Shown one piece after another: positions 1 through 64,000 of a stretch of DNA of 64,000 nt. How positions within the stretch are numbered: the first letter of the stretch is position 1; each line of letters starts with the position of its first letter. The notes under the pieces were generated by a model. It was not told where the DNA came from. It was given only the letters and a program-made list of their open reading frames with translations, and did not search any database. The DNA lies in NCBI RefSeq assembly GCF_022378355.1, contig NZ_JAKMAJ010000006.1, positions 203,213-267,212 on the forward strand. Direction: 5' to 3'. The stretch is from Brenneria bubanii. Its GTDB lineage: Bacteria > Pseudomonadota > Gammaproteobacteria > Enterobacterales > Enterobacteriaceae. Made by a program: the position numbers and the translations under genes.

Positions 1-264
1 AAAGAAAAAATCCGGCTGCTGCGCAAAATCCAGCAGCAGAGGCTGGATTTATCGGCAAATAAAAAATCCCTGCTGGAATCAACCGCTCCTTACGATCGCT
101 ATTGGCATAAACTGCTGCAATGGCGAAAATATTGGGTGGTTGGATCCGGTCTGATCGCCATCTACGGCATACGCCACCCAAGCCGGCTGATCCGCTGGGG
201 ACGACGTGCGGTCGGACTGTGGGGAACGTTTCGCTTTTTTCGCAAGACCTTATCCAGCCGCTAA
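1..264 (+). CDS. yqjK: YqjK-like protein, 5' end outside window
   Basis: An open frame runs from the first base to a TAA at 262-264 and gives 87 residues. It starts with a basic helix (KEKIRLLRKIQQQRLDLS), has a PYDR motif, a hydrophobic stretch (WVVGSGLIAIYGIRHP) and a basic C-terminus. This matches the small enterobacterial protein YqjK, which in E. coli lies between yqjE and yqjF. The downstream neighbours yqjF and yqjG support the assignment. Only a few N-terminal residues are missing compared with the usual length of about 99. Its function is not known; the family is small, basic and has one possible membrane segment. Confidence 0.8.
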   Translation, partial: KEKIRLLRKIQQQRLDLSANKKSLLESTAPYDRYWHKLLQWRKYWVVGSGLIAIYGIRHPSRLIRWGRRAVGLWGTFRFFRKTLSSR

Positions 265-516
265 ACATCGCCGCAGCACTGCACATCCTGCAGCCGTCGT
301 GGTTATCGGACCATTGCCCGGCTTCCCCTTGCCCGACGCCAAAAAACAAACATCAATTTTTCTGAAATAAACCGACAATTATACTCGCTGTAACCTTATG
401 TCATCTCTCTATAGTATCGGCTTCATGATCTGGCGGCAGGGCATATTTTCAATAAACACCTGCTATTAACACAATCATGGCGATTCAAGCCGTTGAAGAA
501 ATACATTGGAGATATG

Positions 517-912
517 ATGAAAAATTTAGAAAGTATTGCCCTGTTGGTTGCTCGTATTTTGATGCCGATTCTCTTTATCGTGGCAGGTTATGGAAAGCTG
601 GGTGATGCTTACGCAGGCACTCAGCAATACATGCAGGCCATGGGCGTCCCGGCCTTCTTGCTGCCGCTGACGATTTTGTTGGAACTGGGGGGTGGACTGG
701 CGATCCTGTTCGGTCTGTTGACTCGTACCGTTTCGTTGTTTATTGCTGGTTTTACGCTGCTGACCGCCCTGATTTTCCATACGAATTTTGCTGAAGGCGT
801 AAACCAGGTCATGTTCATGAAAAACCTGACGATCGCCGGCGGTTACATCTTACTGGCGGTGACGGGTCCTGGCTTATACAGCATTGACCGCATCCTGAAC
901 AAAAAGTGGTAA
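517..912 (+). CDS. yqjF: DoxX family inner membrane protein YqjF
   Basis: A 131-residue protein with four hydrophobic helices, typical of the DoxX family (quinol oxidase subunit-like, uncertain role). It begins MKNLESIALLVARILMPILF and ends SIDRILNKKW, both close to E. coli YqjF. ATG codons at 493, 514 and 517 share the frame. I chose 517 because the GGAG at 508-511 is 5 nt upstream and because E. coli YqjF starts at the same residue. In E. coli this gene is the target of the LysR regulator YhaJ, whose gene lies 1.2 kb downstream here, and it is induced by nitroaromatic breakdown products. That link is established for E. coli and inferred here. Confidence 0.9.
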   Translation: MKNLESIALLVARILMPILFIVAGYGKLGDAYAGTQQYMQAMGVPAFLLPLTILLELGGGLAILFGLLTRTVSLFIAGFTLLTALIFHTNFAEGVNQVMFMKNLTIAGGYILLAVTGPGLYSIDRILNKKW

Positions 913-1011
913 GGAAAACCATTTCCCTGCCGGCCCAATAAACAGAACGACGACCAGCGTAACCCTGTTCCCTGGTCGTCGTTCCGTAAGGTTTTACTCA
1001 ACGGAGGATCT

Positions 1012-2007
1012 ATGGGACAACTGGTTGACGGCGTATGGCACGATACCTGGTATGAAACCAAATCTACCGGAGGCCGGTTTAAGCGTTCAGCGTCACGTTT
1101 TCGTCACTGGATCACGCCGGACGGGAAACCGGGGATGACCGGCGATGAGGGATTTCAGGCGGAGTCGGGACGCTACCACCTGTATGTTTCCCTTGCCTGT
1201 CCCTGGGCGCATCGCACCTTATTGATGCGTCATTTAAAAGGGCTGGAAGCGTTCATTCCCGTCTCAGTAGTCCATCCGTTAATGCTGGATCATGGCTGGA
1301 CGTTTGATACCGACTTTCCCGCCGCCACCGGCGATTCCCTCTATCAGCATGAATTTCTCTATCAGTTATACCTGCACGCCGCTCCCGACTATAGCGGGCG
1401 AGTTACCGTACCGGTTCTGTGGGACACCCTAAAGCATACGATAGTCAGCAATGAGTCGGCAGATATCATCCGTATGTTCAATAGTGCTTTTGACGACATC
1501 GGCGCAAGGCCGGGTGATTACTATCCGCTGGCGCTGCGTGCCCAAATTGATGAACTGAACGGCTGGATCTATGACAATGTCAACAACGGCGTCTATAAAG
1601 CCGGTTTTGCCACCAGTCAGTCGGCTTATGATGAGGCCGCGACAGCGGTTTTTGCCGCCCTTGACAGACTGGAATCGATCCTGGCGGGACAGCGTTATCT
1701 GACCGGAAAATGTCTTACTGAAGCCGATTTACGGCTGTGGACGACCTTGATACGCTTCGATCCGGTCTATCATACCCATTTCAAGTGCGACAAATACCGC
1801 TTAAGCGATTATGCGAACCTGTATGGTTTTCTGCGTGATATCTACCAGATGCCCGGCGTCGCCGGTACCGTCGATATGGCGCACATACGGCACCACTATT
1901 ACCGGAGTCACGGCACCATCAATCCCCATGGAATAATATCATTAGGGCCGGAGCAAGATCTGAACAGCCCTCATGGGCGAGAGGCGAAATTCGCAGACAA
2001 TGATTGA
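1012..2007 (+). CDS. yqjG: Glutathionyl-hydroquinone reductase YqjG
   Basis: A 331-residue xi-class glutathione transferase, about the size of E. coli YqjG (328). It reduces glutathionyl-hydroquinones to hydroquinone and releases glutathione disulfide. The catalytic cysteine is Cys63 in the motif LACPWAHRTL, at the same position as in E. coli. An N-terminal thioredoxin fold is followed by an all-helical GST C-terminal domain (roughly 170-290). A GGAGG sequence lies just upstream of the ATG. It follows yqjF after 99 nt, as in E. coli, so it probably serves quinone or aromatic stress together with YqjF. Confidence 0.93.
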   Translation: MGQLVDGVWHDTWYETKSTGGRFKRSASRFRHWITPDGKPGMTGDEGFQAESGRYHLYVSLACPWAHRTLLMRHLKGLEAFIPVSVVHPLMLDHGWTFDTDFPAATGDSLYQHEFLYQLYLHAAPDYSGRVTVPVLWDTLKHTIVSNESADIIRMFNSAFDDIGARPGDYYPLALRAQIDELNGWIYDNVNNGVYKAGFATSQSAYDEAATAVFAALDRLESILAGQRYLTGKCLTEADLRLWTTLIRFDPVYHTHFKCDKYRLSDYANLYGFLRDIYQMPGVAGTVDMAHIRHHYYRSHGTINPHGIISLGPEQDLNSPHGREAKFADND

Positions 2008-2066
2008 ATCGCGGGGAAAAGCATCAGGCCATCATGCTTTTCCCTGAATATTGACGACGGAGAAGA

Positions 2067-2963
2067 TCAGGCGTGATTCAGTAATTTTGGAATTTCCCGT
2101 AGAAACCAGGACTTCGCCTCTCCCATGTTGTCACGCCGCCAGGCCATGATAATCTCGCTGTCCATAGAATATTCCGGACTGATCACCCGCAACCGCCCTT
2201 CGGCGATATCCTGAGCGACCAAGGGATAGGGCATCGTCGCCACGCCCAGCCCGGCCAGTAACGCCCGTCGTTTATCATCAATCGAGCTGACGGTCAGCCG
2301 CTGCTGCTTATCCAGCAATTGCACCGTGAGCACCGGACGCTCGCGAGCGGTATCCGCAACGGCAATACCGCGGTACTTGACGCGGGTCACTTCAGAAAGC
2401 GGCTCCGGCTCCTGATGTATGGGGTGATCGGGGCTGGCGACATAAATATTTTTCAGCGTATACAGCTTACGGGTATTTACCTCGGAAGACGCGCGAAAAT
2501 GCATATCCGGCGCGACAACAATATCCGCTTTCCCCTGCTCCAGACGCTCCCAGGCGCCCGCTAACACTTCCGTCAGGATCGAAACCTGCGTATTGGCTTT
2601 CTGCGATAGTTTATCCAATAACGGAAACAGCTTTTCGGTTGGAATGAGCGCTTCCGTCACGATGGTCAAATGCGTTTCCCAGCCACGAGACAACGCTTCC
2701 GCATCCGTCGTCAGCTTATCCGCCGCCTCCAGCAGGATACGCCCACGATCCAACAACATACGGCCGACATTAGTGAACTTGGTGCGATGCCCCGAGCGAT
2801 CGAACAATACGACATCCAACTCTTCTTCCAGTTTTTGCATGGTATAGCTCAGCGCGGAGGGTACGCGGCCAAGCTCATCCGCCGCCGCCGCGAAGCTTCC
2901 CCGACGCTCAATCGCATCCATGACTCTTAACGCTTCCAGCGTCAACGCGCGTTCTTTAGACAT
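2067..2963 (-). CDS. yhaJ: LysR-type transcriptional regulator YhaJ
   Basis: A 298-residue LysR regulator, the same length as E. coli YhaJ. The N-terminal winged helix-turn-helix (about residues 8-65, ALRVMDAIERRGSFAAAADE) binds DNA, and the C-terminal periplasmic-binding-like domain senses a ligand. In E. coli, YhaJ activates yqjF in response to dinitrotoluene-related compounds. It is divergent from yhaK, with 109 nt between the start codons, where autoregulatory sites would be expected. Synteny yqjG-yhaJ-yhaK supports the name, although the E. coli genes yhaH and yhaI are absent between yqjG and yhaJ. Confidence 0.88.
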   Translation of the reverse strand: MSKERALTLEALRVMDAIERRGSFAAAADELGRVPSALSYTMQKLEEELDVVLFDRSGHRTKFTNVGRMLLDRGRILLEAADKLTTDAEALSRGWETHLTIVTEALIPTEKLFPLLDKLSQKANTQVSILTEVLAGAWERLEQGKADIVVAPDMHFRASSEVNTRKLYTLKNIYVASPDHPIHQEPEPLSEVTRVKYRGIAVADTARERPVLTVQLLDKQQRLTVSSIDDKRRALLAGLGVATMPYPLVAQDIAEGRLRVISPEYSMDSEIIMAWRRDNMGEAKSWFLREIPKLLNHA

Positions 2964-3072
2964 TTTCGACTCATTCAGGAATTTTGAATATACTCACCAG
3001 ATTAACTAGCTAACAATCCAGCGTCCACACAATTACCATTTGTTTAAGTAATATTGTCCGGGGCTCACTACC

Positions 3073-3774
3073 ATGATCATAAAAAGAGCAGCAGAACAAT
3101 GCGGTCAAGCTGACTATGGCTGGCTGCAGGCACGCTACACGTTCTCTTTCGGCCATTACTTCGATCCGCAGCTGCTGGGTTACGCCTCGCTGCGCGTCCT
3201 CAACCAGGAAGTGTTGACGCCTGGCGCATCGTTCCAGCCGCGCACTTATCCACGTGTCGATATTCTCAATATTATCCTGCAAGGCGAAGCGGAGTACCGC
3301 GATAGCCATGGTTGCCACATCCATGCCAAAGCCGGGGAGGTGCTGCTGCTGGCGACGCAACCCAATATCAGCTATAGCGAGCACAACACCAGCGATAGCA
3401 AGCCGCTGACGCGCATGCAGCTATGGCTTGATGCCTGTCCGACGCGGGAGAACAGTCCGCTGCAACGATTAACGTTGAACAAAAGCGGCCACCGTTTATT
3501 GGCCTCGCCAGAAGGCGAAGACAGCAGTTTGCAACTACGTCAGCAGGTGTGGATCCATCACCTGGATTTACAGAAAGACGAAAGAAAAGTCATCAAGCTG
3601 AACGGCAACCGGGCTTACCTTCAGTCAATTCATGGCTCGGCAGCCATCAGCAGTCGTCAACATAGCGGTGACAGGCTAGCTTGCGGCGACGGCGCCTTCA
3701 TTCAGCAGGAAAACGAGTTAACTATTCAGCCGGAATCTCCGCTCCGCGCCTTATTGGTTGATCTGGTCGTTTAG
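3073..3774 (+). CDS. yhaK: Pirin-like bicupin protein YhaK
   Basis: A 233-residue cupin protein nearly collinear with E. coli YhaK (start AEQCGQADYGWLQARYTFSFG, end RALLVDLVV). The N-terminal cupin carries HYFDP and RVDILN motifs typical of pirin-like proteins. The E. coli protein is an oxidative-stress-responsive member that lacks the quercetinase activity of YhhW. It is divergent from the LysR gene yhaJ, as in E. coli, so YhaJ may control it. The 3' end is followed after 108 nt by zur, a neighbour that differs from E. coli. Confidence 0.9.
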   Translation: MIIKRAAEQCGQADYGWLQARYTFSFGHYFDPQLLGYASLRVLNQEVLTPGASFQPRTYPRVDILNIILQGEAEYRDSHGCHIHAKAGEVLLLATQPNISYSEHNTSDSKPLTRMQLWLDACPTRENSPLQRLTLNKSGHRLLASPEGEDSSLQLRQQVWIHHLDLQKDERKVIKLNGNRAYLQSIHGSAAISSRQHSGDRLACGDGAFIQQENELTIQPESPLRALLVDLVV

Positions 3775-3882
3775 TTTTTCCCCGTTTATCGCCGCCGACC
3801 GGCTTAACCGGACGTGACTGGGTCTACGTTTCCCCTCAGCCGTGGTAAGATGTCGGTCTACTTCTCTATTCGTCGGGGTGAC

Positions 3883-4398
3883 ATGGCAATGGATTCAACC
3901 GATCAGGACAAATTACTTGCCCAGGCTGAACAAATTTGTCAGCACCGCGGCGTACGGCTGACAACACAGCGTCTGGAAGTGCTACGGCTGATGGCCCAAC
4001 AGAGTGGCGCCATCAGCGCATACGATCTGCTCGATCTGCTACGGGTCTCAGAACCTCAGGCAAAACCGCCAACGGTATACCGCGCATTGGATTTTTTGCT
4101 GGAGCAAGGCTTCATCCATCGGGTGGAATCAACCAATAGCTACGTGCTTTGCCATCATATTGAAGATCACAGCCATACTTCAGCGCTGTTTATCTGCGAT
4201 CGCTGTGGTCTGGTCACCGAGCGCCAGACTGAAGGCGTAGAAGAAACGCTGCGTCAGTTAGCGCAACAAGCAGGATTCACCTTGCGCCATAGCATTATTG
4301 AAGCGCATGGATTATGTGAGAGTTGTCAGGAAGTCGCTGCCTGTAAACACCCCGAGCATTGCGAGCACGACCACTCGATTCCCATCAAAAAACGCTAA
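3883..4398 (+). CDS. zur: Zinc uptake regulator Zur (Fur family)
   Basis: A 171-residue Fur-family metalloregulator, exactly the length of E. coli Zur. With zinc bound it represses znuABC and other zinc-acquisition genes. The winged helix (about residues 10-90, with KPPTVYRALDFLLEQGF) is followed by the dimerisation domain with zinc ligands in CDRCG and CESCQE and a His/Cys-rich tail (CKHPEHCEHDH). An upstream in-frame ATG at 3814 would add 23 residues. I prefer 3883 because GGGG at 3875-3878 precedes it and because the length then equals E. coli Zur. The same strand and frame suggest a monocistronic gene. Confidence 0.93.
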   Translation: MAMDSTDQDKLLAQAEQICQHRGVRLTTQRLEVLRLMAQQSGAISAYDLLDLLRVSEPQAKPPTVYRALDFLLEQGFIHRVESTNSYVLCHHIEDHSHTSALFICDRCGLVTERQTEGVEETLRQLAQQAGFTLRHSIIEAHGLCESCQEVAACKHPEHCEHDHSIPIKKR

Positions 4399-5272
4399 CA
4401 CCGTGATAATGTCATGATAAGGATGGGCGGGAACATCCGTTGTTCCCGTTATATCACTGAAACCGGACTTGTGCAGTTTCCCCATCGGACTTCAAGTCGC
4501 ATGCGCGTTGGCTTTAGCAACTATCTAATGGCCCGGGTGAAAAAAGAAATAAACGACATTTCTTTCGAAATCTGCATTCACCCACCACCACAAACAGGAT
4601 AAATGGTCAACACCTCGACACAGGATCCCATTATCCGCATTTGAGCGTGACGGCGTACCGGTTGACAGCCGTACTTGATTTTTACTTTCCCATACCTTTA
4701 CTGCCCTTTTCAGCCAATTATATTGGCTGCCGAAACGCGCCAGATTTTAATCATCCGCTGAGCGCTTTCCGGCATACTCTGCTAAGCCATCTTCATTCGT
4801 CAGCTTATACCATCAGATGAAATATGTCGGGTATATCTTCTCCTGACTCGGTCCTTATGCCTAGCAATATAGGCCCCGCACAATGAATTTCCGCACTAAC
4901 GGCAAAAGCGAGTAGAGGAAAAAAAAATAACCAAATGGTAAATTACCGCATCCGTAATATTAACTATAGATAACAGTTTCGCCTTATTATTTAATTATAG
5001 TTCCAGATATCAAAATGTTGAATTTAATATAAGAAGCCAGCTTCAACCTTAAAGTAAAACAGCCAGCAGCGCCCACGTGGCGGCATGGTTAAAATGCAAC
5101 GAAATGTATCAATAAATATAAAATCAATAAACGTTAAACTGCACCTGAATAGCGCAGAATACGCTCGAAGAACGATTATGCCTTGCCTGAGTGAATAGCT
5201 AATTTATAGAAGGGAATAATAAGATTTGCTGGCGTTGCTGAATACAGTAAACGCATCAAAGACTTGAAGCAT
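4399..5272. other. Long AT-rich non-coding gap between zur and lexA
   Basis: About 0.87 kb holds no convincing gene. A 62-codon frame at 4414-4602 has no ribosome-binding site and no family resemblance. In E. coli this interval holds dinF and yjbJ; I find neither, nor recognisable fragments. The stretch is AT-rich from 4900 on. No RNA gene was recognised. Confidence 0.6.
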
Positions 5273-5315
5273 AAAAAAATACTCTATCCACCGCGAATCA
5301 ACAGGAATAGAGTAT
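5273..5315 (-). terminator. Rho-independent terminator of lexA
   Basis: A 9-bp stem (ATACTCTAT at 5279-5287 with ATAGAGTAT at 5307-5315) is followed on the minus strand by seven U residues (A-tract 5273-5279). It lies 58 nt after the lexA stop. A second perfect dyad with almost no loop (TGAGAAAC / GTTTCTCA) sits at 5346-5362, nearer to the stop. Confidence 0.75.
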
Positions 5316-5373
5316 CCGATATTAAGCGATAATAATCAGTCAGGCTGAGAAACCGTTTCTCAACACACCGGGA

Positions 5374-5982
5374 TCAGCTCCAGTCACCGTTACGAATAAC
5401 GCCGACAGCCAGTCCTTCAATCGAGAAGCTTTGTTGACGCAGATCGACGACAATCGGGGCAAACTCTTCGTTTTCAGCCAGAAGATGAACCGTGTTACCC
5501 TGTTTTTTTAACCGCTTAACCGTCACTTCATCTTCAATGCGGGCGACCACGACCTGTCCGTTATGAACATCTTGCGTTTTATGCACCGCCAATAAATCGC
5601 CGTCCATAATACCGATGTCTTTCATCGACATGCCGCTAACGCGCAACAGAAAATCGGCGCCGGGCTTAAACATCGACGGATCGACCTGATAGTGACACTC
5701 AATATGCTGCTGAGCTAATAGCGGCTCGCCTGCGGCGACGCGGCCAATCAGCGGAATGCCAGACTCTTCTTCCATCAGCAAGCGAATGCCACGCGATGCG
5801 CCGGAAACAATTTCGATAACGCCTTTACGCGCCAATGCTTTTAAATGCTCTTCAGCAGCATTCGGTGAGCGAAACCCCAGTTGCTGGGCGATCTCCGCGC
5901 GCGTTGGCGGCATACCGGTGTGCGCAAGATGATCGCGGATCAGGTCATAAACCTGCTGCTGTCTGGCCGTTAGTGCTTTCAT
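5374..5982 (-). CDS. lexA: SOS repressor LexA
   Basis: A 202-residue LexA, full length. The N-terminal winged helix binds SOS boxes. The C-terminal peptidase domain self-cleaves when RecA filaments form. The cleavage bond is Ala84-Gly85 in RVAAGEP, and the catalytic dyad is Ser119 (RVSGMSM) and Lys156 (VTVKRL), at the E. coli positions. Two LexA boxes upstream indicate autoregulation. The gene is followed by a terminator rather than by dinF, so it looks monocistronic here. dgkA lies upstream on the same strand, 108 nt away. Confidence 0.97.
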
Positions 5983-5990
5983 TCCGCCCC

Positions 5991-6027
5991 CTGGTTGTTT
6001 ATACAGTTTTGCTGTGAGTATATACAG
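5991..6027 (-). promoter_or_regulatory. Two tandem LexA boxes upstream of lexA
   Basis: On the minus strand, CTGTATATACTCACAG (6027-6012) is a full 16-bp SOS box identical to the first E. coli lexA box as I recall it. After 5 nt follows CTGTATAAACAACCAG (6006-5991), a weaker box resembling the second E. coli one. The pair lies 9-45 nt upstream of the lexA start and supports autorepression. Confidence 0.93.
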
Positions 6028-6090
6028 CTAATTGCCAATTGGGAACCGGGATATGAGTAAACCTCGGTTTTTATTAGTTTCTGAAGGCTT

Positions 6091-6456
6091 TCAGGCAAAA
6101 TGTTGCCAGAGAATGCTTATCCAGACGACGCCAGCCAGGAGGATCGCGATAAACACGGCCGCCGAACCAATATCCTTCGCCCGGCCGGATAACTCATGGC
6201 GCTCAAGGCCAATGCGATCGACCACCGCTTCGATCGCGCTGTTGACCAGTTCAAATAACATGATCAACACGACGGATCCGATAAGCAGCAGTTTTTCAAC
6301 CAGGGTTACGGGCAACAGGCAGGCGATGATCGCGCCGACAATGACCAGTATGCTTTCCTGACGGAATGCCGCTTCATGCCGCCATGCCTGTTTCAGTCCC
6401 TGCAGGGAATAGCCGGTTGCTTTTATTATCCGGGTTATCCCCGTTGCCTTATTCAT
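6091..6456 (-). CDS. dgkA: Diacylglycerol kinase DgkA
   Basis: A 121-residue integral membrane kinase with three membrane helices. It phosphorylates diacylglycerol to phosphatidic acid and so recycles the lipid released during membrane-derived oligosaccharide synthesis. The signature ELVNSAIEAVVDRIG carries the catalytic and metal-binding glutamates near residue 70-76. It is divergent from plsB (127 nt between starts), as in E. coli, placing two phospholipid genes back to back. The C-terminus ISILWQHFA is ordinary for the family. Confidence 0.95.
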   Translation of the reverse strand: MNKATGITRIIKATGYSLQGLKQAWRHEAAFRQESILVIVGAIIACLLPVTLVEKLLLIGSVVLIMLFELVNSAIEAVVDRIGLERHELSGRAKDIGSAAVFIAILLAGVVWISILWQHFA

Positions 6457-6583
6457 CCATCCTCCACTATTTATCAGTATGCGTTCACATTTTAACGCTT
6501 AACCGTTGTCTTATCACAACAGATCTCCAGCGCAGTTTCTGGTATCCTTTCGACGCATTGCTAACAAGAGGCTTCAAGTTGTT

Positions 6584-9052
6584 ATGTCAGGTTGGCGTAA
6601 AATTTATTATAAATTACTGAATTTCCCACTAAAACTGTTAGTGAAGAGTAAGGTTATCCCCCTGGACCCCGTGGCTGAATTGGGGCTGGATCCCTCACGC
6701 CCGATCCTCTATGTGCTACCGTACAACTCGCAGGCAGATTTACTGACTCTCGGGGCGAAATGCCAGGCGCTGGGTCTTCCGGATCCGTGCCAGCCGATCG
6801 ATATCGGCGGCGTGCAGTTACCCAGCCACGTTTTCATTAATGATGGTCCGCGCGTGTTCCGCTATTACGTGCCCAAGCAGGAATCCGTGAAGCTGTTTCA
6901 CGACTATCTGGATCTGCATCAGAGCAATCCCGAACTGGACGTACAGATGGTGCCCGTCTCCGTCATGTTTGGCCGTTCCCCTGGGCGCGAAGGCCAGCAG
7001 AATCAGGCGGCGCCGCATCTGCGCCTGCTCAACGGCGTTGAGAAATTCTTTGCCGTGTTGTGGCTGGGCCGAGACAGCTTTGTCCGTTTTTCCAGTCCGG
7101 TATCCTTGCGCTATATGGCAACCGAGCACGGCACGGATAAAACCATCGCCCACAAGCTTGCTCGCGTCGCCCGTATGCACTTCTCACGTCAGCGTTTGGC
7201 CGCGGTAGGGCCGCGCCTTCCGGTACGTCAGGCGTTATTCAACAAACTCCTGAACTCTAAAGCGATCAAAAAGGCCGTCGATGACGAAGCGCGCAGCAAA
7301 AAACTCTCTCATGAGAGAGCGCAGCAAAACGCCATTGCCTTGATGGAGGAGATCGCCGCCGACTTCTCTTATGAAGCGGTTCGTTTGTCAGATCGCGTAT
7401 TGGGATGGACCTGGAACCGTCTCTATCAGGGGATTAACGTCCATAACGCCGAGCGAGTGCGCCAACTGGCGCAGGACGGGCATGAAATCGTCTATGTTCC
7501 CTGTCACCGCAGCCATATGGATTACCTGCTGCTGTCTTATGTGCTTTATCATCAGGGATTGGTTCCGCCGCATATCGCCGCCGGGATCAATCTGAACTTC
7601 TGGCCCGCCGGCCCGATCTTTCGTCGTCTCGGCGCCTTCTTCATTCGCCGTACGTTCAAGGGCAACAAGCTGTACTCCACCATTTTCCGCGAGTATCTGG
7701 CGGAGCTCTTTACCCGCGGCTACTCTGTCGAATATTTTGTAGAGGGCGGTCGTTCACGCACCGGACGTTTGCTGGAACCGAAGACCGGTACCCTGGCCAT
7801 GACGATACAGGCCATGCTGCGTGGCGGTACGCGCCCCATCACCCTGGTACCGATTTATGTCGGCTATGAGCATGTGATGGAAGTAGGTACCTATGCGAAA
7901 GAGCTGCGCGGCGCGACAAAGGAGAAAGAAGGCTTTATGCAGATGGTGCGCGGACTGCGCAAGTTGCGTAATCTGGGACAGGGTTATGTGAACTTCGGCG
8001 AACCCTTGCCGTTAACCACCTATCTGAATCAGCATGTGCCGCAATGGCGTGATGCCATTGATCCTATCGAAGCTCAGCGCCCAAGCTGGCTAACGCCGAC
8101 GGTGCAATCTGTCGCGTTGAACATTATGACGCGCATCAACAATGCCGCCGCGGCAAACGCCATGAACCTCTGCTCCACCGCATTACTGGCTTCACGCCAG
8201 CGTTCTCTTACCAGAGGACAAATGCATGAACAGCTGGATTGCTATCTGCAATTGCTGCGCAATGTGCCTTACCACAAAGACATTACCGCGCCGCAAAAAA
8301 CGCCAGCCGAACTGCTCGAGCATGCGTTGAATATGGATAAATTCGAAGTCGAAAAAGACAGTATCGGCGACATTATTATCCTGCCGCGGGAACAAGCCGT
8401 GTTGATGACTTACTACCGCAACAACATTCAACATCTATTGATCCTGCCGTCGCTGATTGCCAGCATGGTAATCCACCATCGCCAAATCACCATGGCTGAA
8501 CTGGTTCGTCAGATCATGCTGATTTACCCTCTGCTTCAGGCGGAACTCTTCCTCCATTACGACAAAGAGGATCTGCCGGCGACATTATCCGCGCTGACGG
8601 ATGAGCTGGCGCGGCAGCAGTTGATCGGCGCCAAAGAAGATACGTTGTTTATCAATCCGACGCGTATTCGTACGCTACAGCTCCTGGCGGCAGGGGTGCG
8701 GGAAACGCTGCAACGCTATGCCATCACGCTGTCATTGCTGGGGGCTAACCCTGGCATTAACCGCGGGACGCTGGAAAAAGAGAGTCGAAATATGGCGCAA
8801 CGGCTATCGGTGCTGCACGGCATTAATGCGCCGGAGTTCTTTGACAAAGCGGTGTTCTCTACACTGGTCGCCACCCTGCGCAGTGAAGGCTATATCACTG
8901 ACGGCAGCGAAGCGCCTCAAGGCGATGTTCTGGCGATATACAACACGCTGAGTAACCTGATTACTCCGGAGGTGAAACTGACGATTGAAAGCGCCAGTTC
9001 ATCCGCTGAAGCCGAAAGCTCGGCAATCGAAAAAATACCGCCTCAGGTCTGA
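6584..9052 (+). CDS. plsB: Glycerol-3-phosphate 1-O-acyltransferase PlsB
   Basis: An 822-residue membrane-associated acyltransferase that makes 1-acyl-sn-glycerol-3-phosphate from glycerol-3-phosphate and acyl-ACP or acyl-CoA, the first step of phospholipid synthesis. The catalytic HX4D motif is His308-Asp313 (CHRSHMDYL). The substrate motif [11 protein letters not shown] lies about 75-80 residues downstream. An upstream ATG at 6506 would add 26 residues. I chose 6584 because the protein then starts [13 protein letters not shown], like E. coli PlsB; the weak GAGG at 6568 is 12 nt upstream. The C-terminal tail ([21 protein letters not shown]) is slightly longer than in E. coli. Confidence 0.95.
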
Positions 9053-9064
9053 GGACTGAAAAAA

Positions 9065-9095
9065 GAAAGGCGGCGATATTCTCGCCGCCTTTTTT
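9065..9095. terminator. Bidirectional terminator between plsB and ubiA
   Basis: An 8-bp GC stem (GGCGGCGA 9069-9076 with TCGCCGCC 9082-9089) is flanked by T6 on the right and an A-rich tract on the left. It can therefore end both plsB and the convergent ubiA transcript. Confidence 0.9.
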
Positions 9096-9110
9096 ACATC
9101 TGCCGTTGGC

Positions 9111-9983
9111 CTACAGGCTAAACAGAATGCCGATAAACAATGCCATGCCGACATAATTATTATTCTTGAACGCCCGGAAACAGGCATCCCGTTCCCGACC
9201 GGCGATCAGCTTCTGCTGATACACAAATAGTCCGGCGGCAATCAGCAGCGCCACGTAAAACACCGGCGCCAGCGCTATCATATAGCCAAGCGCCGCCATC
9301 AGCAGCAGTACGCCCAGTTGCAGCAGACCAATAATCAAGGTGTCAAAACGACCAAATAGAATAGCGGTGGATTTGATGCCGATCTTGAGATCGTCATCCC
9401 GATCAACCATGGCATATTGAGTATCGTAGGCGACAGTCCAGCAGATGTATGCCAGAAACATCATCCAGCAGTTGACGGGCAGCGACTCGCTGACCGCCGC
9501 ATAGGCCATCGGTATCGACCAGCCAAACGCCGCGCCCAAAACAAACTGCGGCAGGTGGCTGACGCGTTTCATAAATGGATACATCCACGCCAGCGCCAGC
9601 CCGGCGACCGAGAGCCAAATCGTCATCATATTCAGCGTCAGAACCAGACCGAATGCCAGCAGGACCAACGCCACAAACAAGATCTTGGCCGACTGCTCGC
9701 TGACCATGCCGCTGGGCAGCGGCCGTGAAGCCGTACGCTTGACATGCCCGTCAAAATGGCGATCGGCATAATCGTTGATCACGCAGCCAGCCGCCCGCAT
9801 CAAAAAGACCCCGGCGACAAAAACCAGCAGTGTCCAGGGTTCGGGGGCTCCTCGGCCAGCTAACCATAGTGCCCATAAGGTCGGCCATAGCAGCAGCAGA
9901 GAACCAATAGGCTTATCAATACGCATCAACCGACAATAAGCCAGCCATTTCCCCGCTGTTACACTTCTTTCCAACGGACTCAT
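9111..9983 (-). CDS. ubiA: 4-hydroxybenzoate polyprenyltransferase UbiA
   Basis: A 290-residue membrane prenyltransferase, the same length as E. coli UbiA. It attaches the octaprenyl chain to 4-hydroxybenzoate in ubiquinone synthesis. Two Asp-rich Mg-diphosphate motifs are visible: [15 protein letters not shown] (about residue 70) and [13 protein letters not shown] (about residue 194). Multiple membrane helices surround them. It follows ubiC by 21 nt on the same strand, giving the usual ubiCA operon, which makes the substrate and then uses it. Confidence 0.96.
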
Positions 9984-10004
9984 CTCCTCAATTACCGGCT
10001 AGCC

Positions 10005-10523
10005 TTAATGACCGTCCGTCAAATAAAGCGGTGCCTCTGGTAAAAATAGCTCGGTCAACAACAATGGATGACCAGAAAGGCGCAAACGGGAACGCCGAGC
10101 CCATAACCCTTCACAGAGCCCGGTATGGATATAGTCACGCGTCAACGCATTATGCTGAAACAGATAACGCCCCAACGGCACATTACCGATTTTCATCAGA
10201 TCAATACCAGCGCCCGCCAGCGTTTGCCGCGGAATCAAGGTTTGACCGAACAGCCAGGGACGCCCATCGCCATAAAGTACAACCTCCCGTAGCCAATAAC
10301 GCTCGCTAGCGGGCAGATGGGCAGGCTCATCGTACAGTTCCCCCGATGAGATAAAGCACTCATGGCGAATGGATACCGTCAGCCGATCACAGTGTCGTTC
10401 AAGGCGCTGCGTCATTGAATCGCTTTCCATCAGCCAGCCCCGGATATGTGCGGGGATTGTTGCTGAGCTATCGGGAAACCATTTCGTCATACGCAGGGAA
10501 AATTGCGCCGCATCAGACATCAT
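10005..10523 (-). CDS. ubiC: Chorismate pyruvate-lyase UbiC
   Basis: A 172-residue cytosolic lyase converting chorismate to 4-hydroxybenzoate and pyruvate, the entry step of ubiquinone synthesis. Family features include YWLREVVL, LGRYLFQHNALTRD and RRSRLRLSGHPLLLTELFLPEAPLY. The N-terminal 25 residues diverge from E. coli. Two adjacent ATGs (10523 and 10520) both fit the GGAG upstream. It heads the ubiCA operon. Confidence 0.92.
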   Translation of the reverse strand: MMSDAAQFSLRMTKWFPDSSATIPAHIRGWLMESDSMTQRLERHCDRLTVSIRHECFISSGELYDEPAHLPASERYWLREVVLYGDGRPWLFGQTLIPRQTLAGAGIDLMKIGNVPLGRYLFQHNALTRDYIHTGLCEGLWARRSRLRLSGHPLLLTELFLPEAPLYLTDGH

Positions 10524-10730
10524 CCCTACTCCGCCAAGGGGTAATTCGTAAATAAAGTAAGCGACTCATATTGTAGCGCAGAATAGCGTCCTGATAACAC
10601 GTTCTCACCCCATTGATAACGGATACGGCAACATTTCCGCCATTTGCCCGATGCGATGAAAAATTTATGAAAAGGATAAAAATCAGAAAGAAAGCGGAAC
10701 GAAAAAGAAAACCAGCGATAAACAAGGAAC

Positions 10731-10773
10731 AATATAAAAAGGCGCCGTCTGGTGTTATCCACCAGACGGCGCC
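10731..10773 (-). terminator. Terminator of groSL
   Basis: A perfect 14-bp stem (GGCGCCGTCTGGTG 10741-10754 with its complement at 10760-10773, loop TTATC) is followed on the minus strand by a U-rich run (plus-strand AATATAAAAA). It lies 67 nt after the groEL stop. Confidence 0.92.
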
Positions 10774-10839
10774 CTTAGTACAGCATAGCGCAGCGGGTCA
10801 AGACGCCACGAAGACATCAGCCTTCATGGCGACGCCGCA

Positions 10840-12528
<1,689 letters not shown>

Positions 12529-12538
12529 TTACGCGTAA

Positions 12539-12865
<327 letters not shown>

Positions 12866-12913
12866 TTAGGATAAACGCCGAATATGCCCTCATACTCGGC
12901 CTTGTGGTGTTTT

Positions 12914-12941
12914 AAGTGGGGGCATTTCTTTTCCCTTCAAG
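12914..12941 (-). promoter_or_regulatory. Sigma-32 heat-shock promoter of groSL
   Basis: On the minus strand, CCCTTGAAGG (core CTTGAA, 12941-12936) is followed after 13 nt by CCCCCACTT (12922-12914). This fits the heat-shock consensus CTTGAA-N13-CCCCAT and the known E. coli groE promoter. It lies about 80-110 nt upstream of groES. Confidence 0.85.
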
Positions 12942-12992
12942 GGAAGAAATTCATTTTTTTTGCGCCAAACGATGTTTTTTTATGCCCTGACA

Positions 12993-13030
12993 AACAAAAA
13001 ACAAGGATTATCAATATGATAATCCTTGTT
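12993..13030 (-). terminator. Terminator of fxsA
   Basis: A 14-bp perfect stem (AACAAGGATTATCA 13000-13013 with TGATAATCCTTGTT 13017-13030, loop ATA) with a U-rich run on the minus strand (plus CAAACAAAAA). It lies 23 nt after the fxsA stop and upstream of the groE promoter. Confidence 0.85.
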
Positions 13031-13052
13031 CGTTATTTAACTTATATCACAT

Positions 13053-13511
13053 TTAGCGATCGTCGTTATCGTCCCGATGCTCAATATTTCTACTGCCGTT
13101 ATCTTTACGCTGATACTCGCCTTCAAACGTATTGCCGGCGTCGGCGCCGGAGCGCCAAATATGCAAATGCGGCATCAGCTTAAGGGTCAGGCGTTTTTGT
13201 ACCGGCGGCAGCAGTAGCAATAGCCCCAGAAAATCGGTGAAAAAGCCGGGTATCAAAAGCAGAAACCCCGCCAGCACCAATGACACGCTTTTCACCATTT
13301 CCGCAGCGGGGCTTTCGCCCGATGCCATTTTCTGTTGCATTTGCACAATGGTTTTCACGCCCTGATTGCGCACCAGGGATACGCCGACACAGGAAGTGAA
13401 CACCACCAACAGCAAGGTTATCGCTACGCCAAGCACCTCCGCCACCTGAATAAACAGAGATATCTCTATGTAAACAAAAATAAAAATTAATAATAGTGGT
13501 AACCAGCGCAC
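13053..13511 (-). CDS. fxsA: Membrane protein FxsA
   Basis: A 152-residue inner-membrane protein of the FxsA family, with hydrophobic segments at about 3-30 and 70-100 and a polar charged C-terminal tail (YQRKDNGSRNIEHRDDNDDR). In E. coli, overproduced FxsA relieves exclusion of phage T7 by the F plasmid. Its cellular role is unclear. Its place between aspA (divergent) and groSL is the same as in E. coli, which supports the name. Confidence 0.9.
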   Translation of the reverse strand: MRWLPLLLIFIFVYIEISLFIQVAEVLGVAITLLLVVFTSCVGVSLVRNQGVKTIVQMQQKMASGESPAAEMVKSVSLVLAGFLLLIPGFFTDFLGLLLLLPPVQKRLTLKLMPHLHIWRSGADAGNTFEGEYQRKDNGSRNIEHRDDNDDR

Positions 13512-13696
13512 CTGATTCTCCTGTTTCTGGAACGCCTGTTGTTAAAAACAAACGCTATTGTTGTAAACAAATTATGTTATTGAAAACAAATATGACCAGG
13601 CATCGCTGCACTGCACATTATAATCTACTGAGATGGTAGCGTGATCGGCTGTTTTCAAGCTATGACATAGCCATTTGTTATCTGAAAGTGGCGAGT

Positions 13697-13712
13697 CGTG
13701 ACGACTATCACA
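13697..13712. promoter_or_regulatory. Probable CRP site upstream of aspA
   Basis: CGTGA-N6-TCACA at 13697-13712 matches the CRP consensus TGTGA-N6-TCACA at 9 of 10 core positions. It is 183 nt before aspA. E. coli aspA is CRP- and FNR-controlled, so the site is plausible. It could also serve the divergent fxsA. Confidence 0.55.
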
Positions 13713-13894
13713 GTTCAATTATCTGAGTGTAATGGAAAGATCAGATAGTGATCCAGGCTACTATTTTTTTGACGAATACAGCATATCATCACGCTAATTA
13801 GTGTTGTTTTGGTTAAACATGCTGCAATCATGCTGGTGATAGTGCAATTAGTTCAAACATTTTCTAGTCAGCAGAATATACAGAGAAGGCTCTC

Positions 13895-15331
13895 ATGTCA
13901 GATAATATTCGTATTGAAGAAGACCTGTTAGGTACTAAAGAAGTTCCCGCAGATGCCTATTATGGTGTTCATACCTTACGGGCTGTCGAAAATTTTTATA
14001 TCAGCAACAGTAAAATCAGCGACATTCCGGAATTTGTACGCGGCATGGTTATGGTTAAAAAATCGGCGGCGCTGGCGAACAAGGAACTGCAAACTATCCC
14101 CCGAAAAATTGCCGATGTCATTATTCAGGCGTGTGATGAAGTGCTGAATAACGGCAAATGCATGGATCAATTCCCGATTGATGTCTACCAGGGCGGCGCG
14201 GGCACCTCGGTAAACATGAATACCAACGAGGTTTTAGCCAATATTGGTCTGGAATTGATGGGCCACCAAAAAGGCGAATACCAATATCTCAATCCGAACG
14301 ATCATCTGAACAAATGCCAGTCGACCAATGACGTTTACCCCACCGGGTTCCGCATCGCGGTTTACGCCTCGGTGCTGAAACTGATTGAGGCGCTGACGCA
14401 GCTCGGTGACGGTTTCGAACGCAAGGCCAAAGAATTTGAAAACATATTGAAAATGGGACGAACCCAGCTACAAGACGCGGTGCCGATGACTTTGGGTCAG
14501 GAGTTCCATGCTTTCAATGTGTTACTAAAAGAAGAAAATAAAAACCTGCTGCGTACCGCGGAACTGTTGTTGGAAGTGAATCTGGGCGCAACGGCAATCG
14601 GCACCAAGCTGAATACGCCGGATGGCTATCAGCAGCTGGCGGTAAAACGTCTGGCGGAAGTCAGCGGTCTGCCATGCGTTCCCGCAGAAGATCTGATTGA
14701 AGCGACCTCTGACTGCGGCGCATACGTTATGGTGCACAGTTCGCTTAAGCGCGTGGCCGTGAAGCTATCGAAAATCTGTAACGACTTACGTCTGCTGTCT
14801 TCCGGACCACGCACCGGTTTGAATGAAATCAACCTGCCGCAGTTGCAGGCCGGCTCGTCAATCATGCCGGCCAAAGTTAACCCGGTGGTGCCGGAAGTGG
14901 TTAATCAGGTTTGCTTTAAAGTGATTGGCAACGACACCTGCGTCACCATGGCCGCCGAAGCCGGACAGCTCCAGCTCAACGTCATGGAGCCGGTGATCGG
15001 CCAGGCCATGTTTGAATCAACGCACATTCTGGCCAATGCCTGCTACAACCTGTTGGAGAAATGCGTGAACGGCATCACTGCCAATAAAGCGGTTTGCGAA
15101 GCCTACGTGTTTAATTCTATCGGCATCGTTACTTACCTGAATCCGTTTATCGGCCATCATAACGGCGACATTGTCGGTAAAATCTGCGCGGAAACCGGCA
15201 AAAGCGTGCGGGAAGTGGTGTTGGAGAGAGGCTTGCTGACCGAGGCCGAACTGGATGACATCTTCTCTACGCAGAATCTGATGCATCCGGCGTACAAGGC
15301 CAAGCGTTATACCGACGAGAGCGAACAATAG
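13895..15331 (+). CDS. aspA: Aspartate ammonia-lyase AspA
   Basis: A 478-residue tetrameric lyase (same length as E. coli) that converts L-aspartate to fumarate and ammonia, feeding anaerobic fumarate respiration. The fumarase/aspartase signature [11 protein letters not shown] lies near residue 320 and contains the catalytic serine loop. The N-terminus [30 protein letters not shown] is typical. AGAGAAGG precedes the ATG. A 383-nt intergenic region with a CRP-like site separates it from fxsA. Confidence 0.97.
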
Positions 15332-15485
15332 TCTTCACGCCCTGAGCACGGGGCGCCAGCTTTGCAAAAGAAAGCGACGCGCCCGTGCATTACACCGCGT
15401 ATAGCCGTGACGAAGCCTGTCATTCCCCTCCACAGACAAAGCAGGGTATAGTGTCCCCCGATATTTACCTTAAACGGAGGCCACG

Positions 15486-15818
15486 ATGTCAGACCATGCT
15501 GCTTACGATGCCGTCGTCATACTCTGCACCGCCCCCGACGAGCCTTGTGCGCAACAGCTTGCCTCATCATTATTGGCAGCGCGGCTCGCCGCTTGCGTAA
15601 CGCTACTGCCCGGCGCCCGATCGTTCTATTTTTGGCAAGAAAAGCTGGAACAGCAATCAGAAGTACAAATGCTGATCAAAAGCGATTCATCACATCAGCA
15701 AGCTTTGCTGACTCACTTGAAACAACATCATCCTTATCAGACACCGGAACTGCTGGTGCTGCCGGTACTGGATGGCGATAGCGACTATCTGACATGGCTC
15801 AACGCATCTTTACGCTGA
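15486..15818 (+). CDS. cutA: Divalent-cation tolerance protein CutA
   Basis: A 110-residue CutA1 protein with the ferredoxin-like trimer fold. Typical motifs are the N-terminal [17 protein letters not shown], the [12 protein letters not shown] strand and the C-terminal [24 protein letters not shown]. Linked genetically to copper tolerance in E. coli; the molecular role is uncertain. Its end overlaps the dsbD start by 25 nt, as in the E. coli cutA-dsbD operon. ACGGAGG precedes the ATG. Confidence 0.93.
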
Positions 15819-17512
15819 TTATCCTGCTTTGGACCCTGATGGGCGCTAACGCCTCCGCCGCCTCTCCTTTTGGTCAATCCGGCATCGGCAATAATCAGAA
15901 TTCTTCATTTTTATCTGTCGATCAAGCATTTGCCTTTGACTTTCAGCAGCGGAATAACCAGTTAACCGTTCGTTGGGAAATACAGCCCGGCTACTATCTC
16001 TACCGTCAGCAAATAAAGCTGGAAAGCAGTGACGCGCGGCTTGGCGAGATCAAGATACCGGCCGGCATCAGCCATCAGGATGACTATTTCGGCCAGGTTT
16101 TCATTTTTAAGCAACATGCGGCGCTTACCGTACCGCTGCTCCAGGCGAATGACAACGCGACGGTGAAAGTCAGCTATCAGGGCTGTGCCGAAGCCGGATT
16201 TTGCTACCCGCCGGAGACGCGAATCATTCCATTAAGCCTGGTTGAGCGACCTGCCGTCGACGGACCCGCGCAAAGCCAACCGCCATCGGAAACGCCGTTG
16301 CCTTTCTCCCCCTGGTGGGCGTTAGTGATTGGTGTCGGCGTTGCGTTTACGCCCTGCGTATTGCCGATGTATCCGTTGATATCCAGCCTGGTGCTCGGCA
16401 GGAAAACGCAGTTGACGCCCCGGCGAACCTTTTGGTTGTCGATGACATACGTACAGGGGATGGCGCTGACCTACACGCTGCTGGGGCTAATTGTTGCCGC
16501 CGCAGGGCTACGCTTTCAGGCGGCGCTGCAGCACCCCGCGGTGTTGATTACGTTGTCGGTTCTGTTCATCGCGTTGGCGCTGTCGATGTTCGGCCTTTAC
16601 ACCCTGCAACTGCCCTCCGCCATACAGACCAGACTGACCGAATGGAGCAACCGCCAGCAAGGCGGTTCGTTAGCGGGCGTATTCAGCATGGGGGCGCTGG
16701 CGGGATTGATTTGTTCCCCTTGCACCACGGCGCCGCTTAGCGCCATTCTGCTTTATATTGCGCAAAGCGGTAATTTACCCGCAGGAGGCGGCTCGCTGTA
16801 TTTGTATGCGCTCGGCATGGGTCTGCCGTTGATTTTAGTCACGCAATTTGGCAACCGGTTGTTGCCCCGTAGCGGTCCGTGGATGCAATACGTCAAAGAA
16901 GCGTTTGGTTTTGTTATTCTGGCGCTACCGATTTTTCTTCTTGAGCGCATACTGGGAGAAACTTGGGGAGCCAGATTATGGAGCCTGCTGGCCGTCGTCT
17001 TTTTCGGCTGGGCGTTCGCACTGAGCTTACGCAGCCGCAAAGGCTGGATGCGCGGTGTTCAGTTACTGCTGCTGGCCAGCGCGTTAGTCAGCGCCAGACC
17101 GCTCCAGAATTGGATATTTTCGCCCGAGGGCGCAACTCGGCGGCAGGCGGCCACCTTACTTAACTTTACGCCGGTGACAAACATCGCCGGTTTAAATCAC
17201 ACGCTGGCGGCCAGCCAACGCCCCGTAATGCTTGATCTGTACGCCGATTGGTGCGTGGCCTGCAAAGAGTTTGAAAAATACACCTTCGCTAATAGTGAGG
17301 TACAGCGCCATTTGTCGCGCATGACGTTATTACAGGCCGATGTGACCGAGAATCGGGCGGAACAAAGTAATATGCTGAAACAGCTACAGGTTCTTGGTCT
17401 GCCCACTATCCTGTTTTTTGATGCGCAAGGTAAAGAAATCCCCGGCTCGCGCGTCACCGGCTTTATGGATGCAGAGAAATTTAAGGCGCATTTACAGAAA
17501 GTTAGCCCATAA
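15794..17512 (+). CDS. dsbD: Thiol:disulfide interchange protein DsbD
   Basis: A 572-residue inner-membrane reductant shuttle. It passes electrons from cytoplasmic thioredoxin to periplasmic DsbC, DsbG and CcmG. A signal peptide ([20 protein letters not shown], cut near residue 21-23) precedes the periplasmic alpha domain with Cys131 and Cys137 ([11 protein letters not shown]). Eight membrane helices carry Cys188 ([10 protein letters not shown]) and Cys310 (CSPCTTAPL). The thioredoxin-like gamma domain has Cys487-Val-Ala-Cys490. All six redox cysteines are therefore present. It overlaps cutA by 25 nt and is 43 nt upstream of yjdC, forming one operon. Confidence 0.96.
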
Positions 17513-17555
17513 AAAACGCAATGTTATCTGGCAACAGTTTTTTGGAGGAAACCCA

Positions 17556-18131
17556 ATGCAACGGGAAGACGTTCTTGAACAAGCGCTCACTCTGTTAGAG
17601 CAGCACGGTTTCGCCATGACCACGCTGGACATGCTGGCTAAAAAACTGAACGTGCCGACGGCTGAGCTACAGTCGTTCTGGCCCGATCGCGAAGCCCTGC
17701 TGTATGACAGTCTACGCCATCACAGCCAACAGGTTGACGCCTGGCGCCGGCAGTTGCTGCTGGACGACAGCAAAAGCATCGAGCAAAAGCTGCTGGCGAG
17801 ATATCAGGTTCTGCACAACGCGGTAAAACAACAACGTTATCCTGGCTGCCTGTTTATTGCCGCCTGTAGCTTTTTTCCTGATATCAACCACCCGATACAT
17901 CAGGTTGCAGAGCAACAGAAGCAAGCGTCTTATCGCTACACGCGCGCTTTGCTGGAAGATCTGGAAACCGACGATCCGGAAATGGTCGCCCAGCAGATGG
18001 AACTGATTCTGGAAGGCTGCTTGAGCAAACTGCTGGTAAAGCATCAGGCGTCCAGCATTGCGACGGCGCAGCGACTGGCGGAAGACGTTCTGCGTTTTTC
18101 ATTATGTCGTAAGAACGGCGCATTAACCTGA
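17556..18131 (+). CDS. yjdC: TetR family regulator YjdC
   Basis: A 191-residue TetR-type regulator. The N-terminal helix-turn-helix ([31 protein letters not shown]) is followed by a ligand domain with [11 protein letters not shown]-like ([15 protein letters not shown]) and RLAEDVLRF motifs seen in E. coli YjdC. The first in-frame ATG at 17394 lies inside dsbD. I chose 17556 because GGAGGA at 17544-17549 precedes it. Order cutA-dsbD-yjdC is conserved. The regulon is not established as far as I know. Confidence 0.88.
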
Positions 18132-18258
18132 CGTCAGACACAATGCGTGGCGCCCCTCCGCGTTTTGGCTGAAAAGTCGGCAGTCGGCAGAGTTTTCCGC
18201 GCTTTAGCGCATAAACCCGTTGACGACGCGCGGGCAATACGGTTTAATGCGCCCCGTT

Positions 18259-18334
18259 GCCCGGATAGCTCAGTCGGTAGAGCAGAGGATTGAAAATCCT
18301 CGTGTCCTTGGTTCGATTCCGAGTCCGGGCACCA
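18259..18334 (+). tRNA. pheV: tRNA-Phe (anticodon GAA), ICE attachment gene
   Basis: A 76-nt cloverleaf with encoded CCA. The acceptor arm is GCCCGGA with TCCGGGC, the D-arm AGCTCAGTCGGTAGAGC, the T-loop GGTTCGATTCC, and anticodon GAA at 18292-18294. It is near-identical to E. coli tRNA-Phe. ICEs of the SPI-7/HAI2 group often integrate into the 3' end of tRNA-Phe, and ICE genes begin directly downstream, so the 3' half is the likely attL core. The matching attR repeat is outside the window. The gene symbol (pheV versus pheU) cannot be decided from sequence. Confidence 0.97.
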
Positions 18335-18464
18335 TTAATTCTGCATCAAAGCACGCTGGTTAGAGGGAAAACCCTTTGACGGGCGGAAAAAATGGAACCG
18401 GAAAGTTAATATCGCAGTGTTTTCTAAGACCTGTACACTCGATGTTAATGATTAGGTTCCTCTC

Positions 18465-18497
18465 AAAAAGGATGCCTGTGTCCGCAGGCGTCCTTTT
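18465..18497. terminator. Terminator between tRNA-Phe and the integrase gene
   Basis: A 9-bp stem (GGATGCCTG 18470-18478 with CAGGCGTCC 18485-18493) is flanked by A5 and T4, so it can act in both directions. It ends the leftward integrase transcript 35 nt after its stop and could also stop read-through from the tRNA. Confidence 0.8.
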
Positions 18498-18531
18498 CTC
18501 GATCGCTGGCAATTCTTACAGTTCGTTAAAG

Positions 18532-19545
18532 TTATGTCAAGGCGTGACTGGTTTCTACCTCGCCCGCCGGAATGACATCCATATACAGCGACAATTCATC
18601 CTCTAGTGCCTGCCCTGTGATCGCCAAATCCAACTCGACGTATTCCATTGTGGTACTGACGCTCCGATGCCCCAGCAACCCTTTGACCAGCGCCAGATTG
18701 CGATCGGGCGACTTCATCATTTCCGTCGCCAGGGTATGCCTGAATCGGTGAGGACTCACCTTAAAACCACACTCCTTTGTCAGTCTGGTGAAAAACGAAC
18801 GAACAGGCTGTATCGCCGGTTCGGGGCCGACTTCGCCTGATGGATTCAGAAATCTTGCCACATCAAACAGGTAGCTTTCGCGTTCGGCGCCTTGTTCTAT
18901 GGCGCGTTCAACCAATATCCGCATACGCTCGCGGACAAAACTGACGACAGGAACCCGCCACTCACGATGAGTTTTACTCCCCTCTCTGCACAGTAGAATG
19001 GCATTGGCCCCCAGATCGACGTCCATCAGACGTATGTGCAACAACTGGTTTTGCCGCATACCGGTCGAACGCAACACATCAATCACCGTCCGCCAATACC
19101 ACACCGGATAGAGCGCGCAAGGCCGGCCTTCCCTCTCCCGGCGCTTTTCTTTTACTTCAAATTGCCCCAGAACCAGGTTCACCCTGACCAGTTGGTCGCG
19201 ACTCAGGATTTTCTTTCGTTTGCTTCCTAATGGCACCTGTGTTTCGTTGAGCGGATTCTCTCCGATAGTGAGCCATTTCTTCTTGATCCCCTGGTTGTAA
19301 AGCGCCCGTAAATGACGCACCTTATTATTCCAGGTGCTGGTCGTTAAGCCTCTTCCCAGCATATCCCTGCGCCATAAAAGCAAGTCATGGTGAGTCACTT
19401 CGTCAGGCAACCTGTTATGGCCGATGAATTTCCGAAACACCGCGACCACGCGCCGATAGCTATTTTCAGTGTCCGGTCGCAATGGTTTGGAGAAAAAGTA
19501 TTCATCAAGCAGTGCATCCCAGCTCATTAACCGTTCCTTATTCAT
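18532..19545 (-). CDS. Tyrosine recombinase adjacent to tRNA-Phe (ICE integrase candidate)
   Basis: A 337-residue XerD-like recombinase. The N-terminal SAM-like core-binding domain covers about residues 8-95. The catalytic domain shows Arg in RSTGMRQNQL, the HRFRH box (His and Arg) and LGHRSVSTTMEYV with the nucleophilic tyrosine. It lies at the ICE edge, reads towards the tRNA and ends 198 nt from it, so it is the likely excision and integration enzyme. ATGs at 19554, 19545 and 19527 compete. I prefer 19545 because GAGGG is 9 nt upstream; the ATG at 19554 touches that same GAGGG. It is shorter than the P4-type integrases usual at tRNA-Phe. Confidence 0.85.
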   Translation of the reverse strand: MNKERLMSWDALLDEYFFSKPLRPDTENSYRRVVAVFRKFIGHNRLPDEVTHHDLLLWRRDMLGRGLTTSTWNNKVRHLRALYNQGIKKKWLTIGENPLNETQVPLGSKRKKILSRDQLVRVNLVLGQFEVKEKRREREGRPCALYPVWYWRTVIDVLRSTGMRQNQLLHIRLMDVDLGANAILLCREGSKTHREWRVPVVSFVRERMRILVERAIEQGAERESYLFDVARFLNPSGEVGPEPAIQPVRSFFTRLTKECGFKVSPHRFRHTLATEMMKSPDRNLALVKGLLGHRSVSTTMEYVELDLAITGQALEDELSLYMDVIPAGEVETSHALT

Positions 19546-19614
19546 GATTGACATCCCTCTTGTTTAACAGACATACAGCGAACGCCCGGCTCCCCAGGCC
19601 ACAGATAATTCCAG

Positions 19615-21291
19615 TCAGGGGATAACCAGCATCTTGCTATCGTCAGGTACATTTTTTCCGCGAAAGAGCAAACTCGCTTTAATGAGGTAGCCTTTAATTC
19701 GTTTATAAGGGCCCGAGCCATTGGTGCTTTCATACAGGTGAGCAAAATAAAAACGTTTCCCTTTGACCCGACGGTGTTTTTCCAGACGTTCAAAGTCCTC
19801 CTGGAGGGCTTCGCGCTGATTGCCATCCAGTCCTTGCTGTTTCAGATAAAGATAAAAAATACCGGGTACGGTGATGAAGACAAAACCAGAAACAAAATGG
19901 ACCCTCGCCCCTGCCGTGTTGACCTCGATCTCGCCTGAATTAAGTCCTTCACTTAACCATTCCCAAAAATGCTCTCCCGGTTTATTTTCTGAGGACGGGT
20001 CACCAAACGGCGGCATTTGATCCTCTGGCGCGGGCGTTGTCCCACCGACGCTCGCGGCAATGTCCAGGGGCTCGGCTGGCGGTAACGGTTCAATTTCAGG
20101 CCTGGCTGTTTGATCGGATAAGTCAGCAAATTTTTCCGTTACATCAGGCATATCCGGCACCGGGGCGTGGCTATCTTTAGGCGAAGGAACCTCTTCCTGA
20201 TTTTTTGGGTGCGCCGGCACCTGTGCAGACACCTTCACCGCCATCAGTGACAATAAGGTCTCCATATCCTCTTCAGTGCCGGCAACCGGTTCCGGCGCCA
20301 CAACCATTTCAGCCAGCGGTTTATCATTAACGGGTTCATCCAGTGCGGAGCTCAGCAACACATCGGCTGTTGGCGTTTTGCTCACCTCTGCCGCAGGCCC
20401 GCTTTCTACTGACCGCGCCTCTACCGTCGGTAAGGCACTGGCCGCGCTTTGCAAATCCTCCGGCGGGGCCAATGGCCCGGCGGCGGCAGTGACCGTTTGC
20501 TGCGGTACCGGTGAAACGATAGCCACGCTCCCCGACGGTAAGGCAGGCAACAGACTCGCCCCCCGCGCCTGCCGAACGGCTTCCCGGACAATCTCATCAA
20601 TCACCGGTAATGGGCTGGGCTGACGTGCAACAATCATTATGAGTGCCTGGGCGGCCGCCGGCAGCGTCGACAGCCAGGCAATGGCATCCGACGGCACCAG
20701 ACGTGCGGCGATCAACGCACTCTGACTTGTCGTCAGTACCGGCTCTGGTGGCTTAACCCTGAAACGAAAACGGTATGGTTCACCCGGTACGGTGAGGCCG
20801 GGCAACCAGGGCCGGCCGCTCAGCAGCTCGCCTTCAATTTGGCTGAGGGCTGGCAGGTAACGACAAAGGGCGGCGTAAAAAATGACGGCATTCCACAGTA
20901 CATTCTGGGCGGACTGATCTTCCGGCGCGGCACCGGGGGGAAGCATATGCCCCCTGGCCAGGCGTACGGCAAAAGTCGTCGTCTGCAGGGTGACCTCCGC
21001 CAGCCCGCCCTCTCCGGCATACTCCCCTTGTTGCGTCGCCGGCAACGATTGCATCAGCGTTACCAAATGCTCCAGGGGCTGCAGATAAAATTGCCTGTAG
21101 AGGTCTCCAGGTAATGCACTGCTTTCCCATAGCTGTTGCAGGCATTGTTTACGGGATATCGGGTTCAACAGTTGTCCGGCAGATACCGGCATAAAATAGC
21201 CTGCGGGGCATGCCGGAGATGAAGACTGAAGCACAGATTTTGCCGGTGCCGCGCGGCTGCCAACCAGTAACGCCCTGATGGCTTTCAGCAT
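19615..21291 (-). CDS. MobH-family relaxase homologue (TraI_2, TIGR03760) with degenerate HD site
   Basis: A 558-residue protein with the MobH/TraI_2 layout. An N-terminal domain holds NPISRKQCLQQLWESS, LPGDLYRQFYLQPLEH and HMLPPGAAPEDQSAQ. A low-complexity Pro/Ala/Glu linker covers about 255-430. The C-terminal TraI_2_C (DUF1528) domain holds EHFWEWLSEGLNSGEIEVNT and KGYLIKASLLFRG. Active family members carry metal-binding histidines (HHH...GGxLDH, LLHDLGK, WHPWHG). Here these read GEYAGEGGLAEVT, ALCRYLPALS and WLPGLT, so none of the expected ligands remain. It may have a structural role or be inactive. Its start overlaps the helicase gene end by 7 nt, showing translational coupling. Confidence 0.8.
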   Translation of the reverse strand: MLKAIRALLVGSRAAPAKSVLQSSSPACPAGYFMPVSAGQLLNPISRKQCLQQLWESSALPGDLYRQFYLQPLEHLVTLMQSLPATQQGEYAGEGGLAEVTLQTTTFAVRLARGHMLPPGAAPEDQSAQNVLWNAVIFYAALCRYLPALSQIEGELLSGRPWLPGLTVPGEPYRFRFRVKPPEPVLTTSQSALIAARLVPSDAIAWLSTLPAAAQALIMIVARQPSPLPVIDEIVREAVRQARGASLLPALPSGSVAIVSPVPQQTVTAAAGPLAPPEDLQSAASALPTVEARSVESGPAAEVSKTPTADVLLSSALDEPVNDKPLAEMVVAPEPVAGTEEDMETLLSLMAVKVSAQVPAHPKNQEEVPSPKDSHAPVPDMPDVTEKFADLSDQTARPEIEPLPPAEPLDIAASVGGTTPAPEDQMPPFGDPSSENKPGEHFWEWLSEGLNSGEIEVNTAGARVHFVSGFVFITVPGIFYLYLKQQGLDGNQREALQEDFERLEKHRRVKGKRFYFAHLYESTNGSGPYKRIKGYLIKASLLFRGKNVPDDSKMLVIP

Positions 21292-22730
21292 GACGTCTCC
21301 CCGGCGGTATCACGCTCTTCGGCCATAAGCGCCTGCAGCAACGTATTGATCACCAGCGTTTGCCGGGCGCGCGTCACCGCCACATACAGCAAATTGGTTT
21401 CATCCGTGCGCTCGCACTCCGCCATCAACGGATTGGTGATATCGGCAAAATCCTCATCCAGCACCACCACCGGCCACTCCAGCCCCTTGCTGCGATGTGC
21501 CGTTGAAACGGTGACCTGTGCCTGATTTTCATTCGTCACCGCATGCTCACGCATCACCTGTAGCTTTTGTGGCAGGGGGAAATATCGATCAAGCAACCGC
21601 AATGCCTGATTCATGTCGGCATCTTTGGTGGCTCTGGCCACGGCTTCAAACTCGTCAAAATTGCGATATTCCCGCGCCAGCTGTGGCGATTGCATGCGTT
21701 CCGGCATATCGGCCGAGAACCAGTACAAATCTTCCATTTCCTCCGTTTTGTAGCCGGCGATGCCGCCCACCCAATACACTTTATTCCCTGCCAGACTGGC
21801 CTGCAGCGCCGCGCCGATGACACCAGCAACGGTCCGGCTCAATATGGCGACATGCCCCTGCTCAGCGTCTTTGGGCAGATGTGCCACGACGTTATCACTG
21901 CCCCCGTTACCCACCACGGCCAGCGTTTCCCCCTGGCGGGCCAGCAGCATATTCGCCACGCCGGCCACCGCCGGGCCAAACCGAAAACTGTGGGTCAGGC
22001 AAAGTTGATCCGCATCAGCCAGTTGCGGCGCATCGAGCGCATTTTCGGCGCCGCGAAACCGGTAAATCTGTTGATGACGATCGCCGACCAGCACCACGTT
22101 GCAGCGCTGTGTCAGTACCAGCGACTGCGTCACCGGGTTTGCATCCTGCCCTTCATCGAACAACACGGTATGCCAGCGCGTCGAGAAGTCGGGTCGCGAG
22201 AGCTGGTACAGCTTAAGATAGACGTCATGGGTGACAGGAAAATGTCCATCTGGTCGGGCAGACTCGTGCCAGAGCCGCTGTGCCGCCGCTAATATCTTTC
22301 CGTCGGACAATCCACTGCGTGCCTCGTCGCTCGGTAAGTGTTGATGCCCAAACCCGGTATCGCCACTACAGAGGAAGGCATTGAATGTGATGATAGCCGC
22401 TCGTGCCAGCGGCCAGTGGCGGGTATTGAGCTGTCGGGCAACATCAGTGATACGCAGATTCCCGGTCAGCCGGTGTTGGTAGTGACAGCCAAAATTGGGC
22501 CAGGCCAATTGATGCGATGTTTTGCATTCCACGTTGAACGGGAATTTTTGCTCGGCTTCATCCCTGACCGCGCGGTTATAGGCGAGATAGAGCATCCTGC
22601 TTTCAGGGTTGGCCAACGCGAAACGCACCAGGGTCGAGGTTTTGCCTGTGCCGGCAAAGGCCCTGACCACCAGGCGGTGTCCGGACCAGCCGATGACGGC
22701 GGCCTGTTCAGGCGTATCAGAATAGGACAT
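21285..22730 (-). CDS. UvrD/FBH1-like superfamily 1 DNA helicase
   Basis: A 481-residue SF1 helicase, shorter than UvrD (720). Walker A is AFAGTGKTST with Lys30. Motif II is LFDEGQDANP, close to the DEAQDxNP of FBH1-type helicases. Motif III is GDRHQQIYRFRGA, motif V is STAHRSKGLEW and motif VI is LLYVAVTRA. A GTG at 22739 is possible, but ATG 22730 has GGAG 8 nt upstream. It overlaps the relaxase-homologue gene, which suggests a joint role in DNA processing or in removing RecA filaments during transfer. The exact role is inference. Confidence 0.88.
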   Translation of the reverse strand: MSYSDTPEQAAVIGWSGHRLVVRAFAGTGKTSTLVRFALANPESRMLYLAYNRAVRDEAEQKFPFNVECKTSHQLAWPNFGCHYQHRLTGNLRITDVARQLNTRHWPLARAAIITFNAFLCSGDTGFGHQHLPSDEARSGLSDGKILAAAQRLWHESARPDGHFPVTHDVYLKLYQLSRPDFSTRWHTVLFDEGQDANPVTQSLVLTQRCNVVLVGDRHQQIYRFRGAENALDAPQLADADQLCLTHSFRFGPAVAGVANMLLARQGETLAVVGNGGSDNVVAHLPKDAEQGHVAILSRTVAGVIGAALQASLAGNKVYWVGGIAGYKTEEMEDLYWFSADMPERMQSPQLAREYRNFDEFEAVARATKDADMNQALRLLDRYFPLPQKLQVMREHAVTNENQAQVTVSTAHRSKGLEWPVVVLDEDFADITNPLMAECERTDETNLLYVAVTRARQTLVINTLLQALMAEERDTAGETSC

Positions 22731-22911
22731 CAGCAGCACTCCGTAAAATCATGACGGGCGTTATGCTGCGTGGGTCGTTACGACGTTCGCCACAGAAAAA
22801 CCTTTTCCCGGAAAGAAAAGATTATTTTCAGGCAGGCTTAATGCTACGACAGCGCCTGACCGAAAACACCGCTGAACTGTCTGATAAAGCAGACGAAATC
22901 ATACGGTCTAA

Positions 22912-22939
22912 AATAAAAAAAAACCGGCCAACAGGCCGG
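22912..22939 (-). terminator. Terminator at the end of the accessory operon
   Basis: CCGGCC (22924-22929), loop AACA, GGCCGG (22934-22939), followed on the minus strand by a long U-run (plus-strand AAAATAAAAAAAAA). It sits 27 nt after the stop of the 22967-23650 gene and closes the leftward 28.8-22.9 kb operon. The 22731-22911 stretch beside it holds nothing else I can identify. Confidence 0.88.
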
Positions 22940-22966
22940 CACAAAGATAGCGTTTATTGCCCTGAG

Positions 22967-23650
22967 TCAGGCAATACTTTCCCGTCTTGACGGTAACCGA
23001 TGTGTCCAGTTCCCCAGATAATGTCCGGGCGTGTAGAGGATCCGACGACGCTCATCGTTAAGGCTGTTCCCAATCACGACTTCACCCGCTACGCCGCAAA
23101 GCGACAACTGTATGTAGGCCATTCCAGCCGCCAGTGGATCAACATCCGTCGCGGAAACCCACAGGTGACGGTGCGAAGCGTAACCTGCCTGGTTAAGAAC
23201 ATCGGCATAGGCCAATACCATGCAACCCGCTCCGCATGCAGGCTCGCTGAGCGTGATAAAGGGACGCTGCTTAAACACCTTATTCACATCGCCCAGCTGT
23301 ATTTTTGCCATCATGAGTGAAATTTCCCACGGCGTAAAAAACTGGCCGCGGTATTTGTCGCCCAGCTCCAGTTGCATAAATACCCGGCCGAGGAAGTCAC
23401 AGAATCCGGCCTGCAGCCCATTAACCACATGGGCAAGCAGCTGCGCCAGACGACCCACATCCGTTTTTTCATAGCCACTGATTATTCGCATATATTTGTC
23501 CTCTCGCTTTTGGCTGAAGCAAAGCCGGTTCTCCAGCGCGATCACGCTGCAGCTGACAAAATCTTCGAATACCTTGTGGCGCTTATGGTATCGCGCAGTC
23601 TGGTTAAAAAGAGAAACAAAAGCCTTTTCATGGTTAATAACGCCGTTCAT
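22967..23650 (-). CDS. N6-adenine methylase-like protein without the NPPY motif
   Basis: A 227-residue protein resembling type I restriction M subunits. It has the GQFFTPWEIS motif and the SAM-binding motif LSEPACGAGCMVLAY, followed by ATDVDPLAAGMAYIQLSLCG. The region where motif IV (N/D-PP-Y/F) should stand reads VVIGNSLNDERRRILYTPGHYLGNW and has no NPPY, so base methylation is doubtful. I recall similar short proteins in other ICEs and plasmids. ATG 23707 is upstream in frame, but 23650 (MNGVINHEKAF) has GGAGAG close by and a shared-type leader. It is the last gene of the accessory operon. Confidence 0.75.
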   Translation of the reverse strand: MNGVINHEKAFVSLFNQTARYHKRHKVFEDFVSCSVIALENRLCFSQKREDKYMRIISGYEKTDVGRLAQLLAHVVNGLQAGFCDFLGRVFMQLELGDKYRGQFFTPWEISLMMAKIQLGDVNKVFKQRPFITLSEPACGAGCMVLAYADVLNQAGYASHRHLWVSATDVDPLAAGMAYIQLSLCGVAGEVVIGNSLNDERRRILYTPGHYLGNWTHRLPSRRESIA

Positions 23651-23711
23651 ACGTGCTCTCCACAAAAAAGGGAACACGTATCCCGTCAGGGAAACAATGT
23701 TCCCCAACGGG
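23651..23711 (-). promoter_or_regulatory. Switch-like RNA leader, gene at 22967-23650
   Basis: Segments on the plus strand: C ACGTGCTC (23651-23658) touching the ATG, B GAACACGT within 23670-23679, A TGTTCCC (23698-23704), outer arms CCCGT (23682-23686) and ACGGG (23707-23711). B can pair with C over 8 bp (one G-U) next to the SD, or with A over 7 bp. Confidence 0.6.
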
Positions 23712-23769
23712 TAAAAAGGCCACCGTTATCAGCTGTGGCCACAGGTTAATTTAAACGCAAAGACGGCGG

Positions 23770-24684
23770 TTAACTGGCAGTTGCATTTGACGAAAGCGGC
23801 ACTGAATCCTTGTCTGCGTAGGTCAGGTACACAACCTCACCCTCAGGCTCTATTCGTCCACCATCGACATGTTCGCCACGGTCGTAACAGTCATAACCAC
23901 TGCGTTCCGCATCCGGCATAAACCAGGCATGCTCGACCTGGCAACTGAACTGCTCTGATAATACCCCGATAACTTCGCCCGCCGGCGGATACCACGGAGA
24001 GTCGAAATGCACCGTTAACGTGTTGATACCGTCACGAACGCAACCAACGTTATGCCCACATGGCCATTCAACCCCGTACTGGCGGCCGTAAAGCCCGGGC
24101 GTTGTCGGCACGTCCCGCAACAGATCCCCTGAACCATTCAGTTCAGTGGCCAAACGTGTCGGTATCAGCATCAGCATATCGCACGGGGCGGTATACTCAG
24201 GCATCATGCCCAGACGTTCCCAGCAATTGCCGGCATCAATGACGGGGCTGACGCCGACGATGCCAAACCAGTCCGCATACTGACGGGTGAGCACATCCGC
24301 AATACGATCCTGCGCCACGGCCGGGATATTTTCCCACTTCACCGCATCGATGCCTGACTGTCGGTAAAGACGTTCAATCAGTCGAATGTTTTCAGTCGTT
24401 AACGGCACATCCGCTTTCAGCAACCCGAACCATTGTTCAAAGGCCAGATTCTGCGGTGAGGCCACGCCAGGATGCGCCAGTAATCCTGGATAGGGTACAT
24501 AGATACCGTGCTTTACCGTCGCCGGCTTCAATATTCCGGCGCAACCTGCCAAAAACAGGCGGCAGCTCTGCAAAATGGCATGACGATAATCAGGCACCAC
24601 ATGCCCATTGGCCCATTTTTGCACCTCATCCACAAACACGGATTGGCCAGTGATAATCAAACGATTGTTGCACCAGTTCGACAT
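23770..24684 (-). CDS. YubB ferredoxin-like domain protein (DUF1281/Api92 type)
   Basis: A 304-residue protein starting MSNWCNNRLIITGQ, the hallmark of the DUF1281/YubB family found on plasmids, ICEs and phages. The C-terminal part FDSPWYPPAGEVIGVLSEQF and the tail with a tyrosine and acidic pattern (GYDCYDRGEHVDGG) complete the ferredoxin-like domain. Molecular function is unknown; such proteins travel with anti-restriction and replication accessory genes. ATG 24684 has GAGGAG upstream and lies behind a hairpin leader. The gene is followed by the leader of the methylase-like gene. Confidence 0.85.
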   Translation of the reverse strand: MSNWCNNRLIITGQSVFVDEVQKWANGHVVPDYRHAILQSCRLFLAGCAGILKPATVKHGIYVPYPGLLAHPGVASPQNLAFEQWFGLLKADVPLTTENIRLIERLYRQSGIDAVKWENIPAVAQDRIADVLTRQYADWFGIVGVSPVIDAGNCWERLGMMPEYTAPCDMLMLIPTRLATELNGSGDLLRDVPTTPGLYGRQYGVEWPCGHNVGCVRDGINTLTVHFDSPWYPPAGEVIGVLSEQFSCQVEHAWFMPDAERSGYDCYDRGEHVDGGRIEPEGEVVYLTYADKDSVPLSSNATAS

Positions 24685-24754
24685 GGTCGTTCTCCTCTTA
24701 TTTACAAGAAAAAGAGGGAGTTTCCCCCATAGGGGGAATGTCTCCCCCTATGGG
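24685..24754 (-). promoter_or_regulatory. Hairpin leader, DUF1281 gene
   Basis: A perfect 12-bp stem (CCCATAGGGGGA 24726-24737 with TCCCCCTATGGG 24743-24754) without a U-tract stands 41 nt before the ATG. The following CTCCCTC can pair with the GAGGAG ribosome-binding site. The three-segment pattern seen in the other leaders is weaker here. Confidence 0.5.
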
Positions 24755-24801
24755 TCAGGTGTTAAATCATGACAGTCAGGCTGATTACGCCTTCCTCTCT
24801 G

Positions 24802-25077
24802 TTAGCTGTATTCTTCTTCCGCCTCCAGGATAACCTTCAACTCGTCGGCTTCACGGATATACGGTGATAGTGGCTGATAGTCAGTGGAATCAATGCGTTC
24901 AAGGTGGTACTTGTCCACCAGGGTGTTGATCGCCTCAAATGGCCGTATCCCAGCCTCCTCTAAAGCAATAACGCAATCATCTTCACACAGCTCGGTATCG
25001 TTTAACGTCAGGCCAAAGTAGTTGGCCAGAAGCATGCCGGCAGTAGATTGCCAGATTTGTTGTTCATGATTCATCAT
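24802..25077 (-). CDS. Small acidic accessory protein, unknown
   Basis: A 91-residue acidic protein (MMNHEQQIWQSTAGMLLANYFGLTLNDTELCEDDCV, tail LKVILEAEEEYS). I do not recognise the family. GAGGGG precedes two adjacent ATGs (25077 and 25074). Only 10 nt separate it from the stop of the ArdC-like gene, so it is translationally coupled. It is the only gene in the operon without its own hairpin leader. Its acidic, DNA-mimic-like composition next to an antirestriction gene is suggestive but not proof of function. Confidence 0.65.
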   Translation of the reverse strand: MMNHEQQIWQSTAGMLLANYFGLTLNDTELCEDDCVIALEEAGIRPFEAINTLVDKYHLERIDSTDYQPLSPYIREADELKVILEAEEEYS

Positions 25078-25087
25078 GATGCCCCTC

Positions 25088-26098
25088 TCATGCCGCCACC
25101 GCGGATTCAGTCGTCCCCATTTCTGCTTCAGCCAGAGGCGTTAACAGAAACTCGGATGCCTCCCTTGCCTGTTTGCTGGCACGAAAAATCGCACGTTTAT
25201 CCTCATGCAGCACCTTAAGCCAGGACTCAAGGTAACTGTCGTGCTGGACATGACCGAAGAGCCCCAACTGCGCACATAAAAAAGCGCTGCCCAGCTCGGC
25301 CACCAGTTCTTCAAACGCATAAAGCGGATCGCCGAACCGGCGCGAAGTTAAGGTGATCCCCTCACGATTAAGCCGTTTGGCATGACCGGTACAGTGTACC
25401 AGTTCATGCAGCAACGTTGACCAGTAGTCCGCCTCGGTTCGAAACTGCCGAACCTGCGGCAAAACAATCTGGTCGCGGCCCGGTGAGTAAAACGCCTTGT
25501 CCTGGTAAATCCGGTCAAATTGAACGCCACAGGCTTCAACCATCGTATTAACCTGTTCCTGAACTTTCCCATCAACCCGCGTGACATCCTGTTCCGGAGC
25601 ATCTGCCGGCGGTTCGCCGACAACGCAATCCGGGAGGTCATCACACTGGGCGACGTTAAACAGATACAGGGGTTTCAGCATGGGTATTCGCATTTTCAGC
25701 GGGTTCCCGTCGTCGTCCAGTTGCGGCTTACCGTCGGCATCTTCCACCTGTTTATCCCAGGGTTTGAATACCACGGCCAGTGTCGCGCTCTCGCCTGCGC
25801 GCACATGGCCACCGACGGCTTGCGCCTGTTTGTAGGTTAACCAGCGATTAGCCTCATAGCCCTTCTCAGCAGCAGCTATCCATAACAGCAATACATTGAC
25901 GCCGCTGTAGAGATAACCGGTCGTGCCGTTACACGGCATGGCGGCATGCGAAGAAATACGGCGCTGATTGGTTCGCCATGGCTTACGCCAGGGCAAGGTT
26001 CCATTCTCTATGGCCACAATGATTTTGTCCGTCACCTGCTGATACAGATCCGGACGGTCGCCACGAGATTGAGTGAACTGACGTGATGTTTTTTTCAT
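25088..26098 (-). CDS. ardC: ArdC-like antirestriction protein with zincin-like domain
   Basis: A 336-residue protein with the ArdC layout. The N-terminal ssDNA-binding domain (DUF1738; RPDLYQQVTDKIIVAIENGT, WRKPW) covers about residues 15-150. The C-terminal metallopeptidase-like domain has HELVH (His231, Glu232, His235), followed by FEELVAELGSAFLC, which provides the third ligand. ArdC on plasmid pSa protects incoming single-stranded DNA from restriction. ATG 26179 is upstream in frame, but MKKTSRQF at 26098 has GAGGAG before it and the family start. It is cotranscribed with the other accessory genes. Confidence 0.88.
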   Translation of the reverse strand: MKKTSRQFTQSRGDRPDLYQQVTDKIIVAIENGTLPWRKPWRTNQRRISSHAAMPCNGTTGYLYSGVNVLLLWIAAAEKGYEANRWLTYKQAQAVGGHVRAGESATLAVVFKPWDKQVEDADGKPQLDDDGNPLKMRIPMLKPLYLFNVAQCDDLPDCVVGEPPADAPEQDVTRVDGKVQEQVNTMVEACGVQFDRIYQDKAFYSPGRDQIVLPQVRQFRTEADYWSTLLHELVHCTGHAKRLNREGITLTSRRFGDPLYAFEELVAELGSAFLCAQLGLFGHVQHDSYLESWLKVLHEDKRAIFRASKQAREASEFLLTPLAEAEMGTTESAVAA

Positions 26099-26160
26099 GG
26101 AGTGCTCCTCATAAAAAAAGGCGCATTCCTCCCCAGGTGGCGAAGAATACGCCCTGGGGG
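26099..26160 (-). promoter_or_regulatory. Switch-like RNA leader, ardC-like gene
   Basis: Outer arms CCCCAGG (26131-26137) and CCTGGGG (26153-26159). On the minus strand B (AGGAATGCGCC) pairs over about 12 positions, including G-U pairs, with A (GGGCGTATTCTT) inside the arms. It also pairs with C (GCACTCC, next to the ATG) with one mismatch. The SD GAGGAG lies between B and C. Confidence 0.6.
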
Positions 26161-26172
26161 ACAGAAAAAGGG

Positions 26173-26775
26173 TTAGCAAGCGGGGTAACGTATCGCCCCT
26201 AGCGCGTTGACCGAGTCAATGCGTTGTTTCAGTAACCTGAAAGCGGCCTGGAACTCTTCCCGATCGCGCGGTTTAGCCCGTTTGCAAGCGGTGTAGCAAG
26301 CCGTTCCCAGCAAGTTGATGGCGCTGTTACGCCAGCGTTTCAGTTCCGATTTACCGACACATGCCGGATAATGGACGTTAGCCTGTTGCAACAGACGCGC
26401 CGCCATTCGACGGTAATCAGCAACGCATACCCACTCAACAGGAGCAACATGAATGATGAGTTCCTCTTTGAGTAAATGTATTCGTAACTGTTTGCCTTCA
26501 GACAGTATTCGTTCAGCAGCCTTTGCATCCAGTTTGAGGTGCTCGCAAAAATCATCACCACCGGCAAATTCACAGGCAGTATCGTACCAGTCCTCATCCT
26601 TTTCAGGATTGCAGCCATCCGCATAAACCAGATACTTGATATGACCATCTTTTCGCCACGCTCCCTCCGCCGACATCAGGTAAATCCCCTGATCCTTGAC
26701 CAGCAACAACTCACACTGGTTAGCCAAAGTTTCCTCGACGACCGGACGCAATTCCGCAGGGTTAAAATGCAACAT
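26173..26775 (-). CDS. DUF3085-like accessory protein
   Basis: A 200-residue protein. Residues 1-60 (MLHFNPAELRPVVEETLANQ, LLVKDQGIYLMS) resemble DUF3085, a domain of unknown function on conjugative elements. The rest (HIKYLVYADGCNPEKDEDWYDTACEFAGGDDFCEHL) fits the same family, and the C-terminal 80 residues are basic with several cysteines. I chose ATG 26775 over 26790 because AAGGAGA is 7 nt upstream. It overlaps no neighbour and is preceded by a hairpin leader. Confidence 0.75.
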   Translation of the reverse strand: MLHFNPAELRPVVEETLANQCELLLVKDQGIYLMSAEGAWRKDGHIKYLVYADGCNPEKDEDWYDTACEFAGGDDFCEHLKLDAKAAERILSEGKQLRIHLLKEELIIHVAPVEWVCVADYRRMAARLLQQANVHYPACVGKSELKRWRNSAINLLGTACYTACKRAKPRDREEFQAAFRLLKQRIDSVNALGAIRYPAC

Positions 26776-26830
26776 GTTTGTCTCCTTCAATAACGGAGGG
26801 AGCTTCCCGGGAAGGAAAGCTCCCTCCGGG
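26776..26830 (-). promoter_or_regulatory. Hairpin leader, DUF3085-like gene
   Basis: An inverted repeat of 13 nt (26795-26807 with 26814-26827, core GGAGGGAGCTT) lies 20 nt upstream of the ATG. It corresponds to the A-B pairing of the other leaders. The B-C pairing is limited here to a few bases around GGAG. Confidence 0.5.
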
Positions 26831-26880
26831 GATTAACGCCTTAAAGGCGCAGGGGTGTTTAGCTCAAAGCCGTAAAGTCA

Positions 26881-27513
26881 TCAGTATTCGTAAAAACTTT
26901 CCGCTTTTAGTTGATACAAACGATGTTCGGTTTCAGTCAGGATCCGCCAATCGTCTTTATTCAGAGAACGCTTCGGATCGGACAGAAAAGTAAGTAAAAG
27001 CTCGTCTACAGAGCCCGCCATCACTGTCACGGAAGACGGTGAAAGCGGAGCCGATAACACAGGCCAGCCCAGATTCCGGTTCAGCCAACGTAACGGCATA
27101 GACCAACTGGCTTCGCCGGCAGAGGAATGCACCCGAAAATTATTTCGGCAGAGACTGTGCAACAGCACCATGACAAGCCGACTAAAAAAATCATAGGGTT
27201 GATGCTGCGGGGTAAATTCCTGAACGCAAAGTGTGTTGTTGCTACGTATACGTTCGACAGTAATGACATCCGGTCGGTGTTCAGCATCAGTTTCGCCTGA
27301 AAAGACCAGAACGCCAGCGTCAGGGAACAGACCAGAGGCATCAGTCAGTGCCCTGTGCTGCCCATCATACGGACGCAAAACAGAGGGTAATTTCCAAAAT
27401 GTGTCCGTCACTGCCAGCACAAAATTTTGCCAATCGTGAGGGGCAACAGTATTCACCTGCTCAATGGTGTAAGTGATGGGTTCAACCGTGGGGTTGAAAG
27501 ATAACGCGCTCAT
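26881..27513 (-). CDS. Accessory operon protein, unknown
   Basis: A 210-residue soluble protein (MSALSFNPTVEPITYTIEQVNTVAPHDW) that I do not recognise. It has no evident signal peptide or membrane segment. GGAGG lies upstream of ATG 27513. The leader before it is the clearest of the set. It sits in the middle of the leftward accessory operon between two other unknowns, so a role in ICE establishment rather than transfer machinery is plausible but unproven. Confidence 0.7.
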   Translation of the reverse strand: MSALSFNPTVEPITYTIEQVNTVAPHDWQNFVLAVTDTFWKLPSVLRPYDGQHRALTDASGLFPDAGVLVFSGETDAEHRPDVITVERIRSNNTLCVQEFTPQHQPYDFFSRLVMVLLHSLCRNNFRVHSSAGEASWSMPLRWLNRNLGWPVLSAPLSPSSVTVMAGSVDELLLTFLSDPKRSLNKDDWRILTETEHRLYQLKAESFYEY

Positions 27514-27580
27514 GAATAAATCCTCCAGGAAGAAATGAAGGGGGATTTATCCCCCGGACGGGAATAAATCCCCGTCAGGG
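27514..27580 (-). promoter_or_regulatory. Switch-like RNA leader, gene at 26881-27513 (clearest example)
   Basis: Plus-strand segments: C GAATAAATCC (27514-27523) directly before the ATG, B GGATTTATCC (27543-27552) and A GGAATAAATCCCC (27561-27573). B pairs with C over 10 bp (one G-U), burying the region next to the GGAGG. Extended B pairs with A over 12 of 13 positions. The two pairings are mutually exclusive. Confidence 0.7.
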
Positions 27581-27606
27581 TCAGTCGTTACAGAAAACCA
27601 AACGCT

Positions 27607-27957
27607 TTAATGGTAACGATAACGAAGTGAAGCAAGATGTTCGGCCAGAATCATTGCCGCCGCCATTGCCTCCCTTTGAGTACGAAACACCACTGAAGCC
27701 GTTCCTGCTGTCAATGGCCGGATAGAAAAACGGTACTTCCCGGCATGGAATCCAGAACGAGAGATGATTGACGCCCCCCAACCACCAGATGGCAGTGGGA
27801 AAGCTCTGGCCCTAAAGCTCAGATCGCCCATAGCGGTATGTTTCCACTCCCCTTCAATTACGCCTTCCAGTGCCGGGTTTATTCGGCACCAGAGCGAACG
27901 CAATTTTTCGGTGACGCGAAAAGTTGGGCGTAAGTAACGCAGTGAAAAGGTATGCAT
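27607..27957 (-). CDS. Accessory operon protein, unknown
   Basis: A 116-residue basic protein (MHTFSLRYLRPTFRVTEKLRSLWCRI; tail EHLASLRYRYH). It is not recognised. AGGAG precedes ATG 27957 and a switch-like leader lies directly upstream. The C-terminal LRYRYH resembles the LRYRF end of the broken gene at 28622-28806, and their leaders share GGTGTTTCTCC, so the two may derive from one duplicated unit. Confidence 0.65.
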   Translation of the reverse strand: MHTFSLRYLRPTFRVTEKLRSLWCRINPALEGVIEGEWKHTAMGDLSFRARAFPLPSGGWGASIISRSGFHAGKYRFSIRPLTAGTASVVFRTQREAMAAAMILAEHLASLRYRYH

Positions 27958-28017
27958 GGTGTTTCTCCTGTAAAAACGGGAAACACCCGTCCCATCGGGA
28001 AGGTATTTCCCGATGGG
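27958..28017 (-). promoter_or_regulatory. Switch-like RNA leader, gene at 27607-27957
   Basis: Plus-strand C GGTGTTTC (27958-27965), B GAAACACC (27980-27987), A GGTATTTCCC (28002-28011). B-C is a perfect 8-bp pairing adjacent to the AGGAG. B-A is 10 bp with one G-U. Outer arms CCCATCGGGAA and TTCCCGATGGG form a long alternative hairpin. Confidence 0.7.
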
Positions 28018-28159
28018 TAAGCCAACTGCAAAGCAGACTGGCCTCTAGGTAAAATGACAGAAGCTCCCTCACAGGGAGTCCCCTGCCGGGTGAATAAAAA
28101 CACACGCTATGCCGCCGAACCTGCGCGGTGGCATAGCCGCAACATCGTTATTCTCAGAC

Positions 28160-28540
28160 TCAGAAACCGAGCGCCGCAATGGCTTCGTCGCCCTCGCCGT
28201 TAATTTTGCCGTTGGACAAGCCCCATGCCCACGCCTCTGCGTGAACTTCGTTACCCAGACGGTGCAGGTTGCTCAACACTTCCCGACCGCTCTCAGAAAG
28301 TTCCGGCAGGACATCCCGCTTCAGGTAATACAGGAAGAAACCGAAAGTTTCGCCGACGCTGATAACAGTATTTTCCAGATCGGTCAGCTCATGAGGTGCT
28401 TCCCGTTCCTGACGAAGTCCGAGCCGACGACAGGCTCTTGCGGTATACAGCTCGCCTTCAATCGCGCAAAGGTAGAAAAGCACATCCAGGGACGTTTTCA
28501 GGTCAAAAACATTAGTACGGAAGTTAATTGGGGTATTCAT
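28160..28540 (-). CDS. Accessory operon protein, unknown, helical
   Basis: A 126-residue, probably all-helical protein (MNTPINFRTNVFDLKTSLDVLFYLCAIEGELY; LTDLENTVISVGETFGFFLYYL). I do not recognise the family. No membrane segment is clear. AGAGG lies upstream of ATG 28540 with a switch-like leader. It stands near the promoter-proximal end of the accessory operon. Confidence 0.68.
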   Translation of the reverse strand: MNTPINFRTNVFDLKTSLDVLFYLCAIEGELYTARACRRLGLRQEREAPHELTDLENTVISVGETFGFFLYYLKRDVLPELSESGREVLSNLHRLGNEVHAEAWAWGLSNGKINGEGDEAIAALGF

Positions 28541-28598
28541 CGGTAAATCCTCTTTAAAGCGGGATTTACCCCCTGAACGGAAGTAAATCCCGTCAGGG
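28541..28598 (-). promoter_or_regulatory. Switch-like RNA leader, gene at 28160-28540
   Basis: Plus-strand C GGTAAATCC (28542-28550), B GGATTTACC (28562-28570), A GTAAATCCCG (28583-28592). B-C is a perfect 9-bp pairing 1 nt from the ATG. B-A is a perfect 10-bp pairing. Outer arms CCCTGA and TCAGGG flank A. Confidence 0.7.
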
Positions 28599-28621
28599 TA
28601 TTAGTGAGTAAAATGACCGTT

Positions 28622-28806
28622 TTAAAAGCGATAACGCAGTCTGGCAGATAACATGCGCACGAGCGGCAAAATTACCTGCTTCATTGACGTACCAGCGACT
28701 AAAGCGCGGCGGGCGTCATACGAAGTGATATTCGCTGGACGGTCGATTTGACACGTTGCAGGGTTGAGAACAAATCAGAAACAACTGAATACGTAAAAGC
28801 CGGCAT
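28622..28806 (-). pseudogene. Frameshifted small accessory gene
   Basis: ATG 28806 has GGAG and a switch-like leader. Its frame begins MPAFTYSVVSDLFS and stops early. A second frame then reads VLNPATCQIDRPANITSYDA and on to ARRALVAGTSMKQVILPL, with the end RMLSARLRYRF and stop at 28622. Joining the two needs a single-base shift near codons 11-17. The LRYRF end resembles that of the 27607-27957 protein. A 35-residue product of the first frame is the alternative. I favour a recently broken gene of about 60 residues. Confidence 0.55.
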
Positions 28807-28864
28807 GGTGTTTCTCCAATAAAGAAGGGAAACACTTGCCCAGGGGGAAGGTATTCCCCGGGGG
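28807..28864 (-). promoter_or_regulatory. Switch-like RNA leader, broken gene
   Basis: Plus-strand C GGTGTTTC (28807-28814), B GAAACACT (28829-28836), A GGTATTCCCC (28850-28859). B-C pairs over 7-8 bp and A-B over about 9 positions with G-U pairs. The leader is intact although its gene is frameshifted. Confidence 0.6.
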
Positions 28865-28918
28865 ACTGGATTGTGACAACCACAATCACATCAATTTCGT
28901 GCATAGAGTCTGAAACTA

Positions 28919-29137
28919 CCTTCATCACCGTTAAGTGATCCCTGTTCTCAAAGGCTAAACAGGGTTACCGCCACTAGGGCTTCCTCTTTCAGGCTACGAG
29001 GGTATTTGCAGCCACCCGAAGGCGTTTCTCACAGACCGCTGAAACTTTGGCTGGCACTCACCCGAAGGCGCCTCTCACAGAGTGCTGAGGCATTGGCTGG
29101 TTGTCCGAAGACAACAAGTAAGCCTGTTCATTTTCAG
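28919..29137 (-). ncRNA. Repeated structured RNA element, copy 1
   Basis: A 219-nt element occurring three times in this window. Read on the minus strand it holds GTTGTC-UUCG-GACAAC (29102-29117) and two tandem units, each with a CC-UUCG-GG loop and a longer stem (GTTTC with GAAAC; GCCTC with GAGGC on the plus strand). It ends 52 nt before the leader of the first gene of the accessory operon, so it probably forms the 5' part of that transcript. No open frame is shared between the copies. I know of no Rfam family for it but could not search. Confidence 0.7.
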
Positions 29138-29184
29138 ACCACATAAGTTCTCTGTCAAGTCGATTTACCGACAAATCAGAACCG

Positions 29185-29216
29185 ATAAAAAGCCGCAGCC
29201 CTGTGCGAGCTGCGGC
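29185..29216 (-). terminator. Terminator after the HTH gene
   Basis: A perfect 8-bp stem (GCCGCAGC 29192-29199 with GCTGCGGC 29209-29216) is followed on the minus strand by U5. It separates the HTH gene from the structured RNA element. A near copy is at 29952-29985. Confidence 0.85.
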
Positions 29217-29271
29217 GGCTATGTCCATTATAACCATCAGTAAAGACGGTCCAACAGTTTTCAAATCGTCC

Positions 29272-29493
29272 CTAACGGCTATCTGGCTTGCAGTAACGGG
29301 AAGGCCAGATTTCCTCAGGCGAAACACCCAGTTCTTCCGCAATCAGCTTTTCCCCTTTGGGCCAGTGCCTTGTGAGAGTATTCGCCAACGTAGAAGAGGC
29401 CAGCCCTGCTTTACGTGAAACCGCCGCCAGCGAAGTCCCCTGCTTTTTCAACGCCGCAATAATATCGGCGGGATGCCAGTCCTGTTGATTCAT
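29272..29493 (-). CDS. Small Ner/Nlp-type HTH regulator
   Basis: A 73-residue protein of the Ner/SfsB (Nlp) family, phage Mu Ner-like: MNQQDWHPADIIAALKKQGTSLAAVSRKAGLASSTLANTLTRHWPKGE, then LIAEELGVSPEEIWPSRY. Family members bind DNA as small repressors. GAGG lies upstream of ATG 29493. It is followed by its own terminator. A shared GTCGRYAAATCGA-like sequence at 29155-29180 and 29926-29946 could be its operator. It probably controls the accessory operon or excision functions. Confidence 0.88.
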   Translation of the reverse strand: MNQQDWHPADIIAALKKQGTSLAAVSRKAGLASSTLANTLTRHWPKGEKLIAEELGVSPEEIWPSRYCKPDSR

Positions 29494-29499
29494 GCAGGC

Positions 29500-29776
29500 A
29501 CCTCTTCAAAGCTTTCAGTGAAATATTCGCAAAAGCGGAAAGGAATGGTAAATCGAGGATAAATCCGGGTGAGGGTTTGAGCCATAAGGCACCTCCAGTG
29601 AGTAACAGATTATACCCACCACCAGAGAGGCTAATCTCATGGGTGGTGGAACCGGACGGGGTTAGCCTTACCGGCCTCACTGACACCGGCGCATCTTTCG
29701 ATGCCCCCGCCCGGCCCACCATTGAAACGTAGCCGAACGCACGACACAAAAAAAGCGCAGACGCGCCTTGTGTCGT
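29500..29776 (-). other. Ash-like reading frame / possible C4-type antisense RNA region
   Basis: On the minus strand a frame from about 29749 reads GYVSMVGRAGASKDAPVSV, then TTHEISLSGGGYNLLL. This resembles the Ash protein signature of P4-like elements, but it has no ATG and no clear ribosome-binding site. The DNA is rich in inverted repeats (GGTGGTGGGTATAA region; perfect 9-bp ACGACACAA/TTGTGTCGT at 29741-29749 and 29768-29776). Ash-like frames in phages often overlap structured immunity RNAs of the C4 type, so an RNA gene is at least as likely as a protein. Confidence 0.4.
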
Positions 29777-29951
29777 CAGTGAAGTTTTTCAGGAGGCTAA
29801 TCCCGGCACCTGATTTTGCAGGTGCGAGTAAAAGATACCGCGTTTGATTACCTTCGGCAAGATGATGCTGTTACATAAAATCGTATTTCACTTCAAAGCG
29901 ATGACGCTTATCCCATTCAAGGGGTTAAATCGATTTGTCGACAAGTTAAAG
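29777..29951. other. Non-coding stretch with a possible operator
   Basis: No gene is visible between the Ash-like region and the terminator of the second recombinase. A small hairpin GCACCTG-N5-CAGGTGC lies near 29804-29822. The sequence ATCGATTTGTCGACAAG (about 29928-29944) repeats, with changes, the sequence beside the HTH gene terminator. Confidence 0.45.
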
Positions 29952-29985
29952 AAATAAAAAGCCGCAGCCCTGAGTGAGTTGCGGC
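29952..29985 (-). terminator. Terminator of the second recombinase gene
   Basis: Stem GCCGCAGC (29961-29968) with GTTGCGGC (29978-29985, one G-U), followed on the minus strand by a U-rich run. It lies about 118 nt after the recombinase stop and is near-identical to the terminator at 29185-29216. Bases 29986-30102 are AT-rich and empty. Confidence 0.75.
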
Positions 29986-30102
29986 GAAAAATTTAAAATA
30001 AATGAATAACTCAGAAAACAGCTTCACACACGTATTCATTATATGTTATTGACGTAAAGCAACCTGCATTAATTAATAGCTAAAATAGTCGTTGCAATGT
30101 AT

Positions 30103-31002
30103 TTAATCCACATCACCTCTAAAATAAACCTGTTTGATATAACGTCCTCGCCCATCGCCGTGCCCCAAATCCATAGACACTAATGCTTCCGCCTCTGCCC
30201 GACTCATTCCATTTTTAACATGGAAACTTACGGCATCGCGTGAATATGCATAACGTAAACTATGAGGAGCATCTTTACCGACCATTCCGGCTTCACGAAC
30301 AATATTTCGATAACGTTCGATAGCGGTATGTAACGATGGTTTATCAATCAGCTTCCCATTATTTTCGCCACAGTATTTTATCGCCGCATCTAAAATAGAC
30401 AAAACTTTTTCCCGATTAAAAACGGTTGTCTCTCGGGGACGACCACCTTTGGTCCCGAAAACGACCCGAACTCGTTCGTTACCATTAATCAAAGACTGCT
30501 TCCACGTTTTTAATGATTTTGCCGACTGGACGGTTTCTTCGGTTCTCAAACCTAAATAGCGAGCCAATTGAACGGCTATTGCAACGCCCTCATCTTTTTT
30601 TAATGAGTGGTTGATGACCGCCGCCAACTTCTCATCCGTTATTGGTGTTTTCGTTCCATCACGGTTTGCACCGGAAATACCCAACGCCTGGTTACTCAAT
30701 TTTTCATGATTTGGGTCGGCCAGCTTATTTCTACCCGCTGCAGCCATGATTGAACGCACCGCTGACATTTCATTTTGCAACGTGCGAAGCGATATATTCT
30801 CAGCCTGACGGCTATGAATATATTTCTCAATATGAGACGTCTTGATGTGTTTTACATCCCTGATCTGAATATTTAACTTCGCCAGGCGTTCAGAAAAACG
30901 GTCGGCAATTCTGGAACGATCAGCGACGGTTTTAAAACTCCCCCGCCCCTGGCGGGCGAGAGTGACAAGCTGTTTGCCGAGTTGTTTACTGAATCTGGAC
31001 AT
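30103..31002 (-). CDS. Second tyrosine recombinase (Integrase_1 type)
   Basis: A 299-residue protein of the integrase-domain family found inside SPI-7/PFGI-like ICEs. The N-terminal SAM-like domain (SRFSKQLGKQLVTLARQGRGSFKTV) leads to a catalytic domain with Arg in YLGLRTEE, HSLRYAYSRDA (His, Arg) and DLGHGDGRGRYIKQVYF (His and candidate Tyr). ATG 31131 is upstream in frame; I chose 31002 (MSRFSKQLG) because GGAG is 9 nt before it. It lies far from the tRNA, so a role other than tRNA-Phe integration is likely, such as internal inversion or regulation of excision. Confidence 0.82.
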   Translation of the reverse strand: MSRFSKQLGKQLVTLARQGRGSFKTVADRSRIADRFSERLAKLNIQIRDVKHIKTSHIEKYIHSRQAENISLRTLQNEMSAVRSIMAAAGRNKLADPNHEKLSNQALGISGANRDGTKTPITDEKLAAVINHSLKKDEGVAIAVQLARYLGLRTEETVQSAKSLKTWKQSLINGNERVRVVFGTKGGRPRETTVFNREKVLSILDAAIKYCGENNGKLIDKPSLHTAIERYRNIVREAGMVGKDAPHSLRYAYSRDAVSFHVKNGMSRAEAEALVSMDLGHGDGRGRYIKQVYFRGDVD

Positions 31003-31279
31003 CGCAATATCTCCATAGGGAACACACATCCCCCAACTTTCGCAAAAGCAGGCAGATCGATATTCCACATGTTCAACCCCGACGACACGGTTACTTTTGC
31101 GCTTCCTGCGTCTCGACTGGTATCTGTGCATCGGGGCGGCGAAATGTTGAGTTCTTGCGAGGCACCTCAGGTCTCTGACCTGTTTGCTGCTTATGCAGAG
31201 CTGACATTCGTCAAGCTGCCTCCAACACTACTGTTCGTAGTGTCGCCATCGATACCGAGTCGATTTCCTCCTTATAGAT
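31003..31279. other. Non-coding upstream region of the second recombinase
   Basis: No gene with family resemblance or a ribosome-binding site is visible. It should hold the recombinase promoter. Codon-like frames here have no support. Confidence 0.4.
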
Positions 31280-31655
31280 AATGAAACGTTCAAAACGGTT
31301 GTTTCCGTCGTAGTTACGTTGAAGTGAATGTAAGTTTAAGACCGTACCGACACGGACTACGTGTTGGTCAGATGGTACTAAAACGTTGAAAACCACGTCG
31401 TGCGTGGGTTGAGACGTTGTGCGCTGCGCGCGTCACTTGGTAGTGTCTTCGCCACTCCACAAGTGACGCGCGCTCATCTGCTCCCAATGAGACTCACGTA
31501 AGCAGCCAAATGTACCCATTGGCTTTATACGTTCGTTCAAAGGTTGCCTCGTCAGCGAGACGTCATAAAAGATAAAATAATCAGAACGTTGAAACAGTGA
31601 AACGCGTCGTGACGAGTTTCTCTGCTAAGAGACGTAAATACATACGTTGATGGTG
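31280..31655. repeat. Cluster of seven ACGTT motifs around a long palindrome (candidate origin or control region)
   Basis: ACGTT occurs at 31286, 31316, 31383, 31414, 31529, 31586 and 31644, mostly as ACGTTSA with an A-rich flank. In the middle is a perfect inverted repeat of 14 bp (GCGCGCGTCACTTG 31426-31439 with its complement at 31460-31473); inside its 20-nt spacer AGTG/CACT can pair too. No gene occupies the interval. Iteron-like repeats plus a palindrome beside a recombinase gene fit an origin of transfer or replication or a multi-site operator. I cannot tell which. Confidence 0.55.
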
Positions 31656-31698
31656 TGAGGAACTGTCCCTGAACGGGAACAGATTAGTCATTAATGAA

Positions 31699-31893
31699 CC
31701 TTCATCACTGTCGTGATCTCCGTTCTCAAAGGGTAAACGGAGTTACCGCCACTAAGGCATCCTCTTCCAGGCCAGGAGGATTTTGCGATCACCCGAAGGC
31801 GTTTCTCACAGACCGCTGAAACATTGGATGGCACTCACCCGAAGGCGCCTCTCACAGAGCGCTGAGGCATTGGATGGTCGCCCGGGGACGACA
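31699..31893 (-). ncRNA. Repeated structured RNA element, copy 2
   Basis: The second copy of the element at 28919-29137. The two tandem CACCCGAAGGCG units and both stems (GTTTC/GAAAC and GCCTC/GAGGC) are kept. The outer hairpin changes GTTGTC/GACAAC to GTCGCC/GACGAC, including one T-A to C-G compensatory pair. The terminal CTTCATCAC segment is also present. No leader-type gene follows at once, only a short hairpin (CTGTTCCC/GGGACAG) at 31668-31687, so this copy may have lost its gene. Bases 31894-32147 are AT-rich and empty. Confidence 0.65.
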
Positions 31894-32147
31894 GTACAAC
31901 GCGGATAGGGTAAGCGATCATGCCGATCGTCGTCAATTATCTTCGTACTAATTAAAGTACTAACACCACAGTGAAAAATGTGACTAAATAGCTTTCCACA
32001 AATAACCGTCTGACTAAAGTTTAAACACCACATGTAATAATTTTAAAAATAATCACTGTGTACCCATCCAATTTTCTACTATTTAAAAATAGCTATTTAA
32101 CTCATGTTATCCGTAGAAAGTTTTCTTCTTTTAAAAACCATAATTTA

Positions 32148-32684
32148 TTAATTATCTAAAATAATACTAAATCTTTTTAAGATCATCAGGAACGTTATCA
32201 TTGTTGACATAAATAACGCATAACACAAAAAAGAAGCGACTAGAAAAAAATAATAACTCAACCCTGAAATTATTTTCATATCATAAAACGAAAGGATAGC
32301 TGATAATATAACTATAATTATAGACGTCAATATCGCAAAGCAGATATTTTGGCATAATTCCTTATATAATATAATATTTTTTGTATACGTTATGATTTTA
32401 TCAACTACGGTTTCCTTTTCTTTTTTTTCAATTATCTTGCTCTTCTGGTCATAAACCATCACAACTGCACTCATTAATAATGCTGTTGTAATTGAACCAA
32501 AGTTAACCATTATACCAACTACAGAAGACGGCATTACCTTAAAGAAAAAACATATTAATGCCGATGCTATTAATGGGGATATAAAATGAAGCCATAAATC
32601 TGACTTAGACAATGATATTTCCCCCTCATCTTTTAAACTGGAGATGTGGTTTGCTATCAACCAGTAGATGTTTATTTTATTCAT
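32148..32684 (-). CDS. Four-helix membrane protein, partner of the upstream gene, unknown
   Basis: A 178-residue protein with four predicted membrane helices: LWLHFISPLIASALICFFF, VGIMVNFGSITTALLMSAVV, ICFAILTSIIIVILSAIL and YYFFLVASFLCYALF. A charged loop (DQKSKIIEKKEKETVVDK) separates the pairs. The start ATG overlaps the stop of the 32681-33685 gene (ATGA), so both are made together. It is AT-rich compared with the ICE backbone, a sign of separate origin. I do not recognise a family. A soluble sensor plus a small 4-TM protein is an arrangement also seen in lambda RexAB and other abortive systems. Confidence 0.8.
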   Translation of the reverse strand: MNKINIYWLIANHISSLKDEGEISLSKSDLWLHFISPLIASALICFFFKVMPSSVVGIMVNFGSITTALLMSAVVMVYDQKSKIIEKKEKETVVDKIITYTKNIILYKELCQNICFAILTSIIIVILSAILSFYDMKIISGLSYYFFLVASFLCYALFMSTMITFLMILKRFSIILDN

Positions 32685-33685
32685 ATTGTATACCCTTGAC
32701 CGTAAATAGCTAAAAGATAGTCGTTTATTTCTTTTTTTATAGCGTTATGTAACGCTTGCTCGTCAGGTTCGTTTGTTAAAGGGTCTATATTTAGAACAGC
32801 ATCATCTATGGTGATAGACACACCTTTTGCTATTATATTTCTCAGCTCATATATTTTGTTTTTACCGTTTACCTGAGCTGTTATTTTTATTTTTTCGCTA
32901 TCTGGCTCTATAATTTCAATGATTTTATTTTGTGATTTGCTTTTCCCTAAAAAATCAGAAACTTTACCCATTGAATAACCTTTGTTTTTTATTATAAAAT
33001 CTGCTGTCGTTCTATTACCTATCAATCGCATAGCGTCAGCAGCATCCTTACTTACTTTATATCCAACAGCTTTGATTTCCATTACCGGTGAATCCTTTAT
33101 TCCCTGGGGTATCTGTTCGTGTAGTAATGAGCGTACCCGTGCTTCTAACGTCGGCGTGTGCGCTCTAAATCCATCTTCAATTATCTTCTTTATAGGGATG
33201 CGCGCATTTAATCTAGATGAGTCATGAAATGCTATGATTCCTGTATCTAGGCTATCTGGAAGGTACATGAAAACATATCGCCTTTTTTCCGTTACTTCAT
33301 CATTATTTACTTTCTTATGATTTGTAGATGATAGCGCTTTTTGTCTTACGGTGTAATTTTCACCATAGCGTCCCGCATTTACATATCCATATATAATTCT
33401 TTTGCTGTCGTCAAATTTAAGCTTGCCAGGGCTTATCGAAACGATTAATTTAGCGTTAATATCTTCAAGAGGGGTTTTCGTATTTCTATTGATAATATTT
33501 TTTATTATCTCATAGGCATTTAAACTTTGATCATTATTTAATTCACCAAGTTTAAAAGACGTCCTTGATCTAGCTTTGGTCAATACTCTAAAAGATGACA
33601 TATGAACTGAGTGCATAGTTAACCTACTGTGACTAATTTTTTTTATACTTCCAATAATAGCTGAAAATTTTTTGAACTGATACAA
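32681..33685 (-). CDS. Unknown soluble protein of a two-gene cargo operon
   Basis: A 334-residue protein I cannot assign. It has a basic N-terminus (MYQFKKFSAIIGSIKKISHSR), a strand-rich central part (RRYVFMYLPDSLDTGIIAFHD; ARIPIKKIIEDGF; EARVRSLLHEQIP) and an acidic C-terminus. No membrane helix, Walker box or nuclease signature is evident. It is the first gene of the pair and overlaps the 4-TM gene by 4 nt. Low GC and the position between ICE backbone genes mark it as cargo. A defence or exclusion role is a guess from context. Confidence 0.75.
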   Translation of the reverse strand: MYQFKKFSAIIGSIKKISHSRLTMHSVHMSSFRVLTKARSRTSFKLGELNNDQSLNAYEIIKNIINRNTKTPLEDINAKLIVSISPGKLKFDDSKRIIYGYVNAGRYGENYTVRQKALSSTNHKKVNNDEVTEKRRYVFMYLPDSLDTGIIAFHDSSRLNARIPIKKIIEDGFRAHTPTLEARVRSLLHEQIPQGIKDSPVMEIKAVGYKVSKDAADAMRLIGNRTTADFIIKNKGYSMGKVSDFLGKSKSQNKIIEIIEPDSEKIKITAQVNGKNKIYELRNIIAKGVSITIDDAVLNIDPLTNEPDEQALHNAIKKEINDYLLAIYGQGYTI

Positions 33686-33989
33686 ACCCTCATGGAATCC
33701 TCAGATTAACAGTGCAAAAAATAGACTAAAGAGTCTCAAGCAATGAATAATAACAATATTGAATTATTTTATTTCATTGTTTTCTCATCGTCATGAGAGC
33801 TCCATATTGCTGAAGTCTTCTGAATTTCATTAGTCACCCGAGTCCTATTCCTCTGACTCTTGCTACCAGAGGCAGTATGATCCTGTACTCATCAGGATTA
33901 CTCGCAGAAGTCCGTCCAAATAGAAATTGCTTACTATTTAGTCTAAAATGAGAATGACATTAGGGGAAAAGCTAAACACTGGAGGAAGG

Positions 33990-34388
33990 ATGAACGTGCC
34001 ACCACAAAACAGCGCTTATCAACGAGGGGCCCGAGCAGCATCCATATGGAAGCGTTTAAACGGTAACACTAGACACTGGGATAAGATATGTGTTGAGAAA
34101 GCACAAAGACATCACCTTCCTGCCTGGTTAGGGCACGTTCCAATCTTTGTACTTTTTTCTTTTCTTATCAGCACAATAGTATGTGGTAGCCTTATCATAG
34201 CGGCATGTTTCCTGTTAATCTTTGCCGTTGCATGTATTATCCAAAATCCAGGTTCATCCCAGGCAACGGCTGATGAAGCTGAATTTTATGACGATACGGA
34301 AAAAACAGGACCAGGGTATAGGTACGGTCAGGAAGGGCATGGCTATTATTCAGGTTCCGATGACATCACATCAGAACGCTTGGACTAA
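33990..34388 (+). CDS. DUF3742-like conjugation-associated membrane protein
   Basis: A 132-residue protein (MNVPPQNSAYQRGARAASIWKRL) with one long hydrophobic region (HVPIFVLFSFLISTIVCGSLIIAACFLLIFAVACII) and an acidic tail with YRYGQEGHGYYSG. Position next to the TraG-like gene and layout suit DUF3742, which often follows that gene in ICEs; sequence identity was not tested. ATG 33948 is upstream in frame, but GGAGG 4 nt before 33990 decides the start. It is convergent with the traG-like gene. Confidence 0.6.
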   Translation: MNVPPQNSAYQRGARAASIWKRLNGNTRHWDKICVEKAQRHHLPAWLGHVPIFVLFSFLISTIVCGSLIIAACFLLIFAVACIIQNPGSSQATADEAEFYDDTEKTGPGYRYGQEGHGYYSGSDDITSERLD

Positions 34389-34410
34389 GCGAGGTACAGA
34401 ATACCTCGCT
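34388..34410. terminator. Hairpin between convergent genes
   Basis: AGCGAGGT (34388-34395), loop ACAGAAT, ACCTCGCT (34403-34410): a perfect 8-bp stem starting in the stop codon of the DUF3742-like gene and 14 nt beyond the traG-like stop. The U-tract is weak. Confidence 0.6.
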
Positions 34411-34423
34411 GATTAGTTTCACT

Positions 34424-35935
34424 TTATAATCTCGCGGCTTTCTTCAGGGAATCAACTCCACTACCACCGGTTTCTTGTGGTTTCGATACTCCAGTTTTCA
34501 TTGCACTGGTGAGGGAATCACCAACCCTAACCCCAGCCCATGATAAAGCGCCAAGCCATAATGCCGGCAGCACGATAAACATTGTCCCCATCACCAGGTT
34601 CATGATGATATCGTCTGTCGTGTTCTGAAATCCGGCGAGGTTCCAGCGATCGTGTGTGCTTGAACTGTAGAGCGCTTCCATAAGCCAACTGTCCAGCCAG
34701 CGAGCTAACTCCCACCAGAAGGTCAGGAAGTTAAGTGCGAAGAGCACAAACGTCACCGTAATCACGGTCTTGTACTCATACGCCGCAAACGCCAGGATTA
34801 ACGGGAGCATCACATAGATAGCCATCAACAGCACAGCCTGCACCATGGGTAAAGCCTGACGCATCGCATCGAACGCAGGGAAAGCGACCAGGCTTCCCAA
34901 CGATGTTCCACCAAGGGCGGCCAGGCGAGTCATGGCGTTATCATTAGTAAAATCCGCATTACCACCGTAACCGGCATAGGCATGCCCTCCCTGAGACACA
35001 GTCAGGCTCTGCGGGCTCACCAGCCAACGAACCACCATTTCTTTATAATCGGCCGTGGATTCTCCGATCATCTTAACGGCCGCAGACATCCGTAACATGA
35101 CGTCAGGATTAACCTGCTTCAATACACGGGCTTGCAGGCCAGTATCGGCCGTTGCCCACCATTCGCTGCAGGTAGGATACCCGCCACGGCCGGTATTCGG
35201 CCGGCCGCTGTCCCGTGAGTCGTTCCAGGGAAAACTTGCCCGCGGCATTTTTGACTGCAGGTTCGCGTAATAGCCCCCATTCAGGAACGTACCGGAGCCC
35301 AGCCATTCAATATCACGCAATGTGGCTTTATCCGTTGTCTGCCCCTGGTCACGGTTCTGCCAGGTGTAAAGCGCCAGAGAGTAGCAATCATTGGTAAAGT
35401 CCTGCAGTTCCCTGGCCAGGGCCGGATTGTTCACCCGGCTATGCTGAACCTCAAAACGCACCTGACGCAAATCCGGCCGGCACGGAATGCTGGCCACCGC
35501 CGCCTGGGTGATCCCTTTGGAGAGCTTATGCACCACCAACCACCACACCGGCACCTTCGCCGCCTGGCCATTCATGCTCGATACAATATTGGCATACCCG
35601 GTGTCCCCCGGTTTTTTCGGTGTCCAGGTACCACAGGTCGATGCCCGGCTGCTGTCATATTTGATCGTGTCCAGGCTGACGTTGATCAGCGGCAAGCAGC
35701 AGGCGATCATCACAAAGAAAGCGACATAAAGCAGGTTCTCGATGCGCGGCAGGGACAGCATCCCTTTGTTACCTTCGTCATCGCCTTCTTCACGTACTTT
35801 CAGCCAGATGCCGACAACTCTGAACAGTAACGGCAGCACGAATAATCCAGTGCTGACCAGCAACTCCCACAAGCCATTGTTGATCAGCCAGCCGAGCAGC
35901 GTCAGGAAGTATTCGAGATAGCTGTTGGTCATCAT
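34424..35935 (-). CDS. TraG-like inner membrane mating-pair protein (N-terminal domain)
   Basis: A 503-residue polytopic protein matching the TraG N-terminal family of ICEs. Hydrophobic helices lie at about 20-40, 65-85, 350-395 and 445-470, with a large periplasmic part (GGYPTCSEWWATADTGLQARVLKQVNPD) between. F-TraG stabilises mating pairs and helps pilus assembly; the C-terminal half of F TraG is absent, as is usual in this ICE group. Its start overlaps the next gene upstream by 4 nt. It is the last gene of the TIGR03757-TraG operon. Confidence 0.88.
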   Translation of the reverse strand: MMTNSYLEYFLTLLGWLINNGLWELLVSTGLFVLPLLFRVVGIWLKVREEGDDEGNKGMLSLPRIENLLYVAFFVMIACCLPLINVSLDTIKYDSSRASTCGTWTPKKPGDTGYANIVSSMNGQAAKVPVWWLVVHKLSKGITQAAVASIPCRPDLRQVRFEVQHSRVNNPALARELQDFTNDCYSLALYTWQNRDQGQTTDKATLRDIEWLGSGTFLNGGYYANLQSKMPRASFPWNDSRDSGRPNTGRGGYPTCSEWWATADTGLQARVLKQVNPDVMLRMSAAVKMIGESTADYKEMVVRWLVSPQSLTVSQGGHAYAGYGGNADFTNDNAMTRLAALGGTSLGSLVAFPAFDAMRQALPMVQAVLLMAIYVMLPLILAFAAYEYKTVITVTFVLFALNFLTFWWELARWLDSWLMEALYSSSTHDRWNLAGFQNTTDDIIMNLVMGTMFIVLPALWLGALSWAGVRVGDSLTSAMKTGVSKPQETGGSGVDSLKKAARL

Positions 35936-36306
35936 AACGGCAACCCTCCGCCAAAGAGGGAGTATTCACAGACCAGCGCGAACAACGCGCATGCGATCGC
36001 CATACGTTTCAGTGGCCCCCTGTACGCCGGTTTGCAGCCCGGAGAATGCCAGATTTTCCAAAATCCCCAGGCCAGTGCGGCGTAAAGCGCCAAACGCCAG
36101 ACCAGCCAGCCGTAACGAGTGCTTTGCATCCAGTTTCGCAACGCGGCGCTATCAGTTGGGTGATTAATGCCCCAGTGCGCTATCACCAGGGCAATCGCCA
36201 TCATGACCACCATCGTGCCCAGCAGTTGCAGAACACGCTTTGTCCGGTGGCTGAATTTGCCGTCCCGTCGGGGCGACAACGTATTCTTGTTCGTTTCGTT
36301 CATCAC
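35932..36306 (-). CDS. Small ICE membrane protein, unknown
   Basis: A 124-residue protein with about three membrane helices (VLQLLGTMVVMMAIALVIAHWG; YGWLVWRLALYAALAWGFW; MAIACALFALVCEYSLF). It is linked to the traG-like gene by a 4-nt overlap. An equivalent small membrane protein sits at this place in related ICEs, but no function is known to me. GC and codon use match the backbone. Confidence 0.75.
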   Translation of the reverse strand: MMNETNKNTLSPRRDGKFSHRTKRVLQLLGTMVVMMAIALVIAHWGINHPTDSAALRNWMQSTRYGWLVWRLALYAALAWGFWKIWHSPGCKPAYRGPLKRMAIACALFALVCEYSLFGGGLPL

Positions 36307-36321
36307 AATGTATCCCCTCGG

Positions 36322-37809
36322 CTACTGGTCGCTTTCCGGCACGGCCAGCCGATTAAATTTGGTATCCAGACTGTCGGTAGACTGGCGCTGCGGGTTGGTT
36401 TCGACGCGGTTGTTCTCACGCTCAATGATGGTCAACACCGCGTTACGGGAGATTTCACGTTTCATTTCCATCTCGTTTTTCAGTGCGGCAATTTCTCTGT
36501 CCAGCGCCTCGATACGACGCCCACCTTCCTCCATGGCGGTTTTCAATGCGGCTGCGTTCGGCTCCGACATCCCGGTGGTGATCATTCGGCGCATGATGAA
36601 GGCCGTTTCGATGGTATCCGCCATCGCCAGTTCGCTGGCCAGACGGCCGACTAACGCCGCATTATCCGGATCTCGCTGCAGTGCTTTGATAACGCCGGCG
36701 GTGACCGCCAGGCTACCGGTTTTGAGCTTTGCCAGGTTGGTCGCATTGGGCTTTTCTGTTCCGTTAACCAGTTTGGCCAACTGCTCATTATTGGTTTTGG
36801 TGGCGTCTTCCAGCATCGGCGCAAAGCCGGTGCCGGCCACGGTGCTGCCCGGCTGTTCCGTGCTGTCACCACTGGTGCATGCGTTGGCGTCCTTGCAGGT
36901 ACGCAGCGAGGCATCCCCCAGCACTTTCACGACCGCGGCAGCCGCTTCTTCGCTATTGGCATATTTGGCGCAGGCCCCGCCGGTGCAACTGCTGCCCGTG
37001 ACGCTGGAAGTACTCGTTACGGCCTGCCCGTTCATCATGTTGTAGCCGGCTGCGGCCAGGTCATGCGTCGGCTTGATAGAGGGTTGCCCGGCACCGCCGC
37101 GCTTCTGGCCGCCGATCCAGGTCTGCCCGGATTCCCCGGTCACCTTTTCGGTGGCGTTCATTGAACGTACCGCATCCGCATCACCGCCGTTGACCAGGCT
37201 TTTGGCCTCTTCCATCGCGGCCGCCTGGCTCCAGCTACCGGTATCGGCCATGTCCATCATGCGTTTGGAGAGGTTCTGACAGTTCAACTGAGCCTTATCG
37301 AACGCGACACCACCCTGTAATACCCCGTTGGTGAGCATTTCATACAAACCCGGGTTGGCGCGCTGGATAATCATCGCCGGCAGGCTGGCCACCGCCCCCG
37401 TTGCCCCCTGGATAACCTCACTCATCAGGTTCTTGAAACCGGAGGTAACGCCGTTAAGCTGGTTGCCGACCGTGGTCTTCAAGTCAAAGTTGCCGCACAT
37501 CAAATCCGAGCTCCAGCCCAGATTCATACCGAGACGCTGCATATTGCTGCGCGTCGCCGGCTGAGAAATCACCGAACCGCCGCCCAGGGAGTAGAACAAT
37601 TTGTCCGAAACGGCTCCGCTGGAGTTCAGTCCATAGCCCATATTGCTTTCATTTACCTGGGGCAATGACACCCCGAATAGCGTGTCATTATCATCAGCGA
37701 ATACGTTCCTACTGCCCGTAGTGCCGGTCATGAGCAGACTTCCGGTCACCATCAAAGACAGGGCGCGGTATCGCCTCCTGGAAAACTGATTTTTTTCCGT
37801 TTTCTGCAT
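36322..37809 (-). CDS. ICE conjugation protein, TIGR03755 (PFL_4711) type, TraH-like
   Basis: A 495-residue exported protein with an N-terminal signal-type segment (ALSLMVTGSLLMTGTTGSRNVFA). It has the expected central region GLNSSGAVSDKLFYSLGGGSVIS, GMNLGWSSDLMCGNFDLKTTVGNQ and a coiled-coil C-terminal part (EGGRRIEALDREIAALKNEME). The family is an essential-looking element of MPF-G systems, comparable to TraH. It sits 14 nt after the TIGR03756 gene in one operon. Confidence 0.88.
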   Translation of the reverse strand: MQKTEKNQFSRRRYRALSLMVTGSLLMTGTTGSRNVFADDNDTLFGVSLPQVNESNMGYGLNSSGAVSDKLFYSLGGGSVISQPATRSNMQRLGMNLGWSSDLMCGNFDLKTTVGNQLNGVTSGFKNLMSEVIQGATGAVASLPAMIIQRANPGLYEMLTNGVLQGGVAFDKAQLNCQNLSKRMMDMADTGSWSQAAAMEEAKSLVNGGDADAVRSMNATEKVTGESGQTWIGGQKRGGAGQPSIKPTHDLAAAGYNMMNGQAVTSTSSVTGSSCTGGACAKYANSEEAAAAVVKVLGDASLRTCKDANACTSGDSTEQPGSTVAGTGFAPMLEDATKTNNEQLAKLVNGTEKPNATNLAKLKTGSLAVTAGVIKALQRDPDNAALVGRLASELAMADTIETAFIMRRMITTGMSEPNAAALKTAMEEGGRRIEALDREIAALKNEMEMKREISRNAVLTIIERENNRVETNPQRQSTDSLDTKFNRLAVPESDQ

Positions 37810-37823
37810 TATTCGTTACCTCA

Positions 37824-38840
37824 TCAAAAATTCGTGCTGTACAGGAACGTCTGACCGCGTCGCTGGCAGCAACTGTAGGGTTGCCACAGGGCAAAAGCGG
37901 CATTGGCATCAGTCGCGGGTGTGTGGTCTCCGTCAGGAAACACGGCGCAGGACTGGCTGAGCTGCGGGGAAAGACGCTGCCATTTGTGGTTTTGGGTACC
38001 AGTGTTTTCCTGAACTGCATCCGGCGGCCAGTAGCCAGCGGAGCGATGGCCAATCAGGGGCTGGTAAACATGGGGTTGTCCCGAACGGGTGATAATGTCG
38101 GCCACCCGCTGTGCCACCAGAGCACCGGCCTTGTCATCATCGACCTGCGTCACGAACCCCGAGCGGGGATAGACGTTCCCCCACATGTTACCGGCAGCCT
38201 GACTGCCGACCTCGCGTTGCCCGGGGACCAGGGCTTCCGGATACAGTGACTCCGGCATGCCGGTACGCCATACCAGGCTATCCAGCGTGCTGAGAAAATA
38301 GGGAACGAACGGCGTCGCCGCACTGTTGCACGAATAGCCGGGGATACTGCCGCCGATTAATGACGTCGCCGGATGGCCAATGGCATCGGCATACTTGAAA
38401 TGCAGATTGGTTTTACGTTGCCCCGGTGCTTTCTGCTCGTTATTGCCGCCGCCGGCAGACAAGCCACTCAGCGCGTTGGTGGCGGTGTTCTCCAGACCGC
38501 CGGCACTCTGGCTGACGACGACCATTTCCTGCCACGGATTGCCGCCTGGGGCGTTATAAGCAGACACGACGACTTCCGGAATAAAGTGGGTCACCTTAAC
38601 GGAGGTTCGCACCTTACAACCAAATGGCGTACACAGCAGCCAGTAACAAATACCGGACACGCGCCAACTGATACAGGACTGTGATACCGCGCTGGCAATA
38701 ATCTGGGCGCTGTTCAGCGAAGCATTGACGGCTGGCACGCTGGCTGCGGACAACATGATGGCCACATTGAGAGACTTGAGGTTAAGACGGGGTTGATTTG
38801 GCCGTTGCCCGGGGATCAAATGGAGGTGAGTAAATTGCAT
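37824..38840 (-). CDS. ICE conjugation protein, TIGR03756 (PFL_4710) type, TraU-like
   Basis: A 338-residue exported protein. After a leader (LNVAIMLSAASVPAVNA) it shows the TraU-like cysteine pattern SQSCISWRVSGICYWLLCTPFGCKV and CAVFPDGDHTP, WQPYSCCQRRGQTFLYS at the end. Several disulfide bonds are likely; the ICE encodes thioredoxin-like proteins nearby (TIGR03757). ATG 38924 is upstream in frame, but 38840 has GGGAGG and starts 1 nt after the previous stop, so translation is coupled. Confidence 0.88.
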   Translation of the reverse strand: MQFTHLHLIPGQRPNQPRLNLKSLNVAIMLSAASVPAVNASLNSAQIIASAVSQSCISWRVSGICYWLLCTPFGCKVRTSVKVTHFIPEVVVSAYNAPGGNPWQEMVVVSQSAGGLENTATNALSGLSAGGGNNEQKAPGQRKTNLHFKYADAIGHPATSLIGGSIPGYSCNSAATPFVPYFLSTLDSLVWRTGMPESLYPEALVPGQREVGSQAAGNMWGNVYPRSGFVTQVDDDKAGALVAQRVADIITRSGQPHVYQPLIGHRSAGYWPPDAVQENTGTQNHKWQRLSPQLSQSCAVFPDGDHTPATDANAAFALWQPYSCCQRRGQTFLYSTNF

Positions 38841-38841
38841 A

Positions 38842-39246
38842 TCACTGCCCTCCCTGAGCTTGCGCGCGCAGCGCCCTGGCGCGTGCAATATCGGCCGTGC
38901 CGTACACCACGTCATGGTCATCAAACACCACCGCCGGTACCTTTTTCACCCCCAGTTCCCAGGCGCGAACAACGGCACGGTAAACCGTCGCCAGTTGCTC
39001 TTCCTGCGCCTGCCATTGCGGGGATTGAAGTACCGCTTTCGCCTGGCGCTCCGCCAGAGCGGGATTGGAAGGAAGCTCGCCGAAAATTTGCGTCTGCAGT
39101 TGGTCCGGGCCGTCAAGATAAATGACGGAAACTAACGCATCGCTATTCGTCGGGGGGTGGTGAGAATCGGTATAGAGCACTGTGCCGGCAAGCACCGATG
39201 CCGGCATCAGCAGTGGGAACAACGTCAGCAACGTGCTGATTTTCAT
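38842..39246 (-). CDS. ICE thioredoxin-fold protein, TIGR03757 (PFL_4709) type
   Basis: A 134-residue periplasmic protein with a signal peptide (MKISTLLTLFPLLMPASVLAG). The remainder (TVLYTDSHHPPTNS; VKKVPAVVFDDHDVVYGTADIARA) has the TrbC/TraW-like thioredoxin-type pattern, including the cis-Pro region VPAVVFDD, without a CxxC. Start 39246 was chosen because GGAG is 8 nt upstream. It is the first gene of the 39.2-34.4 kb transfer operon. Confidence 0.85.
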   Translation of the reverse strand: MKISTLLTLFPLLMPASVLAGTVLYTDSHHPPTNSDALVSVIYLDGPDQLQTQIFGELPSNPALAERQAKAVLQSPQWQAQEEQLATVYRAVVRAWELGVKKVPAVVFDDHDVVYGTADIARARALRAQAQGGQ

Positions 39247-39701
39247 GGCCTGCACTCCTGCGTGGATAGAATCCACACAGGGTGCTATGGGGAGCTCAGA
39301 AAGGCAGCAAAGAAGTCTTTATTGGATTGTGAAAATTTTCTTAGTCTTGCCGAAATGAGATGTTTAAAATATATAGTATTTCCAACTACAACATCTATTA
39401 TATAGATTGTAAGGTAATTTATTTTTTGACGATAATAATGATACTTAGCTATCTCTAAGTTGACATTTTATTTAAAATCAGCCTTGAACAATCCGGGAAA
39501 AAAGATGATAACAATTTTCACGCTTATCGAACAGCGCTCCTTGTAAACCAACAAAAAATGTTGTCAGCATATACTTCAAATAACTTCAAGCAATCTTAAA
39601 AAGAGGTAGTAATATAAAAATACTTTGATATATAGAATTGTAACGCAACAACAAAGATAGCAAACTTTTAGTTTCACTAAGTTACTATAATAAAGGTAAT
39701 T
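39247..39701. other. AT-rich junction before the McrB-like gene
   Basis: A 455-nt gap. From about 39330 on, base composition drops sharply compared with the transfer genes, marking the left end of the inserted 39.3-44.2 kb cargo. It should hold promoters for both directions. A TATAAT at 39686-39691 is too near the ATG for certainty. No small gene, repeat or recombinase is visible. Confidence 0.5.
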
Positions 39702-42251
39702 ATGAATAGAGTATTAGTAATTAAAGAAGAAAACCATACAGCCAACCCCGACATGGGATTAGTCATACCAATAGCTTATATAAATGAAAATGGTGACTAC
39801 GAAAAAACAAACCCAGATGAATTTCCAAACGGAGGCATATTTATATCAAAAGGATTCATGAATATCAGCCAACAATTTGGCAGCAATGAAATATTTATTC
39901 TCACTGAGTATTATGAAAGCAATGACGACGACTGGAAAACCAACTCAAGACATCAAAAACATTTCGGCTTAGGAAATAAATCCGAAAGGCTAGATAAAAA
40001 TTATCTTATACCTGTCATTAAATCAGAACTACCTGATATTAAAACCGGATTTATTGGCCATGATATTGACGCCCCAAGCACTCAGTTTTTTATTGAGAAT
40101 AATGATTTTATCTATGGCCCATTTAAAGCATCAAAACAAGATAACAACTGGCAATTATCTCCTTTATCTACACCATCTCCATTACAATTAAAGCAAGATC
40201 ATATAGCAAAGATAGAATTAAAAGATATAATCATTGGTAATTTATCATCGGAATGGCTTATAAAAGGAGAGAATAAAAAATACATAAATAACTTAAGGGA
40301 TCTGTCAACTCTTTCTTATGATCAACTTGATTATATTTCTGACACAAGATTAGTTTCTTATTTTACAAAAAACGGTTTCGGACATGGATTCTCAAAAAAT
40401 AAAAATCCTTTAGGAAAAAGTGAGGCTCAAAAACTTTCACAAGGAATTGATGAGTACGTTAAAAAGAATAAGGTTTTAGAAAATAGCGAACGTTTAAAAA
40501 GACTTAAGGAACTTTTAGGTGAATTCCTGGACTCCAGTCCTTTCGGGCAAGAAATAGTACAAGAGTTTCTGGCTGAAAATAGAGATGGAAGGATCTACCT
40601 AGATAGTTATTTTAGCAAAAACAAAGAATTGCTAGTAAAACAAAAATCTGAAGAACTTGAGGAAGTTACTAGGACACAAAAAATAAAACTAGAAAAAGAA
40701 ATAAGTGACCTAGAAAGATTAATTTCCAGTAAAAAATCAGAATTAGAATTTGAAATAAAAAATGTCGAATCCGAAAAGATAAAGGCTAAAGACGAAATAG
40801 AAAAAATAAAAAATCAAACTGCAGAAGATGCTCATAAGATACTTTTACAAAAACAGCAATCATTAACTGAGGAAAATTCTATTTTAGAGGGGAAGATAAA
40901 TGACTCAAAACAAAAGATTGAAGAATTTTATTCCACTTTATCTCGGGTCAACGATTATAAATCATTAATTGATGAAATCAATTATTTAAAAAGACTAAAA
41001 GAAGACATAGACAAAGAAAAAAATGTTGTTGAGAAAGCCGTTAATCTAAAAAAGGCCACATTAAACTCGCCTCAACTGTTAGAAAAAGCAGTAGAAATTC
41101 AAACTTTAACAAATTTATTAAATGGCAGAAGATCTAAAGAAAGCTCAACGAAGATAGATAAAGCGAAGATAACACCATCAGCAATTAAACTTAACAAAGA
41201 TAACCGAAGGGATTATATTAATTATCTAGTTGACTCGTTTAGCGATGATAACGGTAGAAATTTTTCATTTGATGAGATGGCCAATTTACTTATATGTTTA
41301 AACCAGTCATTTATGACAATACTAGCTGGTCCCCCGGGTACAGGTAAGACATCGACGGCAATTAGGCTTGCAAAAAATATGGGTCTAACAGATGAAGAAA
41401 ACACTTTTAACACAAGCAATTTCATCAACATTCCCGTTGGTCGAGCCTGGGTTTCAAGCCGTGATATTTTGGGTTTTTACAATTCCTTAAAAGAAGTCTA
41501 TCAACCAGCTCGAACAGGTCTTTTTGAATTTTTGAAAAGCGAACATAATCAAAATTATCCAAAGTTAATTCTGTTAGATGAAGCGAATCTCTCCAGCATG
41601 GAGCATTATTGGTCTGATTTTTTAAGTATGTGTGACCCAGAAGGAAGAAACAGGAAAATTGACTCTGGCATACCCTCTGAAGATGAAAGATATATCACAG
41701 TATCTAAAGGTGTACGTTTTATTGCAACCATAAACAATGATGCATCGACAGAACGTTTATCACCGAGGCTTATTGACCGTGTTCCGATTATAGGCTTAAG
41801 CCATAATTCAGAATTTAAATCTAATATATTAAAAACATTGGATTTCAATGGAGCAATAGATAACGATTGTTTAGAAGAGTGTTTTGATGTGAACTTGTAT
41901 GAATCATCGTTTACAACCGAAGAAGATAATTCTCTTGAGCAGATAATAGAAATTCTGAAAGCGCCGATTAATCGCACCACATCAGTCAGGGTTAGCCAAA
42001 GGAAATATAACGCAATTAAGCGTTATTGCTATATAGCCAATGAAATAGAAGGATTAAGGGTTCAACCTTTAGATTTTGCTATAAATCAACACATTTTACC
42101 TTTAATCGAAGGATATGGAACTGGTTTCAAAGAAAGGCTACACAATCTTGAACAAAAGCTTGTTGAGCTAGATTTACATATTTCTAAGGCAACACTGAAA
42201 AACATAATAGACAATGGTGATATATATAGTGACTCATACTCTTATTTTTAG
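39702..42251 (+). CDS. McrB-like AAA+ ATPase with long coiled coil
   Basis: An 849-residue protein in three parts. Residues 1-230 are an unrecognised N-terminal region. Residues about 265-470 form a long Lys/Glu-rich coiled coil (EVTRTQKIKLEKEISDLERL, then SSKKSELEFEIKNVESEKIK). Residues about 500-800 form an AAA+ domain of the McrB/MoxR-like clade with Walker A GPPGTGKT (543-550), Walker B LILLDEAN (Asp626, Glu627) and IATINNDASTERLSPRLIDR as sensor and arginine-finger region. In place of a recognisable methyl-DNA reader there is a coiled coil, as in the coiled-coil nuclease tandem branch of McrBC. It is 6 nt upstream of the nuclease gene and strongly AT-rich. Confidence 0.85.
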   Translation: MNRVLVIKEENHTANPDMGLVIPIAYINENGDYEKTNPDEFPNGGIFISKGFMNISQQFGSNEIFILTEYYESNDDDWKTNSRHQKHFGLGNKSERLDKNYLIPVIKSELPDIKTGFIGHDIDAPSTQFFIENNDFIYGPFKASKQDNNWQLSPLSTPSPLQLKQDHIAKIELKDIIIGNLSSEWLIKGENKKYINNLRDLSTLSYDQLDYISDTRLVSYFTKNGFGHGFSKNKNPLGKSEAQKLSQGIDEYVKKNKVLENSERLKRLKELLGEFLDSSPFGQEIVQEFLAENRDGRIYLDSYFSKNKELLVKQKSEELEEVTRTQKIKLEKEISDLERLISSKKSELEFEIKNVESEKIKAKDEIEKIKNQTAEDAHKILLQKQQSLTEENSILEGKINDSKQKIEEFYSTLSRVNDYKSLIDEINYLKRLKEDIDKEKNVVEKAVNLKKATLNSPQLLEKAVEIQTLTNLLNGRRSKESSTKIDKAKITPSAIKLNKDNRRDYINYLVDSFSDDNGRNFSFDEMANLLICLNQSFMTILAGPPGTGKTSTAIRLAKNMGLTDEENTFNTSNFINIPVGRAWVSSRDILGFYNSLKEVYQPARTGLFEFLKSEHNQNYPKLILLDEANLSSMEHYWSDFLSMCDPEGRNRKIDSGIPSEDERYITVSKGVRFIATINNDASTERLSPRLIDRVPIIGLSHNSEFKSNILKTLDFNGAIDNDCLEECFDVNLYESSFTTEEDNSLEQIIEILKAPINRTTSVRVSQRKYNAIKRYCYIANEIEGLRVQPLDFAINQHILPLIEGYGTGFKERLHNLEQKLVELDLHISKATLKNIIDNGDIYSDSYSYF

Positions 42252-42257
42252 AGGCAG

Positions 42258-44117
42258 ATGATGAAAATTAAAATTTCGATTTTAGGAGGAAAGCGTCAAG
42301 GTGACGCTTTTGAACTACCTTTGTTTGAAATCAAAGGTAGTCCATCGGTATTTATTCTTGAAGATGAAATAATAGAAATATCTTTTTCTTGTGAAATTTT
42401 TTATGAAAAAATATCTTTACTACTTTATGAAAATGAAGTGGAGCCCACTTTAATTGAAAAAGATAATGAGCTTTGGGTTTATAAATGGTGCCCTAAAAGA
42501 CTGGGAAAATACTCTCATGAATGTTTTTTCCATAATTATTATGGCATAGCTGAGTTAACACTGGAAGTGCAAACTGAAAATCAAGTAGAATTCTTTAACT
42601 TTCAACCAATAGAAATATTGGCAAAGAAGATAAATGCCGATCGGGTTGAAAAAATGCTTTCATTTTTAGCTAAAACTGACAGCGAAGCATTGTGTTCATT
42701 TTTTAGGGTCACTCGCCTAAAGTCTGGTTATAAAAGCGGAGATACTCCAGCAGATATTTTACTTGAAAAAATAGAAAAAACCACTGAGAAAACATCAACT
42801 TTAATAAAAAAAATAATTAATAGACCAATAACAAAATTATCAAATTGCGAAAAGTATGTTTATCCCGACGACAGTACTAATGTTGATGACCTAACTCTTT
42901 CCTGGTTGTGCAATAATACGGATGAACTTTTTGAAACGGATTGTGTAGAAAACGCAATATTAGAACACAACAATTACTTTTATGGTGCAAAAAAATTAGT
43001 AGAACGCCAAACAGTTGAAGATCCCGATGTATATGAAAACCAGGTTTTACATGGTTTTATAAATACATTGATTCAGACAACATCATTGTTACTTTCAGGT
43101 TTTGAAAGTCCAGAAAGAAAAGTAAATATGGTTAATAGCGGCCCTTCAGGTTATATAAGTTTTTTTAGTCAAATACAAAAATTCCAAAAAAATATTAATT
43201 CGCGAAAAGTAATAAAATGCAAGCTAATTTTATCCGATTTGCATTCAATTAAAAGAATAATGACAAAAAAAATACCATCCCCCACAAACATCACAGGAAT
43301 TCCCACATTCACCATGAAGGCAAAAAAAGATCCATTATATCTATCAGTATTTAAAAAAATCGTCGACTGGTATAGATTAGGAAGACCTGACTGGAGCGCT
43401 CAGGAAGAATTATTATCGATTCAAAGTATACCGAAGTTATTTGAATACTATTCTCTTTTCTATATCAGAGAAGTTTTAGAAAGATATTATGGATTTAAAT
43501 CACTAACTGAACCAACCAACGAGTCAGCATCCTTTAACTTTAACCTTAATAAAGAACTAAAAATAAATCTTCTTTATGAACCAAAATATTGGATGACACA
43601 ACACCCCATGGCTGATTTAAAAGGACTTGTTAATACTGAAGGTTGGACTATATATAATGGAAAGGTATCTAAGCGTTCTGAAACAGGAAGGTTTTCAAAT
43701 CGTTCGCCGGACTTTGTTATAAACATTAGCGATGAAACCGAAAAAAATAAATACATTATTTTAGATGCTAAGTACACCTACTCAGACAAGGCTTTTATGC
43801 AATATCTTCCTGATTTAACCATGAAATATATCCATGGTCTTCATTCAATATCAAATCATAAGAATCCAGTAACTGGTTTGATGATCTTAAATCCTGATGA
43901 AACATCTCAAACAAGGGACTTCCACAATAGCTTTTTTAATGTCTTTTCAGATACCCCTGCTATGCCTTTCTTACTATGTTCGTCAATCGTACCGGGAGAG
44001 GAATTCATCGGGAATAATTGGTTCGAAAGTTCTCTGATAAAGATACTTGAGCTCACTGAACAACAGTTAAAAGCGAATAAAGAAGATATTTATTCACTAA
44101 ACACTATTTGTGCTTAA
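42258..44117 (+). CDS. DUF2357/McrC-like PD-(D/E)XK nuclease partner
   Basis: A 619-residue protein. The N-terminal half (about 1-240) is strand-rich and fits DUF2357. The C-terminal nuclease core shows YENQVLHGFINTL, then RSPDFVI (Pro484-Asp485) and YIILDAKYTYSD (Asp503-Ala504-Lys505), that is, an intact PD...DxK site. GAGG precedes the ATG pair. Start 6 nt after the McrB-like stop means one operon. In McrBC the GTPase or ATPase drives the McrC-type nuclease, so this pair is probably a type IV restriction-like antiphage system. Substrate is not known. Confidence 0.85.
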   Translation: MMKIKISILGGKRQGDAFELPLFEIKGSPSVFILEDEIIEISFSCEIFYEKISLLLYENEVEPTLIEKDNELWVYKWCPKRLGKYSHECFFHNYYGIAELTLEVQTENQVEFFNFQPIEILAKKINADRVEKMLSFLAKTDSEALCSFFRVTRLKSGYKSGDTPADILLEKIEKTTEKTSTLIKKIINRPITKLSNCEKYVYPDDSTNVDDLTLSWLCNNTDELFETDCVENAILEHNNYFYGAKKLVERQTVEDPDVYENQVLHGFINTLIQTTSLLLSGFESPERKVNMVNSGPSGYISFFSQIQKFQKNINSRKVIKCKLILSDLHSIKRIMTKKIPSPTNITGIPTFTMKAKKDPLYLSVFKKIVDWYRLGRPDWSAQEELLSIQSIPKLFEYYSLFYIREVLERYYGFKSLTEPTNESASFNFNLNKELKINLLYEPKYWMTQHPMADLKGLVNTEGWTIYNGKVSKRSETGRFSNRSPDFVINISDETEKNKYIILDAKYTYSDKAFMQYLPDLTMKYIHGLHSISNHKNPVTGLMILNPDETSQTRDFHNSFFNVFSDTPAMPFLLCSSIVPGEEFIGNNWFESSLIKILELTEQQLKANKEDIYSLNTICA

Positions 44118-44190
44118 TACCAAAATATACAGTGTTGTTCTGCCGCTTTATCCTCCCAGAAAACGGGCTGATAGCCTGTTAGGTACGACA

Positions 44191-44227
44191 TGTGATCCCC
44201 CCAGCCATCCATAAATTGGGGGGTATC
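44191..44227. terminator. Hairpin between cargo and TraC operon
   Basis: GATCCCCCCA (44194-44203) can pair with TGGGGGGTATC downstream (about 44217-44227), giving a 7-bp GC core. It lies after the nuclease stop and before the convergent backbone gene. The U-tract is poor, so terminator function is uncertain. The rest of 44118-44296 is empty. Confidence 0.45.
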
Positions 44228-44296
44228 ATTGGTTCTAATGGGATTATGGGGGTTGCTGATAGGGATCAAAGCATATCTGCCGGATTCGTGTGTAAC

Positions 44297-44698
44297 CTAA
44301 TTCACCTGAAATCGCTCGCACATATCACTCAGATGTAACAGCAGATACACCACATCGGCCGCATCCGGGACGGTGATATACCAGCGTGGATGGCTGTATT
44401 CCTCAGACTGTGGCCACAGGGTATTGCCGGTCACCGTTATCAGGACATCGATGCACCTCCCCAGACAGCCTTCCAGATGCAGCGCCACACTGGTGCGGCC
44501 TCCAATCCGATGAGGGTGCGCGGTCAATGAGACTGGCCCCGACAGCCGATCGCGGATAGCCTTACGAAATACATCCAGCGCCCGGGCATCGGTTTCACTG
44601 ATGCTGGCAGCCCCCTGGGGCAGCAGGGTAAACAGAGACGGCTCCCGATACAGGTTATGCGAACGAACAGCGAGGGCGGGGTATTTCAGTGTCATCAT
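44297..44698 (-). CDS. ICE backbone protein after TraC, unknown
   Basis: A 133-residue soluble protein (MMTLKYPALAVRSHNLYREPSLFTLLPQG; HPHRIGGRTSVALHLEGCLGRCIDVLITV). It overlaps the TraC ATPase gene stop by 4 nt and has backbone-like GC, so it belongs to the transfer operon. I do not recognise a characterised family. It is the last gene before the cargo insertion, which therefore interrupted the operon downstream of it. Confidence 0.75.
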   Translation of the reverse strand: MMTLKYPALAVRSHNLYREPSLFTLLPQGAASISETDARALDVFRKAIRDRLSGPVSLTAHPHRIGGRTSVALHLEGCLGRCIDVLITVTGNTLWPQSEEYSHPRWYITVPDAADVVYLLLHLSDMCERFQVN

Positions 44699-47556
44699 GC
44701 AGCCTCTTCCCCCCCGTCTGTCAGCAACCCGCGCAGGCGGTCAAGATTTTGCGCCACTTTGCGGGCGGCTTCCAGCTCACTACAGCCAAATTTCTGCATC
44801 AGCGCGCGACGCTCCGCTTTTTCTTCTTTTTCGGTCATACCCAGTGCCAGATACAGGCTGGGCGGCACGGCCCGGAACAGCGCCTCCACTTTTTTCGACA
44901 ATATCACCCCTTCGGTATAGCAGCCGGACAGTTTACTGGCGGACAGCAATACCGCCTTTTGTTCATCAGTCAGCGCCTTGAATCGGGCGATATCGTTGAC
45001 CTCTTCCGGCGGCATCGTCAGGCATACCCACCATTCCGCCATGTTCAGCATCTTCTCGGCGATGTCCGGGAAGTCTTTCAGGTTCTGCGTGGCCAGCCAC
45101 AGCCACGCGCCGAGCTTACGCCACATTTTGACGATTTTGGTCATGTACGGCGCCAACAGCGGGTTGACCGTCACGATGTGCGCTTCATCCACGGCAAACA
45201 CGATATCCCGCTCCGAGTATTGGTCGCGTTCGGCAATGTTGTTGATGGTGTTGGTCAGGCTCACCATGGTTAGCGCCATTTGTGCTTCATAGCCTTCCCG
45301 CGCCAGGTGGCCCAGGTCGATCAGCGTCACATCCGCCTCCGGCCACAGGCTGCCTTCACGATTGAACAGTTCGGCTTCAAAGCTGCCTGTCTGTGTGAAC
45401 ATCCCCAGCGATTCTGCCATTTCGGCGGCTTTTGCCCGCCGTTGCGCATTACGCACATCGTTGCCGTCATCTTTGGAGATGTCATACAACGCCTTCTGCA
45501 GGTCGGTCGGCAACATTTGCCGCCTCTCTTCATACGTCTGGCGTGCCGCCATCAGCAGGGCTTCACGGATCATCGCGCGGTCGGCGCGTTTCAGTTCCGC
45601 CTCTTCCTTCTCATCCCCACCGGTAATCATCATGCGCGCCGAAATTTCCATTTCTCCCAGATAATCCCGTTTGTCCTCATCGTCATCGTCATCGTCAGCA
45701 TCAAGATCCGGCAGATCGTTTTCATCCAGATTCAGGGCGGTTTCTTCAACCAACTTATGTGCATAGGTGAACGGCGGCAGTGACACGCCGCTCCCCGGCT
45801 TGATGCTCACTTTATTGACGCTGAGCCCCTGGTTCTCGTAATAATCGGCCAGCAGGCCAAAACTGTTGCCCGCTTCTGCAATAAACAAACGGGGACGGTG
45901 TATCGCCATCAGTTGAGACATTACCGCGCACAACGTCGCGGATTTCCCGGCGCCGGTCGGACCGAAATAGAGCATGTGCGCATTCTGACTGCGGTCGTGC
46001 TTGTTCAGCGGGTCGACCGTCAGCGTATCGCCGCCACGGTTGAAAAAGCTCATCCCCGGATTGCCGGTACCAGTCTCACGCCCGGTTACCGGCAACAAAC
46101 CGGCCAGATGCTGTACCCAGGTCAAGCGGGTATACCAGTGTTTTTTGTCCGTCTCCGGGTTAAAACACATCGGCAGCGCCCGCAAATAGGTATTGAGAGG
46201 CGCCACGTCAAATTCGGGACGAATGGGCTGCAGGCCGGCGCCGAGCAATACGTTGGTCAGTTCCACGCGTTTGTGGTTGAGTTCATTCAGGTCGCCGGCA
46301 CGCAGCAGGAATGTGATGCCGGCGCGGTACAATTTATGGCGATTGCCCAGGTACTCTTTCACCTGCGTCACGTCCTGGCGCACGCGCCCGGACTCGGTAT
46401 TTTCGCCGACGGCGTTCTTGGACAACTTGTTGAAATCGTTCTCCAGCGTATCCTGCGGCTGCACCACGATGGTCATGCACAGCATCGTCCCTTCCGGGAA
46501 CAAATCCATCAGCGCATTGATTTTCTTCTCGCCGCGTTTCATTTCCCCGGTGATCGTGCCCGGCTCCGGCGGGCGGCGCAATTTCTCGACCGGAATGGCG
46601 CAATGTACCTGGTTGTCGAACCACCACACGCCGTTGTCCGGATCGGAGCGGGGCGGGGTAAACCACAACGTTTCAGCAAAATCGTTCATCACCGGCATCT
46701 CGCCATCCGGTGTATCACGACGGTCAAAGTAGGCAGCGTCCCGGTACAGGGTCTCTTTATTCACCCAGTCCGGGCTCGGATTAAAATGACGCAACAGCCA
46801 GTCATGCACCTGCGCGCCATTCTGCCGCACACAGATGACGCCGGCGCCGGCGAGGGCGCCGGTGACGCGTTCACAGGCCTGGTCGAGCATCGCGATTGGC
46901 GGCATAGGATCCGCGTTATTCTTTCCAATCCAGCGATAGACAACCATACGGGTGCGCCGCTGCTGACCCCGCCATGGCTGATCGGTGATAAGCGTATCTT
47001 TAAACAGCCCTTCCGGCCGGGCGATCCCCCGCAGATGTCGCTCTGTCTCTCTTAGCCAGGACTCGGACAATTTACTGCCCTGCGCATGAGGTTTAACGTA
47101 GGCCCTGAGGTGGTCGATATAGGCCTCGACATTGTTTTCATCCTGGCAGAAAAATTGTACCACCCAGGGGTTTTCGTCATGTTCATCGAACGAATCCTGC
47201 AGCGCATCCTCGACCGTGTCGCGCATCTGCTCAAGGCGGTCGTCAGTACGCCCTTCTGTCGCCACAGGCGTGACATCAAATACCGCGCCCACGGAAACGC
47301 CGTCATCGAGCAAAATACATTGCTCGCGATCCAAAAACTCTGCCCAGGGCAGGTAATCAATGATGGAGGGATTGGCGTGATACAACTGCTGTTCATTCTG
47401 AACCGTCATTTTTCCCGGACGCGTTAGCGCTTCTCGCCCGACGACCACCCGTGGAGCACTTTCCTCCGTGGCGGTGAGCGGTTCAGGCGTATCATCAACG
47501 GGAAATGTCGGGCGTTGACGTGCCAGACGCTTTTTATCAAACAGGGAGAATCGCAT
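44695..47556 (-). CDS. traC: Conjugative transfer ATPase, TraC/VirB4 type (TIGR03744, PFL_4706)
   Basis: A 953-residue ATPase that powers pilus and type IV secretion assembly at the inner membrane. Walker A is FGPTGAGKS (Gly532-Ser539). Walker B-like DIVFAVDEAHIVTVNP and WLATQNLKDFPD follow in the RecA-like domain. An acidic insertion (DENDLPDLDADDDDDDEDKRD) lies at about residue 610. The N-terminal VirB4 domain covers about 60-480. Its start overlaps the lipoprotein gene stop (TGATG). Confidence 0.95.
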   Translation of the reverse strand: MRFSLFDKKRLARQRPTFPVDDTPEPLTATEESAPRVVVGREALTRPGKMTVQNEQQLYHANPSIIDYLPWAEFLDREQCILLDDGVSVGAVFDVTPVATEGRTDDRLEQMRDTVEDALQDSFDEHDENPWVVQFFCQDENNVEAYIDHLRAYVKPHAQGSKLSESWLRETERHLRGIARPEGLFKDTLITDQPWRGQQRRTRMVVYRWIGKNNADPMPPIAMLDQACERVTGALAGAGVICVRQNGAQVHDWLLRHFNPSPDWVNKETLYRDAAYFDRRDTPDGEMPVMNDFAETLWFTPPRSDPDNGVWWFDNQVHCAIPVEKLRRPPEPGTITGEMKRGEKKINALMDLFPEGTMLCMTIVVQPQDTLENDFNKLSKNAVGENTESGRVRQDVTQVKEYLGNRHKLYRAGITFLLRAGDLNELNHKRVELTNVLLGAGLQPIRPEFDVAPLNTYLRALPMCFNPETDKKHWYTRLTWVQHLAGLLPVTGRETGTGNPGMSFFNRGGDTLTVDPLNKHDRSQNAHMLYFGPTGAGKSATLCAVMSQLMAIHRPRLFIAEAGNSFGLLADYYENQGLSVNKVSIKPGSGVSLPPFTYAHKLVEETALNLDENDLPDLDADDDDDDEDKRDYLGEMEISARMMITGGDEKEEAELKRADRAMIREALLMAARQTYEERRQMLPTDLQKALYDISKDDGNDVRNAQRRAKAAEMAESLGMFTQTGSFEAELFNREGSLWPEADVTLIDLGHLAREGYEAQMALTMVSLTNTINNIAERDQYSERDIVFAVDEAHIVTVNPLLAPYMTKIVKMWRKLGAWLWLATQNLKDFPDIAEKMLNMAEWWVCLTMPPEEVNDIARFKALTDEQKAVLLSASKLSGCYTEGVILSKKVEALFRAVPPSLYLALGMTEKEEKAERRALMQKFGCSELEAARKVAQNLDRLRGLLTDGGEEAA

Positions 47557-47975
47557 CAGTAGGCCTCCGTCCGCTCACCCGGCATCGCATATTGCACCTG
47601 GCTGTAGAACGGGAATACGGTGCTGTACCCCGGCACCGGCGCGTTACCGTCCGCAAGATGCGGGAACACGTACATCACCAGGTCGGGATTCGGCAGCCGC
47701 GGGAACTGCTGGCTGATTTCATTTTCCTGCGTACGGCTGTAGCTGCGATCGTCTGTCAGGGTTGACTGCTGCTCGTTCTCCGTAAGCGGACGCCGCAGGC
47801 TGTCCCGGGCGGCCACCGCATGGCGCGTGGAGCCGCCACCATCTTCTCCCTGCCACAATTCCAGCATCGTGCTGTCGCCCGCTGGCAGCATTTCTTCTTT
47901 CGATGTGGAACACCCCTGAAGCACCAGACCACTCGCAAGCATAAGAAATATGGCTGATAAATATCGTTTACGCAT
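47556..47975 (-). CDS. Conjugative transfer lipoprotein (TIGR03751)
   Basis: A 139-residue lipoprotein. The signal and lipobox read MRKRYLSAIFLMLASGLVLQGCS, with Cys22 the acylated residue. The C-terminal part (RLPNPDLVMYVFPHLADGNAPVPGYSTVFPFY) is the conserved core of the family, comparable to TraV/VirB7 lipoproteins of the outer membrane core complex. The frame is open further upstream, but ATG 47975 has the signal peptide. It overlaps the end of the 32-codon gene before it by 8 nt. Confidence 0.85.
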   Translation of the reverse strand: MRKRYLSAIFLMLASGLVLQGCSTSKEEMLPAGDSTMLELWQGEDGGGSTRHAVAARDSLRRPLTENEQQSTLTDDRSYSRTQENEISQQFPRLPNPDLVMYVFPHLADGNAPVPGYSTVFPFYSQVQYAMPGERTEAY

Positions 47976-48066
47976 GTTTAACGTACCTCCGAAACAACCC
48001 ATCAATGACCACGACACACAGCAAAGAAACAACCAAAACAAACAACATGTACCGGATAGAAAACAT
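47968..48066 (-). CDS. 32-residue single-span membrane peptide
   Basis: A short frame between the TIGR03752 and lipoprotein genes encodes a peptide with one membrane helix (MFSIRYMLFVLVVSLLCVVV) and a basic tail (LFRRYVKHA). GAGGAG lies 6 nt before the ATG at 48066. Its stop overlaps the lipoprotein start region by 8 nt and it begins 14 nt after the preceding gene, exactly filling the gap. Such packing supports a real gene, although it is too short for most gene finders. Role unknown; perhaps an accessory of the secretion core. Confidence 0.6.
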   Translation of the reverse strand: MFSIRYMLFVLVVSLLCVVVIDGLFRRYVKHA

Positions 48067-48079
48067 GGCATTCTCCTCG

Positions 48080-49573
48080 TTAATCCAGTCCGCCTGGCGT
48101 GCCGGAGTCCGGCAGACTGAAGTCGTCATAACGCACCTTACGTCCCTGGGTCTCAAAATCGATCGCCAGTTGACGGGTAATATGGATAGCCAGCTTCTGA
48201 CCCGGAGGCACATAAATGGCATCAAACATCATCCCGTAACGCTCACGCACCCAGTCGGCCGTTTCTTTCATACTGCCGGACAGCGCCTTGCCCAGAACAG
48301 CCTGGCCGGCACTGCCCGTCATGGTGGAGGTGATACCGTTGACGTTATTTTGCGAGGTGTACTGCCCCTGACTGAATGCGTCACCGGCGGCGCTGGCGCC
48401 GGAAAGGGCAGCAATGGTAGGCAGGTAGGTCGAGGCATTGGACTTACGTTCGCCACCAATACACGGGATACCATTGTCATCCGAGATCCAGCCAATACCG
48501 GCATTGGTGCTTACATCCTTGCCGTTGCCAGCGCCGCCGCTGTTATTGCTGCCGGTATTGGCGTTGGCTTTCGGCAACGTACGAATCGTGCCATCCGCAA
48601 ACACGAACGTAATGCTGTTGACCTGGCCACGCACACAGGACAGCGTCCAGTCGCCGCTGGCGGTGCCTGATACGACGGCACCTTCGACGTCCGGCAGTTC
48701 AATGCCGTTGGCCGTCAGGTTGTCTTTGCCAATAAGCAATTTAAACGGGTAGGGATCGGTGACCGTACCGTTGATTGGCACCCGTCCCAACAGCGCGGTC
48801 ATCGCGCGGCTACCCACCAATGTGGCATTCTCCGGCAGGGTATATACCGGCTCAGCGTTCTCCTCCTCCCCTTTTTCATGGGTGTGGCCCTTTACCTGCT
48901 GCTCATACGCGGCTTTTTGACGGGTTAAAGCATTATCAGCCAGGAAAGAGGTCGGGAACTGAGGCCCTTCTTTCGCACTGTTGGTATTGCGCGGATCGGG
49001 TTCTTGCTGATCTTTGGGGTTCACCCACATCAGGCCGTCCTGTCCAGGTTCGGCGCGCCCATCACTGGCACCCATTCCGTCCAGCCCCAGCCCTAACGGG
49101 ATATCTGAGTCGTTTTTCTTCTTATCTTTATTGTTGGCCAACTGATCGGTCAGACTCTGAATTTTACCCATCAGAGTCTGCTGCTCCTGCTGGAGCTGCT
49201 GCTGACGCTGCAGTGCCTGTTTCTGGAACCCGGCAACCGCCTCGCTCACCTGACCCGAAACATTCTGATTACGCTTGCGCAATTCCTCGTTTTCTTTCAG
49301 GACATTATCGATATTTTTCTGCAACTCCGCCTGCTGAGTACGCGTGGTGCGTAACGTACCGACCAGGGTGCGTAGCGTGTCCTCCGGGGTATCGCCTTCA
49401 ACCCCCAGCGCATGCAGTTCTTCGGGAGATAAGTTGGCCAGCACACTTTGATCGTGCTGGTTTTTTTCGGGTGATTTGTTACCACCGCAGCTTTTCAGCC
49501 CGACAACAATCGCAGCCGCCAGTACCCCGACCACTATCACCTTGGGCAGCATATTGGATTTAACGCTCGCCAT
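48080..49573 (-). CDS. traB: ICE conjugation protein TraB-like (TIGR03752, PFL_4705)
   Basis: A 497-residue VirB10/TraB-type scaffold. It has an N-terminal membrane helix (VIVVGVLAAAIVVGLKSCGG), a coiled coil at about 90-170 (QQAELQKNIDNVLKENEELRKRNQ; FQKQALQRQQQLQQEQQ) and a C-terminal beta-barrel-type domain with NATLVGSRAMTALLGRVPI and GSASYLPT-like ASTYLPTIAALSGASAAG. It bridges inner and outer membranes of the secretion channel. It overlaps the TIGR03749 gene by 14 nt. Confidence 0.9.
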   Translation of the reverse strand: MASVKSNMLPKVIVVGVLAAAIVVGLKSCGGNKSPEKNQHDQSVLANLSPEELHALGVEGDTPEDTLRTLVGTLRTTRTQQAELQKNIDNVLKENEELRKRNQNVSGQVSEAVAGFQKQALQRQQQLQQEQQTLMGKIQSLTDQLANNKDKKKNDSDIPLGLGLDGMGASDGRAEPGQDGLMWVNPKDQQEPDPRNTNSAKEGPQFPTSFLADNALTRQKAAYEQQVKGHTHEKGEEENAEPVYTLPENATLVGSRAMTALLGRVPINGTVTDPYPFKLLIGKDNLTANGIELPDVEGAVVSGTASGDWTLSCVRGQVNSITFVFADGTIRTLPKANANTGSNNSGGAGNGKDVSTNAGIGWISDDNGIPCIGGERKSNASTYLPTIAALSGASAAGDAFSQGQYTSQNNVNGITSTMTGSAGQAVLGKALSGSMKETADWVRERYGMMFDAIYVPPGQKLAIHITRQLAIDFETQGRKVRYDDFSLPDSGTPGGLD

Positions 49574-50465
49574 GATCGCCTCCTTTCTTCACCGTTTTAC
49601 GCACAACGGTTGGCTCGGCAACAAAAGCGCCGTCCGGACGCCCGGCCGTGACCAGATACAGCGTAGTCGTGTCCTCCGGCGTGCCGACCGGACCGAGGAA
49701 GCGGTGCTGGAATGTCGCCGTCACAAACTGTCCCTGCAGGTTGCGTGGATCCAAAACGATCTTGCGGCTGGCGGTGTTTTGCACCTTGAGCGCGACGACA
49801 TTGCGACGGCCAATCCCCCATCCTCCCAGCGGCGTGACCGCCACCGGCTCTGACGGGTACAGCGTGGTGATACGTTTTGGCAGGTGAGGGTTAACCGGAT
49901 GAATACCCGGTACCGCTTCAACCGTTCGCACAGGACCGTACAGGCTTTGCGCCGCATAGCGTGTCAGCACAATCGGAAGCGGGGCGTTATATTTCACCGG
50001 CTTGCGTTTCGTCTGGGTACCGTTATCAGCGCCGGGAGTCGAACTTTCTTCGCCAGTGGCGACGGCATTGTCTTTATCACTGCTGACCGATGTTACATCG
50101 CCGCTGTAAACAAGACGCACCGGCTCGGTGGGGCCATTTTCTTCGGCAGTAACATCAAGGAGAATGAATTCACCACTCTCCACGTCCTGCAACTGCAGCC
50201 GGGTTTGCGGAAAGGCGCTGTCGGCTTTCAGATATACCGCGCCACCGCTGCTTTGCACGCGTAACTTATCGTTCAGCGCCGGCGGGAAACCCACGCGCAC
50301 ATTTTTATCGACGAACAATACCCGCTCCTTACCCACGGCCAGCGGGATTGGCAGAGGAATACGCTCCCACTTCATCAACTCATCCGCATGGGCAGCCGGT
50401 GCGATAAACGTCGCCGTCAGCGGTAATAAACCAAGGGCAAGCGCCAATACACGTACGTTGATCAT
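49560..50465 (-). CDS. traK: ICE conjugation protein TraK-like (TIGR03749, PFL_4704)
   Basis: A 301-residue exported protein, TraK/VirB9-like. Signal peptide VRVLALALGLLPLTATFIAPAAHA. Strand-rich body with KWERIPLPIPLAVGKERVLF, GGAVYLKADSAFPQTRLQLQ and LGGWGIGRRNVVALKVQNT. It forms the secretin-associated core with the lipoprotein and TraB. ATG 50465 (MINVRVLAL) was chosen; the frame is open further upstream inside the previous gene. Overlap with that gene is 4 nt. Confidence 0.88.
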   Translation of the reverse strand: MINVRVLALALGLLPLTATFIAPAAHADELMKWERIPLPIPLAVGKERVLFVDKNVRVGFPPALNDKLRVQSSGGAVYLKADSAFPQTRLQLQDVESGEFILLDVTAEENGPTEPVRLVYSGDVTSVSSDKDNAVATGEESSTPGADNGTQTKRKPVKYNAPLPIVLTRYAAQSLYGPVRTVEAVPGIHPVNPHLPKRITTLYPSEPVAVTPLGGWGIGRRNVVALKVQNTASRKIVLDPRNLQGQFVTATFQHRFLGPVGTPEDTTTLYLVTAGRPDGAFVAEPTVVRKTVKKGGDHGER

Positions 50466-51133
50466 TGGAACACTCCTTTCTTCTCCGGCGCGGGTTCTTG
50501 CGGTGCGACGGCCAGGCGCTGTGGGATACCGTCGTAGCAATCCAGCGCCATACCAAACTCATTACGTTCCGGATCGCCTTCCCAGCGAACAATTTTCAGC
50601 GGATAGCGTGTCAGCGCGCGCTTCACCGGCTCCCCGGCAAACGACTCATCGGCCACCAGATCAAGGCGCACAATCCAGTTGTCCCGTCCCTCGACCGTTA
50701 CCGGATCCTGGTTATAGCGCCCGTTGTAGCCATGTTCCGGGATTTCGAACACCACACGCGTCCTGCCGGTCAACTCGCCGTTATCACTGCGTTTTTTCGC
50801 ATCCGCCTGCAGGAAACGTTCGCACGATGGCGTCAGGTAGGCAGAGAGCGTGTTAATTTTTGCCGGGTAATCTACCTCGCCGTTTTTCGGCCAGGCATTG
50901 AGTTGCTGGAAAATATAGAATGCGAAGCTGTACACCGTGGAGGGCGGTATTTCCCACCAGGCGCGGGTAGAGCCGCTGCGCAAGTCAGGAGGATTATGGA
51001 TGGTGAGATTATCCGGCACCCGCATCCAGCCGACGCTGGCCACCAGAACGAAGAAGACCAGCACGCCGCAGGCTATACGCAACGTGAGAATATGCTGGTC
51101 ACGGTTTTTTACCGCATGACGGAAACGGCTCAT
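50462..51133 (-). CDS. ICE conjugation protein TraE-like (TIGR03746, PFL_4703)
   Basis: A 223-residue protein with one N-terminal membrane helix (ILTLRIACGVLVFFVLVASVGWM) and a VirB8/TraE-type periplasmic domain (IHNPPDLRSGSTRAWWEIPPSTVYSFAFYIFQQLN). It links the ATPases to the core complex in type IV secretion. It overlaps both neighbours by 4 nt, so translation is coupled. Confidence 0.9.
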   Translation of the reverse strand: MSRFRHAVKNRDQHILTLRIACGVLVFFVLVASVGWMRVPDNLTIHNPPDLRSGSTRAWWEIPPSTVYSFAFYIFQQLNAWPKNGEVDYPAKINTLSAYLTPSCERFLQADAKKRSDNGELTGRTRVVFEIPEHGYNGRYNQDPVTVEGRDNWIVRLDLVADESFAGEPVKRALTRYPLKIVRWEGDPERNEFGMALDCYDGIPQRLAVAPQEPAPEKKGVFQ

Positions 51134-51495
51134 GTTGACCTCTTAACCACTCGGCTGCGCCGCAACGACCAGCCTTGTTTGTCGATAATGAGGGTGGGGT
51201 CGCCCCACCCTATGCGACGTTTGCGCTCCTCGAGACGCTGCCAGATATAGTTCTCCGGTTTACCGCGCTTGAGGCGCGTCAGCCGGCTGCCACCAAACCA
51301 GATGACAAGGAGTGGCATCACCAGCATGCCGGTGGGGACAACGACCCAGCCGGCAAGCGGAAGAAACGGCAGCGACACAAGCAGACCCAGTCCCACACCG
51401 GCCAGCGCCGCCAGCCCCATCTCCGGGGTGGTAAATCCCCGGAAAACCACCGGTTCAGCGTTGAGGCGATCGGGTAAAAAACGGATAGTCTGCAT
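51130..51495 (-). CDS. Conjugative transfer protein TraL-like (TIGR03750)
   Basis: A 121-residue membrane protein (IRFLPDRLNAEPVVFRGFTTPEMGLAALAG). Two membrane helices follow (VGLGLLVSLPFL and VVVPTGMLVMPLLVIWFGG). The C-terminal RLTRLKRGKPENYIWQRLEERKR is basic. This is the VirB3/TraL position of the operon. Coupled by a 4-nt overlap to the TraE-like gene. Confidence 0.88.
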   Translation of the reverse strand: MQTIRFLPDRLNAEPVVFRGFTTPEMGLAALAGVGLGLLVSLPFLPLAGWVVVPTGMLVMPLLVIWFGGSRLTRLKRGKPENYIWQRLEERKRRIGWGDPTLIIDKQGWSLRRSRVVKRST

Positions 51496-51506
51496 CGTCT
51501 GCGACC

Positions 51507-51872
51507 TCAGAACAGAATTTCGGCAGATTTGCCAACCAGCCAGATAACGATGACCAACAACACGACACCGACCAGCACGATGGCGCCAAATTTGGCCCAG
51601 TTCGCTTTACCGTCACGAACTTCCGCAAAGGTGTGAATGGCCGCATTGGCGACGATAAGGAAGGCCACCGCGGCGGCAACCAGGCCAATGACGACGATCC
51701 CATCCTGGAAATAGCCTTTGATGGTTGACATCAGACCACCGCCACTGCCGGTAGACGGCGCTTCAACAGTGGGTAATGCGGCCTGTGCCGGTTGGACAGC
51801 GGCATACAACAGTGACGTCGCCACCGCCAGCCGCGCGGAAAGATGACGAAAAAGACCTACAACAGCGTTCAT
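51507..51872 (-). CDS. ICE membrane protein, pilin-like (TIGR03745, PFL_4702)
   Basis: A 121-residue protein with a signal peptide (ARLAVATSLLYAAVQPAQA) and two membrane helices, IVVIGLVAAAVAFLIVANAAI and FGAIVLVGVVLLVIVIWLVG. The layout is that of a VirB2/TrbC-type pilin subunit of the conjugative pilus. It stands between the TIGR03758 and TraL-like genes with 11-36 nt gaps. Confidence 0.87.
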   Translation of the reverse strand: MNAVVGLFRHLSARLAVATSLLYAAVQPAQAALPTVEAPSTGSGGGLMSTIKGYFQDGIVVIGLVAAAVAFLIVANAAIHTFAEVRDGKANWAKFGAIVLVGVVLLVIVIWLVGKSAEILF

Positions 51873-51908
51873 AAGAGATTCCTTTTACGATAAGAAAAAA
51901 CAACACAT

Positions 51909-52151
51909 TCAACTGGCGAACATCCAGGTTGAGATAACCAACAAAAGAACGAGCCTGACGCCGAAATGAATCAGCGCGCTGTTACGCACGTTCTCGTTAC
52001 TCCACCCTTGCCAGACATCAACCAATGCCCAAGCCGCCCACAAGAACAGCGTCGCCAGTAACCCGCCGATGCAAATCAACGAAAGGATATTGATTTCAAC
52101 TCCGCCGCTGGCGGCGTTGAAGGCCTGCTCCTGTGCGCTACTCATGGCCAT
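51909..52151 (-). CDS. ICE membrane protein (TIGR03758, PFL_4701)
   Basis: An 80-residue protein with two membrane helices (ILSLICIGGLLATLFLWAAWALVDVW; LIHFGVRLVLLLVISTWMF). Family position in the operon is conserved. Its start codon overlaps the last bases of the RAQPRD gene. ATG 52151 or 52145 are both possible. A pilin-like or accessory role is inferred. Confidence 0.85.
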   Translation of the reverse strand: MAMSSAQEQAFNAASGGVEINILSLICIGGLLATLFLWAAWALVDVWQGWSNENVRNSALIHFGVRLVLLLVISTWMFAS

Positions 52152-52483
52152 CAGGGGCGCTCCCGGCGGTACTTGCCGGCAACAGCGCCGACGTCGCGCG
52201 GTTGCGCACGGGACGGCTCCAGGTAGCGATCGATACCGGCATTGATGGTTTTGAGGTCGGACGTGGCGCGTTGATAGTCAAAGTAAAAACGGCCTTGTTC
52301 CGACGGATCCGCCTGAACAGCGGCGACACGAGCACGCTCCAGCGCCGACTGCACCTGAATCAGCATGCGCTGGGCAGACGCCAGCTCGTCCTTTTCAGAT
52401 GCCAGGGCTGGCAGCGCAGTCAGCAGAGTCAGGCCCAGCACACAGCCGACGCCGACACGAAGGGTCACAACGGGGATAGGCAT
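52151..52483 (-). CDS. RAQPRD family ICE protein (TIGR01690)
   Basis: A 110-residue exported protein with a signal peptide (VGVGCVLGLTLLTALPALA). It has a helical body (DELASAQRMLIQVQSALERARV) and the diagnostic motif YLEPSRAQPRDVG near the C-terminus that names the family. It is the first gene of the 52.5-44.3 kb secretion operon, so the promoter should lie in 52484-52706, next to the inserted plus-strand gene. Confidence 0.92.
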   Translation of the reverse strand: MPIPVVTLRVGVGCVLGLTLLTALPALASEKDELASAQRMLIQVQSALERARVAAVQADPSEQGRFYFDYQRATSDLKTINAGIDRYLEPSRAQPRDVGAVAGKYRRERP

Positions 52484-52706
52484 ACGAGCACTCCTTAGTG
52501 ATTTAGGGTGCTGTTAGAGTGCGGTATCAGGCGAGGAAGGTCAGCGGATAACTCTTTATGGGTTTTTGATAATTTTCGGGGAAAAACTGTATGGGCTCAT
52601 CTCAAAAACGGAAAATAAAGCATGCTAAGCTGGGCTGCCGCCCTAGCAACTTTCTGCTAACGAAATCGCTCAAGTAACAGCCTGCCAAAGACGATGGGAT
52701 GGAACC

Positions 52707-53276
52707 ATGATTGACGAAAATAAGCACCAAATACTCGACACATCTTCTGCGACTAACATTAACAGTGATATACAAAATATAGATAAAAGTATCGCCATAT
52801 ACAAAGTTCAACTTGAACAAGGGGATATCCAGAAAGCATATCAATATCTACTGCGGTATGTGATGCACCTAAAAGTGTATTTCACAAGTAGCCTTACCGA
52901 TAAGTTCTCTTGTGGGAACGTATCACCGGGATATATGGACTTTACCTACTTTCCGTTCTTTGATGGTTATTTGCGAGAACGGAAGCTACGCTTTGGCATT
53001 GTCCTGAACCATAAGGCCCTACGCTTCGAGTTGTGGTTGATGGGGCAAAATGCAACTGTCCAAAAAGCGTATTGGAGCAAGCTAAAGAACAGTCAGTGGA
53101 ATGCCGAACGTACCGAAATGCCTCAATACAGTGTTTTGGAGACGATACTTGTCGAATCACCAGATTTTACAGATGCTGATCTACTCACAGAAATGATAAA
53201 AAAAGAAGCGTTGCGTGTCTCAGAGACTGTGCTTGACAGCCTCAAAGTTTTTGACACGGAGAACAAATCATATTGA
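52707..53276 (+). CDS. DUF7000-like protein, inserted cargo
   Basis: A 189-residue soluble protein reading against the surrounding transfer genes. A helical N-terminus leads to SPGYMDFTYFPFFDGYLRERKLRF and IVLNHKALRFELWLMGQNATVQKAYW. As I recall, this pattern resembles the DUF7000 family, whose function is unknown; the assignment is tentative. GGGATGGAACC precedes the ATG, a weak ribosome-binding site. Lower GC than its neighbours and reverse orientation mark it as an insertion between RAQPRD and TIGR03747. Confidence 0.6.
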   Translation: MIDENKHQILDTSSATNINSDIQNIDKSIAIYKVQLEQGDIQKAYQYLLRYVMHLKVYFTSSLTDKFSCGNVSPGYMDFTYFPFFDGYLRERKLRFGIVLNHKALRFELWLMGQNATVQKAYWSKLKNSQWNAERTEMPQYSVLETILVESPDFTDADLLTEMIKKEALRVSETVLDSLKVFDTENKSY

Positions 53277-53473
53277 TTAGCTATACACGAGTCTCGCTTT
53301 GGGATCAAAATCTGGAAGTTGCTCTACGCTTTATTTTCCGATTACTGAGGGCTGGTCGACACCTATTATGGAGTAATGCGATTACACAACCACTGACGCG
53401 CCGCTTTTCGCGCTTGTCTGCTGACGGCGGCGCACAAAAACAAGTTTTGCACGTCGCCGTCCAGCCCGAATAA
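53273..53473 (+). CDS. Doubtful 66-codon frame after the DUF7000-like gene
   Basis: A TTG-started frame overlaps the stop of the previous gene by 4 nt and reads ISYTRVSLWDQNLEVALRFI, then FRLLRAGRHLLWSNAI with a polar tail. Coupling and the hydrophobic start speak for a gene. The absence of a family, the alternative start codon and the mosaic 3' end speak against it. It may be a gene remnant at the insertion junction. Confidence 0.25.
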   Translation: MISYTRVSLWDQNLEVALRFIFRLLRAGRHLLWSNAITQPLTRRFSRLSADGGAQKQVLHVAVQPE

Positions 53474-53483
53474 CAGCCTGAGA

Positions 53484-54242
53484 TCAGAGGTATTTTTTGA
53501 AAGATGCGGTGGTCACAGTCACCGCGATCCCCAACAGAATCGCTGCCGGCAACAACAGCAGGTTGGGATACACTGCCGCTGGCCAGGACAGATACAGCAT
53601 GCAGGGGATGTAAACAGCGGGTTTCACCATCCGTTTCGCATGGTGATACACAAAGCTCGATTCATACCCGGCGCCGTAACGCCGAATATCACGCCGCCCC
53701 ATCCCTTCGGTCAATGCAACCAGCACCACCAACACAAACAGCGGAATAGAGAGCACCAGTATCGTGACCCGGACCAGGGCGATCACCGTGACATACATGC
53801 CCGCCAGCAGGAAATCCTGCAAAGAATTAGCCAGTTGACCACTCCAGTTGTTCAGTTCTCTGGCTATCGCGTTCTGGCTGTGCGCTTGTGTCTCATAAGC
53901 GCGATGGATCCACGCCAGAAAGCCGCTGTCGACAAATGCCCACTGATAGGCCGCGCTGATCCAGCGAACCAGGGTGATCGACGGTTCCGACAACAGCAGG
54001 CTGCGGGTAAATTCCGATGACAAATACCCTATTTCCGTATGCATCACCGCCTCACTGTGCGACGCACCCAGCTCTGGCCAGAAGAACACCATGCCGACAT
54101 ATTCGATCACCAGACTCACAAAGAGCGAAGCCAGGAACATCCCAATCAATGTCCAGGGCCAGCCCCACAACACGTTGTAAATCAATCCGTGTTTTCGCGG
54201 CGGCACAGGTTGCTGTGGCTGAGTATTATCCGTTTGCGACAT
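53484..54242 (-). CDS. ICE membrane protein (TIGR03747, PFL_4697)
   Basis: A 252-residue protein with membrane helices at about 30-55, 140-175 and 215-245 (WPWTLIGMFLASLFVSLVIEYVG; FLLAGMYVTVIALVRVTILV). Between them are GYLSSEFTRSLLLSEPSI and REGM-type GMGRRDIRRYGAGYESSFVYHHAKR, typical for the family. Its start overlaps the traD end by 17 nt. Partner of the coupling protein in this ICE group; exact role unknown. Confidence 0.88.
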   Translation of the reverse strand: MSQTDNTQPQQPVPPRKHGLIYNVLWGWPWTLIGMFLASLFVSLVIEYVGMVFFWPELGASHSEAVMHTEIGYLSSEFTRSLLLSEPSITLVRWISAAYQWAFVDSGFLAWIHRAYETQAHSQNAIARELNNWSGQLANSLQDFLLAGMYVTVIALVRVTILVLSIPLFVLVVLVALTEGMGRRDIRRYGAGYESSFVYHHAKRMVKPAVYIPCMLYLSWPAAVYPNLLLLPAAILLGIAVTVTTASFKKYL

Positions 54243-56331
54243 GCGTTCTCCCTACCGTATCCGGCATGATCTGACTTGCCGACCACCAGGACTCACTGGT
54301 CCGGTAGTTACGCCTCATCTCCTCGGCAATTTTCTGCAGGTTAGCGGGCATCAGCACATCATCACCGTCGCCGCTGGGCAAAGGCATGCGGATTTTCCAT
54401 AACTGCCCGCCTTCCAGCAGAGCAAACGCCTGGCCTTTGGGCAGATTAATCACATCAGCCGGCGCCAGTAACGGTGTCTTCACTGTGCTGACACGATCCT
54501 GGGTGCTGGAAGTAAAATCCTGCCCTTTCTCAACATCAGCGGTGTCTGCATGACCGGATACCAGGGTTTTGGTATACACCTCCACCTCCGGCAATTGTGA
54601 TGTCAGTAACTGAGCCGTCCGCTGCTCACGCACGCGCAACATAATCAAAGTATTGAAGTTACCGGTGACCTGGGCCGCTTTGGCCGCACTGCCGATACGA
54701 GCCTCGATGTCTGACTCGGTTTGCGTATAGGCTGTCACCTGAATACCGGCGCCGCCGCCCTTATTGATTAGCGGGATAAACTCCTCCCCCATCAATTCAT
54801 TGAACTCGTCACAATGCAGGTTTATCGGCAGCTTGCCGTCGGCTCGGGTTGGCAGTCCGCCATGCATACCGTGTTTATAGATATGGCCGGCCACGGATAC
54901 CAGATCAGCGAACATGCTGTTACCGACAGCGGAGGCCACCACGCCATCGGACAACGCATCCAATCCGACATAAACAATGCCGCGCTTGCGGATGACCTGC
55001 TCCCAGTCAAAAATAGGTCGCGGATCGGCCATGTTCGTATAATCGGGCGCCAACAATTCAGCGGTTTTGCCGGTCGTCAACTTCTCCAGCAACGGCAGCA
55101 ATGAAGCGACGATTTTGTCAAAGTATGTGCGGTCATAACGTACGGCCGAGCGCAAACCATCCAGGATGGGATCATACAATTGCTTGCCAATGTCAGAGCT
55201 CAACGCCATTTCCACCGCCATGATTTTTATCGCGTTCGGCTGGCCCTGCATGTTGCGCGGCACATCATCTTCCGTCAGCACCTGCAGGCTGTTATCAATC
55301 TGCTGCAGTAGCGCCGGCATCCGTTCCTCGATAACCTTATGCGCATAGGTCTCGTAAAGTTCATTAATGTTATTCACATAACGGGTGATCAGGGTGTAGT
55401 CAGGGCGTTGGCCCAGAGCGACCAGGGCGCGGGCAACGATATTGACGAACCGCCAGGCAAACTCGCGGAACGCGGCGCTGTTCCCCTCCCCACTTAACTG
55501 CCCGGAAATTCGGCCCGCCACTTCCGAAACACGCTCAAACCTGCCGACCGCGTTATAACGTGCAGAGATATCCGGCCACCCAAGATGAAATATATACAAC
55601 TCATCCCCTCGACCGGCGCGGTGGGCCTCAGCCCAAACTCGGCGTAACAGGTCCGCATCGCCTTTTGGGTCGAACACGATGGTGATATCGCCGCGGCGGA
55701 TGTCCTGGGAGATCAGCAGTTCAGCCAGGCGGGTTTTACCGACTCGCGTCGTGCCCAGTACCAGGGAGTGGCCGACACGTTCACCAAGCGGCATCGAGAC
55801 GTCGAGCTCATCCGGCTCAATGCCATGGATTGCCGGATTGCCCCCCACCGGCGGTAAAGGCCGGACCGGATTCAGCGGCGAATCGGTTCGTAGCAACCGG
55901 GACAACCACGGCATGTTGTATTCGGTTTGCAGTTCCAGACGCCGCGCCATCTGATAAAGTTTTGGCGGCAGGACATACTTCTCGACTTCCGGCCGACGCG
56001 TATCCATTAGGCGCTGGGTATGCTTCTGTTGCCAGCGAAAACCTCTGCCAAGGAAAAGCCGTTGCCGGCTGACGGGGATCTGCGCGCTGGTCATGACATA
56101 ACGGGATAAGCGGCGCAGATTACGGCGGTAACGGATCACCTTCATGCCCTGACGCGCCCGAATAACCGACAGAACGGCGAAGCCACTGGCGGTGACATAA
56201 CTGACCGACGGTGCCAATGCCACCGACCAGGGCGCTACAAAACAAATCCCGGCAGCGGCGCCGGCGACGATTGCCGTATTGAGTTCCACCGCAGGACGCA
56301 GCAGCGCTTCCATCACATGGCGATTACTCAT
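54226..56331 (-). CDS. traD: Conjugative coupling ATPase TraD (TIGR03743, SXT/TOL type)
   Basis: A 701-residue type IV coupling protein that recruits the relaxase-DNA complex to the secretion channel. Two N-terminal membrane helices (AGICFVAPWSVALAP and following) precede the ATPase domain with Walker A LGTTRVGKTR (Gly193-Thr200) and a motor core including NLHCDEFNELMGEEFIPL and YTQTESDIEARIGSA. It overlaps both neighbours. SXT-type TraD usually partners with MobH relaxases, in line with the relaxase homologue at 19.6-21.3 kb. Confidence 0.93.
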   Translation of the reverse strand: MSNRHVMEALLRPAVELNTAIVAGAAAGICFVAPWSVALAPSVSYVTASGFAVLSVIRARQGMKVIRYRRNLRRLSRYVMTSAQIPVSRQRLFLGRGFRWQQKHTQRLMDTRRPEVEKYVLPPKLYQMARRLELQTEYNMPWLSRLLRTDSPLNPVRPLPPVGGNPAIHGIEPDELDVSMPLGERVGHSLVLGTTRVGKTRLAELLISQDIRRGDITIVFDPKGDADLLRRVWAEAHRAGRGDELYIFHLGWPDISARYNAVGRFERVSEVAGRISGQLSGEGNSAAFREFAWRFVNIVARALVALGQRPDYTLITRYVNNINELYETYAHKVIEERMPALLQQIDNSLQVLTEDDVPRNMQGQPNAIKIMAVEMALSSDIGKQLYDPILDGLRSAVRYDRTYFDKIVASLLPLLEKLTTGKTAELLAPDYTNMADPRPIFDWEQVIRKRGIVYVGLDALSDGVVASAVGNSMFADLVSVAGHIYKHGMHGGLPTRADGKLPINLHCDEFNELMGEEFIPLINKGGGAGIQVTAYTQTESDIEARIGSAAKAAQVTGNFNTLIMLRVREQRTAQLLTSQLPEVEVYTKTLVSGHADTADVEKGQDFTSSTQDRVSTVKTPLLAPADVINLPKGQAFALLEGGQLWKIRMPLPSGDGDDVLMPANLQKIAEEMRRNYRTSESWWSASQIMPDTVGRTHVANG

Positions 56332-56543
56332 CGTTTTTTCTCCGTCGATAATTGCGACAAACGCTGAATCACCCGCTCAGCCTTGGCCCGGTACCGCCGG
56401 TACCGCCGGTGACGCCGTACGCTGGCCTTTTGATCACTACGCAGATTCAGCGTCACCATAACCCCGATAAACAACCCGACCAACAGCGTCGTCAGCAATG
56501 GATTGGCCATCAATTCAGCGGTCAGGTGTGGCGCCGGCATCAT
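56328..56543 (-). CDS. Small ICE membrane protein, unknown
   Basis: A 71-residue protein with one membrane helix (LLTTLLVGLFIGVMVTLNLR) and a very basic tail (RRHRRYRRYRAKAERVIQRL). It overlaps traD and the next gene by 4 nt each, so it is part of the coupled operon. No function known. Confidence 0.75.
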   Translation of the reverse strand: MMPAPHLTAELMANPLLTTLLVGLFIGVMVTLNLRSDQKASVRRHRRYRRYRAKAERVIQRLSQLSTEKKR

Positions 56544-57064
56544 GGGGTCACCTGCTGCGACAACCCGGAGTCCGTGATAAGCACCGGATAATGGCTAAAC
56601 TGCAAACGGCGCGCCAGCTCACCGCCTGACGCCGGCGCCATAGGCACTCCGGGGGCCATTTCACGCAGTGACTGAAGCCCCGGAAAGTGGCTGACGTTCA
56701 CCACCAATCCGGCGGCACGGCGGGACTTCAGGCTTTTCGCATTTGCCTGCAGCCAGGCACGGGAGGCGGCGTCATCCCCAACAATAAACAAGGCGCCGAT
56801 GCCCGGTAGATTCAGCGGTCGTGAGGCGACGTTCCCCGGAGTCAGCTCCGGCGTGATCACTGGCAACATCGCCGTTTCCGTTTCAGGCGCAGACAACGGG
56901 AGCGGCGGTTCCACAGGGGGAGAAGGCCGCACGTCCTGGCGATTGATCCCCTCAAAATAGGGTGCGGCATCATCACCCCCTACATCGGCAATGACGTTCA
57001 AATTGGCTAACGCTGTGGCCGTCACCAGGTTCAATCCGAACAACAGAAAATTCACTTTACGCAT
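56540..57064 (-). CDS. ICE protein (TIGR03765, PFL_4695)
   Basis: A 174-residue exported protein with a signal peptide (VNFLLFGLNLVTATALA). The C-terminal half (LFIVGDDAASRAWLQANAKSLK; AAGLVVNVSHFPGLQSLREM; FSHYPVLITDSGLSQQ) is the conserved domain of the family. Position beside traD is conserved. Function unknown. Confidence 0.87.
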   Translation of the reverse strand: MRKVNFLLFGLNLVTATALANLNVIADVGGDDAAPYFEGINRQDVRPSPPVEPPLPLSAPETETAMLPVITPELTPGNVASRPLNLPGIGALFIVGDDAASRAWLQANAKSLKSRRAAGLVVNVSHFPGLQSLREMAPGVPMAPASGGELARRLQFSHYPVLITDSGLSQQVTP

Positions 57065-57066
57065 AA

Positions 57067-57735
57067 TTATTGGCTCCGTGGCTCTATCCAGGTCAACGCC
57101 GCGGTCTGCACCGGCATTGTCGTCGTACGGGTCACGATGGCGGGAGCCGTCGTTCCGGCGTTAATCCGTGCCAGCTTGGTCTTCACGATGGATTTGTAAC
57201 GGGCGGCAGGGGCGCCGCCGGCGGGATGGTGATAGCAGCCAGCAGCCGCCAGCCAACTCCCCGGATTACGGTCATAGCACTCTCGCAGAATGCTCGCGGC
57301 AGCGTTGAGGTTGGTATAAGGGTCAAATGCCTCCCAGGTCGACGTAAAATGGTGACCATTCCAGCCCAGGTTTACCTGGGCAATGCCGACATCAATGCGT
57401 TTACGCGGATGCGTTTTCAGGAAACTCTGCAGGGCTTCCCAGGCCTGCAGACGGCTGGCATATCGGTAACCTTTCCCGGCGACATTGATGGTCCATGGCC
57501 AGGGACGTTCGACCGAAGGAGGCTGGCCGGCTCCCCGGGTAACAGAGGAAATGCTTTTGGGCGCCATCGAGGTTTCAGCCAGCGCCACCGAATAGAGCGA
57601 TTCCGCCGGCACTCCGTGGCGCATAGCCACTTCGCGGTAACCGGCCGGGATATCTTGTGCGATAGCGGCCTGTCCGCAAACCGGTAACCCACACCCCACT
57701 GACAGCGCCAGGGTCAGAACGCGGCAATAGTCCAT
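57067..57735 (-). CDS. Lytic transglycosylase (SLT family) of the transfer system
   Basis: A 222-residue exported muramidase-like protein. Signal peptide VLTLALSVGCGLPVCGQAAIA. The catalytic Glu lies in YSVALAETSMAPK, and the substrate motif RIDVGIAQVNLGWN matches the GxxQ(I/V)N signature. It opens peptidoglycan for the secretion channel. The VirB1-like position before TIGR03765 is conserved. It overlaps the upstream TIGR03759 gene by 22 nt. Confidence 0.9.
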   Translation of the reverse strand: MDYCRVLTLALSVGCGLPVCGQAAIAQDIPAGYREVAMRHGVPAESLYSVALAETSMAPKSISSVTRGAGQPPSVERPWPWTINVAGKGYRYASRLQAWEALQSFLKTHPRKRIDVGIAQVNLGWNGHHFTSTWEAFDPYTNLNAAASILRECYDRNPGSWLAAAGCYHHPAGGAPAARYKSIVKTKLARINAGTTAPAIVTRTTTMPVQTAALTWIEPRSQ

Positions 57736-58436
57736 CCGTTTTCCCCCTGTTGCAACACAACCGGCATCAGGCCGTTGCCGAATTTCATCCAGCGGCCACC
57801 GTCATGATTGAGCGTAATTTGGCGCGCGCGCACCTTATCAACGGGAATGTGATGCTCCCTGGCCCAGTCACGCAGCAAACTGTCGTTGCCATGGCTGTCG
57901 ACCAGGTAAATATCGACAGGTCGGTTGTCCGCCAGAACCGCCGCCAGACGCGCATCGCACGGGACGCAATCCTTAGCCTTAACAAACAGGGCCAGACGGC
58001 CGCCGGTATCATGCGCAATCCCCGCCGCATTCCCCATGTTTACCGACAATACCCCCAGGCGTTGCCAGGCGGCATCCACCTCCCGCTGAAACTTCAGTTC
58101 CTTCTCGGTACGGGCAAATTCTTGCCTGACCCATTGTTCGGCATATTTTTTTCGTTCAGTGTCAGTTCGTGCCTCAATGCCCAACGCCGTTAATGGATCG
58201 AGCCCGGGTGACTGCATACCGCGGGGGCCATCCATTAATTGTTGGTATCGCTGGTAATCCTCGGCATTCAGCCCCCACTGGCTGGCCTGTTTCTGGATAT
58301 CCTGAGAAGTGCTTTGCGCGGTTTCCTGCCTGGAAACATCCTGTCCCTGACTGTTTACAGTCTGGATCCTGGCGTGAGCCGAACCACAGGTCAGAATCAG
58401 TACCGACAGGATAAAAACCGTGTTTTTTGGTCTCAT
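57714..58436 (-). CDS. ICE protein (TIGR03759, PFL_4693)
   Basis: A 240-residue exported protein. Signal peptide NTVFILSVLILTCGSAHA. The body has WGLNAEDYQRYQQLMDGPRG, DPLTALGIEARTDTERKKYAEQWV and a thioredoxin-like C-terminal part with FVKAKDCVPCDARLAAVLA. Such a CxxC (CVPC) suggests redox activity on disulfide-rich transfer proteins. This CxxC is inference from sequence. It is linked by overlap with the transglycosylase gene. Confidence 0.87.
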   Translation of the reverse strand: MRPKNTVFILSVLILTCGSAHARIQTVNSQGQDVSRQETAQSTSQDIQKQASQWGLNAEDYQRYQQLMDGPRGMQSPGLDPLTALGIEARTDTERKKYAEQWVRQEFARTEKELKFQREVDAAWQRLGVLSVNMGNAAGIAHDTGGRLALFVKAKDCVPCDARLAAVLADNRPVDIYLVDSHGNDSLLRDWAREHHIPVDKVRARQITLNHDGGRWMKFGNGLMPVVLQQGENGWTIAAF

Positions 58437-58446
58437 CTAACATTCC

Positions 58447-59220
58447 TCACTGCACGTTGAGTGTCTGCAGACGGCCATTCACGCGGAATGTAGCCTGCCC
58501 AATCCCGGAGCTGACCAACTGCCAACCCGATACTGACTCCCCCTCGCCAATTAAACGCACCTGGGATAAATCACTGAACTCCAGCGGTGCCACAGCGGCG
58601 AATGCGGCAGTACCTCGCCGCTCAATCCCCGTCAGCACAAAAGGCGCTTTTCGCGCCACGCGTACTGCTTCTCTTGCAGGCGATTTAATCGGCGTAGCCG
58701 GATGCTTTGGGATGATTTTGGCCGTTGCAGACGGCGCAGCGGGGACGGATGTTGATGGTTTTGTCGATGCGCCAGTTGAGCTTGCCGGGGTATCAGTCGT
58801 TGGTATCGGGGCTGATGACGCCGACTTTTTGTATGCGGCGAGGTCATCTTTCAAAGCGTTCAAATCCGCTTGCTGAGCCTCCAGTTGCGCCTGCAACTGC
58901 TGCGGCAACACTGCGTTACTGATGATTGCCGTAAGTTTCGTCTCAAATTGCGCCTGGCGGCTTTCCAGCATGGCGACTTGCTGCTGTTGCGCCCCGATCG
59001 TGTTGCGCAAAGACGACACATCGTTTTGTGGCGACAGATTTCTCTGAGCCTGCTCCAGTTGTGCAACGCGTTGGTTAACGCCCTTAAGCGCATGACTGCC
59101 GACCATGCCCATCATGAGGAAAATCAATGCGCCTCCGGTGAGCCCCCAGAATGTTTTGCTGCGAAGGAGACCTTTTTGAGGCGCGGCCATCCGGGGCATG
59201 TGTTCGTTTTGTGCTGTCAT
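58447..59220 (-). CDS. ICE coiled-coil membrane protein next to PilL
   Basis: A 257-residue protein with an N-terminal membrane helix (FWGLTGGALIFLMMGMVGSHAL), a coiled coil (NQRVAQLEQAQRNL; LESRQAQFETKLTAI; LEAQQADLNALKDDLAAYKK), a Pro/Ser/Thr linker and a compact C-terminal domain ending GQATFRVNGRLQTLNVQ. ATG 59220 overlaps the PilL stop (ATGA). GGAGG is 12 nt upstream; the in-frame ATG at 59232 would touch it. It is probably part of the pilus or channel assembly; I do not recognise a named family. Confidence 0.78.
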   Translation of the reverse strand: MTAQNEHMPRMAAPQKGLLRSKTFWGLTGGALIFLMMGMVGSHALKGVNQRVAQLEQAQRNLSPQNDVSSLRNTIGAQQQQVAMLESRQAQFETKLTAIISNAVLPQQLQAQLEAQQADLNALKDDLAAYKKSASSAPIPTTDTPASSTGASTKPSTSVPAAPSATAKIIPKHPATPIKSPAREAVRVARKAPFVLTGIERRGTAAFAAVAPLEFSDLSQVRLIGEGESVSGWQLVSSGIGQATFRVNGRLQTLNVQ

Positions 59221-59840
59221 TTTTTCAGCCATCCTCCGGTTGCCGGTACGGTTTTTACTGGCGGCGGCGCAATAGAGGTCACCGGCGCGCTGACCGGGGC
59301 AGAGACAACCGTCGCCGGCGGCAATTGCGTGGCCGGCAACTGGTACCCTTCGCGCAGGCTGTGGCAAACGACACGCTGTACATCGTCCACTTCAAGCTGC
59401 CAGGCAGGACCCGCCAGTACCTGCAACGCAGTACGTAAACGCATGGGCCCCAATTGGTACTGAACAGCCGGCAGCGCCTGTCGGTACAGCACACCGTTTG
59501 CCGGTCCCGTGGCGCACAGCGAGAATCCCGACTGGCGCAGGACATAACGCAAGGCATCCGCCACCGTCGGTTTAACCGACGCCGGGATGCGAATATCGAT
59601 AATCTGGGAGAGCGGATCGCGCTGGACGGAAGCAGGATCGGTACTAACCAGTAAATAACGGTCATACCGAACCACTTCCGGCGCCCGGGCATAAACATCC
59701 GGGCTAACCGGTTGCACATTACGGGTAACGGTGACAGGCGGCGTGACTGATGAAACATCACGTTGTTGCAAAGGTTGCCGGGGGGCGCACCCTGTCAGCA
59801 TGATGGCCGCCAGGGAAGTGATGACGAGTGTTTTTTTCAT
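59217..59840 (-). CDS. pilL: PilL-like lipoprotein (TIGR03748)
   Basis: A 207-residue lipoprotein: MKKTLVITSLAAIMLTGCAPRQ, with Cys18 in the lipobox. The C-terminal half (DIRIPASVKPTVADALRYVLRQSGFSLC; LRTALQVLAGPAWQLEVDDVQRVVC) is an STN/PilL-type domain of conjugative type IVb pilus systems. First gene of the 59.8-53.5 kb operon; the promoter is expected in 59841-59930. Family position in PFGI-1-type ICEs is conserved. Confidence 0.9.
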   Translation of the reverse strand: MKKTLVITSLAAIMLTGCAPRQPLQQRDVSSVTPPVTVTRNVQPVSPDVYARAPEVVRYDRYLLVSTDPASVQRDPLSQIIDIRIPASVKPTVADALRYVLRQSGFSLCATGPANGVLYRQALPAVQYQLGPMRLRTALQVLAGPAWQLEVDDVQRVVCHSLREGYQLPATQLPPATVVSAPVSAPVTSIAPPPVKTVPATGGWLKK

Positions 59841-59930
59841 CCGGATGGTTTCCTGTTCAGTGACAATTGACAGGTGTCACTGTGCGGTTACCGCCCACTG
59901 TCCTCAATTAACAACTCTTTTTGCAAAACC

Positions 59931-59962
59931 AAAAAAAACGCCAACCCGAAGGTCAGCGTTTT
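59931..59962 (-). terminator. Terminator after the DUF2442 gene
   Basis: AACGC...GCGTT and ACC...GGT stems (59938-59960) with a CGAA loop region and a two-base internal mismatch. It is flanked by A8 (U8 on the minus strand) and by TTTTGTT, so it may act in both directions. It lies 29 nt beyond the DUF2442 stop and before pilL. Confidence 0.75.
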
Positions 59963-59990
59963 GTTAGGTGAGGAGGATTAAAATAAGGGG

Positions 59991-60263
59991 CTAAGTTAAA
60001 GAGGGGGAACGATTAACGCCTCGCGCTCCTAACAGCAGTCCTTCCGTACTTAAATCCTCATCCAGATCTGGCCAGTGTATGCCTAAACCCGCACCACATA
60101 GCTCCCAGTTTTCACGTTGAGCCTGAGTGCCGGCCGCGAGACGAGGATACCAGGCCAGAGGGACTGAAATGGAACGGCCATCCATCAAATCGACCGTCAG
60201 ACGATCGTCATCGATATGGACGTTCATTACACGCAGATCGTTCTCATTGCGCAAAGTAAGCAT
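59991..60263 (-). CDS. DUF2442 protein, second gene of a DUF4160/DUF2442 pair
   Basis: A 90-residue protein (MLTLRNENDLRVMNVHIDDDRLTVDLMDGRSISVPLAWYPRL) with the DUF2442 core GRSISVPLAWYPRLAAGT and ENWELCGAGLGIHWPDLDEDLS. ATG 60263 has AGGAGG 8 nt upstream. It overlaps the DUF4160 gene by 20 nt. The pair is widespread on mobile elements and looks like a toxin-antitoxin or accessory module; function has not been shown as far as I know. Confidence 0.85.
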   Translation of the reverse strand: MLTLRNENDLRVMNVHIDDDRLTVDLMDGRSISVPLAWYPRLAAGTQAQRENWELCGAGLGIHWPDLDEDLSTEGLLLGARGVNRSPSLT

Positions 60264-60480
60264 TCCAGGCCTCCTGTAAAAGTGTCTGGTGTTCAGCGAC
60301 CAAACGTTGTAGTACGCGCAGTTCATGTGAAGCAAACCCCACACTACGCGCAACACTGCCATCATGTAACCATATTTTAGCCGTTGCATTACCCTTATCA
60401 ATATGGACATGCGCAGGCTCATTCGGTTCATGGCTGTAAAAGTAAAAGCGAAAACCGTCCACTCTAAGAATTGTCGGCAT
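60244..60480 (-). CDS. DUF4160 protein, first gene of a DUF4160/DUF2442 pair
   Basis: A 78-residue protein with the DUF4160 signature MPTILRVDGFRFYFYSHEPNEPAHVHIDKG and a C-terminal helix (ELRVLQRLVAEHQTLLQEAW). ATG 60507 is upstream in frame, but MPTILRV at 60480 has AGGAG upstream and fits the family. It lies 16 nt after ssb, so it may be cotranscribed with it. Confidence 0.88.
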   Translation of the reverse strand: MPTILRVDGFRFYFYSHEPNEPAHVHIDKGNATAKIWLHDGSVARSVGFASHELRVLQRLVAEHQTLLQEAWNAYFAQ

Positions 60481-60496
60481 AGTGATCTCCTGACAA

Positions 60497-61039
60497 TCAA
60501 AGAGCATGAATGGCTGATTTCGCTATTCCGTAACCAAACCCAAGGAACGGAATATCATCTTCAAAATCAATCGGAGGCTCATTTCCTCCTGATTGGGATT
60601 GAGGCTGTTGAGGCGCGGAACCGCTGTGCGTTGGCTGCTGGGGCTGTCCCCATCCTCCCTGAGCACGTTGACCAGAGTTTGCTGACTGGGAACGACCGCC
60701 CAACATCTGCATCGTTCCCCCCATACTGACCACGACTTCGGTTGAATAGCGGTCCTGACCACTCTGATCCTGCCATTTACGGGTCTGGAGCTGGCCTTCG
60801 ATATAGACCTGTGACCCTTTACGCAGGTACTCACCGGCAATTTCAGCCAGTTTGCTGAACAGCACAACACGGTGCCATTCCGTTTTTTCCTTCTGCTCAC
60901 CAGATTGTTTATCACGCCAGGTTTCGGAAGTGGCCAGTGACAATGTTGCTACTGCACTACCGGCTGGCAGGTAACGGATTTCAGGATCCTGACCAAGAAA
61001 ACCGACAAGAATGACTTTATTTACGCCGCGAGACGCCAT
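60497..61039 (-). CDS. ssb: Single-stranded DNA-binding protein SSB
   Basis: A 180-residue ICE-encoded SSB. The OB fold (residues 1-110) begins [23 protein letters not shown]. The Gln/Ser-rich linker follows. The acidic tip IDFEDDIPF is present but not terminal: 15 more residues ([15 protein letters not shown]) follow it, an extension seen in ICE SSBs. It protects ssDNA during transfer or element replication. ATG 61039 has GAGG upstream; a terminator separates it from the DUF3577 gene. Confidence 0.92.
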
Positions 61040-61069
61040 AATCGAATCCTCATAGGGAATAAGAAAGGG

Positions 61070-61096
61070 AAAAACGCCCCGAGAACATGCGGGGCG
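61070..61096 (-). terminator. Terminator of the DUF3577 gene
   Basis: CGCCCCG (61075-61081) and CGGGGCG (61090-61096) form a 7-bp GC stem followed on the minus strand by U4-5. It is 13 nt past the DUF3577 stop and 31 nt before the ssb start codon. Confidence 0.8.
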
Positions 61097-61108
61097 TAGA
61101 GGGCGTTA

Positions 61109-61573
61109 TCAGAAGGAGTTTTCTGCGTATTGTTGCTGAGCAGAACCTTGCTGAGGCGGCGTGGAGTCAGATTTCTCAGCCTGATAAACCTTCTCCTGGC
61201 CGATTTTGATCCAATCGACCTTGATCAGGCGGGCTTTCAGACTGACACGTTGTTCACCGGCATGTTCACCGCTGTTGAGCGTAAAAATGTCCGTTTTCAG
61301 GTTGCTGAGCACAAACCCAATCAGGACTTTTTTGTCTTCATCAACCGACTTTTGACAACGATTGATTAGGCTGCTGGCTTCTTTACCGGCGACCGTGACA
61401 TCGAAACGCGTATAACTGGCGTTATCGGTCGGACCAGAAAGTCCGTTGATGACACAGCTGATAAAGGTGCCGTTAGAACCATTGACCTGGCGAACATTGC
61501 TGAGATACCCCATTCCTTTAATGGTCAGGTTGAAATATTCAGTTTTGTTGGACGTGTTTTGCGCTTGAGACAT
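61109..61573 (-). CDS. STY4534-family ICE replication protein (DUF3577)
   Basis: A 154-residue protein (MSQAQNTSNKTEYFNLTIKGMGYLSNVRQV) with the DUF3577 body: FISCVINGLSGPTDNASYTRFDVTVAG and VLIGFVLSNLKTDIFT. The family occurs next to ssb and topB in SPI-7-type ICEs and is thought to serve element replication or maintenance. An upstream ATG at 61672 lies in the leader; 61573 has GGAG and the family start. It follows an RNA leader and a copy of the structured RNA element, the same arrangement as at the accessory operon. Confidence 0.88.
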   Translation of the reverse strand: MSQAQNTSNKTEYFNLTIKGMGYLSNVRQVNGSNGTFISCVINGLSGPTDNASYTRFDVTVAGKEASSLINRCQKSVDEDKKVLIGFVLSNLKTDIFTLNSGEHAGEQRVSLKARLIKVDWIKIGQEKVYQAEKSDSTPPQQGSAQQQYAENSF

Positions 61574-61650
61574 GATGTTTTCTCCATGGAGTGTAGATTC
61601 GGTGACGGAGAAAGACACCTTCCCCGACGGGAAAAGTGTTTCCCGTCGGG
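61574..61650 (-). promoter_or_regulatory. Switch-like RNA leader, DUF3577 gene
   Basis: A perfect 12-bp hairpin (CCCGACGGGAAA 61623-61634 with TTTCCCGTCGGG 61639-61650). Downstream on the minus strand GGTGTCTTTCTCC can pair with GGAGAAAACATC, which holds the Shine-Dalgarno and touches the ATG, leaving one bulge. The design is the same as in the 23-29 kb leaders. Confidence 0.65.
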
Positions 61651-61698
61651 AGTCTGCAAAGTCGTACGTCAATGCAGACAGTCTGGATTGTGAAATGG

Positions 61699-61917
61699 AC
61701 CTTCATCACTGTTGAGTGATCCCCGTTCTCAAAGGTTAAACGGAGTTACCACCACAAGGGCATCCTCTTTCAGGCTACAAGGATATTCGCGATCGCCCGA
61801 AGGCGTTTCTCACAGACCGCTGAAACATTGGTTGGCACTCACCCGAAGGCGCTTCTCACAGAGTGCGGAAGCATTGGCTGGTTGTCCGGAGACAACAAGT
61901 AAGCCTGTTCATTTTTA
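61699..61917 (-). ncRNA. Repeated structured RNA element, copy 3
   Basis: The third copy of the element at 28919 and 31699. It is closest to copy 1. The outer hairpin is GTTGTCCGGAGACAAC and the second tandem unit shows GCTTC/GAAGC instead of GCCTC/GAGGC, a further compensatory change. It ends 48 nt before the DUF3577 leader. Confidence 0.7.
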
Positions 61918-61965
61918 ATGCAAGTTATGTGAGTGTCAACGTTAATAATAAGTTTTGCGGGCGAT

Positions 61966-62001
61966 AAAAATAAAAACGGCGTTGATCCGAAAATCAACGC
62001 C
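61966..62001 (-). terminator. Terminator of topB
   Basis: GGCGTTGAT (61978-61986) pairs with ATCAACGCC (61993-62001), followed on the minus strand by GTTTTTATTTTT. It is 244 nt past the topB stop; the stretch 62002-62244 shows no gene. Confidence 0.85.
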
Positions 62002-62244
62002 CTAGGGTCGGTACCTTAACCTTTCATATAATCAAACAGACTCCGGGGAGGAACCTAGTGTCCCGGCGCGTTTTTCACGGAGTCGCATGCGCCTTGTCAA
62101 CCAACCTGAGTGTGGAGGCCGCTGACCGGACTGAAGTAGAAAAAAACCATGGAAGAATTTTCCTACCACCGCAGTCACGGGGTACCCTGCATCAAAGCCA
62201 GTTCACCTTAGCAAAAGTTTCCGCCATATACATCAGACAATCTC

Positions 62245-63807
62245 TTACTCCGATGCGGTTGCTTTATTTTTAGCCGCTGGTTTCCCTTTATATCGCTTAC
62301 CGTTACGGTTGGTTTTAGCCCCAATATTGACAATGCCCTGGCAGGTCGGGTAATTGATACATCCCCAAAAAGCGCCACTGCCTTTTTTGCCCGCACGCCG
62401 GCGCATCGCACCGCCACAGACAGGGCAAGGAGGAGACGGCGGCGCAGTGAACTTCACCGCCTGCGTTTTACCTTTCTCGACCAGATGCCCCGTCCACTGC
62501 GCCTGCCGCGACATAAACGTTTCCAGCGTCATCTGCCCCTGGGCAATCTCATCCAGCGCCTGTTCCCATAGCGCCGTCATACCCGGGTTTGTCAGCGCCG
62601 CCGGCAGGGCATCAATCAACTCGCCGGCAATCGGTGTGGAGAACAAGAATTTTCCTTTTTTCTCCAGGTATCCCCGCTTGAATAGCGTTTCCAGGATAGC
62701 GGCTCGCGTCGCTTCAGTTCCCAATCCGGCATTCTCTTTCAAAATTTTCTTAAGTTGAGGATCGCTGACGAATGCAGCCGCATTTTTCATCGCCGCAATC
62801 AACGTTCCATCAGTGAAGTGCGCCGGCGGCTTTGTTTGCAGGGTTTTAAGTTCAGCGCCGGCTACGGCACAGGACTGTCCTTTAACAAGTGTCGGGAGAC
62901 GGGCCTCATCATCGTCATTCTCCTTCGATTCACTGCCTTCATGCTGAAACAACGCTTTCCAGCCTGCTACGATCTCAACCTTACCGCGGGTACGAAACAG
63001 TTGGCCGCCAATATTGAAGGTTGCTTCAGTTACATCGACTTCATGGAGCGGCAGGAACTGCGCCAGGTAATGCTGTCGTATCAGTTGGTAGACCCTGAGC
63101 TCATCGGCAGACAACTTACTCAGGTCGAACGGCTGTTTTGTAGGAATAATACCGTGGTGAGCGGTGATTTTCTTATCGTTCCAGATCCGTGAAACGAAAC
63201 CTGTATCGAGTTTAGCCACTGTCGCACTCAGTGTGGGATCCGTTCGCGTAATGGCATTGAAAACCTGTGGGATTTCTTCACGCATTGACGTCGGCAGGTA
63301 ACCGCAATCGGTGCGGGGATAGGTTGTCGCTTTGTGGGTTTCATACAACGATTGAGCAATGCTCAATACCTGGTTTGCGCTCATCCCCCATTGGCGAGAG
63401 CAGGCCTGTTGCAGTGTACCCAGATCAAAGGCCAGAGGAGCTGACGCGTTCTTACGCTCCGTCCCCACATCAAGCACCAGGGCGCTACCCGTTTGCTGGC
63501 AAAGTTGCAGCACGGCCTGCGCCACATTTTGCTGAATACAGCGTTTCTCCTCGTCACAGTAGTTGGCGGCGGGCACCCAGTTGGCAGGGAAATTGATCCC
63601 CTCCTTCTGCAACATAGCCTGTACCTGCCAGTGCGGTTTTGACACAAAACTGGCAATTTCACGGTCACGGTTCACGACCAGCGCCAACGCGGGAGTCTGC
63701 ACCCGGCCGATCGACAAGACCTCGCCATACCCTTGTTCCCGGGCTTTCAGGGTATAAAGCCGGGTCAGGTTCATTCCCGTCATCCAGTCAGCCCGCGCTC
63801 GCGCCAT
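62245..63807 (-). CDS. topB: DNA topoisomerase III (type IA), N-terminal part missing
   Basis: A 520-residue C-terminal portion of a type IA topoisomerase. It starts within the family motif MARARADWMTGMNLTRLYTLKA. It includes LSIGRVQTPALALVV, the active-site tyrosine in TTYPRTDCGYLP, GLGTEATRAAILETL and a C-terminal zinc ribbon CPVCGGAMRRRAGKKGSGAFWGCINYP. Coding resemblance continues upstream without a start (AVQRLWLSALDEASIRQAL) to about 63925, then ends, and an in-frame stop lies at 63961-63963. The TOPRIM domain (about 150 residues) is not present, so the gene is broken or interrupted just before the window edge. Confidence 0.85.
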   Translation of the reverse strand: MARARADWMTGMNLTRLYTLKAREQGYGEVLSIGRVQTPALALVVNRDREIASFVSKPHWQVQAMLQKEGINFPANWVPAANYCDEEKRCIQQNVAQAVLQLCQQTGSALVLDVGTERKNASAPLAFDLGTLQQACSRQWGMSANQVLSIAQSLYETHKATTYPRTDCGYLPTSMREEIPQVFNAITRTDPTLSATVAKLDTGFVSRIWNDKKITAHHGIIPTKQPFDLSKLSADELRVYQLIRQHYLAQFLPLHEVDVTEATFNIGGQLFRTRGKVEIVAGWKALFQHEGSESKENDDDEARLPTLVKGQSCAVAGAELKTLQTKPPAHFTDGTLIAAMKNAAAFVSDPQLKKILKENAGLGTEATRAAILETLFKRGYLEKKGKFLFSTPIAGELIDALPAALTNPGMTALWEQALDEIAQGQMTLETFMSRQAQWTGHLVEKGKTQAVKFTAPPSPPCPVCGGAMRRRAGKKGSGAFWGCINYPTCQGIVNIGAKTNRNGKRYKGKPAAKNKATASE

Positions 63808-63930
63808 GCCGGCATGGTAAAGCGCCGCCGTCTTTTCACCAGGCAGCTTATTCGCCAGAGCCTGGCGAATACTCGCCTCATCCAGCGCGGATAACCAGAG
63901 CCGCTGTACGGCCCCCGTAAAGTTGTCAAC

Positions 63931-64000
63931 GCCAAGCTTTATGACCGTTTTTCGCCATTTTTAATGCCCGCTATTTGATCATTTTTGCTGACCGCTTTCT
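63931..64000. other. Sequence replacing the topB 5' part
   Basis: Upstream of codon AVQRLW the sequence is AT-rich and has no TOPRIM coding (TTTTTCGCCATTTTTAATGCC and following). It may be the end of an insertion sequence or a rearrangement boundary. Too little is visible to name it. Confidence 0.4.

Follow-up and report, generated by a model that had tools for sequence, protein, structure and literature searches.

Leaders with two mutually exclusive predicted folds precede many genes of self-transferring elements in Gammaproteobacteria

The minus strand of the window, the whole 64-kb stretch of Brenneria bubanii DNA analysed here, carries nine leaders of one common architecture. From 5' to 3', each leader consists of a GC hairpin (P1) with segment A inside, a segment B, a spacer, and the Shine-Dalgarno sequence (SD) with segment C by the start codon. 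Segment B has two alternative partners, A or C, and covaries with both, which makes the leaders a clear three-way case. They are probably a family of RNA leaders that act in cis on the single gene behind each of them and control its translation by adopting one or the other of two incompatible folds. The presence of such two-way leaders on many genes of widespread self-transferring elements suggests a whole family of switches, of which our literature search, covering few subscription papers, returned no description.

Leader anatomy in the window

The eight leaders that an earlier note had proposed in 23651..28864 from the sequence alone, and the one at 61574, were all located on the minus strand directly 5' of start codons (Table 1), and the proposed order of A, B, SD and C was borne out at all nine sites. 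Five of the nine leaders have two uninterrupted helices in the expected places, with G.U counted as a pair. The remaining four, 24684, 26098, 26775 and 61573 (named by start codon), are less clean. The mismatch within B:C of leader 26098 is an A.C, which is missing from the orthologous ArdC-like leaders of three Serratia loci (L005, L006 and L026), and the best partner of C in leader 26775 (8 bp) is another stretch than its B. The described contact of C with the ATG does not apply to leader 24684. Leader 28806 is followed by an interrupted frame, which has three stops in 28616-28806. The gene at 24802-25077 was confirmed to be coupled to its neighbour and to have no leader, as had been noted; the cbtA-like gene starts 8-14 nt past the stop of the preceding gene in all 13 cases examined, the window included.

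Table 1. Leaders and the leaderless control gene in the window. Helix lengths are in bp; R1 is the covariance model described below.
Feature	Start codon	Position	Strand	A	B	C	B:C	A:B	R1 match and remarks
Leader, N6-methylase-like gene (P1 hairpin, B, T-rich spacer, SD/C, ATG)	23650	23648..23713	-	23697-23705	23669-23681	23649-23658	10, uninterrupted	9, uninterrupted	E 8e-5
Leader, DUF1281 gene	24684	24682..24755	-				8	8	E 2e-6; B:C spans SD, C ends 7 nt 5' of ATG
CbtA-like gene without leader (natural negative control)		24802..25077	-						start 10 nt past ArdC-like stop
Leader, ArdC-like gene	26098	26096..26160	-				one mismatch		E 0.29, ranked under two non-leader window matches
Leader, DUF3085 gene	26775	26773..26832	-				weak	long, strong	E 1.1; helices
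Leader, gene 26881-27513	27513	27511..27581	-	27560-27573	27541-27554	27514-27523	10, uninterrupted	14, uninterrupted	E 9e-5
Leader, gene 27607-27957	27957	27955..28019	-	28001-28012	27977-27988	27958-27965	8, uninterrupted	12, uninterrupted	E 3.5e-13 (model seed)
Leader, gene 28160-28540	28540	28538..28599	-	28579-28592	28560-28573	28542-28550	9, uninterrupted	14, uninterrupted	none at E 5; strict scan and helices
Intact leader before interrupted frame	28806	28804..28864	-	28851-28859	28827-28835	28808-28814	7, uninterrupted	9, uninterrupted	E 6e-12 (model seed)
Leader, DUF3577 (STY4534-family) gene	61573	61571..61652	-				9	interrupted by bulges	E 7e-10

A strict three-helix scan of the window gave seven matches, comprising five of the nine leaders, one match on the opposite strand of 24684 and one elsewhere; ten shuffled windows gave three matches in total. 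Gapped pairing energies of single sequences did not set the leaders apart from starts in the GC-rich background. The eight leaders that entered the list of 321 ranked from 3 to 257, and single-sequence duplex energy was rejected as proof of leaders. The decisive evidence is comparative, that of own against exchanged partners.

Covariation of both pairings

The pairing of a leader's own segments was compared with that of partners exchanged between leaders, and the difference was expressed as z. A first set, made up of 48 leaders obtained through gene orthology and the window leader 28806 (49 in all, non-redundant), showed z values of -10.9 for B:C, -12.1 for A:B and -9.8 for the A:B core. Values of -11.1 for B:C and -7.8 for the A:B core were obtained for a second set of 45 new leaders, which share less than 72% identity with the first set and were found by a model without any A:B pair. 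The 21 leaders of named elements, taken without a filter for likeness to the first two sets, gave -6.2 for B:C and -10.3 for A:B. The own partners also win among the nine window leaders alone (z -4.2 for B:C and -3.7 for A:B). The covariation across paralogous sites claimed in the earlier note stands and extends to other genomes of the class. In the leaderless cbtA-like control (five non-redundant starts), neither pairing was above exchange (z -0.3 and 0.0). Homologous leaders that lose complementarity with the gene retained, which had been named as evidence against the pairings, are not the rule; single cases such as window leader 26775 are weak.

Further analysis of the A:B helices on the coding strand showed that G.T is favoured over A.C (63:12 in own vs. 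321:157 in exchanged pairs pooled over 20 exchanges; approximate Fisher p 0.003), supporting pairing at the RNA level on that strand. The B:C helices have a weaker trend in the same direction (23:11 vs. 123:125, p 0.07). In alignment A3, A:B is 84.5% paired, a value reached by none of 500 shuffles. However, the percentage of B:C paired in this alignment is not above that of the shuffles (77.5% vs. 76.1%, 90 of 500 as high), and B:C exceeds them only in the number of pairs changed on both sides (7 vs. 4.1, 10 of 500 as high). We attribute the weak B:C signal to the near-identical C sequences and to register errors of the sequence alignment. RNAalifold on the MAFFT alignment A1 returned four pairs only. 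The 45 nt 5' of B fold better than shuffles, with a mean z of -2.45 and z < -1 in 75 of 94 leaders.

Distribution of the leaders

The covariance model R1, from which the A:B pairs were left out, found leaders in 26 of 274 genomes of the class, that of B. bubanii included. In 20 regions picked from these genomes, 84 of 85 non-overlapping matches end on ATG, and 81 of the 84 open a frame of at least 40 codons or run off the contig. Similarly, 20 of 21 matches in five named elements end exactly at annotated gene starts; the reference elements ICEhin1056 and pKLC102, which are among the five, thus also carry such putative switches. The genes behind the leaders include DUF3577, RadC, ArdC-like and methylase genes and genes of no assigned function, and no T4SS gene stands behind any of the 21 matches in the five named stretches. 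Many leaders are grouped on one strand; the regions with the best coverage (L137, L138, L142, L143, L145, L177 and L180) have between 6 and 13 each. In the B. bubanii genome, all R1 matches better than E 0.01 lie within the window's element, and the best matches outside it have E values of 0.12 and 0.16. R1 missed or barely reached three of the nine window leaders (28540, 26098 and 26775), and it matched two non-leader sites of the window at E 0.17 and 0.18. No near-identity match was found in E. coli.

Predicted energies and proposed mechanism

Fold I (P1 and B:C) has a lower predicted energy than fold II (A:B) in 42 of the 49 leaders of the first set and in 41 of the 45 of the second; fold II is favoured in the other seven and four. 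The predicted median cost of opening is 6.6 and 7.4 kcal/mol with A, and 15.5 and 16.2 kcal/mol without it. The median gain is -8.3 with the own B vs. -5.4 with an exchanged B, and in 39 of 49 leaders the own B outperforms the median of the exchanged ones. With C still to be made, A:B has a predicted advantage of 2 kcal/mol or more over P1 with a free B in 48 of the 49 leaders of the first set and in 42 of the 45 of the second. These folding energies suggest that the default state is OFF, with P1 and B:C formed, and that A:B is an open state that would make opening affordable, at ~7 instead of 16 kcal/mol.

In the proposed mechanism, fold I would be the default in which B:C buries the SD and, in most cases, the sequence from there to the start codon. 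In fold II, A, which sits in the P1 loop and on the inner side of its arms, would take B into one longer hairpin, freeing the ribosome-binding site; A is thus a second version of the C region and would compete with C for B. The gate may be kinetic, the kinetic step and the order of events being drawn from equilibrium energies only. A:B would form once B is transcribed with C still absent, giving ribosomes a first chance at the emerging site, and an mRNA without a loaded ribosome would then relax to fold I and go silent. A factor favouring A:B could tip the balance to the open fold. Occlusion of the 5' arm alone was rejected as a general trigger; making the bases 5' of A unavailable increased the leaders predicted in fold II from 6 to 18 of 46 and from 3 to 5 of 40, a minority. 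Translational coupling was rejected in the same role. Within operons, P1 follows the preceding stop closely (16 of 25 ardC cases have a gap of 11-20 nt), but the gap is mostly at least 88 nt before DUF3577 genes (24 of 33 cases). The earlier note had proposed translational ON/OFF switches or transcription-coupled folding control. A putative translational switch is the best reading of the leaders, and a reported precedent has the same logic in the available part of its description (PMC8716806).

Alternative explanations

The hairpins could be plain weak ribosome-binding sites that keep expression low and insulate genes, but never switch. The leaders do occupy short intergenic gaps, as in the ardC cases above, and most of them are predicted to rest in fold I. 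However, such sites would have no use for A:B, whose covarying pairs are nevertheless retained in three sets of leaders, which makes this explanation unlikely. A distinctly unlikely explanation is that the leaders are transcription attenuators, in which A:B and a U-rich stretch form an intrinsic terminator, P1, which frees B for C, is the antiterminator, and effects on translation are secondary. A T run directly follows the A:B hairpin in window leaders 23650, 24684, 26098 and 27957 and in the DUF3577 leaders of the small-genome families f9 and f27 (L033-L046 except L035), and a terminator-like hairpin lies just 5' of eight of nine methylase leaders. However, only 13 of 49 non-redundant leaders have at least five T in the 8 bases past A:B (fewer bases were scored where the SD came earlier), only 13 have TTTT, and many leaders of other gammaproteobacteria lack the T run. 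Furthermore, B:C ends at the SD and the start codon, which is needless for a terminator, and both folds would then be off. Terminator function of A:B was rejected as a family-wide rule on the count of T, although single leaders do fit.

A trans-acting RNA or element protein might bind P1 or A and set all leaders together as one regulon, a reading that we consider rather unlikely. The grouping of the leaders on one strand, the confinement of the better matches to the window's element and the presence of STAXI, C4, isrK and EFASI RNAs in the window are in line with it. However, A, B and C differ between leaders of one element, so a single RNA cannot pair with all of them. This analysis identified no candidate factor, and a gonococcal sRNA tried on the parA switch had no effect in the part of the report available (PMC8716806). 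Inverted repeats acting at the DNA level, as protein sites or as palindromes kept by strand-switch repair, would need no RNA role. A, B and C are indeed short inverted and direct repeats, which repair can hold alike, but the G.T preference on the coding strand, the register on the SD and the start codon and the variation of the sequences between genes render this very improbable.

Returning to translational switches, the leaders may, tentatively, constitute a widespread RNA family without a name as yet. It would work as a bistable regulon, with a separate switch before each gene of the accessory or early operons of ICEhin1056-, pKLC102- and SPI-7-like elements. Their sequences would be private and their logic common, letting all genes answer a single generic cue, be it folding kinetics, the supply of ribosomes or a factor that reads the architecture, with no common binding sequence. 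To our knowledge, the silencing of dozens of element genes in the host and their rise around transfer have mostly been studied at promoters. If the reading is correct, individual translational switches on the genes would add a layer so far missing from the picture of element gene control, two isolated reports on a gonococcal island would be joined to a general family, and the private sequences would be a natural collection of RNA switches.

Relation to known systems

In erm-type translational attenuators, pairings 1:2 and 3:4 form the closed state and an alternate pairing opens the SD. The closed and open logic is the same as in the leaders, in which, however, the partner of segment 3 is the loop of hairpin 1:2 together with its 5' side. 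The radC RNA motif (RF01754) is a 5'UTR motif near radC and DNA-related genes. Its model, run over 14 genomes, has no match at a leader among the matches listed, and its two above-cut-off matches in the B. bubanii genome are both on other contigs; this identity was rejected.

The closest known case is the traH switch of the gonococcal genetic island, likened here by description rather than by sequence. As described in the available part of PMC8716806 (citing Ramsey et al. 2015), two stem-loops of the traH 5'UTR cover the SD and start codon and one alternate stem-loop frees them. The counterparts in our leaders would be P1 with B:C, predicted lower in most leaders, and the covarying A:B. A switch of the traH type would also turn to the alternate fold once the upstream arm of stem-loop 1 is blocked, a state in which fold II is predicted for 18 of 46 and 5 of 40 of our leaders. 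The gonococcal island also has a DUF3577 gene, according to the portion of PMC3334931 seen. However, the traH switch belongs to one island and precedes a T4SS gene, whereas here every gene has its own leader, and up to 13 leaders form an array. On that island, the parA 5'UTR likewise folds into two stem-loops, of which the second spans the SD and start codon, and its effect on translation has been shown. Removal of the inner legs raised LacZ ~400-fold in gonococci (p 0.14 in the legend) and over 10-fold in E. coli (p 0.0012), in the accessible part of that report (PMC8716806). Its authors found no alternate fold for parA in the same part of the text (PMC8716806), whereas the leaders here have a predicted one in A:B.

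STAXI RNA (RF01728), described near antirestriction and topoisomerase genes in the part of PMC2864571 available, shares the element with the leaders but differs in site and structure, with three copies elsewhere in the window. Scans with Rfam 15 at the gathering score, and looser scans likewise, placed no family at the leaders in the window and in 16 of the 20 fetched regions, and membership in any Rfam 15 family was rejected where scanned. Two MAFFT alignments (28 and 19 leaders) showed no conserved unpaired core of the kind expected of a metabolite riboswitch; the invariant columns are bases of P1, the SD and the ATG, and one T.

Leader anatomy in the window

Nine minus-strand start codons in the window (23650, 24684, 26098, 26775, 27513, 27957, 28540, 28806 and 61573, after which the leaders are named) share a common upstream anatomy of a GC-rich hairpin (P1) containing segment A, a segment B, a spacer and the Shine-Dalgarno sequence (SD) with segment C; the order of elements given in the earlier note is thus present at all nine starts. 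Segment A lies in the loop and inner arms of P1, the spacer between B and the SD is frequently T-rich, and segment C reaches the start codon or comes close to it. The pairings A:B and B:C are mutually exclusive, giving two predicted folds, fold I (P1 and B:C, start buried) and fold II (A:B, start free). The claimed match of B to both A and C is clean in five leaders and defective in four, and B:C is poor in leader 26775.

The downstream genes encode methylase-like, DUF1281, ArdC-like, DUF3085 and DUF3577 proteins and three proteins without a Pfam match, and one is an interrupted frame. The DUF3577 gene is, by NCBIfam name, an STY4534 family ICE replication protein gene. As the earlier note stated, the CbtA-toxin-like gene lacks a leader, its start lying only 10 nt past the preceding stop; relatives are found at the corresponding position in 12 further loci. 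A frame with three stops (28616-28806, minus strand) follows an intact leader resembling that of gene 27607-27957. Eight of the nine methylase leaders of the window and orthologues are directly preceded by a hairpin that resembles a terminator and carries a T run, in the window at 23714-23742 (minus strand).

Both pairings are kept among differing leaders

A strict search demanding three perfect helices, positioned in register to the SD and ATG, recovered five of the nine leaders and two other matches in the window, one of them the opposite strand of leader 24684; ten shuffled windows gave three matches in total. Single-sequence gapped pairing energies did not make the leaders distinctive, and the weight therefore rests on comparison. 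The nine window genes (eight preceded by a leader, plus cbtA as a control) were traced to orthologues in 22 genome-contig loci, on two plasmids and in further genome loci, and the regions upstream of these were collected without regard to pairing; with leader 28806 added, 125 leaders were reduced to 49 at <72% identity. Pairing of B with its own partner was stronger than with partners exchanged from other leaders, both for B:C (mean -13.5 vs. -10.1 kcal/mol, z -10.9) and for B with its upstream region (-18.8 vs. -13.5, z -12.1; still -9.8 once the leading G run of B was removed). The nine window leaders alone gave z of -4.2 (B:C) and -3.7 (A:B), bearing out the proposal that complementarity is kept across differing leaders, and the cbtA control (five starts) gave -0.3 and 0.0. 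In a MAFFT alignment (A3), A:B pairs exceeded shuffles, unlike B:C, whose percentage paired did not.

Mismatches bear on whether the complementarity belongs to the transcript or to a DNA-level repeat. Helices chosen blind to mismatch type (85 A:B and 81 B:C, from 94 leaders) showed 63 G.T vs. 12 A.C in A:B, compared with 321 vs. 157 for exchanged partners (Fisher p ~0.003, approximate because the control was pooled). The B:C counts were 23 vs. 11, compared with 123 vs. 125 (p 0.07). A G.T preference on the coding strand is expected of a transcript, and a DNA-level repeat offers no reason for it.

Distribution of the leaders

Nineteen leaders, two of them from the window, served as seeds for a covariance model (R1) that holds only P1 and B:C and no A:B pairs. 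Its six matches better than E 0.01 in the B. bubanii genome all lie inside the window's element, the best outside having E 0.12 and 0.16; leader 28540 was missed and 26098 and 26775 were barely reached. At E <=0.001, 26 of the 274 class genomes have matches, including B. bubanii. Twenty regions picked because they contain matches gave 103 to E 0.1, or 85 without those overlapping better ones; the 85 include some R1 seeds and close copies of them. In every region the retained matches share one strand. All but one of the 85 end on ATG, and of these 84, 81 begin a frame that either reaches at least 40 codons or runs off the contig. One region has 13 leaders in 13 kb. For 45 non-redundant leaders with <72% identity to the first set, own partners again exceeded exchanged ones (B:C z -11.1; A:B, absent from R1, z -7.8). 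The 71 frames of at least 60 codons that were scanned behind the matches include DUF3577 (7), DUF3275, RadC and DUF6094 (6 each), DUF6573 (3), SSB (2) and others (1-2 each).

Of 21 matches in named records with annotation, 20 end exactly on an annotated start: 7/7 in ICEhin1056 (including DUF3577, DUF3560, radC and zincin-like metallopeptidase genes), 7/8 in pKLC102 and 2/2 each in pSGI4, pSbal02 and a Burkholderia glumae plasmid. None of the 21 in these five records precedes a T4SS gene. These 21 leaders, unfiltered for similarity to the earlier sets, give z of -6.2 (B:C) and -10.3 (A:B). One pKLC102 match (22629 of region L180) ends on TTG where no plus-strand gene is annotated; it may be false, or may mark a gene that the annotation missed.

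Predicted folding

By nearest-neighbour energies, fold I lies below the best start-free fold in 42/49 and 41/45 leaders of the two sets. The median computed cost of opening the start site is 6.6 and 7.4 kcal/mol with B free to pair with A, and 15.5 and 16.2 kcal/mol with B barred from A. The limit surmountable by ribosomes is reportedly near 6 kcal/mol in phage MS2 (work of de Smit and van Duin); if it holds here, A would bring the locked start site close to the ribosome threshold. In 48/49 and 42/45 leaders, the transcript as it stands before C is made favours A:B over P1 with unpaired B, with a margin of 2 kcal/mol or more; the median advantage is -8.3 for own vs. -5.4 for exchanged B. This advantage and the folding energies lead to the proposal that A:B would form first, giving ribosomes a window, and P1 and B:C later, shutting it, an order in time suggested by energies computed at equilibrium. 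With the bases 5' of A hidden, fold II is predicted to be favoured in only 18/46 and 5/40 leaders. T runs follow A:B in some leaders, with at least five T in the next eight bases in only 13/49; termination thus does not define the family, and may contribute to it.

Comparison with known RNAs

Scans of the window and of 16 picked regions (out of 20) against Rfam 15 matched no leader, and a literature search found no description of this leader family. Identity with the radC motif was rejected, its Rfam 15 model matching no leader in the 14 genomes tested. The nearest known system is the traH 5'UTR switch of the gonococcal genetic island, a likeness of working, judged from its published description. 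According to PMC8716806, which summarises Ramsey et al. 2015, two stem-loops cover the traH SD and start, and an alternate stem-loop frees them if the upstream part of the first stem-loop is unavailable. For the parA 5'UTR of the same island, the same paper gives lacZ fusions in which removal of the inner stem-loop legs raised expression ~400-fold in gonococci (p 0.14 in the legend) and >10-fold in E. coli (p 0.0012). Residual expression was lost when leg A of stem-loop 1 was altered, and the authors did not observe an alternate fold in this 5'UTR; the leg A result could also be explained by loss of an A-like decoy. The island has a DUF3577 gene, according to PMC3334931.

Neighbouring features

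Features of the window, the B. bubanii genome and two fetched genome regions (L142 and L143)
Feature	Location	Strand	Remark
CbtA-toxin-like gene	window 24802-25077	-	Pfam CbtA_toxin; coupled to ArdC-like gene
STAXI RNA	window 28961-29116	-	just upstream of leader 28806
STAXI RNA	window 31739-31893	-	
STAXI RNA	window 61742-61897	-	just upstream of DUF3577 leader 61573
isrK and C4 antisense RNA	window 29639-29825	-	upstream of leader operon
EFASI RNA	window 31114-31263		
radC RNA motif (RF01754)	B. bubanii C18:6726-6862 and C5:215056-215183		above cut-off; away from leaders
LOOT RNA	L142 8494-8603	+	sub-threshold (34 bits, cut-off 46.4); within leader-array region
Group II intron match (D1-D4-7)	L143 274-423	-	end of 13-leader region
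tRNA-Phe gene	window 18259-18334	+	

The isrK and C4 arrangement resembles P4-like immunity regions. The terminal bases of the tRNA-Phe gene are repeated at two other places in the genome.
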